Shown here piece after piece: positions 1 to 32,555 of a DNA stretch of 32,555 bases. The DNA comes from Bacillota bacterium. Lineage in GTDB: Bacteria > Bacillota > Sulfobacillia > DUSP01 > JBFMCS01. The stretch covers positions 1 to 32,555 of the forward strand of contig JBFMCS010000038.1 in assembly GCA_040754315.1 (NCBI GenBank), given 5' to 3'. Numbering within the stretch: the first letter of the stretch is position 1; each line of letters starts with the position of its first letter. The notes beneath the pieces were generated by a model that was not told the origin of the DNA, did no database searches, and saw only the letters and a program-made list of their open reading frames with translations. Position numbers and translations under genes: made by a program.

Positions 1-127
1 TGCGTCTTATCAGTCTGTCTAATTATACCATCAAAGCAAGCGTAGCGCAAGCAAAAAACCGCGATTTAACGCGGCTTTTCAAAGAGTTTCTTCGCAAAAT
101 CAAACTACTGTTCTGTTAAACTCGGGG
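1..127 (-). mobile_element. Outer end of an IS1634-like insertion sequence (left copy)
   Basis: These 127 bases are the reverse complement of 32254-32380, without gaps and with one difference noticed (C at 75, where the other copy implies T). In the right copy this stretch is the upstream end of an IS with a transposase start just inside it. The left copy therefore reads leftward, and its transposase start would lie about 18 bases beyond the window edge. The segment carries, on the minus strand, the same -10 (complement of 22-27), -35 (complement of 45-50) and a hairpin flanked by A and T tracts (54-79). Similarity stops after base 127, which I take as the element boundary. No target duplication can be judged, because only one end is visible. 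Confidence 0.8.
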
Positions 128-152
128 GGAGGGAGATCTATCTCCCTCCCCC
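125..152. repeat. Perfect 13-base inverted repeat at the IS boundary
   Basis: Arms 125-137 and 140-152 are exactly complementary (G-rich left, C-rich right) with only CT between them, so a folded RNA would open a few pairs to form a loop. It has no T-tract, so it is a poor intrinsic terminator. It begins at the G run that ends the IS. It could be the terminator stem of whatever gene lay upstream before the IS arrived, or part of another mobile end. From 153 to 240 I recognise nothing. Confidence 0.6.
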
Positions 153-240
153 TGGCTTCGCGTACGCCCGGCACGCTTAGATTGGGAGTGAAGGTCTCCG
201 GTGGGAGTGGGTAGCATTATAGGTGAGTGATTGCGGGAGG

Positions 241-269
241 TTCACAAGCGCCACGCCGTCTGCTATAAT
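241..269 (+). promoter_or_regulatory. Sigma-A promoter for rpmE
   Basis: A -35 box TTCACA (241-246, 5 of 6 to consensus) and a perfect -10 box TATAAT (264-269) are separated by 17 bases. Transcription should start near 276, giving a leader of about 40 bases before rpmE. It is downstream of the IS end, so rpmE does not depend on the lost upstream context. Confidence 0.85.
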
Positions 270-317
270 TAATAGCGTTCGAGATGACACGGGATTTTTT
301 TAGACGAGGTGACGCAG

Positions 318-521
318 TTGAAGAAGGACATACACCCAAAGTACGTGAGGACCACAGTTACTTGCGCCTGCGGCGCATCCTATGGCACCGGTTCCACCAA
401 GAAGGACCTTAAGGTAGAGATTTGCTCCCGTTGCCACCCATTCTTCACTGGGGTTCAGAAGATCATTGACACGGGAGGCCGTGTGGAGAAGTTCAAGACC
501 AAGTACGGAATGACGGACTAA
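318..521 (+). CDS. rpmE: 50S ribosomal protein L31 (bL31), zinc-binding form
   Basis: This is a small protein of the large ribosomal subunit that bridges toward the 30S head. It opens with MKKDIHPKY, the usual bL31 start, and carries the CxC...CxxC zinc ligands (Cys16, Cys18, Cys36, Cys39), so it is the C+ form that holds zinc rather than the Cys-free replacement. I place the start at TTG 318, because GAGGTGAC at 306-313 is a strong Shine-Dalgarno with proper spacing to it; an in-frame GTG at 309 lies inside that signal. The length of 67 codons fits the family. It has its own promoter upstream and terminator downstream, so it is essentially monocistronic. The position before prfA matches the Bacillus order. 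Confidence 0.95.
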
Positions 522-542
522 CCCACAATGGCATTGAACAAG

Positions 543-568
543 AGCAGAGCCCCAGGGCTCTGCTTTTT
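543..568 (+). terminator. Intrinsic terminator after rpmE
   Basis: A perfect 10-base inverted repeat (543-552 with 555-564) is followed by a run of Ts (564-568), only 21 bases after the rpmE stop. This is a textbook rho-independent terminator. The next gene starts 19 bases later, so it is either read by leak-through or has its own start point. Confidence 0.9.
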
Positions 569-586
569 GTAAAGGGCGGTGTTCTG

Positions 587-1471
587 GTGAGCATCAAGAA
601 CTACGGTGGCCAAGCCGTCATTGAAGGTGTGATGATCCGGGGACCGGAGGGATTCAACATAGCTGTCAGGGGCCCCAACGGGGACATCGTCACCCGCCGG
701 GAGGACCGGGTGCCCTGGACCAAGCGCTGGCCCTTCCTGGGCTGGCCCTTTGTGAGAGGTCCCGTTGCCCTGGCGGAGACGGTCTCCCTGGGCGTGCATG
801 CGCTGCTGTACTCGGCCAACGCGGCACTGGGAGAAGACGAAGAGGTATCCACCCGGGACATGGTGCTGGCTGTTTTAGTCGCAGTAGCCCTGGCTGTGGG
901 CTTGTTCATGGTGGCCCCTACCTTGGTGGCGTCCTTTCTGCGCCAGTTCTTCCCTGCCCGGACTCTCTGGCTGAACGTGGCAGAGGGGCTCATAAGGGTT
1001 GCCTTTGTCGTAGGCTACATAGTAACAATATCCCGTATGAAGGACATACAGCGAGTCCTGGAGTACCATGGCGCTGAGCACAAGGTGATCAATGCCCTGG
1101 AAGACGGCGGCTCCATGGACGTGACAACGGCGGCCAAGTACCCCCGGCTGCACCCCCGCTGCGGGACGAGTTTCCTCCTCCTGGTGGCGGTGGTTAGCAT
1201 CTTCCTGTTCTCCTTCTTTGGCTGGCCCGGCGTGATCCAGCGCATCCTGTTACGCATAGCCATGCTCCCAGTAGTATCGGGAGTGGCCTATGAGATCATC
1301 AAGCTGTCTGGCCGGATCCGCCCTGGCTCACCGTTACGGTGGGTGCTGGCGCCCGGGATGTGGCTCCAGTCCCTGACCACAAGAGAACCCGATACTGGCC
1401 AAGTCGAAGTTGCGCTCGCGGCCCTCTCAGGCCTAATGGAGGAGCATCAAGGGGGTGGGATTGATGGATGA
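587..1471 (+). CDS. yqhQ: DUF1385 family membrane protein (YqhQ-like)
   Basis: This is a conserved membrane protein of unknown biochemical role found widely in Firmicutes, often beside rpmE and prfA. The N-terminal [13 protein letters not shown] motif is the family hallmark. A first hydrophobic region spans roughly residues 90-115, a second lies around 130-150, and a longer pair around 195-240. Between them are the conserved motifs YHGAEHK (near 160) and HPRCGTSF (near 190), whose His, Glu and Cys residues look like metal ligands and suggest an enzyme, though no activity is established here. The start is GTG 587 with GGGCGGTG just upstream. The gene overlaps prfA by 8 bases, so the two are translationally linked. 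The symbol follows B. subtilis naming and is tentative. Confidence 0.88.
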
Positions 1472-2537
1472 CCGGTTACGCGTGGCAGAGGAGCGATATG
1501 ACGAGCTCTCACGCCTCCTGGCCGATCCCGCTACTGAGAAGAGTTCCTCGGAGATCCAGGCTTATGCCAGGGAAATCTCCCACCTGGAGGATATGGTCTT
1601 GAAGTATCGCGAGTACAAGAAGGTCATCGAGGAAATCCAGGAGGCCAAGTACCTCTTGAAAGGGGCCGACGCCGATTTCCGGGCCATGGTGGAAGAGGAG
1701 ATAGAGGCCCTGGCGGACCGCCGGGATTGCCTTCAGCGGGAGCTCAGGGTCATGCTGCTTCCCCGGGACCCCAATGATGACAAGAACGTAGTTATGGAGA
1801 TCCGGGCGGGGACGGGAGGCAACGAGGCGGGGCTCTTCGCTTCGGACCTTTATCGCATGTACGTGCGCTACGCAGAGCGTTCGGGATGGAGGACGGAGGT
1901 CATGACCGCCAATATGACGGACATTGGCGGCATCAAGGAAATAGTCTTTGTCGTGGAAGGCAAGGGGGCATACAGCCGCCTCAAGTACGAGAGCGGTGTC
2001 CACAGGGTACAACGCATTCCAGTCACGGAGTCAAGCGGCAGGATCCATACATCAGCTGCCACTGTGGCGGTGTTGCCCGAGGCAGAAGAGGTAGACGTCG
2101 ATATCGATCCTGAGGACCTTAGGATAGATACCTACTGTTCCAGCGGGCCAGGGGGTCAGAGCGTCAACACAACATACTCAGCAATCCGGATTACCCACCT
2201 TCCCACCGGGCTTGTGGTTACGTGCCAGGATGAGAAGTCCCAGCACAAGAACCGGGACAAGGCCATGAGGGTGCTCAGGGCCAGGCTACTCCACATGGCC
2301 GAAGAGGCTCAGCACCAGGAACAAGCCGAAGCCCGCCGTTCCCAGGTCGGTACAGGCGACCGTTCCGAGAGGATACGGACGTACAACTTCCCGCAGGCCA
2401 GGGTCACCGACCACAGGATAGGGCTGACACTGCACAGGCTTGACAGCGTCCTGGACGGCGATATCCTGGCCATAATCGATGCCCTCATGGCTGCGGACGA
2501 GTCTGCCAGGCTTCAGATGGCGGAGGGTAAGGCATGA
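1464..2537 (+). CDS. prfA: Peptide chain release factor 1
   Basis: RF1 reads UAA and UAG stop codons and releases the finished peptide. The GGQ catalytic motif lies around residues 230-232 within a [12 protein letters not shown] context. The stop-codon-reading tripeptide is P-V-T ([13 protein letters not shown]), of the PxT type that marks RF1 rather than the SPF of RF2. The length of 357 residues is normal. I chose ATG 1464 because GGGGGTGG at 1451-1458 is spaced 5 bases from it; in-frame GTG 1455 falls inside that signal. The gene overlaps prmC by 4 bases (ATGA), as usual for this pair, since PrmC methylates the GGQ glutamine of RF1. Confidence 0.97.
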
Positions 2538-3379
2538 GCGAAACCCTGAGCGTGCGGGAAGCCCTGGCCAAAGGGAGGGACCTTCTCAGCGATGGGGGGG
2601 TTGAGGATCCCGCCAGGGATGCCCTCCTGCTGCTGGGTAGTGTGACCCAGGCGGACCCCTACCGCCTGTGGGTGGATGGTGGATGGCTGTCCGAGCCCCG
2701 GCTCTCTCACTTCTGGGGGGTGCTGGAGGAGAGGGCCCACCGTATTCCCCTCCAGTACCTCACCGGGACACAGGAATTCATGTCCCTGGCCTTCCGCGTG
2801 GACCAGCGCGTGCTAATACCTCGGCCGGAAACGGAAATCCTGGTAGAGGAGGCGTTGCGGCTTGCCCAGTTCAGGGAAGGCCCCGTGGTCGTAGACGTTG
2901 GCACGGGGAGCGGGGCAATCGCCGTATCCGTTGCCTACTACTGTCCCTGTGCCCGTGTGTATGCAACCGACATATCCCTGGGGGCCCTGGATGTTGCCAG
3001 GAATAACGCAAAGGCCCACGGAATTGATATCGTGTTCCTTCAAGGGGACCTGCTGGCACCAGTGGTTCTCAAGGCAGACCTCATCCTGGCCAACCTCCCC
3101 TACGTAGCCACAGGGGATCTGGAAGGGATCCAGCCAGAGGTGCAGTACGAACCAAGGCTGGCATTGGATGGGGGACCTGACGGGCTTGATCTGGTCAGAA
3201 GGCTTCTTGACCAGGCGCCGGGCAAGATTAAGACCGGCGGCTACCTTATCCTTGAGGTGGCCCCTGGCGAGGCCGCCCTGGCTCAAGACTACCTGGAGAG
3301 CACCGGGGAGTTCCAAGGAGTCCGTGTGGTGAACGACTACTCGCACAGGCCGCGAGTTCTTGTGGCAAGGAGAGATTGA
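2534..3379 (+). CDS. prmC: Release factor glutamine N5-methyltransferase (PrmC/HemK)
   Basis: PrmC transfers a methyl group from S-adenosylmethionine to the glutamine of the release-factor GGQ motif. The N-terminal helical domain (about 1-90) binds the release factor. The Rossmann domain shows the SAM-binding motif [14 protein letters not shown] (around residue 120) and an acidic D at the end of strand 2 (YATDIS). The substrate-glutamine motif, normally NPPY, reads N-L-P-Y here (residues 187-190), a change inside the most conserved part of the family. The length of 281 residues and the position, overlapping prfA by 4 bases, leave little doubt about identity. It ends 4 bases before the next start. 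Confidence 0.95.
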
Positions 3380-3383
3380 TCTC

Positions 3384-4913
3384 ATGTACAAGGTGAAGAC
3401 CCGTCTCTTCATGACCGATCCATTGAATCCTGGGCCTGAGCTGGACGAGCCTGCCAGGCTGCTCCGGGACGGTGGGCTGGTGGCCTTTCCCACAGAGACA
3501 GTCTACGGGCTTGGCGCGGCGGCTAGAGACGCCCGGGCCATTCACAGGATGTATGAGGCCAAGGGACGGCCCGCCGACAACCCAACCATAGTCCATGTAT
3601 CTTCTCCCGGCGATGTGGAGCCGCTTGTGCAGCAGGTCAAGCCGGTCCACGCCCGTCTCATCGAACGCTTCTGGCCAGGGCCCCTCACACTCATATTCAA
3701 CAGGAGTTCCAGGGTGCCCCCTGTGGTGTCATCAGGCCTGGACACCGTTGCGGTCAGAATGCCCAGGCACAGGGTGGCCCTGGAGCTCATAGCCAGGGCT
3801 AGCGTGCCCGTGGCTGCTCCCAGCGCCAACCTCTCTGGTCGTCCCAGCCCTACCACGGCCCGTCACGTCCTTGATGACCTCGACGGGAGAATTGACGCTG
3901 TTGTGGACGGGGGCCCGGCCGGGGTGGGGGTGGAGTCGACGGTCCTGGATCTCACCGGTCAAGTCCCTGTGATCCTGCGGCCCGGCGGAGTCACCAGGGA
4001 GGCGCTCCAGGAGTTCCTGGGGGAAGTAGAGGTGGCGCCCGGGATACTGGAGGGCGGTGCCGGCTACTGGGGTGTGCCCGCATCCCCCGGGATGAAGTAC
4101 CGCCACTACGCGCCCAGGGCGGAGCTCTGGCTGGTGGAGGGACCCAGAGAGGCCCAGGTGGCCAGGATAAAGAAGATCCTCAGGGACTTGCACGCAAAGG
4201 GGCTCAAGGTAGGTGTGCTCGCCCACCGCGAGACTGCCCACTCGTATGATGCCTTTCAGGTAGTGACCATGGGTAGCTGGGACAGGCCAGACGAGGTGGC
4301 TTCCCAGCTCTTCGCAGCCCTGCGCCAAATTGATGCCTCATGCCCTGACATGATAGTTGCTGAGGGTATGGTGACATCCGGAATGGGTCTGGCTGTGATG
4401 AACCGGCTGAGGAAGGCTGCCACCCGAAGGTGTAACGCAGGCGCTTCCCGCGTGGTTCTCCTGGTATGTACCGGGAACACCTGCCGAAGCAGCATGGCTC
4501 AGGTGATACTGGAGCGGATCCTCCAGGAAAGAGGGCTGGCAGGCTACACGCTGGTCTCCGCTGGCGTATCCGCCTTTGACGGCACACCGGCGACTGCCGG
4601 CGCCGTTTCGGCTGTGGCGGAGATGGGACTGGACTTGTCAGGCCACAGGGCCAGGCGCCTGCAGTGGGACATGGTGGACTGGGCCGACCTCATCATCACC
4701 ATGACAGCAGAGCAGAGAGACAGGGTCCTGCAGCAGTTCCCCGAGGCACGGGGCAAGACCCATGTCCTCCGGGAGTACGTGGGGTTATCCGGTGACGTCC
4801 AGGATCCCTGGAGTTCTGATGCAGAGACATACAGGAGAACCGCTCAGGAAATCAGAAGTGCCCTTGAGCGGCTGGTTGATATCCTGGCTGGGGAGACTGG
4901 TCCAGGGGGGTGA
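3384..4913 (+). CDS. Fused threonylcarbamoyl-AMP synthase (TsaC/Sua5) - low-molecular-weight protein arginine phosphatase (YwlE-like)
   Basis: Two proteins that are separate genes (ywlC and ywlE) in B. subtilis are one 509-residue chain here. Residues about 15-345 form a full Sua5: the YrdC domain with FPTETVYGLG and KGRPADNP, the PSANLSG motif, then the linker and Sua5 C-terminal domain (KYRHYAP onward). It makes the threonylcarbamoyl-AMP used for the t6A37 modification of tRNA. Residues about 355-500 form a phosphatase with the CTGNTCRS P-loop (Cys362 nucleophile, Arg368) and the general acid Asp474 in a DPW motif. Threonine at the fifth P-loop position (Thr366) matches Thr11 of YwlE, which selects phosphoarginine, so arginine phosphatase is more likely than tyrosine phosphatase. 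The reading frame is continuous through the junction. The start is ATG 3384, with AAGGAG at 3367-3372. Confidence 0.92.
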   Translation: MYKVKTRLFMTDPLNPGPELDEPARLLRDGGLVAFPTETVYGLGAAARDARAIHRMYEAKGRPADNPTIVHVSSPGDVEPLVQQVKPVHARLIERFWPGPLTLIFNRSSRVPPVVSSGLDTVAVRMPRHRVALELIARASVPVAAPSANLSGRPSPTTARHVLDDLDGRIDAVVDGGPAGVGVESTVLDLTGQVPVILRPGGVTREALQEFLGEVEVAPGILEGGAGYWGVPASPGMKYRHYAPRAELWLVEGPREAQVARIKKILRDLHAKGLKVGVLAHRETAHSYDAFQVVTMGSWDRPDEVASQLFAALRQIDASCPDMIVAEGMVTSGMGLAVMNRLRKAATRRCNAGASRVVLLVCTGNTCRSSMAQVILERILQERGLAGYTLVSAGVSAFDGTPATAGAVSAVAEMGLDLSGHRARRLQWDMVDWADLIITMTAEQRDRVLQQFPEARGKTHVLREYVGLSGDVQDPWSSDAETYRRTAQEIRSALERLVDILAGETGPGG

Positions 4914-4920
4914 AGATGAC

Positions 4921-5370
4921 GTGAGAGTGGCCCTGGGGGCAGACCACGCCGGGTTTGAAATGAAGCAGGTGTTCAAGGAGCGTTTGCGTGAGAAAGGGGT
5001 ACAGGTTCTGGACTATGGAACCTCTTGCTGCGAGAGCGTGGACTACCCCGATATCGCCCTCCCAGTGGCACGGGCGGTTGCCACGGGGGAGGCAGACCGG
5101 GGAGTGCTGATATGCGGCACAGGGATAGGGATGTCCATTGCAGCAAACAAGGTTCGTGGTGTGCGCGCTGCCCTCTGCCATGATGTGTTCTCTGCAAGGG
5201 TCACGCGGGAACACAACGATGCCAATGTCCTCTGTATGGGGGCCAGGGTCATTGGCCCCGGCCTTGCCCTGGAGATACTGGAGACGTGGCTGGGAACGGG
5301 TTTCTCCGGGGGCCGGCATGTATCCCGTGTCAAGAAGGTTACACAATTGGACGACCTGCGAGACCAGTAG
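4921..5370 (+). CDS. rpiB: Ribose-5-phosphate isomerase B
   Basis: RpiB interconverts ribose 5-phosphate and ribulose 5-phosphate in the non-oxidative pentose phosphate pathway, supplying ribose for PRPP and nucleotides. The protein starts MRVALGADHAGFEMK, has the catalytic cysteine at residue 65 in LICGTGIGMSIAANK, and the HNDANVLCMGAR segment that carries the catalytic histidine. The length of 149 residues is typical. GTG 4921 is chosen because the GGGGTGA stretch overlapping the previous stop is well spaced from it and the family start fits. The gene follows the ywlE-like domain as ywlF does in B. subtilis. The glyA gene found next in Bacillus is absent. Confidence 0.95.
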   Translation: MRVALGADHAGFEMKQVFKERLREKGVQVLDYGTSCCESVDYPDIALPVARAVATGEADRGVLICGTGIGMSIAANKVRGVRAALCHDVFSARVTREHNDANVLCMGARVIGPGLALEILETWLGTGFSGGRHVSRVKKVTQLDDLRDQ

Positions 5371-5433
5371 CTAGGGCATGGCCGCGGCCGGCCCGCACAA
5401 GGCAGCCATGCCGTAAAGACAGGGGGAGTAGAC

Positions 5434-6072
5434 ATGGGAGAGCCGGCCAGAGTCCAGGTTGTGGAGCATCCCCTTGTCCAGCACAAGGTGGCCTACCTGA
5501 GGAACGCGGGTACTGGTGTCAAGGAATTCAGGGAACTGGTGTCAGAACTCAGCATGCTTCTCGCCTACGAGGTTACGCGTAAGATGCCTTTGACCCCCGT
5601 AAGCGTCCGGACCCCCCTGGAGGCCACTCAGTGCCACGTTGTCAGTGGCAAGAAGGTGGCGGTAGTGGCCATTCTCAGGGCGGGCCTTGGGATGGTGGAT
5701 GGCATTCTCAGGCTGGTTCCCATGGCGAAGGTCGGGCACATTGGGCTGTACCGTGACCCGGATACGCTGAAGCCCCAGGAGTACTACTGCAATCTCCCCG
5801 GGGACTTGGCCGAACGAGAGGTCTTACTGGTGGATCCCATGCTCGCTACCGGGGGCTCGATGGTACGGGCGCTAGACCTTCTAGAGAAACACGGTGCCGG
5901 GGCCATCAAGGTGGTGTGCATCATTGCCGCTCCTGAGGGTGTTGCCGTGGTGGAGCAACGCCATCCCGATGTGGAGATATTCACTGCTGCACTGGACAGG
6001 GAACTGAACTCTCACGGTTACATACTCCCTGGCCTTGGCGATGCCGGGGATAGGCTATTTGGGACCAAGTAG
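5434..6072 (+). CDS. upp: Uracil phosphoribosyltransferase
   Basis: This enzyme salvages uracil by joining it to PRPP to give UMP. The 212-residue chain begins with the typical pattern ([13 protein letters not shown]) and contains the PRPP-binding loop [13 protein letters not shown] near residues 130-142 and the uracil-binding [10 protein letters not shown] at the C-terminus. The ATG at 5434 follows an AGGGGGAG Shine-Dalgarno. It stands 63 bases after rpiB and 10 bases before the deaminase gene, as part of a pyrimidine-centred run. Confidence 0.97.
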
Positions 6073-6082
6073 AGGTGTGGCC

Positions 6083-6553
6083 ATGACAAGCGACCAGAGA
6101 CCCGGTTGGGATGAGTACTTCATGGAGGTTGCCCAGGTCGTGGCGAAGAGGTCGACCTGCCTCAGGCGCCACGTGGGGGCCATCATCGTCAAGGACAAGC
6201 GTATACTCGCCACAGGCTATAACGGGGCACCCTCGGGCATGGCTCACTGTCTCGAGGTGGGCTGCCTCAGGGAGAGGCTTCAGATACCCTCGGGTGAGCG
6301 CCAGGAGCTCTGCAGGGGGCTTCACGGGGAGCAGAACGCGATAATCCAGGCATCCCTCTATGGGTTCAGTGTGGAGGGGGCCACCTTGTACACCACTACA
6401 GAGCCCTGCATCACCTGCGCCAAGATGATAATCAACGCGGGGCTGCGCAGGGTGGTATACATGAAGGAATACCCGGACACCCTTGCCAGGCAGATGCTGC
6501 AGGAGGCAGGGGTTGAGTGCTCCAGGATAGAGCGGGAGGAAGCAGGTAGATGA
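6083..6553 (+). CDS. comEB: dCMP deaminase (ComEB family)
   Basis: A zinc-dependent deaminase that converts dCMP to dUMP, the precursor of dTMP. The zinc and catalytic signature is complete: H-x-E in LHGEQNAI and PCxxC in [11 protein letters not shown]. The N-terminal GYNGAPSG loop is the nucleotide-binding element of dCMP/CMP deaminases. The length of 156 residues is normal. The start is ATG 6083, because GAGGTG lies a few bases upstream. The stop overlaps the next gene by 4 bases, which ties it to the MazG-like protein. In B. subtilis the homologue is in the late competence operon, but the name implies nothing about DNA uptake here. Confidence 0.93.
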
Positions 6554-6891
6554 AGAGGCCGGACAGCAAGACCATCGCGCTTCCCCGCCTCAACAACCTG
6601 AGGCCAACGCTGGAATCCACAGCGCTGAAGCTCATGGAGGAAGCGGGCGAGCTGGGTGCTGCCATAGGACGTTTCCGGGGCTATGACCGGTCATCTGAAG
6701 GAAAGACTCAAGAGGCCGAAAGGGCCCTGGCCAGGGGGGTGGCCCGGGAGCTCTTGGATGTCGCCCAGACAGCAGTCACCATGATGTTTGTCCTGGAGGA
6801 ACAGCATGGAGTGACAGTTGAGGAGACGCTGAGCCAGCACATACGGAAACTGGTAGACAAGGAATACCTGAAGATAGATGAGGGGCTGTGA
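6550..6891 (+). CDS. MazG-like nucleotide pyrophosphohydrolase
   Basis: This 113-residue, all-alpha protein has the MazG metal site: EEAGE at about 33-37 and ELLDVAQ at about 70-76, the paired ExxE and ExxD helices that coordinate magnesium. Such proteins hydrolyse nucleoside triphosphates to monophosphates plus pyrophosphate. Being translationally coupled to dCMP deaminase and downstream of upp, it could supply dCMP from dCTP or remove unwanted pyrimidine nucleotides. The substrate is inference only, as the family is broad. It ends the operon; a 0.5 kb non-coding gap follows. Confidence 0.8.
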
Positions 6892-7423
6892 GGCTAGGGC
6901 TGCAAGTTATATTCGCGCCCAGGATCCCGGTGGTAAACGGCACGCGTCGAGCGGAGCCTTCCCGTCATCAAACCCTAACACAATAAAGAGCCACCCTAAA
7001 GCCAGCCGTGTCCTGTAGTGTCGCCTAGATGTGCTCCTTGGGGTGTACCTAGCAGAGTCTACTCATCCCCATGATCTCGTAACAGTGTCTTGCGTTCCTG
7101 GGCAGGCAGTGAGTAGCCTTAATTGGAGACATAATACGGTGTGCAGGGGAAGGGCCCAGGGTGCGGGCGTCTCGCCTCAGGGCCAATTGAGCTGGCTGTC
7201 ACTGCCAGCCGGGAGCGGGAGCCACTGGTGAGTCCTTCCGATCACAGACTCCAGGCACGGTGCCGGGCCACGGAGGCAGCAGGGCCCTGCTCCCTTTCTT
7301 CGCGGATGTATACCCGGTTGGGCCAGTACTGGGCCAGATGGGCCAGCACGTGTGGTTGACAGAAGTTTACATAGGATATACAATGTTGGCGTTACCAGTA
7401 ATACCGACGGGGGGTAGTGCCCC
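6892..7423 (+). other. Intergenic region of about 530 bases
   Basis: No convincing gene is visible on either strand: possible short frames lack family resemblance and Shine-Dalgarno support. It holds a consensus promoter near its right end (7356-7384), a small perfect hairpin around 7191-7210 (GCTGGC with GCCAGC) and no clear terminator after the MazG-like gene. The leader between the promoter and tagO is short (about 35 bases), which leaves the first 460 bases unexplained. Confidence 0.6.
7356..7384 (+). promoter_or_regulatory. Consensus sigma-A promoter for tagO-wecB (and possibly the ATPase operon)
   Basis: A perfect TTGACA (7356-7361), a 17-base spacer and TACAAT (7379-7384, 5 of 6) give one of the strongest promoter matches in the window. 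Transcription should begin near 7391, about 33 bases before the GTG of tagO. No obvious terminator lies between here and the ATPase genes, so read-through into them is possible. Confidence 0.87.
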
Positions 7424-8473
7424 GTGCCCACTTTTGTCAGGGCGTTGCTCTTCGCCCTGCTGGTCAGTATCGCCGTCACCCCTATCATTGGGTGGCTTGC
7501 CCTGAAGACCGGCGCACTGGTGAGACCCGTATCCCGGAGCATACACTCTAGGCCTGTCCCCCACATGGGGGGGCTGGCCATCTTCATGGCATTCGTTGCG
7601 TCCGCCCTCTTATGGGGACGGGCACCTGTGCTGGAGACATGGGGCGTGTTGCTGGGCGGTCTAGCCATGGTGCTCCTCGGGACAATCGATGACTTCAAGA
7701 CACTCTCACCCAGGCTGAAACTCTTTGGACAAGTAGTCATTGCAGTGCTGGTGGCACTGTTCTTTGACCTGAGGATCATCTTCGTCACAAACCCGTTAAC
7801 CGGTGGTTACATACTCCTGGGAGCCTGGGGTATCCCCCTTACGGTGCTTTGGATGGTGGCCATGGTAAACGTGATGAACTTGGTTGACGGGCTTGACGGC
7901 TTGGCTGCGGGCATATCCACCATAGCCTCCCTCACTCTGTTGATGGTGGCATTCAAGGCGGGGCAGACCCATGTCATGATCCTGGCGGCTGCACTGGCTG
8001 GCAGCACGCTGGGTTTTCTTCCCTACAACTTCAACCCGGCTAAGATATTCATGGGTGACTCAGGAGCCATGTTCCTAGGCTTCACGCTGGCTGCGGTGGC
8101 GGTAGAGGGCACCCTGAAGAGTGCTGCAACCCTGGCTCTGGCTGTTCCCGTGCTCACGTTGGGCCTGCCCATATTCGATACGGCCTTCGCCATCGTGAGG
8201 CGCGTTGCCAACGGCCGTTCCATATCCGAGGCCGACCGGGGGCACCTGCATCACCGGCTCCTGGAGAGGGGTCTCACCCAGAGGCGTGCGTGTCTTGTGA
8301 TGTACAGCATCAGTGCCTGTTTGAGCGGTTCCGCCCTCCTCCTGATATCCAACCCCCAGGCGGCGGTGGGAGCCCTGCCGGTGGTCTTCATAGCTCTATA
8401 CCTGGTGGGACTGAGAGCAGGCCTGCTAGGCCTGCGTGATGACAAAGACAAGCATAGATGTGAAGGTCGGTAG
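7424..8473 (+). CDS. tagO: Undecaprenyl-phosphate N-acetylglucosaminyl 1-phosphate transferase (TagO/WecA family)
   Basis: This integral membrane enzyme moves GlcNAc-1-phosphate from UDP-GlcNAc to undecaprenyl phosphate, the first step of teichoic-acid-like wall polymers. The family motifs are in order: the PHMGG loop near residue 48, the Mg2+-binding DDFKTLSPRLKLFGQ near 88, NVMNLVDGLDGLAAG near 150, KIFMGDSGAMFLG near 207 and HLHHRLLERG near 273. About ten hydrophobic segments span the 349 residues. GTG 7424 follows GGGGGGTAG at a usable distance. wecB starts just after its stop, consistent with one transcript. MraY is excluded because the HLHHRL motif and DD context are of the TagO/WecA type. 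Confidence 0.92.
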   Translation: MPTFVRALLFALLVSIAVTPIIGWLALKTGALVRPVSRSIHSRPVPHMGGLAIFMAFVASALLWGRAPVLETWGVLLGGLAMVLLGTIDDFKTLSPRLKLFGQVVIAVLVALFFDLRIIFVTNPLTGGYILLGAWGIPLTVLWMVAMVNVMNLVDGLDGLAAGISTIASLTLLMVAFKAGQTHVMILAAALAGSTLGFLPYNFNPAKIFMGDSGAMFLGFTLAAVAVEGTLKSAATLALAVPVLTLGLPIFDTAFAIVRRVANGRSISEADRGHLHHRLLERGLTQRRACLVMYSISACLSGSALLLISNPQAAVGALPVVFIALYLVGLRAGLLGLRDDKDKHRCEGR

Positions 8474-8474
8474 G

Positions 8475-9617
8475 ATGAGAGTCAAGGTTCTTGTGGTTTT
8501 TGGCACTCGCCCTGAGGCCATCAAGATGGCCCCGGTAATCAGGGAACTGGAGGCGTGGTCCCAGTTCTTCTTAGTGCGTGTGGCCGTTACCGCCCAGCAC
8601 AGGGAAATGCTGGACCAGGTAATAGACCATTTCCACATCAATGTTCATCACGATCTGGATATAATGTCTCCAAGACAGACCCTGACCGGTGTGACCCTCA
8701 GGGCGCTCGAGGGGCTGGATGCGGTGCTCTTGCAGGAGAAGCCAGACATCTGTCTAGTTCAAGGGGACACCATTACCACCTTTGCCGGGGCCTTGGCTGC
8801 TTTCTTCCACCGGGTTCCCGTGGGCCACGTGGAGGCAGGCCTCCGTACCGGGGATAAGTACGCCCCATACCCTGAAGAGATGAGCCGGCGCTTGGCAGGG
8901 GTCGTTGCGGACCTTCACTTTGCCCCTACGGCTTGGGCCAGGGACAACCTCATCACGGAGGGAATCGACCCAGCCAGGGTCTACGTGACAGGGAACAGTG
9001 CCATTGATGCGCTCCTTCTCACAGTAAAGGAGTCCGGCAGCCGGCACCTGCCTGTCCTGGATGAAGTTGGGGACTCCCGGATGGTGCTGGTTGACTGCCA
9101 CAGGAGGGAGAACTTCGGGGAGCGCATGAGGTGTATCTGCGAGGCGGTGGGCAAGATAGCACGGGATACACCCGGTGTCACAGTGGTGTTTTCCGTCCAC
9201 CGGAACCCAGAAGTGGCGGATGTGGCTCACTCCGTGCTTTCTGGCCAGGAGAGGGTCATCCTGGTGGACCCCCTGCCCTATCCTGAATGGTGCAATCTCC
9301 TGGCCCATGCATACCTTGTGGTGACGGATTCCGGGGGAATCCAGGAAGAAGCCCCCTCCCTGGGCACGCCGGTACTCCTGTGCCGGGATGTCACGGAAAG
9401 GCCTGAGGCGCTGGAATCGGGCACCGTCCGCCTGGTGGGAACTGACAGGGACCGCATCGTCCAGGAGGTTGGCCAGTTGCTGGCGGACTCAGCCGTGTAC
9501 CAGAGGATGAAGCGCACCTCAAACCCATACGGGGATGGCAGGGCCTCCCAGCGCATCGCTCAGGCCCTCGCCCACTACTTCAGGATGGCCCCGCCTCCCG
9601 AGGAATTCCGCCCCTAG
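8475..9617 (+). CDS. wecB: UDP-N-acetylglucosamine 2-epimerase (non-hydrolysing)
   Basis: This cytoplasmic enzyme interconverts UDP-GlcNAc and UDP-ManNAc, supplying ManNAc for the wall-polymer linkage unit begun by TagO. Recognisable motifs are GTRPEAIKMAPVI (residues about 9-21), GHVEAGLRT near 117, HRRENFG near 207 and the C-terminal TDSGGIQEEAPSLGTP near 278. The 380-residue length is typical. The start is ATG 8475, one base after the tagO stop, with AAGG just upstream; two in-frame ATGs at 8436 and 8439 sit inside tagO and lack a good ribosome site. In B. subtilis the homologue mnaA also lies directly before the ATP synthase operon. Confidence 0.95.
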   Translation: MRVKVLVVFGTRPEAIKMAPVIRELEAWSQFFLVRVAVTAQHREMLDQVIDHFHINVHHDLDIMSPRQTLTGVTLRALEGLDAVLLQEKPDICLVQGDTITTFAGALAAFFHRVPVGHVEAGLRTGDKYAPYPEEMSRRLAGVVADLHFAPTAWARDNLITEGIDPARVYVTGNSAIDALLLTVKESGSRHLPVLDEVGDSRMVLVDCHRRENFGERMRCICEAVGKIARDTPGVTVVFSVHRNPEVADVAHSVLSGQERVILVDPLPYPEWCNLLAHAYLVVTDSGGIQEEAPSLGTPVLLCRDVTERPEALESGTVRLVGTDRDRIVQEVGQLLADSAVYQRMKRTSNPYGDGRASQRIAQALAHYFRMAPPPEEFRP

Positions 9618-9631
9618 AAGAGGTGAGCGCG

Positions 9632-9862
9632 TTGAAGGATGCCCGCTCCCTACGGTACCTGGGCCTGGTATTCCAGCTGGGATTGGGTTTCGTTGCCTCG
9701 GCCTTCGGGTCAGTTCTCATAGGGATCTACCTTGACAGGAAAGCAGGCACATCACCAGTGTTCGTCACCGTCATGCTACTGCTTGGACTTTCTGGAGGCC
9801 TGTGGAATGCCTTTCGCACCTTGAAGGCCTTCGAAGAGGATGTCAGAAGGAGCCGTCACTGA
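9632..9862 (+). CDS. atpI: AtpI/AtpZ-like small membrane protein
   Basis: A 76-residue protein with two transmembrane helices (about 8-30 and 42-62) and the AtpI/AtpZ-family pattern (LGLVFQLGLGF, then G-x-x-LDR in the loop and a basic C-terminus). AtpI normally opens F-type ATP synthase operons, where it aids c-ring assembly or Mg2+ handling. Here it precedes a V/A-type operon and no F-type subunit follows. TTG 9632 is chosen because GAGGTGA at 9620-9626 is spaced 5 bases from it, while GTG 9623 is inside that signal. It is either a relic of a replaced F-type operon or has been recruited to the V-type ring. Confidence 0.75.
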   Translation: MKDARSLRYLGLVFQLGLGFVASAFGSVLIGIYLDRKAGTSPVFVTVMLLLGLSGGLWNAFRTLKAFEEDVRRSRH

Positions 9863-9958
9863 GCCCGAGGTTGTTAGATGTGGATCGATGAAGGATTCAA
9901 CGATCCCTTGTCGAAAAGGCACTGTTTGTTAGCTCAAATCCCGGCAGGTGGTGGGACC

Positions 9959-10271
9959 ATGATTGAGGCCATCGTTCAGCGCATTCGCGGGGCCGAATCC
10001 GAGGCTGAGGAGATGCTTAGGAGCGCACGTTCAGAGGCCGAGGCAATGCTGTCATCCGCTTCGCGTGAGGCCGCCGAGACAACCCGGGACCTCAAGGAGA
10101 AGGCCCTTCGGAAGGTCCAGGGGATGGCGGAACGGGCCGAGGAACAGGCTGAGCTGGAGGCACGACTCATACTGGATGAAGGGGAGGAGCAGGCAAGGGC
10201 CGCAGTGAAGGCCGCCGAGAGCCGCATGGCTCAGGCTGTTGAGCTAGTCCGGGAAAGGATAGTGAGACAGT

Positions 10272-10285
<14 letters not shown>
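9959..10285 (+). CDS. ntpF: V/A-type ATPase peripheral stalk subunit (NtpF / subunit G-H type)
   Basis: This 108-residue protein is almost wholly charged and helical, with Ala/Glu/Arg heptad-like repeats throughout. That is the long coiled coil that pairs with subunit E to form the peripheral stalk linking subunit I to the catalytic head. There is little sequence signature in this family; the call rests on composition, length and position as first gene before ntpI, as in the Enterococcus hirae ntp operon. ATG 9959 follows a GGTGG purine stretch; an upstream in-frame GTG at 9878 would add 27 residues that look unlike the family. It overlaps ntpI by 14 bases. Confidence 0.82.
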
Positions 10286-12808
<2,523 letters not shown>

Positions 12809-12827
12809 CACGCGAGGGGTTGGTCCT

Positions 12828-13427
12828 ATGTCGCTGGATAGCATCCTGGAGCATATCTCCAAGGAGGTAGATGGTGAGCGGGACGAGATCCTGAGGGACG
12901 CCAGGGAAAAGAGCGAAGCCATGCTGGACAAGGCGCGCGAAACGGCCGAGAACGAGGCCAAGGTCTTGGAGCAACGCGGGCAGGATGATGCCAAGGCAAG
13001 GCATGAACGTATTGTCACCCTGGCAAGGCTCGAGGGCCGCAAGCGCCTCCTGGCAGCAAAGCAGAAGGTAATGGAGAACGCCTTTTCCGAGGCCCTCCGG
13101 TCCCTTGCAGGTCTCCCGAAGTCCCAATACCTGGAACTGCTCAAGGGAATGCTGGTAGCAAGCGCCAGCGGAACCGAAGAGGTAATCCTCTCCCGCCGCG
13201 ACCGTGATGCGCTGGGAGAAGAGCTGGTAAGAGAGGGCAATCGCGCGCTAGAGATAGTAAACCGGCCTGGGCGCCTCAGGCTTTCCCCTGAGACCCGGGA
13301 GATCTCCGGCGGGCTAATCTTGGCGGGGGACAGGGTGGAGATAAACATGTCCTTCGACAGTGCCCTGGGGAGTGTGAGGGAGGAGCTGGAGGCCGAGGTG
13401 GCTGGTGTGCTATTCGGCGAGGGCTAG
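12828..13427 (+). CDS. ntpE: V/A-type ATPase subunit E (peripheral stalk)
   Basis: The 199-residue protein has a charged N-terminal helix (about 1-95) that should coil with the NtpF-type subunit, and a mixed alpha/beta C-terminal head (about 100-199, including SGGLILAGDRVEINMSFDS) that binds the catalytic A3B3 hexamer. The ISGGLIL...VEINMSFD segment is the clearest family mark. ATG 12828 follows AGGGGT with 7 bases spacing. A longer in-frame reading from 12744 would overlap ntpK and is rejected. It lies 19 bases after ntpK and just before ntpC. Confidence 0.92.
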   Translation: MSLDSILEHISKEVDGERDEILRDAREKSEAMLDKARETAENEAKVLEQRGQDDAKARHERIVTLARLEGRKRLLAAKQKVMENAFSEALRSLAGLPKSQYLELLKGMLVASASGTEEVILSRRDRDALGEELVREGNRALEIVNRPGRLRLSPETREISGGLILAGDRVEINMSFDSALGSVREELEAEVAGVLFGEG

Positions 13428-13440
13428 TGGAGGGATGGCG

Positions 13441-14421
13441 TTGCCGGGACTATCATTGAACGAGGAGACATATGCCTTCGCTTCCGGCAGGCTTAACGCC
13501 CTGGAAGCGAAGATACTGGACTTGCCTCGCCTGCAGCGTCTCATTGATGCCCCCAGCGTCGAGGAAGCCCTGAAGTACCTGAGTGACAGCGGCTATTCCG
13601 TGGAAGAGGGAGCCGATGCTGCTCTGGCCATGGAGATCCAGCGCCTCTATTACCTGGTTTTCGCGATCGTGCCTGAAAGAAGCGCACTGGAGGTCTTCGG
13701 ACTCAGGCACCTATTCCAGCACATCCGGGCGCACTTCCGCCGGGCCTTGCCCGGAGCCAGTGGGACTTTCACGGTGGGAGCCCCGTGGGTGGCAGGGAGC
13801 ATCCTGGAGGACCTTGAGGCCGGGCGCTATGAAAGCCTGCCGCCCGGCGTAAGGGAGGCGGTCATGGAGGCTGCCGCGGCCGCAGTGTCCTGCGATGCCT
13901 CCACCTTGGATGCCCTTTTGGACAGGCATCTTTTGTCCCTCCAGGTCAGGCTCGCCCGGGACACAGGGAGCTCGACCCTGGTAGGGTACTTCGAGGGTAC
14001 TGTGGATACAGCGAATCTCAGCATCCTCCTCCGGGGAAAGGCCCGGGAGGATGTGGATGCCCTGAAGTACATGGCTGAGGGCGGCACACTTCCCCTGGCC
14101 ACATACAGCCGTGTATTCCCCGCGCCTTGGGAGGAGATCCCCTCAGCCTTTGGTGCCCACCCCCTGGCCGCCGTGGCTGCCCGGGGAGTCCAGGGCTACC
14201 TCCAGGGCAAGACCTTCGGTCCACTGGAGCGGGGTACCGACGAGTACCTCATAGGTCTCTTGGGAGAGGTCAAGTACGCGTCACTGGGGATTGGGGTAGT
14301 GGCCAGGTACATTGTCCGGAAGGAGACCGAAGTGAAGAATGTTCGCCTGATCCTCGCTGGCAAAGAGGCTGGTAAGGCGGGGTCCCAGATCAGGGAAAGG
14401 TTACGTGATACAAATGTCTAG
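13441..14421 (+). CDS. ntpC: V/A-type ATPase subunit C (d-type rotor cap)
   Basis: The funnel-shaped subunit that couples the central shaft to the K ring. The chain is helical throughout and shows the three repeated modules of the family, with Y-A-x-G/S-R-L-x-A-L-E near the N-terminus (YAFASGRLNALEAKIL) and later Asn-Leu-x-x-Leu-Arg-type helices (TANLSILLRGK). Its length of about 326 residues fits. The start is uncertain by two codons: ATG 13435 sits directly against GGAGGG (13429-13434), whereas TTG 13441 is 6 bases from it, so I prefer the TTG. The stop overlaps the next gene by 17 bases. Confidence 0.9.
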   Translation: MPGLSLNEETYAFASGRLNALEAKILDLPRLQRLIDAPSVEEALKYLSDSGYSVEEGADAALAMEIQRLYYLVFAIVPERSALEVFGLRHLFQHIRAHFRRALPGASGTFTVGAPWVAGSILEDLEAGRYESLPPGVREAVMEAAAAAVSCDASTLDALLDRHLLSLQVRLARDTGSSTLVGYFEGTVDTANLSILLRGKAREDVDALKYMAEGGTLPLATYSRVFPAPWEEIPSAFGAHPLAAVAARGVQGYLQGKTFGPLERGTDEYLIGLLGEVKYASLGIGVVARYIVRKETEVKNVRLILAGKEAGKAGSQIRERLRDTNV

Positions 14422-14743
14422 GGCAGTAGCAATCATTGCTGATAACAGTACCGTTGGGGTCTTTGCCGCCCTTGGCTTTGACACCTTCCAGGTGAAAGGC
14501 CCCGGGGAGGCTGCCGAAGCCCTCAGGGATGTAGCCCGAGGGGACTACGGTCTTGTCTACATCACCGAGGATCTAGCGGCTGAACTGGAGGAGCAGGTCA
14601 AGTCCTTGAGGGAGCGCACACTGCCTGTGGTGGGAATCATCCCGGGCCCCCAGGGTTCCCGGGGGGTTGGTTTCGCCCGTCTCAAGGACATCGTGGAAAA
14701 GGCCATTGGCGCAGACATTCTTTTCAAGGGAGAGGAACGATGA
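14405..14743 (+). CDS. ntpG: V/A-type ATPase subunit F (central shaft; NtpG in Enterococcus naming)
   Basis: A small 112-residue central-shaft protein of the Rossmann-like subunit F family: an N-terminal strand [22 protein letters not shown], the Y-x-x-V/I-x-I-T-E-D segment ([11 protein letters not shown], residues about 44-54) and a C-terminal part with P-V-V-x-I-I-P-G-P. GTG 14405 is favoured because AGGGAAAGG (14392-14400) is correctly spaced; ATG 14414 would remove three residues. It overlaps ntpC by 17 bases and ntpA by 4, so the three are translationally coupled. Confidence 0.9.
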
Positions 14744-16539
14744 TGGATCTGGCGGCGAAGGAGAACGGGGCTGGCCGCATCATCCGTGTGGCAGGTCCGT
14801 TGGTGATAGCCCAGGGGGTCGCCGGGGCCAGGATGTATGACGTTATGAGGGTTGGAAACCGCCGCCTGATAGGCGAGGTCATCGAACTCAGGGGTGACAA
14901 GGCGTCCATCCAGGTTTACGAGGAAACGTCAGGCTTGGGTCCCGGGGAACCTGTAATTAGCACAGGGCAGCCCCTGAGCGTGGAGCTGGGCCCGGGCCTG
15001 GTAGGGTCCATCTATGATGGCATCCAGCGGCCCCTGGATGTCATTAATGCCCAGGTAGGCGACTACATTACCAGGGGGATTGACATCCCTGGCCTTGACC
15101 GGGAGGCCAAGTGGAACTTCCGTCCTCGTGTCAAGGAGGGAGATCAGGTTCAGGCTGGAGACATCCTGGGGACAGTCCAGGAAACCGTTTTGGTAGAGCA
15201 CAGGATCATGGTGCCTCCGGACATCCGGGCCGCCACCGTGACACACATTCATCTAGGAGAGGCCACCGTAGTGGATGTGGTGGCTCGCCTGGAGGTTCAA
15301 GGGACAAGTGAAGCCAGGGACGTTACCATGATGCAGCGCTGGCCGGTCCGGAGGCCCCGTCCCTACAAGGCGAAGAGGTCTCCCACCGAACCCATGTCAA
15401 CTGGCCAGCGGGTCATTGACACCTTCTTCCCCATCGCCAAGGGAGGAACCGCCTGTATCCCGGGGCCGTTTGGAAGCGGCAAGACGGTGGTGCAGCACCA
15501 GCTGGCCAAGTGGGCCGATTCTGAGATTATAGTGTTCATCGGGTGCGGTGAGCGGGGCAACGAGATGACCGACGTGCTCCTGGAGTTCCCCGAGCTGAAG
15601 GATCCCAAGTCAGGTGAGCCTCTGATGGAGCGCACGGTGCTGGTGGCCAACACATCCAATATGCCGGTGGCCGCCCGGGAGGCCTGCATCTACACGGGAA
15701 TGACCATAGCCGAGCACTTCAGGGACATGGGCTACAGGGTGGCCCTAATGGCCGATTCCACCTCCCGGTGGGCTGAGGCTATCCGGGAGATATCCGGGCG
15801 CCTCGAGGAGATGCCTGGCGAGGAGGGCTACCCGGCCTACCTGGGGTCCAGGGCAGCCGAGTTCTACGAGCGAGCCGGTTACGTGGAATGCCTGGGCCAA
15901 GATAACAGGGAGGGGGCCATCACCGCTGTGGGGGCCGTTTCCCCGCCCGGTGGCGACCTTTCCGAGCCAGTGACCCAGGCCACCCTACGCATCGTGAAGG
16001 TCTTCTGGGGCCTTGATGACAGGCTAGCCCAGCGCAAGCACTTCCCTGCCATCAACTGGCTTACCAGCTACAGTCTCTATGTAGACAAGTTACAGGAATA
16101 CTCCAGGACCCACGTTCACCCGGAGTTCCCGGGTCTCAGGACAAGGGCCATGGCTCTTTTGCAGGAAGAGGCGGAGCTGGAAGAGATCGTGCGGCTGGTA
16201 GGTGTGGATGCCCTGTCAGTCCAGCAGAGGCTCGACCTGGAGACAGCGAAGTCCATCAGGGAGGATTTCCTGTACCAGAACGCCTTTCACGAGTTGGATA
16301 CGTACACTTCCCTGGAGAAGCAGTACCGGCTTCTCGGGCTCATTCTCTTCTTTCACGACCAGTGCAGGGAGGCCTTGGCAAAGGAGGCGCCCCTCCAAGA
16401 GCTGCTGGAACTGGAGGTAAGGGAAGATATCGCCAGGGCGAAGTTCATCCCTGAACGCGAGATGGACAGGTTCAGCAGCCTTGAGGGGGAGATCCGGCAG
16501 GCCGTGGGCAAGGTGACTGCCTCGACGGCAAATCGGTGA
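14740..16539 (+). CDS. ntpA: V/A-type ATPase catalytic subunit A
   Basis: The ATP-hydrolysing (or synthesising) subunit of the head. The 599-residue chain has the Walker A loop GPFGSGKT near residues 242-249, the long non-homologous insertion before it (about 110-190) typical of V/A-type A subunits, the [15 protein letters not shown] segment and the DSTSRWAEA motif next to Walker B. F-type beta subunits lack the insertion, so the assignment to V/A type is firm. ATG 14740 overlaps the previous stop by four bases (ATGA). Confidence 0.97.
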
Positions 16540-16554
16540 GTGGGGGAGTGGACG

Positions 16555-17931
16555 GTGCTTAAGGAATACATGACCATAAGGGACATAACTGGCCCACTGA
16601 TGCTGGTGGACGGGGTAGATGAAGTCCACTTTGACGAACTGGTGGAGGTAGAGCTCCCGGGGAATGTCATCAGGCGGGGAAAGGTGCTGGAGGCCGAGGA
16701 AGGGAAGGCGTTGGTCCAGCTCTTTGAGGGTACCTCTGCGCTGGACGTGCGCAGGAGCAAGGTCCGCTTCCTCGGGAAGGTCATTGAGCTGGGTGTGTCC
16801 GATGAAATGCTGGGGCGTGTATTCGATGGCTTTGGGCACCCCATTGACGGGGGCCCGAGGATCATTCCCGAGGAGCGCCTGGACATCAACGGTAACCCCA
16901 TTAATCCCTTTGCCAGGGCATACCCTTCTGAGTTCATCCAGACAGGGATATCCGCCATCGACTGCATGAACCCCATTGTTCGCGGGCAGAAACTCCCCAT
17001 CTTCTCCGGCGCTGGGCTTCCCCATCCACAGATGGCCGCTCAGGTTGCCCGGCAGGCCAAGGTGCTCGGCACCCAGGAGAAGTTCGCCGTGGTGTTTGCC
17101 GCCATGGGGATCACCTTCGAGGAGGCCGACTACTTCATAACGGACTTCCGGAAGACGGGTGCCATCGACAGGGCTGTCCTGTTCATGAACCTGGCGAACG
17201 ACCCCGTCATTGAGCGAGTGGCCACACCCAGGATGGCCCTGACCACCGCGGAATACCTGGCTTTTCAGAAGGGCATGCATGTCCTGGTGATCCTAACGGA
17301 CATGACCAACTACTGCGAGGCGCTCCGGGAGGTCTCCGCTGCCCGCAAGGAGGTGCCCGGTCGCCGCGGCTACCCGGGTTACATGTACACGGACCTGGCA
17401 CTCATATACGAAAGGGCAGGCAGGATCAGGGGAAAGCCTGGGTCCATCACCCAGATGCCCATCCTCACCATGCCTGAGGATGACAAGACCCACCCCATAC
17501 CGGACTTAACCGGTTACATCACGGAGGGACAGGTGCTCCTGTCCCGGGAGTTGCATAACAAGGGCATATATCCCCCGATAAACGTCTCCCTTTCCCTCTC
17601 TCGTCTGAAGGACAAGGGTATTGGCCCGGGCAAGACCAGGGAGGATCACGCTGGGGTCCTGAACCAGCTGTCAGCCGCGTATGACCGGGGCAAGGAGGCC
17701 CGGGAGCTGGCGGTGGTTCTGGGCGAGGCAGCCTTGACACCCGTGGACAAGAAGTTCCTCAAGTTCGCGGAGAGGTTCGAGGATGAGTTCGTCCGGCAGT
17801 CAGAGACCGAGGGCAGGACCATACAGCAGACCCTGGACATAGGGTGGCGACTCATGAGCATTCTACCGCGCGCGGAGCTCAAGAGAGTCAGGGACGAGCA
17901 CGTGGAGAAGTACATGCCCAACACTGATTGA
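16555..17931 (+). CDS. ntpB: V/A-type ATPase regulatory subunit B
   Basis: The non-catalytic partner of subunit A in the hexamer. There is no GxxxxGKT loop; the equivalent place reads [12 protein letters not shown], as expected for B subunits, and downstream motifs such as [25 protein letters not shown] and PNDDKTHP-like ([16 protein letters not shown]) are standard. GTG 16555 gives the family start [15 protein letters not shown] and has GGGGGAG six bases before it; GTG 16540 directly after the ntpA stop has no ribosome site. The length is 458 residues. Confidence 0.97.
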
Positions 17932-17944
17932 CGGGGGCTTTTCG

Positions 17945-18565
17945 ATGCAGATCAGGGTGAATGCCACCCGCATGGAGCTTCTAAAGCTGAAAAACCGCCT
18001 CAAGATGGCCCGAAGGGGGCACAAGCTCCTCAAGGACAAGCGAGACGAGCTCATGCGGCTTTTCTTGGAAATGGTCAAGGAGAACAAGACGCTAAGAGAA
18101 CGGGTAGAGAGGGACCTGGCGTCATTCTACGGAGATGTCACCATGGCCCGGGGGGCCATGGGGGGCGACGCCTTTGACTTGGCGCTCTCCGCTCCCAGTG
18201 CCCGGCTGAGCCTGGAGACGGGGCAGCGGATGCTCATGAGTGTGGCGGTACCTCGCCTTTCCTTTGAAAGGGAGGGTCGAGTCCACCCGTACGGCTATGT
18301 GTCCACATCGGGCGAACTCGATACCGCCCTAGCTGTCCTGGACGACCTCCTGCCATCACTCCTAAGGCTTGCGGAGATAGAGCACTCCGTTGCCCTTCTT
18401 GCTGGTGAGATAGAAAAGACCAGGCGGAGGGTTAACGCACTGGAGCACGTTCTCATACCCCAGCTGGGGGATGCCGTGAAGATGATAACCATGAGACTCG
18501 CTGAGATGGAGCGCTCAAATGCCTCACGTCTGATGAAGATCAAGGAGATAGTGAGGAGTCACTGA
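17945..18565 (+). CDS. ntpD: V/A-type ATPase subunit D (central shaft)
   Basis: The coiled-coil axle that rotates inside the A3B3 head. The 206-residue chain begins with the family motif NATRMELLKLKNRLKMARRGHKLLKDKRDELM, a long helix (residues about 1-70), and ends with the returning helix containing RRRVNALEHVLIPQL (about 160-175). The starting ATG is 13 bases after ntpB. It is the last ATPase gene: the NtpH and NtpJ genes that follow in E. hirae are absent. Confidence 0.96.
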   Translation: MQIRVNATRMELLKLKNRLKMARRGHKLLKDKRDELMRLFLEMVKENKTLRERVERDLASFYGDVTMARGAMGGDAFDLALSAPSARLSLETGQRMLMSVAVPRLSFEREGRVHPYGYVSTSGELDTALAVLDDLLPSLLRLAEIEHSVALLAGEIEKTRRRVNALEHVLIPQLGDAVKMITMRLAEMERSNASRLMKIKEIVRSH

Positions 18566-18591
18566 TCCAGGGCATTCCCTGAAAGCACACC

Positions 18592-18616
18592 AGCCCCCAG
18601 GCACGGCTTGGGGGCT
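18592..18616 (+). terminator. Hairpin after the ATPase operon (possible terminator)
   Basis: An 8-base perfect stem (18592-18599 with 18609-18616, C-rich then G-rich) begins 27 bases after the ntpD stop. There is no T-tract after it, so termination, if any, would be weak or factor-dependent. It may equally protect the 3' end of the ATPase message. Confidence 0.4.
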
Positions 18617-18746
18617 TCCACTTGGGGACACGCGCCCCCAAGGATTCAGGGCTTTGGCCGCAAGGGGATTATCCCTAGACCGGCGAAAGGATAGACCGCC
18701 GGGCAAGACTGTGCAGGATTCCCCACAAGGGACAGTACGGGGGGCG

Positions 18747-19184
18747 ATGACTCTGGAGAGCATAGGCCGCATAGCAGTCCGGGCATGCCTGGACGAGGAT
18801 GAGGTGAAGAACGGCGTAGCCGAGGCTCGGAGACAGGGGTATGCGGTGGTCGAGGGAAGGGTGGGCTCAATGGAGCTGGGGAAGGTGGTGGCCGCGATCG
18901 AGACCGCCGCCAAACGCGAGTCTCTCACCACAGGGCGCTACCGCGAGGAGCATGCCCTGTATCACGCTGTCCTGGAGGGCCTGTGTGGTGTGTGCCGCGG
19001 GAACCTGGCGCTGGGGTCCATACTGCGGACAGTGGGTCTGAGGTTCGTGGTGGTGAGGGGGCCGAAGGGCGCCAGCGACGAGGAAGAGGGGGAGTGGATA
19101 GCCGTAGCGCTCTATGGCAGCATAGGCGCCCCCGTGAGGGGCTGGGAGCATGAGGCCATAGGCCTCGGCATAAACCACATTTGA
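18747..19184 (+). CDS. hutP: HutP-family RNA-binding antiterminator
   Basis: HutP of B. subtilis is activated by L-histidine and Mg2+, binds NAG-repeat RNA as a hexamer and prevents termination ahead of the histidine-utilisation genes. This 145-residue protein matches it over the full length: GRVGSMELGKVVAAIETAAK, EEHALYHAVLEGL, SILRTVGLRFVVVRG and the C-terminal EHEAIGLGINHI. The histidines that hold Mg2+ and histidine (73, 77 and 138 in B. subtilis) appear as His69, His73 and His135. The start is ATG 18747; the G run just before it is too close to be an ideal ribosome site. No hut gene lies nearby, and the next gene is a WYL regulator, so the RNA target here is unknown. Confidence 0.92.
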   Translation: MTLESIGRIAVRACLDEDEVKNGVAEARRQGYAVVEGRVGSMELGKVVAAIETAAKRESLTTGRYREEHALYHAVLEGLCGVCRGNLALGSILRTVGLRFVVVRGPKGASDEEEGEWIAVALYGSIGAPVRGWEHEAIGLGINHI

Positions 19185-19199
19185 CAATAACCTCTTAAC

Positions 19200-20339
19200 G
19201 TGAAGAATCCTTGTCCAAATGGCCGCACCCAAGTGACTCAGGAAGGGATTTGCATTCCTGTAGAAAAAAGAGAGTGGGAGAAACCCCAGCGGGAGGGGGC
19301 GGTCAGGCTGAAACCTCCAGAACGACACGTCGTGACCAGGATCTGGCGCCTTCACTGGCTGCTCAAGTCCGGTTCGTGCCCGTCCATGGTGGATCTGGTG
19401 AGGGACCTGGAAGTCAGCAAGCGCACTGTAGAAAGGGACATAGAGGTTCTTCGCGACTTCTTTGGGGCACCCATCGCATTTGACCGCAAGAGGCGCGGCT
19501 ACATCTACGAGGACCCGGACTTCTGCCTGGACTCCCCTGACATGAGGCTCACCGAAGGGGAGTTCATCGCCATGTTCGTCGCGCACAGGCTCATGGGGGA
19601 GGTCAGTGCATTTCCCGGGCACGACCTGTGCCGCCGTGCCATGGAGAAACTGGCAGGCCTGCTCCCGTCCGCTGTGCCGGAGAAGGCTGAGCAGATAGAC
19701 CAGATCATTTCCTTTGGCATCCCAGCGCTGAGAGGAGACCCATTGAGTCTCGAGGAGACGTGCGCCAGGATCAGCGGGGCCATCCAGGAGCGGAGGACCA
19801 TAACGGTGAGGTACTACTCTGCTTCGGCCCGGAAGGAGACTACCCGGCTGATCGACCCCTATCACCTGCGCTACTCCCAGTCTGCCTGGTACCTGGTGGG
19901 CTACTGCCATACCAGGAAAGAGGTAAGGACCTTTGCGGTGGACCGGATGTCCTCCTTGGGCTTCCAAGAGGAGACCTTCGAAATACCGGAGGGGTTCTCC
20001 CTGGAGGCCTACTTCGGCAAGTCGTGGAGGATTGAGCGCGGCGAGCCGTTCAAGGCAAGGGTCAGGTTCTCCCCTCAGGTGGCTCGTTACATTCAGGAAA
20101 GGCAGTGGCACCCAAGCCAGCAGGTAAAGATGGAGGAAGACGGCTGCCTAGTGGCGTCCTTCGAGGTGGATGGATGGGGGGAGTTCAAGAGATGGGTACT
20201 GGGCTTTGGCGGTGAGGCAACGGTGCTAGAGCCCCAGAGACTCGCTCGAGAGATAATGGAGGAAGCCTGGCGCCTAGTCAACCGGTATGGTCTAGGACCG
20301 GGAGATGCGTGTTGCCCTGGCGGGCACTGCGGTGCATGA
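19200..20339 (+). CDS. HTH-WYL domain transcriptional regulator
   Basis: A DNA-binding regulator with an N-terminal winged helix-turn-helix (about residues 45-100: RIWRLHWLLKSG...VSKRTVERDIEVLRDFF), a WYL ligand-sensing domain (about 195-260, with the W-Y-L-V-G-Y signature) and a C-terminal WCX extension (about 275-365). WYL proteins respond to nucleic-acid or nucleotide ligands and often control defence or DNA-repair genes. Here the neighbour is an ABC exporter 165 bases downstream, the likeliest target. The C-terminus ends in a Cys/His cluster (CCPGGHC) not part of the usual domain set. The start is uncertain: GTG 19200 has no ribosome site, and an internal GTG just before the helix-turn-helix is possible. 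Confidence 0.85.
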   Translation: MKNPCPNGRTQVTQEGICIPVEKREWEKPQREGAVRLKPPERHVVTRIWRLHWLLKSGSCPSMVDLVRDLEVSKRTVERDIEVLRDFFGAPIAFDRKRRGYIYEDPDFCLDSPDMRLTEGEFIAMFVAHRLMGEVSAFPGHDLCRRAMEKLAGLLPSAVPEKAEQIDQIISFGIPALRGDPLSLEETCARISGAIQERRTITVRYYSASARKETTRLIDPYHLRYSQSAWYLVGYCHTRKEVRTFAVDRMSSLGFQEETFEIPEGFSLEAYFGKSWRIERGEPFKARVRFSPQVARYIQERQWHPSQQVKMEEDGCLVASFEVDGWGEFKRWVLGFGGEATVLEPQRLAREIMEEAWRLVNRYGLGPGDACCPGGHCGA

Positions 20340-20504
20340 AACTCAAAGCACGTGCTGTTTCCTCTACTGGCGAGATTTCTAGGGTTTTTCCGGTTCTCCC
20401 GGCGAACTTCTCCACTGGGATCCACGTCATTAAACTAGGATGGCATATTACTTGTGGGGCCTTGTCCTGACCCGGCGCTTCAAGCCTCTAGCTGGAGGGG
20501 TAGA

Positions 20505-21251
20505 ATGGCTCTCATAGAACTCATGGACATTCACCGAGTCTACCAGATCGGGAAGGTAGATGTGCATGCACTGCGCGGCATGACCATCTCCATTGACAGC
20601 GGGGAGTTCGTCTCCATCATGGGACCCTCTGGATCGGGCAAGTCCACGTTACTGAACGTTATTGGCTGCCTTGACCGCCCGACCAAGGGAGCCTTCAACC
20701 TCTCTGGGCAAGATGTGACTCGCCTGGGCGAAGGTGAGCTGGCCGGTATCCGTAACCACTTCTTCGGTTTCGTGTTCCAGTCCTTCCACCTACTGCCCAA
20801 CTTCACTGCCAGGGAAAACGTTGAATTGCCCCTGGTCTACCGTGGGCTACCCTACTCGGAGAGGCTGCGCCGCACCCGGGATTCCCTGGAGGCTGTGGGC
20901 CTAGGTGATCGCGCTAACCACCGCCCCGTGGAGCTGTCAGGCGGGGAACAACAGCGAGTGGCCATCGCCCGGGCACTGGTGGCAGAACCCGCGGTGATCC
21001 TGGCGGATGAACCCACGGGTAACCTTGACACTCGGACCAGCCGGGAGCTAATGTCGATATTCCAGAACCTTAACCGGGACAAGGGGATTACGATCATCCA
21101 GGTTACCCACGATCCCTTGATCGCCCAGTATGGGTGGAGGGTCCTTCACATGAGAGACGGGCTTCTTGAGAAGGAGGAGGCAGCTACGGTATCCCCATGG
21201 GAGGAAATAGGTAGACAGGTCAGCAGCGAAGAACAGGGGGAGCGTTTATGA
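20505..21251 (+). CDS. MacB-type ABC transporter ATP-binding protein
   Basis: The ATPase of a three-part exporter. It has Walker A GPSGSGKST (about residues 39-47), the Q-loop, the signature LSGGEQQRVAIARAL (about 143-157) and Walker B VILADEPTGNLD (about 163-174), with the LolD/MacB family start IHRVYQIGKVDVHALRG. The length of 248 residues is a little over the usual 225-230 because of a charged C-terminal tail. ATG 20505 follows GGAGGGG with ideal spacing. It overlaps the adaptor gene by 4 bases. Confidence 0.94.
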   Translation: MALIELMDIHRVYQIGKVDVHALRGMTISIDSGEFVSIMGPSGSGKSTLLNVIGCLDRPTKGAFNLSGQDVTRLGEGELAGIRNHFFGFVFQSFHLLPNFTARENVELPLVYRGLPYSERLRRTRDSLEAVGLGDRANHRPVELSGGEQQRVAIARALVAEPAVILADEPTGNLDTRTSRELMSIFQNLNRDKGITIIQVTHDPLIAQYGWRVLHMRDGLLEKEEAATVSPWEEIGRQVSSEEQGERL

Positions 21252-22939
21252 CTCGGCGAGTTCTTGGCATCTTGACGGTCATTATCCTCGTCACCAGCGG
21301 GGGCATATACGCCTACCGCAAGGTCCTCCCAGCGCGTGCCGATGATCAGGGGATTAGTTACGCCACAGCGGAGGTGCTGCGTGGGGACCTGACAGTGGGT
21401 GTAACCGCCCGGGGCGTCCTGAACCCCAGTCATGGGGGCTCCATCAATACCCCTTACCCCAGGGGACCAATGCCCTTTGAATTCGCATGGAGTTTCCGTG
21501 TTACTGAGATCTTCGTGAAGGACGGCGATCCCGTGGTCATGGGGCAGCCCTTGCTCAGGCTCGCCGCAGACCAGGTGGAGCCCAGGGTCCGGCAGATCGA
21601 AGACGAGCTGCAGCAGAAGCGAGAGAACCTTGCCGAGCGCCTGGGCATTCCCATAGCGCAGATCCATGAGGTCAACCCTGCCAGGGGTATCACCCTCAGG
21701 GCCCCCATAGACGGCAGGATCACGGGCCTTGAAATATCTGAGGGCACGTCCCTTGAACAAGGGAAACCCGTTGCCCGGATTGTGGATGACTCCCGCTGGG
21801 TGATGACGGCAAAACTCACCCCATGGGAGTTCAGCAAGGTAAAGCAGGGCGACAAGATGATCGTGCGATTTGCCGACTTTGATGGGGCAGTGGAGGCCAT
21901 CGCTGTGAAGGTCAACCCCAACCCTGTGCCGGAGAAGACGAGCAGCCTCCTGGAGCCCTCTGGCCAGTCCTTTGGTAGTGGCGAGGATCGCGTGCAGTTC
22001 ATCTACTGGGTGACCCTTGAAGGCACGAACCCCGGGTTGATACAGACCGGCATGAGGGCGGACATAGGGATCTGGCCGGCCGGAGATGAAGGCTTGGACC
22101 TTGCGGGCGTCGCCGCTAAGGCGACATGGCTTCGCTACTCCGCTACGGTGGACAGCTATGGCAAGGAAGAGCTCCTTATCAGCACCGCCACCGGCATCGT
22201 TAGCAAGGTGTACCTGCAGGAAATGGAGCTGGTCAAGGCAGGAGACATGGTCGCGTCACTCTCGGGTGAGGAGACCCAGCGTGCCATCGAACAGGACCTC
22301 GAGCAGATCAAGCAGCTGGAGACCCAGCTCCAGGCGCTCAGGTCCTTCACGGATGAACTGACGGTTACATCGCCGATGGACGGGACTGTAGCTCAGATGC
22401 AGGTGAGCACAGGCCAGCAGATAGAACCCTGGCAATGGCTGGGGAGCATCTATGATCCTGCCAGGATGCAGATGTACGTGCAGGTTGACGATGTGGATGT
22501 GCTGCACGTGCAGCCCGGCGCCTCAGTCCAAGTCCGGCTGGACGCCCTCCCTGGAGAGGAATTCGCAGGCAGGGTAATGAACGTTTCCACCTCGGGCAAG
22601 GACATGAGCGGGGTAGCGTACTTTGACGTGTGGATCGAGGTCCAGGGGAGTTCGCAGGTTCGCCCGGGCATGCAGGCCGAGGCCTACATTGAGGCAGGGA
22701 ATGCCAAGGACGTGCTCCTGGTGCCCCTGGAGGCCATATTCCAGGAGGGAAGGGATTACTTCGTGGAGGTCCTGGAGAGTGACGGCACGGCACGAGTTGC
22801 TCCAGTCCAGATCGGCCTGATGGGTGAGTACGAGGCAGAAGTTAGGAGTGGTTTGGAGGAGGGTCAAGTGGTTGTGACCGGAAGCAGCCGTGACCTCCTT
22901 CCGAGCCAGGGGGCCCCTGACACCCTGTTCCAGAAGTAA
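21248..22939 (+). CDS. Membrane fusion (HlyD/RND-adaptor-like) protein with duplicated adaptor unit
   Basis: An extracytoplasmic adaptor for the neighbouring MacB-type exporter, anchored by an N-terminal helix (about residues 5-22). The 563-residue chain is much longer than the usual 350-420. Residues about 33-280 show a first lipoyl/beta-barrel set (GITLRAPIDGRITGLEISEG, then WVMTAKLTPWEFSKVKQGD). Residues about 291-555 show a second one (ISTATGIVSKVYLQ, a short coiled coil QRAIEQDLEQIKQLETQLQ, TSPMDGTVAQMQVSTGQQI, then MYVQVDDVDVLHVQPGASV and a membrane-proximal domain). The coiled coil is short, as in Gram-positive adaptors that need not reach an outer-membrane channel. The start ATG overlaps the ATPase stop. 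Confidence 0.88.
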   Translation: MTRRVLGILTVIILVTSGGIYAYRKVLPARADDQGISYATAEVLRGDLTVGVTARGVLNPSHGGSINTPYPRGPMPFEFAWSFRVTEIFVKDGDPVVMGQPLLRLAADQVEPRVRQIEDELQQKRENLAERLGIPIAQIHEVNPARGITLRAPIDGRITGLEISEGTSLEQGKPVARIVDDSRWVMTAKLTPWEFSKVKQGDKMIVRFADFDGAVEAIAVKVNPNPVPEKTSSLLEPSGQSFGSGEDRVQFIYWVTLEGTNPGLIQTGMRADIGIWPAGDEGLDLAGVAAKATWLRYSATVDSYGKEELLISTATGIVSKVYLQEMELVKAGDMVASLSGEETQRAIEQDLEQIKQLETQLQALRSFTDELTVTSPMDGTVAQMQVSTGQQIEPWQWLGSIYDPARMQMYVQVDDVDVLHVQPGASVQVRLDALPGEEFAGRVMNVSTSGKDMSGVAYFDVWIEVQGSSQVRPGMQAEAYIEAGNAKDVLLVPLEAIFQEGRDYFVEVLESDGTARVAPVQIGLMGEYEAEVRSGLEEGQVVVTGSSRDLLPSQGAPDTLFQK

Positions 22940-22986
22940 CCCTGCGGTTGTGGGGTGGGCCGTTCTAAGCGGGAGGAGGAGCCCTC

Positions 22987-24345
22987 GTGTTACCAGAAGC
23001 CTCTTTGCAGGCCGCAAGCGTAAGATTGGCTTCCTGTGCCCAGGTGGCATGGCGCGGAGTCTTGTCAAACCGCCTGCGTTCTTGGCTGACAGTCCTGAGC
23101 GTGGTGATCGGGGTCGGCTCAGTGGTGAGCCTGATGGCCATTGGTGAGGGAGCCCGCCAGGCCATCGTGCGCCAGATAGGGAGCCTGGGTGAGAATGTCA
23201 TCATCATGAGGGCGGAAGATGCCTCCGTGACCTTTCGTGAGGAACTCGCCGGGGAACTGGTAGAGAGGGTCCCCAGTCTGGAGTACGCCACCCCTGTGGT
23301 CCGGGCTGAGACCAGCATACGCTGGAGACGGGTCAGGGGAAGCGCTGGCATCCTGGGAGTGAACGGGCAATTCCCCGTAATTCGCGACCACGAGGTGATC
23401 TCGGGCCGCTTCTTCTCCAACCTCCACGTGCAGCAGCGTTCGAGAGTGGCTGTGGTGGGGTACAACTACGGGCTAAGCCTGCTGGGCGGGAGAGATCCCG
23501 TGGATCACTCATTGACACTGGGCGGCCGCAGCTTCCGCATAATCGGTGTCCTGGCGCCAAAGGGAGAGGGAAGCGCCGAGGGCATCGACAACATGATAGT
23601 CGTACCATATACTGTGGCGCAGCAGCTGTCAGGGACGCGGAACGTACAGGAGGTCTGGGGAAAGGCCGCTTCTGCCGGAGAGGCTGACCTGGCCATGGCG
23701 CAGCTCAGCAGGATATTCCGCCGGGAGATCGGCCTTGATAAGATAGTCCCTTCCGGCGATGGGGAAGGGGACCCCGGTCTTCCCGAAGACATGCCAGAAC
23801 AGGAGCCCATACCCATAGAGAAGTCTGTGGTTATGGAGACGCCTGTGCCGCCCGGAGAGGAACTCCCCGGCGGTTCCCTGCTGCCCGAGAAGGACATCAA
23901 CGAAATGGTCACGGTAACGAGTCTTAACCAGATGCTCAAAGAGGCAGACCGGGCCAACAGGATCCTCAGTCTCCTCCTAGGAGGCATTGCCGCCGTCTCA
24001 TTACTGGTTGGCGGTATTGGCATCATGAACATCATGCTGGTGTCCGTGACAGAACGCACGGCGGAGATCGGCCTTCGAAAGGCTGTGGGCGCCAAGCGAT
24101 CAGACCTCCTGTCACAGTTCTTGATGGAAGCCTTCCTCTTGAGTGCCCTCGGCGGGGTACTGGGGTTAATACTCGGCAATGTGATTGTAAGGGTCATTGG
24201 CTTTTACGCTCTCGAGGCCGTCATAACGGTCCCGGTTGCCCTGGTAGCCTTCACGCTAGCGCTCGTTGTCGGGATAGCCTTCGGGGTTTACCCGGCGTGG
24301 CTGGCCTCTGGGCTGCAGCCGGTTGAAGCCTTGAGGCACCGCTAG
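22987..24345 (+). CDS. MacB-type ABC transporter permease (FtsX superfamily)
   Basis: The membrane subunit of the exporter. It has one N-terminal transmembrane helix (about residues 25-50, LTVLSVVIGVGSVVSLMAIGEG), a large external MacB core domain (about 55-310) and three C-terminal helices (about 328-448) with the conserved GGIGIMNIMLVSVTERTAEIGLRKAVGA segment. An acidic, proline-rich stretch of about 45 residues (about 256-302) is inserted before the second helix, longer than I expect for this family. GTG 22987 follows GGAGGAGGA. It ends the exporter operon, with a hairpin terminator about 65 bases on. Confidence 0.93.
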   Translation: MLPEASLQAASVRLASCAQVAWRGVLSNRLRSWLTVLSVVIGVGSVVSLMAIGEGARQAIVRQIGSLGENVIIMRAEDASVTFREELAGELVERVPSLEYATPVVRAETSIRWRRVRGSAGILGVNGQFPVIRDHEVISGRFFSNLHVQQRSRVAVVGYNYGLSLLGGRDPVDHSLTLGGRSFRIIGVLAPKGEGSAEGIDNMIVVPYTVAQQLSGTRNVQEVWGKAASAGEADLAMAQLSRIFRREIGLDKIVPSGDGEGDPGLPEDMPEQEPIPIEKSVVMETPVPPGEELPGGSLLPEKDINEMVTVTSLNQMLKEADRANRILSLLLGGIAAVSLLVGGIGIMNIMLVSVTERTAEIGLRKAVGAKRSDLLSQFLMEAFLLSALGGVLGLILGNVIVRVIGFYALEAVITVPVALVAFTLALVVGIAFGVYPAWLASGLQPVEALRHR

Positions 24346-24408
24346 AAGGCCCAGGAGGAACCTGCTGGGCACATGGTCACCACGGTGAGAATCCCACTGC
24401 CATCAGCG

Positions 24409-24440
24409 CCCTGGGGGATTGTTCCCCCAGGGTCTTGTTA
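24409..24440 (+). terminator. Intrinsic terminator after the exporter operon
   Basis: A perfect 9-base stem (24409-24417 with 24424-24432) with a 6-base loop is followed by TCTTGTTAT, a modest T-rich tail. It lies about 64 bases after the permease stop and separates the exporter from murA. Confidence 0.75.
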
Positions 24441-24659
24441 TCAGGTGTGTCCCCATGTTCCCTCATGTTTTGACAACACCTATCCTTGGTGAGTCACGCC
24501 TTCCCGGCCCAGGATTCACTGCTGGCCGGAATATCCAGCTCCATCCAGCCCATACTAGATGTGATGGATCTTGGCGCATGAAGGCAGCCTGGGGTCAATA
24601 TTTCCCGGAAATATGCCCTTGGGACAGGAATCTGGCGCTTGCTCGGGAGAGAGGTCGCG
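24441..24659 (+). other. Non-coding leader region before murA
   Basis: With the terminator and preceding bases, this makes a gene-free stretch of about 310 bases (24346-24659). A TTGACA occurs at 24470-24475 but has no -10 match at the right distance. I see no gene and no recognisable RNA here. A promoter for murA must lie in it, because a terminator precedes it. Confidence 0.5.
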
Positions 24660-25913
24660 TTGTCCACCATAGTAGTCAAGGGGGGGGGGTCCCTCCAGGG
24701 TTCAATCCACATAGAGGGTTCGAAGAACGCCGTGCTTCCCATACTGGCGGCGACCCTCCTTGGTAACACCGCCAGCACAATAGGGAACGTCCCGCATCTT
24801 GAAGACGTTCGTACCATCCTCCAACTCCTGGATGACCTTGGGGCAACTGTGACTTGGCTGGATCGCACCACGGTGAAGATCGACCCGCGGGGGGTTAACG
24901 CCCACCAGCCCTCTCAGGACCTGGTAGGCCGGATGAGGGCATCCCTGCTCGTGCTGGGACCGCTCCTGGCAAGACTGGGGCTCGCCCGCAGCCACCTGCC
25001 CGGCGGTTGTGCCATAGGCACAAGGCCCATCGACCTTCACCTGAAGGGCTTCGAAGCGCTAGGGGCTTCCGTGGCCATCAGCGGGGGAGCCATGGAAGTA
25101 TCCTGCCCCCGGCTGAAAGGAGCCCACATATACCTGGATTATCCCAGTGTGACCGCAACCGAGAACATTCTCATGGCAGCCTCCACAGCCCAGGGCATTA
25201 CGTTACTGGAGAATGCTGCCGAAGAGCCTGAGGTAGTCGACCTCGCCAGATTCCTCAATGCCATGGGTGCCAGTGTGACTGGTGCCGGTACCGGGACCAT
25301 CACCATCGAAGGTGTGCAGGAGCTCACCGGTGTAAGCCACACGGTAATCCCAGACCGGATCGAGTGCGGGACCTACATGGTAGCCACGGCCATATCCCGG
25401 GGCTCGGTCCGCCTGGAGGGGGCTATGGCACAGCACCTCCAATCCGTGCTGGCCAAGCTCCAGGAAGCCGGGGTGTCCGTGGTAGAGGGGCCCGGCTGGC
25501 TCCAGGTGACATCCTTTCGCAGGCCAAGGGCAGTAGACATAAAGACCCTTCCCTACCCAGGTTTCCCCACAGACATGCAGGCACCCTTCATGTCACTCCT
25601 CACCCTAGCCCAGGGGGTCAGCGTCATCTCGGAGACCGTTTTCGAGAACCGTTTCCTGCACGTGGACGAGCTCAAGCGAATGGGAGCCAAGATTAAGATA
25701 GAGAGCAGGGCAGCGGTTATACAGGGGGTTAGGAGCCTTAGCGGGGCCCCGGTTAAGGCCACAGACCTCAGGGCTGGAGCAGCGCTGGTCTTAGCCGGCC
25801 TGGCGGCGGAGGGAGTCACCATGGTGTCCTCAGCCGAGCACATCCAGCGCGGGTATGTGGACATGCCTGGTAAACTCAGGGCCCTTGGGGTCGACGTGGA
25901 GACATACCCGTAA
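24660..25913 (+). CDS. murA: UDP-N-acetylglucosamine 1-carboxyvinyltransferase
   Basis: MurA transfers enolpyruvate from PEP to UDP-GlcNAc, the first committed step of peptidoglycan synthesis and the target of fosfomycin. Lys22 and Asn23 (GSKNA) of the substrate site are in place, and the catalytic cysteine is present (Cys117 in PGGCAIGTRPIDLH), so the enzyme should be fosfomycin-sensitive rather than the Asp variant. The length of 417 residues is standard. I place the start at TTG 24660, since GAGAGAGG at 24647-24654 is spaced 5 bases from it; a TTG at 24639 lies upstream of that signal. The position before spoIID matches the Bacillus murAA order. Confidence 0.95.
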   Translation: MSTIVVKGGGSLQGSIHIEGSKNAVLPILAATLLGNTASTIGNVPHLEDVRTILQLLDDLGATVTWLDRTTVKIDPRGVNAHQPSQDLVGRMRASLLVLGPLLARLGLARSHLPGGCAIGTRPIDLHLKGFEALGASVAISGGAMEVSCPRLKGAHIYLDYPSVTATENILMAASTAQGITLLENAAEEPEVVDLARFLNAMGASVTGAGTGTITIEGVQELTGVSHTVIPDRIECGTYMVATAISRGSVRLEGAMAQHLQSVLAKLQEAGVSVVEGPGWLQVTSFRRPRAVDIKTLPYPGFPTDMQAPFMSLLTLAQGVSVISETVFENRFLHVDELKRMGAKIKIESRAAVIQGVRSLSGAPVKATDLRAGAALVLAGLAAEGVTMVSSAEHIQRGYVDMPGKLRALGVDVETYP

Positions 25914-25963
25914 CTAGGCACTGCTAGTGCTTAGCCAGTACCCCCGTTGTGGACATATTCCGG

Positions 25964-25992
25964 TCATATCACCCTTCTGACCACCATATACA
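25964..25992 (+). promoter_or_regulatory. Sigma-E-like promoter for spoIID
   Basis: TCATATC (25964-25970) matches the sigma-E -35 pattern at 6 of 7 positions. After a 14-base spacer, CATATACA (25985-25992) matches the -10 pattern CATACAmT at 6 of 8. B. subtilis spoIID is a classical sigma-E (mother-cell) gene. The same octamer occurs before spoIIID. Confidence 0.55.
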
Positions 25993-26025
25993 TTAGCGTA
26001 CCGCGACATTCCGGGGGTGACACGG

Positions 26026-26997
26026 GTGGTCAGGGTGGTGGGCTGGGTGACGCTGTTCCTCCTCCTCATCATCGTGGGGCTTCCCGCGGTCTTAGTGCGA
26101 GGGCTGGACTTTGCCCCTCCCCCTATCGAGCCTGAAAGTGAGCCAGTCATCGTGAACCTTCTCCTGCCAGGCGGCAGCGTAGAGCGGATACCTCTGGAGG
26201 AGTACGTGAAGGGCGTGGTAGCCGCCGAAATGCCAACCTCCTTTCACATGGAGGCCCTGAAGGCCCAGGCAGTGGTGGCTCGGACCTACGCCGTGAGGAG
26301 ACTGAGGGAGAAGGGAGACACCGGAGCTGCCCTTCACCCCGAGGCAGACCTGACAGCCGACCCGTCTGTTGACCAAGCCTACGTATCCAAGGATGAAGCC
26401 CGTGCCCGGTGGGGCATCTTTACCTTCCGGCAGCGCTGGGCTCGGGTGGAAGTGGCCGTGGACAGCACCAAGGGACTCATCGTTACGTACGATTCCATCG
26501 TTATCGACCCAGTCTATCATTCCACGTCCGGAGGGTACACCGAGAACTCGGAGGATGTCTGGCAGGAGGCCCTGCCCTACCTCAGGTCGGTGCCCTGCCC
26601 CTGGGACAGCCACTCGCCTTACTACAAGGACACTATGCAGGTGGAGTATGACAGGCTTGCCATGCTTCTGGGGGACGTGCCTGTGGAGGCGCTGGCGGCC
26701 TCCGCGGAACCCATACAGGTCATGGAGGCATCCTCCACCGGCAGGGTGAAGAGCATCAGGGTAGGGGACCGGACACTGAGCGGGCGGGAATTCCGTTCCC
26801 TCCTGGGGCTCAGGTCCACGCTCTTTTCATGGAGGCTCACGCCTGAGGGCGTGGTGTTTACCACCACCGGGTTTGGCCACGGCGTAGGCATGTGCCAGTA
26901 CGGCGCTGACGGCATGGCCAGGGAGGGCCGGGACTTCCGGTCCATAATCAAGTACTTCTACAAGGGCGTCGAGATTGTGCCGGCCTTCGGGGGATAG
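26026..26997 (+). CDS. spoIID: Stage II sporulation protein D (SpoIID, lytic transglycosylase)
   Basis: SpoIID is a mother-cell membrane protein that cleaves glycan strands as part of the DMP machine driving engulfment of the forespore. The chain has one N-terminal transmembrane helix (about residues 5-25), then the SpoIID domain starting at LEEYVKGVVAAEMP, whose Glu68 fits the catalytic glutamate, followed by KAQAVVARTYA, YHSTSGGYTENSEDVW, a VPCPWD cysteine and the C-terminal GFGHGVGMCQYGA. GTG 26026 is chosen because GGGGGTGA (26013-26020) is a near-perfect ribosome site 5 bases before it; the GTG at 26017 is inside that site. The length is 323 residues. A sigma-E-like promoter lies just upstream. 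Confidence 0.95.
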   Translation: MVRVVGWVTLFLLLIIVGLPAVLVRGLDFAPPPIEPESEPVIVNLLLPGGSVERIPLEEYVKGVVAAEMPTSFHMEALKAQAVVARTYAVRRLREKGDTGAALHPEADLTADPSVDQAYVSKDEARARWGIFTFRQRWARVEVAVDSTKGLIVTYDSIVIDPVYHSTSGGYTENSEDVWQEALPYLRSVPCPWDSHSPYYKDTMQVEYDRLAMLLGDVPVEALAASAEPIQVMEASSTGRVKSIRVGDRTLSGREFRSLLGLRSTLFSWRLTPEGVVFTTTGFGHGVGMCQYGADGMAREGRDFRSIIKYFYKGVEIVPAFGG

Positions 26998-27001
26998 AAA
27001 G

Positions 27002-27032
27002 GAATACTTGGGAGATTCTGGGGCAGAATATA
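27002..27032 (+). promoter_or_regulatory. Possible sigma-F promoter for the spoIIQ-type gene
   Basis: GAATA (27002-27006) resembles the sigma-F -35 pattern GywTA with one mismatch. After 16 bases, GCAGAATATA (27023-27032) partly fits the -10 pattern GGnrAnAnTw. B. subtilis spoIIQ is forespore (sigma-F) expressed, which is why I looked for it. The match is weak. Confidence 0.3.
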
Positions 27033-27051
27033 CCGCGGGGTGATCATTAAA

Positions 27052-27789
27052 GTGGATGTCCCGCGGTATTCACGTTTGAGGAGACTGAGACAACGCCTAG
27101 CCTCCTTTCTGAAGAGAGGCAGCGGCAGGCTCTGGCGCCACGTGCCTCGCCGGGCGCCTGCGATCCTGCTCCTGGCGGCCATATTCTGTGCATCGGCCCT
27201 GGCTGCCTTCTGGTGGAACAGCCACACCTTGACCCTGTTTCCCTCAGGGACCCAAGATGGTGAGGAACTGGAGGAGGTCAAGGCTCCCGAGGAGTCCGAA
27301 GCTGAGGAGGCTCCCGCGGCTAGAACCGAACCCGAACCTGCTCTCCCAGCACCCGAACCTGAACAGGCGGCGCCACTTCCGGTGCAGGCTGAAGAGGTCC
27401 GCATGGTGGCGCCTGTCGCGGCGGAGGTTTCCATGGGCTACGGCTGGAACTACTCCCTGACCCATGAAGACTGGAGGTTTCACCCAGGTCTGGACTACGC
27501 GGTACCGGAAGGGAGCCCTGTGCGGGCGGCAGCCGGTGGCCTAGTGGCCCGAGTGTCGGAGGATCGTCAATGGGGGGGGCAGGTTGTGCTCAGCCATGAC
27601 GAGGGACTGGAGACACGGTACATGGGACTGGGTCTAGCCAGGGTGGAGGAGGGCCAGGAGGTCAAGGCTGGCCAGGTACTGGGAGAAGTAGGTGCTCCCG
27701 GCCTTGCTGAGGTAGGCCAAGGCCCTCACCTTCACTTTGAGGTGCGCGTCCAGGGGGAACCTCGGGATCCCCAGACCCTGTTCCGCTAG
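27052..27789 (+). CDS. spoIIQ: SpoIIQ-type M23 (LytM) peptidase
   Basis: SpoIIQ is a forespore membrane protein that joins SpoIIIAH across the intermembrane space to hold the engulfing membrane and form the feeding channel. This 245-residue protein has a basic N-terminus, one transmembrane helix (about residues 38-58), a Glu/Pro/Ala-rich linker (about 68-120) and a LytM domain. The zinc ligands are all present: H144 and D148 in HPGLDY, and H226 and H228 in HLHFEV. B. subtilis SpoIIQ lacks part of this site, while clostridial versions keep it. GTG 27052 is favoured by GGGGTGATC six bases before it; GTG 27040 overlaps that site. Assignment to SpoIIQ rests on position between spoIID and spoIIID as much as on sequence. 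Confidence 0.87.
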   Translation: MDVPRYSRLRRLRQRLASFLKRGSGRLWRHVPRRAPAILLLAAIFCASALAAFWWNSHTLTLFPSGTQDGEELEEVKAPEESEAEEAPAARTEPEPALPAPEPEQAAPLPVQAEEVRMVAPVAAEVSMGYGWNYSLTHEDWRFHPGLDYAVPEGSPVRAAAGGLVARVSEDRQWGGQVVLSHDEGLETRYMGLGLARVEEGQEVKAGQVLGEVGAPGLAEVGQGPHLHFEVRVQGEPRDPQTLFR

Positions 27790-27920
27790 GCACCGCCACC
27801 TGTGCAGTAAAGAGGCCTCTGTGGCCCGAAAGGGTCACAAGCCCTTCTCCTGCCCGGTACAGCCGGGCCCCTCGGGATTGGAATCCAGCCCGGCACGGAA
27901 GGGTTCCACTCCCAGGGGGG

Positions 27921-27950
27921 TCATTTTTGCCCTTGCCCCAGGCATATACA
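27921..27950 (+). promoter_or_regulatory. Sigma-E-like promoter for spoIIID
   Basis: TCATTTT (27921-27927, 6 of 7 to the sigma-E -35 pattern), a 15-base spacer and CATATACA (27943-27950). The -10 octamer is the same as the one before spoIID. spoIIID is sigma-E dependent in B. subtilis. The start codon follows about 37 bases later. Confidence 0.55.
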
Positions 27951-27986
27951 TCTTAGGGATAGGACAGGGGCAAAGGGGGCGGGCGG

Positions 27987-28262
27987 GTGAAGGACCTTAT
28001 ATGGGAGAGGGCGGTAGAAGTAGGGCGCCACATCGTGCGCACTGGCTGCACTGTCCGGGAGGCCGCGGCCGTATTTGGCATCTCCAAAAGCACCGTTCAC
28101 AAGGACGTCACCGAGAGGCTCCCGCGTTTCCATCCCGAACTTGCCAGCCAGGTCAAGGCTGTGCTGGAACTGAACAAGGCCGAGAGGCACATACGAGGCG
28201 GCGAAGCCACCAAGAAAAAGTACACAGCCAGAAAGGAGCATCTACCACCAGATAGAGGATAA
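27987..28262 (+). CDS. spoIIID: Stage III sporulation transcriptional regulator SpoIIID
   Basis: A small mother-cell DNA-binding protein that switches late sigma-E genes on or off and prepares for sigma-K. The 91-residue chain shows the family pattern WERAVEVGRHIVRTGCTVREAAAVFGISKSTVHKDV, a helix-turn-helix (about residues 22-42), then ERLPRFHPELASQVKAVLELNKAERHIRGGEATKKKY, including the basic C-terminal patch that touches the minor groove. GTG 27987 is the start, behind a G-rich stretch. It precedes mbl, as in B. subtilis. Confidence 0.96.
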   Translation: MKDLIWERAVEVGRHIVRTGCTVREAAAVFGISKSTVHKDVTERLPRFHPELASQVKAVLELNKAERHIRGGEATKKKYTARKEHLPPDRG

Positions 28263-28318
28263 TTCTAACATGCGTAGAAGGAGAGGGTCAAAGCGCCATC
28301 GCAACAGGGGGCACGCCT

Positions 28319-29341
28319 ATGTTGGGGCTGGTTTCAGACATTGGTATTGACTTAGGGACTGCCAGCATTATCGTCTTCGTCAAGGGTAAGGGGATCGTGC
28401 TGAGAGAGCCCTCTGTGGTGGCCATGGATAGGGACACCCGGAAGATACTGGCCATAGGGACTGAGGCCAGGAAGATGATCGGGAGGACCCCTGGTAACAT
28501 CGTGGCAATCAGGCCGTTGCGCGAGGGCGTCATAGCCGACTATGATATCACCGAGGCCATGTTGAAGCACTTCCTGGCCCAGGTTTGCGGAAGGCGAGCA
28601 CTCGTGAGGCCCAGGATCATGGTGTGCGTCCCTTCGGGTGTGACCTCATTCGAAAAGAAGGCCGTTCTGGAAGCCGCCCAGCAGGCAGGGGCCGGGAAGG
28701 CCTTCGTCATTGAAGAACCGCTGGCAGCGGCGCTTGGAGCCTGCCTGGATATCTCGAAGCCCAGCGCCAGTATGGTGGTGGACATCGGGGGGGGGACCAC
28801 GGATATTGCCGTCCTCTCGCTGGGCGGGATCGTGCTCTCAGAGTCCCTGCGGATCGGGGGAGACAAGATGGACGAGGCGATTTCCCGTTACATGAAGCGG
28901 GAGCACAACTTGGCCATCGGGGAGCGCACGGCGGAGGAGATCAAGATAAGCGTTGGCACTGCCTGTCCAGGGAGCCGGGAGGTCAACATGGAGGTGCGTG
29001 GCCGGGATCTGGTCACCGGAATGCCCAAGACCGTTCCGGTGTACTCTTCCGAGGTAGCAAAGGCCATATCCGAGTGTCTCACGGCCATCCTGGACGGCGT
29101 TCACCGGGTACTGGAGAAGACACCCCCGGAAATGTCCGCAGACATCATGGACAAGGGTATCGTCCTGACTGGTGGTGGCGCGTTGCTGGACGGTCTAGAC
29201 AGTCTACTCGTCAAGGCAACCGGGGTTCCGGTGCACATCGCGGACGACCCCATATCCTGCGTTGCCATGGGAACCGGCAAGGCCCTGGAGTACTCTGAGG
29301 TATACCAGGACCACCTTAAGGTTCTTGAGCGGGTTCTCTAG
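28319..29341 (+). CDS. mbl: MreB-like cell-shape protein (Mbl)
   Basis: An actin-like ATPase that forms filaments under the membrane and guides lateral wall synthesis. The 340-residue chain has the phosphate-1 motif DIGIDLGTAS at the start, the phosphate-2 motif VVDIGGGTTDIAVLSLGG (about residues 155-172) and the adenosine motif VLTGGGALLDGL (about 282-293). The gene context (spoIIID before, flhO after) identifies it with B. subtilis mbl rather than mreB, which normally sits with mreC and mreD. ATG 28319 is the start; the ribosome site AGGGGG is somewhat distant. Confidence 0.94.
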   Translation: MLGLVSDIGIDLGTASIIVFVKGKGIVLREPSVVAMDRDTRKILAIGTEARKMIGRTPGNIVAIRPLREGVIADYDITEAMLKHFLAQVCGRRALVRPRIMVCVPSGVTSFEKKAVLEAAQQAGAGKAFVIEEPLAAALGACLDISKPSASMVVDIGGGTTDIAVLSLGGIVLSESLRIGGDKMDEAISRYMKREHNLAIGERTAEEIKISVGTACPGSREVNMEVRGRDLVTGMPKTVPVYSSEVAKAISECLTAILDGVHRVLEKTPPEMSADIMDKGIVLTGGGALLDGLDSLLVKATGVPVHIADDPISCVAMGTGKALEYSEVYQDHLKVLERVL

Positions 29342-29404
29342 GTGTTCCTGCAAGAAAAGGAGGATTCTGCCTGGAGACGTAGAATAGCATAAATTTACAG
29401 TGAA

Positions 29405-29494
29405 TATAGCTCCCGAAAGGGCTAACCCGTCGAAAGGCGGGGGCGCAAAGCCGCGGGTCTAAAGCCTGAATGGCCATGACCGCCGGGCTACCGA
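29405..29494 (+). ncRNA. Cyclic di-GMP-I riboswitch (GEMM-I)
   Basis: The conserved GEMM-I core is easily read: GGGCTAACC followed by a GAAA tetraloop stem (CCGTCGAAAGGCGG), the GGGCGCAAAGCC segment with its tetraloop-receptor-facing bases, then GGGTCTAAAGCC and the closing GCCGGGCTACCG. These are the positions that bind c-di-GMP in Vc2-type aptamers. It lies in the 230-base gap between mbl and flhO and is followed by a terminator hairpin, so it should control the flagellar rod genes in response to c-di-GMP. A TAGAAT (29380-29385) just upstream could be the -10 box, but I found no matching -35. Confidence 0.93.
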
Positions 29495-29515
29495 AGGATG
29501 CACTCTTGTGAAAGC

Positions 29516-29553
29516 CCGCCTTTGGCGATTGCGCCGGGCGGCCACTTTTGTTT
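29516..29553 (+). terminator. Riboswitch expression platform: terminator
   Basis: CCGCC (29516-29520) pairs with GGCGG (29537-29541), an inner GGCG (29524-29527) pairs with CGCC (29532-29535), and TTTTGTTT follows at 29546-29553. AGCCCG at 29513-29518, which overlaps the left arm, is complementary to CGGGCT at 29484-29489 inside the 3' part of the aptamer, so an antiterminator is possible. If ligand binding holds that aptamer strand, the terminator forms and the flagellar genes are switched off. This direction is inference. Confidence 0.65.
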
Positions 29554-29573
29554 GGGGCAGGGAGGTGCACCTG

Positions 29574-30359
29574 TTGATTAGAGGGATATACTTCTCCGCC
29601 AGGGGAATGATCGCGGAGAAGCAACGGCTGGATATGAGCTCCAATAACCTTGCGAACGCCCAGACATCCGGTTTCAAGCGGGAGTTCCCGTTGTTCTCCA
29701 GTTCTGGCCAGGTAGACATCTGGAGGGTCAATGACACTCCAGGCGTTACCTTGCTTTCGCGAGGAGCAGGCCCGCTCCCGGCGCCGGTGGGTTTCATGAC
29801 TACTGGCTCTCGCCTGGAGGGCAGTCTCACGGACCATTCTCAGGGTGGGCTCGTGGAGACAGGGAACCCTCTGGATCTTGCGCTGGAGGGGCCAGGCTAC
29901 TTCGCTGTTGAGACTCCCGGAGGTGTCCGCTATACCAGGAGTGGTGCCTTTGTGATGGACGGGGCAGGCTACCTGGTAACATCCCAGGGATTCCGCGTTC
30001 TGGGGGAATCAGGGCCCTTGAGGATGCAGCAGGGCGAGGTGAGCGTGGACAAGGAGGGCAATGTGAGGTCCGGGAACACCCAGATAGGCAGGTTCCATAC
30101 CGTAGACTTCCAGGATCCGCTGGGACTGGAGAGGCAAGGGGATTCGCTGTTCGCCGCAACTGAGCGCTCAGGCCCGGCGACGCTGGCCAGGGATGCCCGG
30201 GTAAGACAGGGTTACCTAGAGGGTGCCAATGTGAACGCCCTGAAGGAAATGGTGGAGATAATCACCATTATGAGGGCCTACGAATCCAACCAGAAGGCGC
30301 TCCAGGCCCAGGATGAAGCGCTGGGCAAGGCCATTGATCAAGTGGCCAGACTCTACTAG
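29574..30359 (+). CDS. flhO: Flagellar hook-basal body protein (FlhO/FlgF-type rod protein)
   Basis: A proximal-rod protein of the flagellar basal body. It has the N-terminal rod/hook motif GIYFSARGMIAEKQRLDMSSNNLANAQTSGFKRE and the C-terminal partner motif NVNALKEMVEIITIMRAYESNQKALQAQDE, which fold together as the D0 coiled coil. The length of 261 residues fits. TTG 29574 is chosen because GGAGGTG (29561-29567) is 6 bases before it and the next gene starts the same way (TTG, M-I-R). A GTG at 29508 would lie before the riboswitch terminator and is rejected. Confidence 0.93.
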   Translation: MIRGIYFSARGMIAEKQRLDMSSNNLANAQTSGFKREFPLFSSSGQVDIWRVNDTPGVTLLSRGAGPLPAPVGFMTTGSRLEGSLTDHSQGGLVETGNPLDLALEGPGYFAVETPGGVRYTRSGAFVMDGAGYLVTSQGFRVLGESGPLRMQQGEVSVDKEGNVRSGNTQIGRFHTVDFQDPLGLERQGDSLFAATERSGPATLARDARVRQGYLEGANVNALKEMVEIITIMRAYESNQKALQAQDEALGKAIDQVARLY

Positions 30360-30376
30360 AGGGGGGAGAGGAAGCG

Positions 30377-31156
30377 TTGATCAGGGCATTGTGGACAGCA
30401 GCCTCCGGCATGCGGTCGCAGCAGCTGGCGGTAGATACCATAGCGCATAATCTCTCGAATGTGAACACCACGGGGTTCAGGAGGAGCCGCGTGGAGATGC
30501 AGGACCTCAAGTATACACAGGTGATCCCTGCAGGTTCGGGGCCCACACCCAGCCCACTCCTGGTGGGCCAGGGGGTGAAACCCGCATCCACCCAGCGAAG
30601 TTTCCGGATGGGCTCCCTGCAGCCAACCGGGGGCCAGCTGGATTTTGCCATCGAGGGCCAGGGTTTCTTCCAGGTCCGCCTGGCTTCCGGAGCCCTGGCT
30701 TACACCAGGGACGGGAGCTTCAAACTCAATCTAGACGGTGAGCTGGTCACAGGGTCAGGCTACAGGCTGGTGGTCTCGGGGGACGGCAAGATACCCGCTG
30801 GTGCCACCGAAATCAGCATCTCTCCTGATGGGAGGATCACCGCCTTAGCTCCAGACTCAAGTGCCCCCGTTGAGGTGGGCCAGGTGATCCTGGCGGACTT
30901 TCCGAACCCAGGCGGCCTCGAGAGCCTGGGAGACAACCTGTTTGGAGTGACAGGAGCCACCGGTGAGGTGACCACTGGAGCGCCGGGCACGGGGGGATCG
31001 GGAAGGCTCATCCAGGGTTACCTGGAGATGTCCAATGTCGAGGTAGTCCAGGAGATGATGGACCTCATCATGGCACAGCGAGCCTACGAGCTGAACAGCA
31101 GGGCTCTCAAGAGCGCCGATGAAATGCTGGGATTGGCCAACCAGATAAGGCGATAG
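30377..31156 (+). CDS. flhP: Flagellar hook-basal body protein (FlhP/FlgG-type distal rod protein)
   Basis: A second rod protein, resembling FlgG: MIRALWTAASGMRSQQLAVDTIAHNLSNVNTTGFRRSRVEMQDL at the N-terminus and GYLEMSNVEVVQEMMDLIMAQRAYELNSRALKSADEML at the C-terminus. Between them lie the FlgG-like beta domains (GQGFFQVRLASG, residues about 95). The 259-residue length is that of FlgG. TTG 30377 has GGGGAGAGG upstream. It stands 17 bases after flhO, and the pair is the same as in B. subtilis. Confidence 0.95.
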   Translation: MIRALWTAASGMRSQQLAVDTIAHNLSNVNTTGFRRSRVEMQDLKYTQVIPAGSGPTPSPLLVGQGVKPASTQRSFRMGSLQPTGGQLDFAIEGQGFFQVRLASGALAYTRDGSFKLNLDGELVTGSGYRLVVSGDGKIPAGATEISISPDGRITALAPDSSAPVEVGQVILADFPNPGGLESLGDNLFGVTGATGEVTTGAPGTGGSGRLIQGYLEMSNVEVVQEMMDLIMAQRAYELNSRALKSADEMLGLANQIRR

Positions 31157-31166
31157 GGGGAGGCTC

Positions 31167-31457
31167 ATGTACGTCTACGGCATTCAGGGCAGCGCAGGCA
31201 GGCACATGGAAGGCGCTGACGTCAACAGGGCGGCCAAGGAGCTTGAGGCTGTCTTCCTGTCGTTACTGCTGAACGAGGTCTTAAAGGGCACCATGGAAGG
31301 CAGCGGGCAGTCTCTCAGGGCTGAGAGGGAGATGTGGGGCCCAGTGTTATCCCTGGAACTCGCGAGACGCTTGGCGGACAAGGGGACCGGGATCCAGGAT
31401 GCCCTCCTCCGGAGCTTTGGGTCAACGCAGGACAGGCCCGCCGCAGTGTCGAAGTAG
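31167..31457 (+). CDS. FlgJ-like rod-binding protein
   Basis: A 96-residue protein matching the rod-binding N-terminal domain of Flg[23 protein letters not shown], then a W-G/x-P-x-L-S-x-E-L-A-R-x-L-A pattern. It lacks the C-terminal muramidase domain found in proteobacterial FlgJ, so it should act only as a rod-assembly scaffold or cap. ATG 31167 follows GGGGGAGG. It lies 10 bases after flhP and 19 before fabZ, in the riboswitch-led transcript. Confidence 0.85.
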
Positions 31458-31476
31458 ACGGCGGAGGCGATCCTAT

Positions 31477-31923
31477 ATGTTGGATATCGCAGGAATCCAG
31501 GCGGTTTTGCCGCATCGCTACCCCTTCTTGCTGGTCGACCGGATACTGGAGTTGGACAAGGGACGCCGTGCCGTGGGGATCAAGTGCGTCAGTGCTAACG
31601 AGCCGTTCTTTGAGGGTCATTTCCCTGGCAGGCCCGTCATGCCCGGGGTCCTGGTGGTCGAGGCCATGGCCCAGGTTGGCGCCGTGGCGCTGCTGTCCAT
31701 GGAGGAACACCGTGGCCGGATTGCTTTGTTCGCAGGCATAGATAGCATGAGGTTCAGAAGGATGGTTGTGCCTGGGGATGTCCTGAAGATGGAGGTAGAG
31801 GTGCTGAAGACCCGGAGCAACGTGGGGAAGGCTCACTGCCGGGCCACGGTGGAGGGCGAGGTTAGCGCAGAGGGCGTCATCATGTTCGCCCTGGATGGCC
31901 AGGAACTGGTAGAGGAATCGTGA
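31477..31923 (+). CDS. fabZ: 3-hydroxyacyl-[acyl-carrier-protein] dehydratase FabZ
   Basis: FabZ removes water from 3-hydroxyacyl-ACP in each round of fatty acid elongation. The 148-residue hot-dog protein has the full family pattern: [13 protein letters not shown], then [20 protein letters not shown] carrying the catalytic His (in GHFPG) and Glu (in VVEAMAQ), and a C-terminal [11 protein letters not shown] segment. ATG 31477 follows GGAGGCG. Its stop codon TGA is part of a GTGA tetranucleotide (31920-31923), immediately after which the structured non-coding element begins. The gene is last in the flagellar transcript, as in B. subtilis. Confidence 0.96.
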
Positions 31924-32217
31924 GTCAACTACCCACGGCTAAAGCCGGTGGACTTGCAGGTAGCCCTGGAGAAGCGGCCCCCGCGTCCGGCTGGTTGACG
32001 GCAGCCCTGCTCTTTCGAGCAGCGAAGTTGCTTTATGGCAGCAACCGGCCAACGCAGAAGATTTTACGCGCGAAACGGTTCCTTCGCGCAACCCCATATC
32101 TTTTGTTGTGAAGGTGCAAACCGTTTCTCCGCAATGCGGAGTGCCTTAAGACAATTATAACGCAGGGAAGGCCGCATTCCTCCCAGGGTTAAAGACCCTG
32201 GGCTTCCTGCGGCCGGA
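31924..32217 (+). ncRNA. Putative solitary HEARO-type RNA (IscB omega-RNA-like), IS200/IS605-type ends
   Basis: This non-coding stretch folds into a string of perfect stems. CTACC/GGTAG (31929-31933 with 31959-31963) encloses a CCACGGCT-type hairpin. Then come CTGCTC/GAGCAG (32007-32022), GTTGCT/AGCAAC (32027-32045), GCGCGAA/TTCGCGC (32068-32089), CTCCGC/GCGGAG (around 32127-32141) and a final double hairpin (32170-32176 with 32208-32214 outside, 32182-32189 with 32195-32202 inside). The loop ACGGTT (32075-32080) can pair with AACCGT (32119-32124), a possible pseudoknot. First and last hairpins share the same plan (TAAAG loop, then CTT), like the left and right ends recognised by IS200/IS605 transposases. 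It directly follows GTGA, the insertion context I recall for HEARO elements. No protein is encoded. The right limit could extend to 32253. Confidence 0.7.
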
Positions 32218-32301
32218 TATCGTGAAGAAGGACAGAGGCTGAGCCTCGCTTCTCCCCGAGTTTAACAGAACAGTAGTTTGATTTTGCGAAGAAACTCTTT
32301 G

Positions 32302-32328
32302 AAAAACCGCGTTAAATCGCGGTTTTTT
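32302..32328 (+). terminator. Terminator hairpin inside the IS end
   Basis: A 10-base perfect stem (32302-32311 with 32318-32327) starts with five A and ends in a T run, so it could stop transcription in both directions. It stands between the IS boundary and the transposase promoter, where it would shield the transposase from outside transcripts. The left copy has the same stem at 54-79 with one pair changed to a wobble. Confidence 0.75.
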
Positions 32329-32330
32329 GC

Positions 32331-32359
32331 TTGCGCTACGCTTGCTTTGATGGTATAAT
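32331..32359 (+). promoter_or_regulatory. Transposase promoter
   Basis: TATAAT (32354-32359) is perfect; the -35 TTGCGC (32331-32336) is 3 of 6 and is spaced 17 bases. It lies 40 bases before the transposase start. Confidence 0.65.
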
Positions 32360-32398
32360 TAGACAGACTGATAAGACGCATCCATGGGGGTGATTGCC

Positions 32399-32555
32399 AT
32401 GTACATCGATTGCGTTACGAACAATGGTAAACCGTATCTGCGCGTGGCTGAAAGCTACACCATCAAAGTTGACGGTGTCAGAAAAAACAGGAAACGCACC
32501 ATTCGCAATATTGGTCCTCTGTCGCGCTTTGACGACGGCAGGCCGGGTTTTCTTA
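32399..32555 (+). CDS. IS1634-like transposase, N-terminal fragment (runs off window)
   Basis: Fifty-two codons are visible before the window ends. The opening MYIDCVTNNGKPYLRVAESY, followed by a basic K-N-R-K-R-T-I-R-N-I-G-P-L pattern, is the usual N-terminus of IS1634-group (IS4 superfamily, DDE) transposases. The catalytic residues lie beyond the edge, so intactness cannot be judged. ATG 32399 follows GGGGGTG at good spacing; an in-frame ATG at 32384 lies upstream of that signal. Confidence 0.78.
   Translation, partial: MYIDCVTNNGKPYLRVAESYTIKVDGVRKNRKRTIRNIGPLSRFDDGRPGFL

Follow-up and report, generated by a model that had tools for sequence, protein, structure and literature searches.

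Modification of tRNA with t6A begins when Sua5 makes threonylcarbamoyl-AMP (TC-AMP), which TsaD then uses. The wider t6A background, including the evolution of Sua5 and TsaC, is treated in PMC10321239, and the word 'phosphatase' is absent from its main text. In Bacillus subtilis, TsaD is phosphorylated on arginine at R282, and YwlE opposes the kinase McsB, thereby controlling TsaD degradation by ClpCP (PMC7546277). The P-loop threonine that selects phosphoarginine was tested in Staphylococcus aureus PtpB and, as stated in PMC8001253, earlier in YwlE.

We analyzed a 32,555-nt stretch of DNA (the window) from a Bacillota bacterium of the GTDB class Sulfobacillia (contig JBFMCS010000038.1, assembly GCA_040754315.1), in which Sua5 and a YwlE-type phosphatase share one reading frame. 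Judged from sequence, the product is probably a bifunctional protein, born of neighbor-gene fusion, in which a Sua5 TC-AMP synthase is joined to a YwlE-type phosphatase that would reverse McsB arginine phosphorylation.

The fused gene and its two halves

The open reading frame at 3360–4913 (+) is uninterrupted and spans 517 aa when counted from an upstream TTG at 3360. The preferred start is the ATG at 3384, which has GGAGAG upstream and gives a product of 509 aa. On the 517-aa frame, all three Pfam domains (Sua5_yciO_yrdC, Sua5_C and LMWPc) scored far over cut-off. Features of the region, with residues numbered on that frame, are:

2534–3379, + strand: prmC-like gene (PrmC_N), directly upstream
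3384–4913, + strand: fused Sua5-phosphatase gene, begun by ATG and ended by TGA, encoding 509 aa
3459–3986, + strand: YrdC/TsaC-type threonylcarbamoyl-AMP synthase domain (PF01300, 200.6 bits, residues 34–209 of 517)
3990–4421, + strand: Sua5 C-terminal domain (PF03481, 117.1 bits, residues 211–354 of 517)
4422–4454, + strand: short Sua5/phosphatase linker, stop-free and with no persuasive internal start
4455–4874, + strand: low-molecular-weight phosphatase domain of YwlE type, with protein-arginine phosphatase as its predicted activity (PF01451, 100.8 bits, residues 366–505 of 517)
4467–4490, + strand: P-loop CTGNTCRS, with catalytic Cys, Arg and phosphoarginine-selecting Thr, read from the sequence
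4803–4805, + strand: general-acid Asp of a DPW motif, read from the sequence
4921–5370, + strand: rpiB-like gene (PF02502), its GTG 7 bases past the fusion stop

Upstream of the fusion are encoded a DUF1385 protein, release factor RF-1 and PrmC, and downstream of it RpiB, uracil phosphoribosyltransferase and a dCMP-type deaminase. Adjoining the deaminase gene, 6550–6891 encodes a short MazG-like protein that is barely over the Pfam cut-off.

Around the Sua5-phosphatase junction the two other frames contain stops, and GC3 is alike in both halves (0.73 for Sua5, 0.65 for the phosphatase). Internal initiation yielding a separate phosphatase is unlikely: the nearest in-frame start, GTG 4452, sits just before the P-loop, with 4 of 6 AGGAGG bases at a distance of 10 bases. 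At least 27 of the 154 class genomes (this one included), spread over nine family groups, gave a full-length, stop-free fused match, and because the same architecture recurs in this way, assembly error is excluded. An artefact of assembly or sequencing that conceals a stop or frameshift at the junction would be a far-fetched explanation, for nothing was found in its favor in this genome assembly of 65 contigs, and it is opposed by the fused match in at least 26 of the 153 other class genomes and by the similar GC3 of the two halves.

The Sua5 half has both a YrdC/TsaC domain over its family cut-off and a Sua5_C domain. It scored 204.9 bits with TIGR00057 (cut-off 123.2) and 335 bits against Pyrococcus abyssi Sua5 (6f87), with residues 24–348 aligned.

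The phosphatase half carries the C-X4-C-R-S/T P-loop and general-acid Asp of the YwlE group (CTGNTCRS, DPW), with Thr at P-loop position 5. Its top PDB sequence match was 4egs of T. tengcongensis (104 bits), and ranks 2–5 were four YwlE entries, led by 4pic (102.6 bits). Scores with the models for thioredoxin-type ArsC were low (46.8 bits versus a cut-off of 215, and 45.2 versus 174.3), and all NCBIfam tyrosine-phosphatase and arsenate-reductase models fell far under their cut-offs. An AlphaFold2 model of the fused protein had a mean pLDDT of 90.8 and a pTM of 0.74, at which the interdomain orientation is uncertain. The modeled phosphatase part superimposed on YwlE structures with target-normalized TM of 0.91–0.96, the value for the B. 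subtilis YwlE mutant 4etn being 0.96, at 1.0 Å.

That the domain is instead an ordinary tyrosine phosphatase is improbable. Phosphotyrosine does appear in the Pfam name and in some NCBIfam family names, and the description of 4egs calls it a tyrosine phosphatase. Yet the selecting position has Thr rather than the Ile of PtpA-like tyrosine phosphatases (for its role, see PMC8001253), and the NCBIfam tyrosine-phosphatase and arsenate-reductase models fall well short. YwlE also occupies fold ranks 15 and 17–19, in addition to sequence ranks 2–5, and is the first phosphatase in the fold ranking. Finally, phosphatase integrity co-varies with McsB across genomes, as described below.

The cognate kinase is encoded in the same genome, where genes for CtsR (PF05848, 112.3 bits), an McsA-like protein, McsB and a Clp_N/AAA protein are contiguous. 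The McsA-like protein has a UVR motif and scored 190.6 bits with the McsA model (cut-off 210). McsB was found with PF00217 (E 9.2e-74) and NF002194 (450.5 bits, cut-off 385), and matched a solved McsB with 400.6 bits. The Clp_N/AAA protein is incomplete at the end of the locus and is called ClpC-like from its gene position. Since nearly every genome of the class has McsB (143 of 154), its presence here alone proves little. Searching this genome for LMWPc proteins returned two, the fusion and one with the P-loop CVENSNRS (L297:1468–1962, – strand), which scored best with arsenate-reductase models, under their cut-offs. Because the second protein resembles those models most, no candidate for erasing McsB marks other than the fused domain was found in this genome.

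A first-pass annotation of this locus is borne out in part by these results. It had described one continuous frame joining two complete enzymes with all key residues, and the single ORF has three Pfam domains and the catalytic residues; it had noted a YwlE-type P-loop with the phosphoarginine-selecting Thr, which CTGNTCRS carries (role according to PMC8001253). Of the mcsB and clpC genes that it proposed looking for, mcsB and a clpC-like gene are there, with genes for CtsR, McsA-like and McsB proteins and the start of the ClpC-like gene side by side. A sequencing error hiding a stop, named as a possible refutation, is ruled out by the unbroken match in at least 27 of 154 class genomes, and the survey of relatives that it suggested finds the fusion not to be rare. 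As to enzyme class, arginine phosphatase, it was probably right, going by the sequence features above.

The fusion among relatives

McsB is present in 26 of the 27 listed class genomes with the unbroken fused match. Many relatives are unfused, with the Sua5 and phosphatase frames as neighbors. The two frames abut or overlap in L068, L026 and L105 (as stop-to-stop frames, with true starts unfixed), and are separated by a gap of ∼0.85–2 kb in L053 and L059–L061, which are Bacillus-type or related.

To place the fused and unfused states on a 162-row Sua5 tree takes at least 15 changes, counting L011 as fused; this is a quick tree, with 58 of its 159 inner branches open. Given these many changes of state, fusion, and perhaps fission too, happened repeatedly. 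The fusion is thus a recurrent merger of operon neighbors. Two undetermined bases lie at the Sua5-phosphatase junction of L011 (2595–4079), the only such frame of 58 fused. Among the Lachnospiraceae fusions it appeared to be alone in combining an intact P-loop with McsB, and its fusion status is uncertain; we left it out of the fused row count and kept it in the tree and among the intact rows, and the figure of 15 changes treats it as fused. (Lachnospiraceae here denotes the family of L021, the assignment resting on L021; it is the family of G173.)

Our literature search, which covered part of the literature, returned no description of a Sua5-phosphatase fusion or of dead forms, and a word search of an McsB/YwlE paper (PMC8370763) gave no match. 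The architecture may already be listed in protein databases.

Phosphatase integrity and McsB across genomes

Many Lachnospiraceae have a Sua5-linked phosphatase that lacks the catalytic Cys, Arg or Asp. McsB was found in 69 of 299 genomes of the L021 family, and none was found in 230; a second model, NF002194, gave the same count of positive genomes (69/299). We compared active-site integrity with McsB in several sets of loci. The 80 relative loci are the best 80 matches to the window, not a random sample, and the 30 class loci are the best-scoring 30 matches. The 140 Lachnospiraceae regions are match rows 1–131 minus the incomplete G498, plus ten lower rows, four of which (G505, G374, G279, G249) were chosen for having McsB, with nine rows without McsB skipped. 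The P-loop was readable in 169 loci. The 162-row set drops loci with no detectable domain, an unaligned P-loop, a Sua5 piece of <250 aa or an identical Sua5.

Among the 140 Lachnospiraceae regions, 77 carried the domain and a P-loop that could be read, 62 had no recognizable domain near Sua5 and one was unreadable. Catalytic residues were lost in 64 of the 77. All 18 fused proteins in these regions belong to genomes without an McsB match; two of them, L126 and L158, retain all three catalytic residues (Cys, Arg, Asp). Of the phosphatases in this sample that have the strict motif C-x-G-N-T/S-C-R plus Asp, 7/7 come from McsB-positive genomes. Six genomes with contigs of near-genome size (G329, G363, G455, G327, G493, G504) are not among the 69 McsB-positive ones, and the triad is degenerate in 6/6.

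Rows were first labeled by McsB presence. A second labeling called McsB usable if it had NE[ED][DE]H and Cys or Ser at the position of the catalytic Cys, a rule written after viewing the alignment; the NEEDH-like segment and Cys presumably have the roles in McsB that we take over from phosphagen kinases. Motifs were inspected in 20 McsB-positive genomes (9 with degenerate and 11 with intact phosphatase), the others being assumed usable, and nine rows were relabeled, eight degenerate and one intact (L077). Counts below are given in the order intact with McsB, intact without, degenerate with, degenerate without; in the row sets, related rows are treated as independent.

Named genomes with the domain (61, of 72 searched), presence: 28, 6, 5, 22 (Fisher p 6e-7)
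Lachnospiraceae regions, presence: 7, 6, 6, 58 (p 8e-4)
Lachnospiraceae minus the four McsB-picked regions (72 tree rows), presence: 5, 6, 6, 55 (p 0.009)
162 rows, presence: 63, 13, 9, 77
162 rows, usable McsB: 62, 14, 1, 85
162 rows, strict phosphatase motif (Cys or Ser before Arg): 62, 5, 1, 94
160 rows, minus the four McsB-picked regions, presence: 61, 13, 9, 77
160 rows, minus the same regions, usable McsB: 60, 14, 1, 85

Thus, by presence, 63 of the 72 McsB-positive rows in the 162-row set have an intact triad, as do 13 of the 90 others; by the motif rule, the figures are 62 of 63 rows with usable McsB and 14 of the 99 others. Two of the five degenerate loci with McsB among the named genomes, L060 and L061, are so only via a split alignment and are intact in the tree set. 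The five strict-motif exceptions all come from genomes without an McsB match; four are named metagenome assemblies and the fifth, G145, is 81 percent complete.

Pagel's test on the tree favored correlated evolution, with likelihood ratios of 37.4 (presence) and 39.8 (motif) and p ∼1.5e-7 and 5e-8, though this test can overstate the evidence where few clades carry the signal. The conservative independent-pairs test had 9 pairs on supported branches, too few, with a mean of 3.3 concordant and 0 discordant (p 0.25, not significant). On the whole, that phosphatase active-site integrity tracks McsB has good support, short of proof.

Searches of 14 control genomes, B. subtilis included, gave no McsB match in any, and a CtsR match in Lactococcus lactis only. 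In the B. subtilis control genome TsaD was matched, and McsB and CtsR, which this species is known to have, were not; a masked locus is our guess. Because this control gave no match and B. subtilis has McsB (PMC7546277), some of the McsB absences may be false. CtsR was also tried as an anchor for loss of McsB in place, and PF05848 was found in 0/13 genomes, including the McsB-bearing G271, G249 and G280.

Where McsB coexists with a degenerate phosphatase, the kinase itself usually appears decayed. Of the 20 McsB proteins inspected, those that retain the motif pair number 10 among the 11 paired with an intact phosphatase and 1 among the 9 paired with a degenerate phosphatase (p 0.0009); allowing Cys alone, the counts are 8/11 and 1/9 (p 0.01). 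These data point to an apparent co-decay of the arginine kinase and its phosphatase in relatives.

Several loci deserve mention individually. L252, L254–L257 and L265–L267 encode McsB homologues without the NEEDH-like segment and/or catalytic Cys, and are candidate pseudo-arginine-kinases. Genome G268 provides the only row with a motif-intact McsB (L253) beside a phosphatase without the catalytic Cys (L178). Degenerate Sua5 fusions from Lachnospiraceae without an McsB match include L016, L017, L020, L021, L025, L033, L037, L041, L048, L055 and L113–L122, among others.

Possible roles of the fusion and comparison with known systems

Degenerate phosphatases make up 23 of the 50 fused rows of the tree set. 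For one such member, L021, the model had block pLDDT of 89–96 across nearly all of the phosphatase domain, which matched YwlE with target-normalized TM of 0.82–0.88; the dead domain thus appears to fold like YwlE, going by this one modeled member. Among the 40 closest of 435 pairs, degenerate fused domains had a nonsynonymous rate ∼1.2 to 2.8 times that of the Sua5 part of the same protein, and intact fused domains 1.3 to 2.7 times. In the same 40 pairs, dN/dS, where dS could be estimated, was 0.075–0.16 for degenerate Lachnospiraceae pairs and 0.10–0.24 for intact fused pairs; these ratios are rough, with dS >1.2 in all dead pairs, often saturated, and with some of the dead pairs involving L034, whose Cys, Arg and Asp are all in place. 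The degenerate domains share a conserved VVLFPEP-N stretch. They therefore appear, from these comparisons, to be under purifying selection, although the requirement that an essential protein fold properly might account for this by itself.

Joining the two genes may have been functionally neutral, with coupled operon neighbors merged by stop loss and each half doing its own job, without physical or regulatory benefit. We regard this as a real possibility, somewhat short of probable. It fits the abutting or overlapping frames of unfused relatives (e.g. L068, L026, L105), the alternation of fused and unfused states, with 15 or more changes along the Sua5 tree, and the tight operon, with rpiB only 7 bases downstream. 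But fusions turn up repeatedly, in many families, and have lasted even where the phosphatase is dead and apparently under purifying selection, and for the Lachnospiraceae forms plain neutrality does not predict such persistence.

The lasting Sua5 link might also be explained if the phosphatase domain had a non-catalytic part to play with Sua5 or TsaD, as scaffold, stabilizer or phosphoarginine reader, combined in the window with live catalysis. We put this forward tentatively. The large share of degenerate fused rows, the fold kept in the one modeled member, the conserved VVLFPEP-N stretch and the similar dN/dS of degenerate and intact closest pairs all speak for it. Against it, low dN/dS may reflect only folding within an essential protein, dS is near saturation in most degenerate pairs, and the 62 of 140 Lachnospiraceae regions without a recognizable domain near Sua5 show that the domain is dispensable in this sample. 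A fuller version, to which we give a similarly guarded, less than even credence, is that the YwlE domain has a second, non-catalytic t6A function and, after loss of McsB (the case in many Lachnospiraceae), is kept as a conserved pseudophosphatase, often joined to Sua5, acting on Sua5 or TsaD. The window would then represent the live, two-function state.

Our preferred reading remains the bifunctional protein. Here, fusion of neighboring operon genes, in the order sua5, ywlE, would have produced a single protein whose two-domain N-terminal Sua5 makes threonylcarbamoyl-AMP. Its C-terminal YwlE-type domain would strip arginine phosphate placed by McsB and so counteract degradation by ClpCP, with phosphoarginine as the likely in vivo substrate. 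This arrangement may set an arginine-phosphate eraser beside the t6A machinery, including TsaD, which the fused phosphatase might protect locally. The Arg that we take as the R282 counterpart occurs in this genome's TsaD as well as in each of the 22 other aligned TsaD proteins; being general, it does not discriminate.

The first-pass annotation went further, stating that the fusion ties tRNA modification physically to protein quality control. That stronger claim is at most plausible: the frames are already neighbors when unfused, and the same fusion occurs in Lachnospiraceae without an McsB match, mostly with no active site. The latter forms mean that the fusion is not always an arginine-phosphate link and, since all 18 sampled Lachnospiraceae fusions are in genomes without an McsB match, it is not tied to arginine phosphorylation. 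By analogy with B. subtilis, a fusion that links the two pathways, with TsaD as a candidate substrate, is plausible. A natural fusion of Sua5 and a predicted arginine phosphatase fits the McsB/YwlE control of TsaD described for that organism (PMC7546277) and makes the link testable in one protein. The apparent co-decay of the kinase and phosphatase active sites provides evolutionary evidence on what Sua5-linked phosphatases act on. The more surprising result lies in the relatives, where kinase and phosphatase seem to have decayed together and lasting dead versions, still joined to a t6A enzyme, raise the question of a second job.

Compared with known systems, the window protein resembles Sua5 of P. 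abyssi (6f87) and S. tokodaii and T. maritima TsaC2 in having both Sua5 domains, and differs in bearing an extra C-terminal phosphatase of ∼150 residues. TsaN (8ide; a TsaD-TsaC-SUA5-TcdA modular enzyme) and HypF are likewise natural multi-domain fusions with a TsaC/Sua5-like domain, but their names and descriptions mention no phosphatase domain of the LMWPc/YwlE type. The closest PDB sequence to the phosphatase half, 4egs, has a description as tyrosine phosphatase and the molecule name RpiB, so its partner would be RpiB rather than Sua5; this name suggests that the phosphatase may have been fused to its other operon neighbor too. With YwlE of B. subtilis and G. stearothermophilus, the window domain shares the fold, the P-loop C-T-G-N-T-C-R-S, the selecting Thr, the general-acid Asp and McsB in the genome. 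YwlE is a separate small protein, whereas its counterpart here forms the C-terminal third of a Sua5 protein. The window keeps the neighbors and order of the B. subtilis genes ywlC-(mntP)-ywlE-rpiB. In B. subtilis these genes are separate; in the window the gap is gone, and Sua5 and the phosphatase form one polypeptide.

Follow-up and report, generated by a model that had tools for sequence, protein, structure and literature searches.

The locus immediately behind the fatty-acid gene fabZ in contig JBFMCS010000038.1 (assembly GCA_040754315.1) of a Bacillota bacterium (lineage Sulfobacillia; DUSP01; JBFMCS01) raises the question of which kind of structured RNA it may encode and with which protein such an RNA might work. 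The window, i.e., the whole stretch of DNA analysed here, comprises 32,555 nt, and the first-pass annotation had read 31924-32217 as a solitary HEARO, the guide-bearing RNA of IscB nucleases. Its description of the structure proved accurate. All perfect stems that it claimed were located in the sequence; stems are found at 32007-32022 (CTGCTC/GAGCAG), 32068-32089 (GCGCGAA/TTCGCGC), 32127-32141 (CTCCGCA/TGCGGAG) and 32072-32127 (GAAACGGTT/AACCGTTTC), and the six-base pseudoknot-type match placed about 40 bases downstream corresponds to AGCCGG/CCGGCT with a spacing of 38 nt. The density of stems is also beyond chance as claimed, the region folding better than all 100 shuffles on the plus strand (z -4.0) and better than all 200 on the minus strand (z -3.7); folding strength alone is no guide to the strand of the RNA. 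Furthermore, the stretch is indeed gene-free, with fabZ ending at 31923, just before it.

The assignment to HEARO, on the other hand, had to be abandoned. The respective covariance model (Rfam RF02033) aligned over its full length but scored only 24 bits (E 0.008), far under the gathering cut-off of 83, while real HEAROs over the cut-off in 398 Bacillota genomes scored 84-162 bits. The HEARO core motifs CUACGUUA, UUAAACAG and AACAUUGGCGAGG, present in many aligned real HEAROs, are absent from 31924-32221. In addition, ordinary TnpB elements read in antisense yielded similarly weak scores, namely 21.2 and 21.0 bits for the elements of contigs C62 and C54 of the same genome and 23.2 bits for that of a Parageobacillus plasmid, and thus the resemblance of the window to HEARO is that of a TnpB right end (RE) read backwards. 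A search of the genome for IscB with NF040563, which HNH-only or very divergent forms could escape, gave no match, while the TnpB search found 18 places. Given also the minus-strand asymmetry of G-U and A-C pairs described below, a plus-strand HEARO working with an IscB encoded elsewhere is hardly credible, the full-length though weak alignment being the point in its favor. Weak HEARO matches should hence be treated with caution, as they can be TnpB right ends on the wrong strand.

The proposal of a non-autonomous element of the IS200/IS605 type that lacks its nuclease gene was confirmed, since both of its ends match those of the TnpB elements of C62 and C54 (Table 1). Of the limits given earlier, the left one is exact, other copies in the genome beginning at the identical base, while the right one lies closer to 32221 than to 32217. 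The supposed rule of insertion after GTGA failed, as the GTGA at 31920-31923 is merely the end of fabZ and other copies carry AATCT, GATCT or TTGC at this position; the conserved GTGA sits at the opposite end of the element. Read on the minus strand, this TCAC is found in the same place beside the left end (LE) in C62, C54, C1 and C47. A second copy was detected in C31, where the 31924-32130 stretch recurs with 98% identity over 207 nt at a different site and with a different flank, and from which the LE has been lost. PATEs, or palindrome-associated transposable elements, are ends-only elements of the IS605 type (PMC7290912, PMC3119063). Like these, the window element has the LE and RE palindromes and no transposase or tnpB gene, is devoid of terminal inverted repeats, would need TnpA in trans and occurs more than once at unrelated sites (in the window and in C31, the latter without LE). 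However, PATEs are defined by their ends, whereas the window element has kept its guide-RNA scaffold in full, together with an additional RNA domain that covaries. No empty target site was found among close relatives.

Table 1. Features of the element and its surroundings in the window.
Feature	Position	Strand	Remarks
fabZ	31477-31923	+	NCBIfam PRK00006, 192.8 bits; element inserted directly after stop codon
Nuclease-less IS200/IS605-type element, 298 bp	about 31924-32221	-	RE at 31924, LE at ~32221
Predicted 16-nt guide, TCACGATTCCTCTACC	31908-31923	-	Putative complement of fabZ 3' end; adjoins RE
Probable TnpB omega-RNA (reRNA) scaffold, 104 nt	31924-32027	-	Four stem-loops and 3' pseudoknot
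Stem-loop 4, subterminal RE hairpin	31931-31953	-	Ends 7 nt before guide junction
Stem-loop 3	31956-31984	-	Four pairs changed on both sides
Stem-loop 2	31989-32006	-	Loop GUCAAC (31994-31999) can pair with 3' end GUUGAC (31924-31929), forming the pseudoknot
Stem-loop 1, CUGCUC-GAAA-GAGCAG	32007-32022	-	Re-paired and shortened relative to tnpB-coding versions
Linker between D1 and scaffold	32028-32054	-	Hairpin GUUGCU...AGCAAC (stem 32027-32045); common to C31
Domain D1	32055-32104	-	Outer stem and inner stem-loop, with conserved asymmetric internal loop UAUGGGGUUGC/GCGUAAAA; model and profile matches
TATAAT, possible -10 element (weak)	32154-32159	-	For minus-strand RNA; isolated match
Left-end hairpin, large, terminal (GGCCGCATTCCTCCCAGGGT...ACCCTGGGCTTCCTGCGGCC)	32170-32214		Strand unassigned; same in C62, C54, C1 (93-96% identity)
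TCAC (GTGA on plus strand), target site/TAM	32222-32225	-	Directly 5' of LE; kept in every copy with LE of this type

The nature of the RNA emerges from the part adjoining the RE. A covariance model built from ten foreign TnpB elements, with no sequence of the source genome (model R2), matched the minus strand over the scaffold end to end, with 70.8 bits and an E-value of 6.7e-15. When 14 scaffolds were aligned, four stem-loops and a pseudoknot between the loop of stem-loop 2 and the last six bases were supported, in total 33 pairs, of which 13 have changed on both sides; 95.2% of the cells are paired, while none of 500 shuffles was equally good and slid versions reached 27-45%. The pseudoknot helix shows compensatory changes in AmaTnpB (GUCAUG/CAUGAC), and a pseudoknot at the scaffold 3' end is general in TnpB and Cas12 guides (PMC10097598). 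The placement of stem-loop 4 likewise matches the subterminal hairpin described at no more than 10 nt from the 3' end of the scaffold (PMC10278001), and the predicted guide follows from applying a published rule (PMC8612924). Among the scaffold pairs, G-U occurs 45 times against 4 for A-C, and this asymmetry identifies the minus strand as that of the RNA. Together with the model match and the covariation, it replaces the plus-strand RNA of the first-pass annotation by a minus-strand TnpB omega-RNA with a 3' guide. The earlier view of a guide-type RNA that would depend on a nuclease from elsewhere thus stands, but not its assignment to IscB.

Over its first 100 bases the element is homologous, in antisense, to tnpB 3' ends of Parageobacillus, Sulfobacillus and others, and this homology breaks off where the mature scaffold known for AmaTnpB begins. 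The reading frame is broken in the window scaffold. That homology stops there and that stem-loop 1 has been re-paired and shortened argue that the RNA was kept while tnpB was lost. Between the window and C31 the scaffolds differ only by one C-to-U change, which keeps the pair. Given a conserved structure on the tnpB sense strand that finishes at the RE, and a TAM-like target beside the LE common to relatives, there is good support for identifying the locus as a TnpB omega-RNA element that lacks its nuclease.

AmaTnpB is the best characterised relative of this element. A TnpB of Alicyclobacillus macrosporangiidus DSM 17980 (L096), which is likely to be AmaTnpB itself, is 74% identical to the protein of C62. 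The TAM of AmaTnpB is TCAC, and its processed scaffold has four stem-loops and a length of 106 nt (PMC10278001), against 104 nt in the window. Both RNAs share the four stem-loops, the 3' pseudoknot, the subterminal 3' hairpin and the TCAC by the LE. Unlike the AmaTnpB element, the window element has no tnpB, its stem-loop 1 is free of coding constraint and an extra domain, D1, lies upstream of the scaffold.

Within the source genome, the C31 copy alone shares the middle region of 140 bases that separates the scaffold from the LE and of which D1 is a part. Searching viral and genome contigs for exact 36-mers and 25-mers of this middle region returned nothing; structure models were required for the detection of D1, exact patterns being insufficient. 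Of 154 genomes from the class, 9 had a match to the D1 model (E<=0.05), as did 11 of 398 from the phylum (E<=0.01), searches that overlap and whose weakest matches (e.g., L201, L203) are doubtful, and D1 recurs in tnpB-less elements of about 20 Bacillota genomes. The possibility that the middle region is a unique captured sequence was accordingly dismissed. Four of the six pattern matches in viral contigs (L213, L215, L216, and L218) were chance-like or unrelated and were not used. A sequence profile built without the source genome recovered D1 in the window with an E-value of 2.6e-8. In 30 copies, 11 of the 13 pairs have changed on both sides and no shuffle matched the covariation score, although fitting the alignment to the model somewhat favors the structure; the internal loop (UAUGGNGUUGC/GCGUAAAA) is almost invariant. 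No family of Rfam 15 matched D1 at its cut-off. A protein-coding origin was rejected because copies contain frame-changing indels and stops; the D1 frame has a faint tblastn match to the TnpB C-terminus, carried mainly by the scaffold.

With respect to gene content, tnpB was absent from all D1 elements tested, and none of the autonomous tnpB loci tested had D1. In genomes G117 and G118, D1 is followed by a scaffold matched by model R1 with 38-48 bits, and in G116 by one matched more weakly. In one plasmid each of Brevibacillus and Bacillus and in a viral contig, the sequence behind D1 is homologous, on the same strand, to the 3' end of the IS200_TnpB genes of phages iF6 and BSP18. A D1 element lies at 263464-263710 of plasmid CP139434.1 of Brevibacillus halotolerans B-4359. 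The scaffolds preceded by D1 thus belong to two or more clearly distinct types of TnpB, AmaTnpB-like in the window and IS200_TnpB-like in the Brevibacillus and Bacillus plasmids. In the copies G119, L195, L198, L202, and L205 an IS605-like hairpin closes the 3' part, which was not recognised as a known scaffold. Concerning expression, a sigma-70 promoter scan of the element region gave no full match, while a TATAAT-like box lies within about 50 nt upstream of D1 in 8 of 28 cases, compared with 3.2 expected and 1 in downstream controls, an enrichment which weakly backs transcription in the D1 direction.

A number of side observations were made on D1 elements of other genomes. L171, L178, L183, L187, L189, and L191 (G119) are related, noncoding and D1-bearing, several being conserved over about 450 nt; they look like long structured RNAs, and those scanned against Rfam gave no match. 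The single-contig genome G373 holds three near-identical noncoding D1 elements (L198, L206, and L210), each ending in GAGGTTCAC and having unrelated flanks, which points to recent transposition without a protein gene. Moreover, Ref70 (RF02841, Enterococcus sRNA 70) has no match in the window, while it weakly matches (30.7 bits, cut-off 115) a D1 element on a viral contig (L214:8078-8184), in the 3' half of the element. The sequence of this D1 element also matches tnpB 3' ends, and Ref70 may thus be a TnpB omega-RNA.

As regards a nuclease for the window RNA, the only TnpB of the source genome with ends of the window type is that of C62, where the order is LE-tnpB-RE, the TnpB frames lie on the minus strand and the gene is split into two frames; no intact cognate TnpB for the window element was found in the genome. 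The remaining TnpB frames, the longest of which has 391 aa (C49), are of different types, and the Y1 transposase (TnpA) genes are fragmentary. A working partner for the window RNA is therefore in doubt. We also noted another scaffold-like match at C39:35278-35378 (47.8 bits), without an adjoining TnpB domain match, which is possibly another decayed solo scaffold.

Since no intact cognate TnpB was found, the main rival to a guide acting in trans is decay: the element would be a decaying PATE formed by internal deletion of a TnpB element, its scaffold surviving only as it overlaps with the RE needed by TnpA, and the RNA would be inert. We regard this as a real possibility, albeit a minority one. 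Both ends are required for transposition regardless of any RNA, ends-only elements have already been described (PMC7290912, PMC3119063), and the same genome offers a clear case in C54:962-1224, an internal-deletion derivative of a TnpB element with about 40 tnpB codons left between LE and RE. The broken TnpB of C62 and the fragmentary TnpA genes fit this view. Furthermore, the window D1 has two changes at otherwise conserved positions (a mismatch in the outer stem and CUUG to CUUC), neither of which occurs in C31, and C31 in turn has lost its LE, so that both copies may be decaying. However, decay does not account for the conservation of the whole 104-nt scaffold beyond the terminal hairpin, or for the re-pairing of stem-loop 1 after the loss of the reading frame. 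Nor would plain deletion predict that D1 and a scaffold recur with other TnpB types in distant Bacillota. This recurrence argues that the architecture of D1 plus scaffold is functional as such, though the window copy may be fading.

In our opinion, the locus is thus probably best explained as a non-autonomous, PATE-like IS200/IS605 transposon without a nuclease, the product of which is a guide RNA. A minus-strand transcript would start near the LE and run through D1 and the scaffold into fabZ, and trimming of its 5' end by TnpB would leave the scaffold and about 16 nt of flank. The trimmed RNA would then load a TnpB made elsewhere and lead it to the empty site, i.e., TCAC and then the fabZ-end sequence, and cutting of element-free copies would restore or spread the element, with TnpA provided in trans for its mobilisation. 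That the window RNA itself acts as a trans guide for a TnpB encoded elsewhere is plausible at somewhat under even chances. TnpB omega-RNAs normally derive from the tnpB mRNA itself, and D1 would occupy the place of this mRNA, which normally precedes the scaffold. It might stabilise the 5' end of the free RNA or help a solo RNA to compete for TnpB, roles that we consider rather doubtful. At the level of the family, we tentatively propose that RNA-only IS200/IS605 elements across Bacillota parasitise TnpB by means of a trans guide composed of D1, as the shared 5' domain, and the scaffold of the exploited TnpB, the window element being a member.

The position of the predicted guide, complementary to the fabZ 3' end, also suggests an antisense regulator, in which the minus-strand RNA would act on fabZ mRNA or would guide a nuclease-dead, TldR-like TnpB repressor to the site. 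However, the flank differs in C31, and thus the target is set by insertion, and no dead TnpB partner was identified; this alternative is accordingly quite improbable.

A guide-RNA locus without its own nuclease gene is not unprecedented. Stand-alone, trans-acting IscB omega-RNAs (HEARO) are reportedly known since 2021 from Altae-Tran. The window RNA shares this arrangement with them, but is of the TnpB type, lies on the other strand, has its guide at the 3' end and lacks the HEARO core. Neither Rfam nor our literature search yielded a solo omega-RNA element of the TnpB type that has an additional conserved domain, which does not prove that none has been described. Should the RNA be used, elements devoid of a nuclease may exploit one that is produced elsewhere; guide-RNA-only elements would then parasitise RNA-guided nucleases and offer a precedent in nature for the guide genes that stand alone in CRISPR-Cas12. 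The binding partner of D1 would reveal how a guide RNA works apart from its nuclease gene.

Finally, some neighboring features deserve mention. An insertion sequence (IS) with inverted ends CTGTTAAACTCGGG starts at about 32255, and the 95-99 bases before it (32155-32254) are repeated beside the IS end at C27:123-221. This suggests that C27 probably continues the window locus and that the IS generated a very long target duplication, a feature known for IS1634, although the family of the neighboring IS is unconfirmed. C27:123-221 was not counted as an independent copy, as we judge that an IS with a ~95-bp direct repeat has divided one locus into this part and that in the window. An identical IS end occurs at positions 1-126 of the window, C23:1-126 and C60:1-127, closing several contigs; it belongs to a multi-copy IS that broke the assembly. 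Elsewhere in the window, a c-di-GMP-I riboswitch (29410-29495, 79.7 bits) precedes, by about 12 bases, an open frame read by eye as a flagellar hook-basal body protein.
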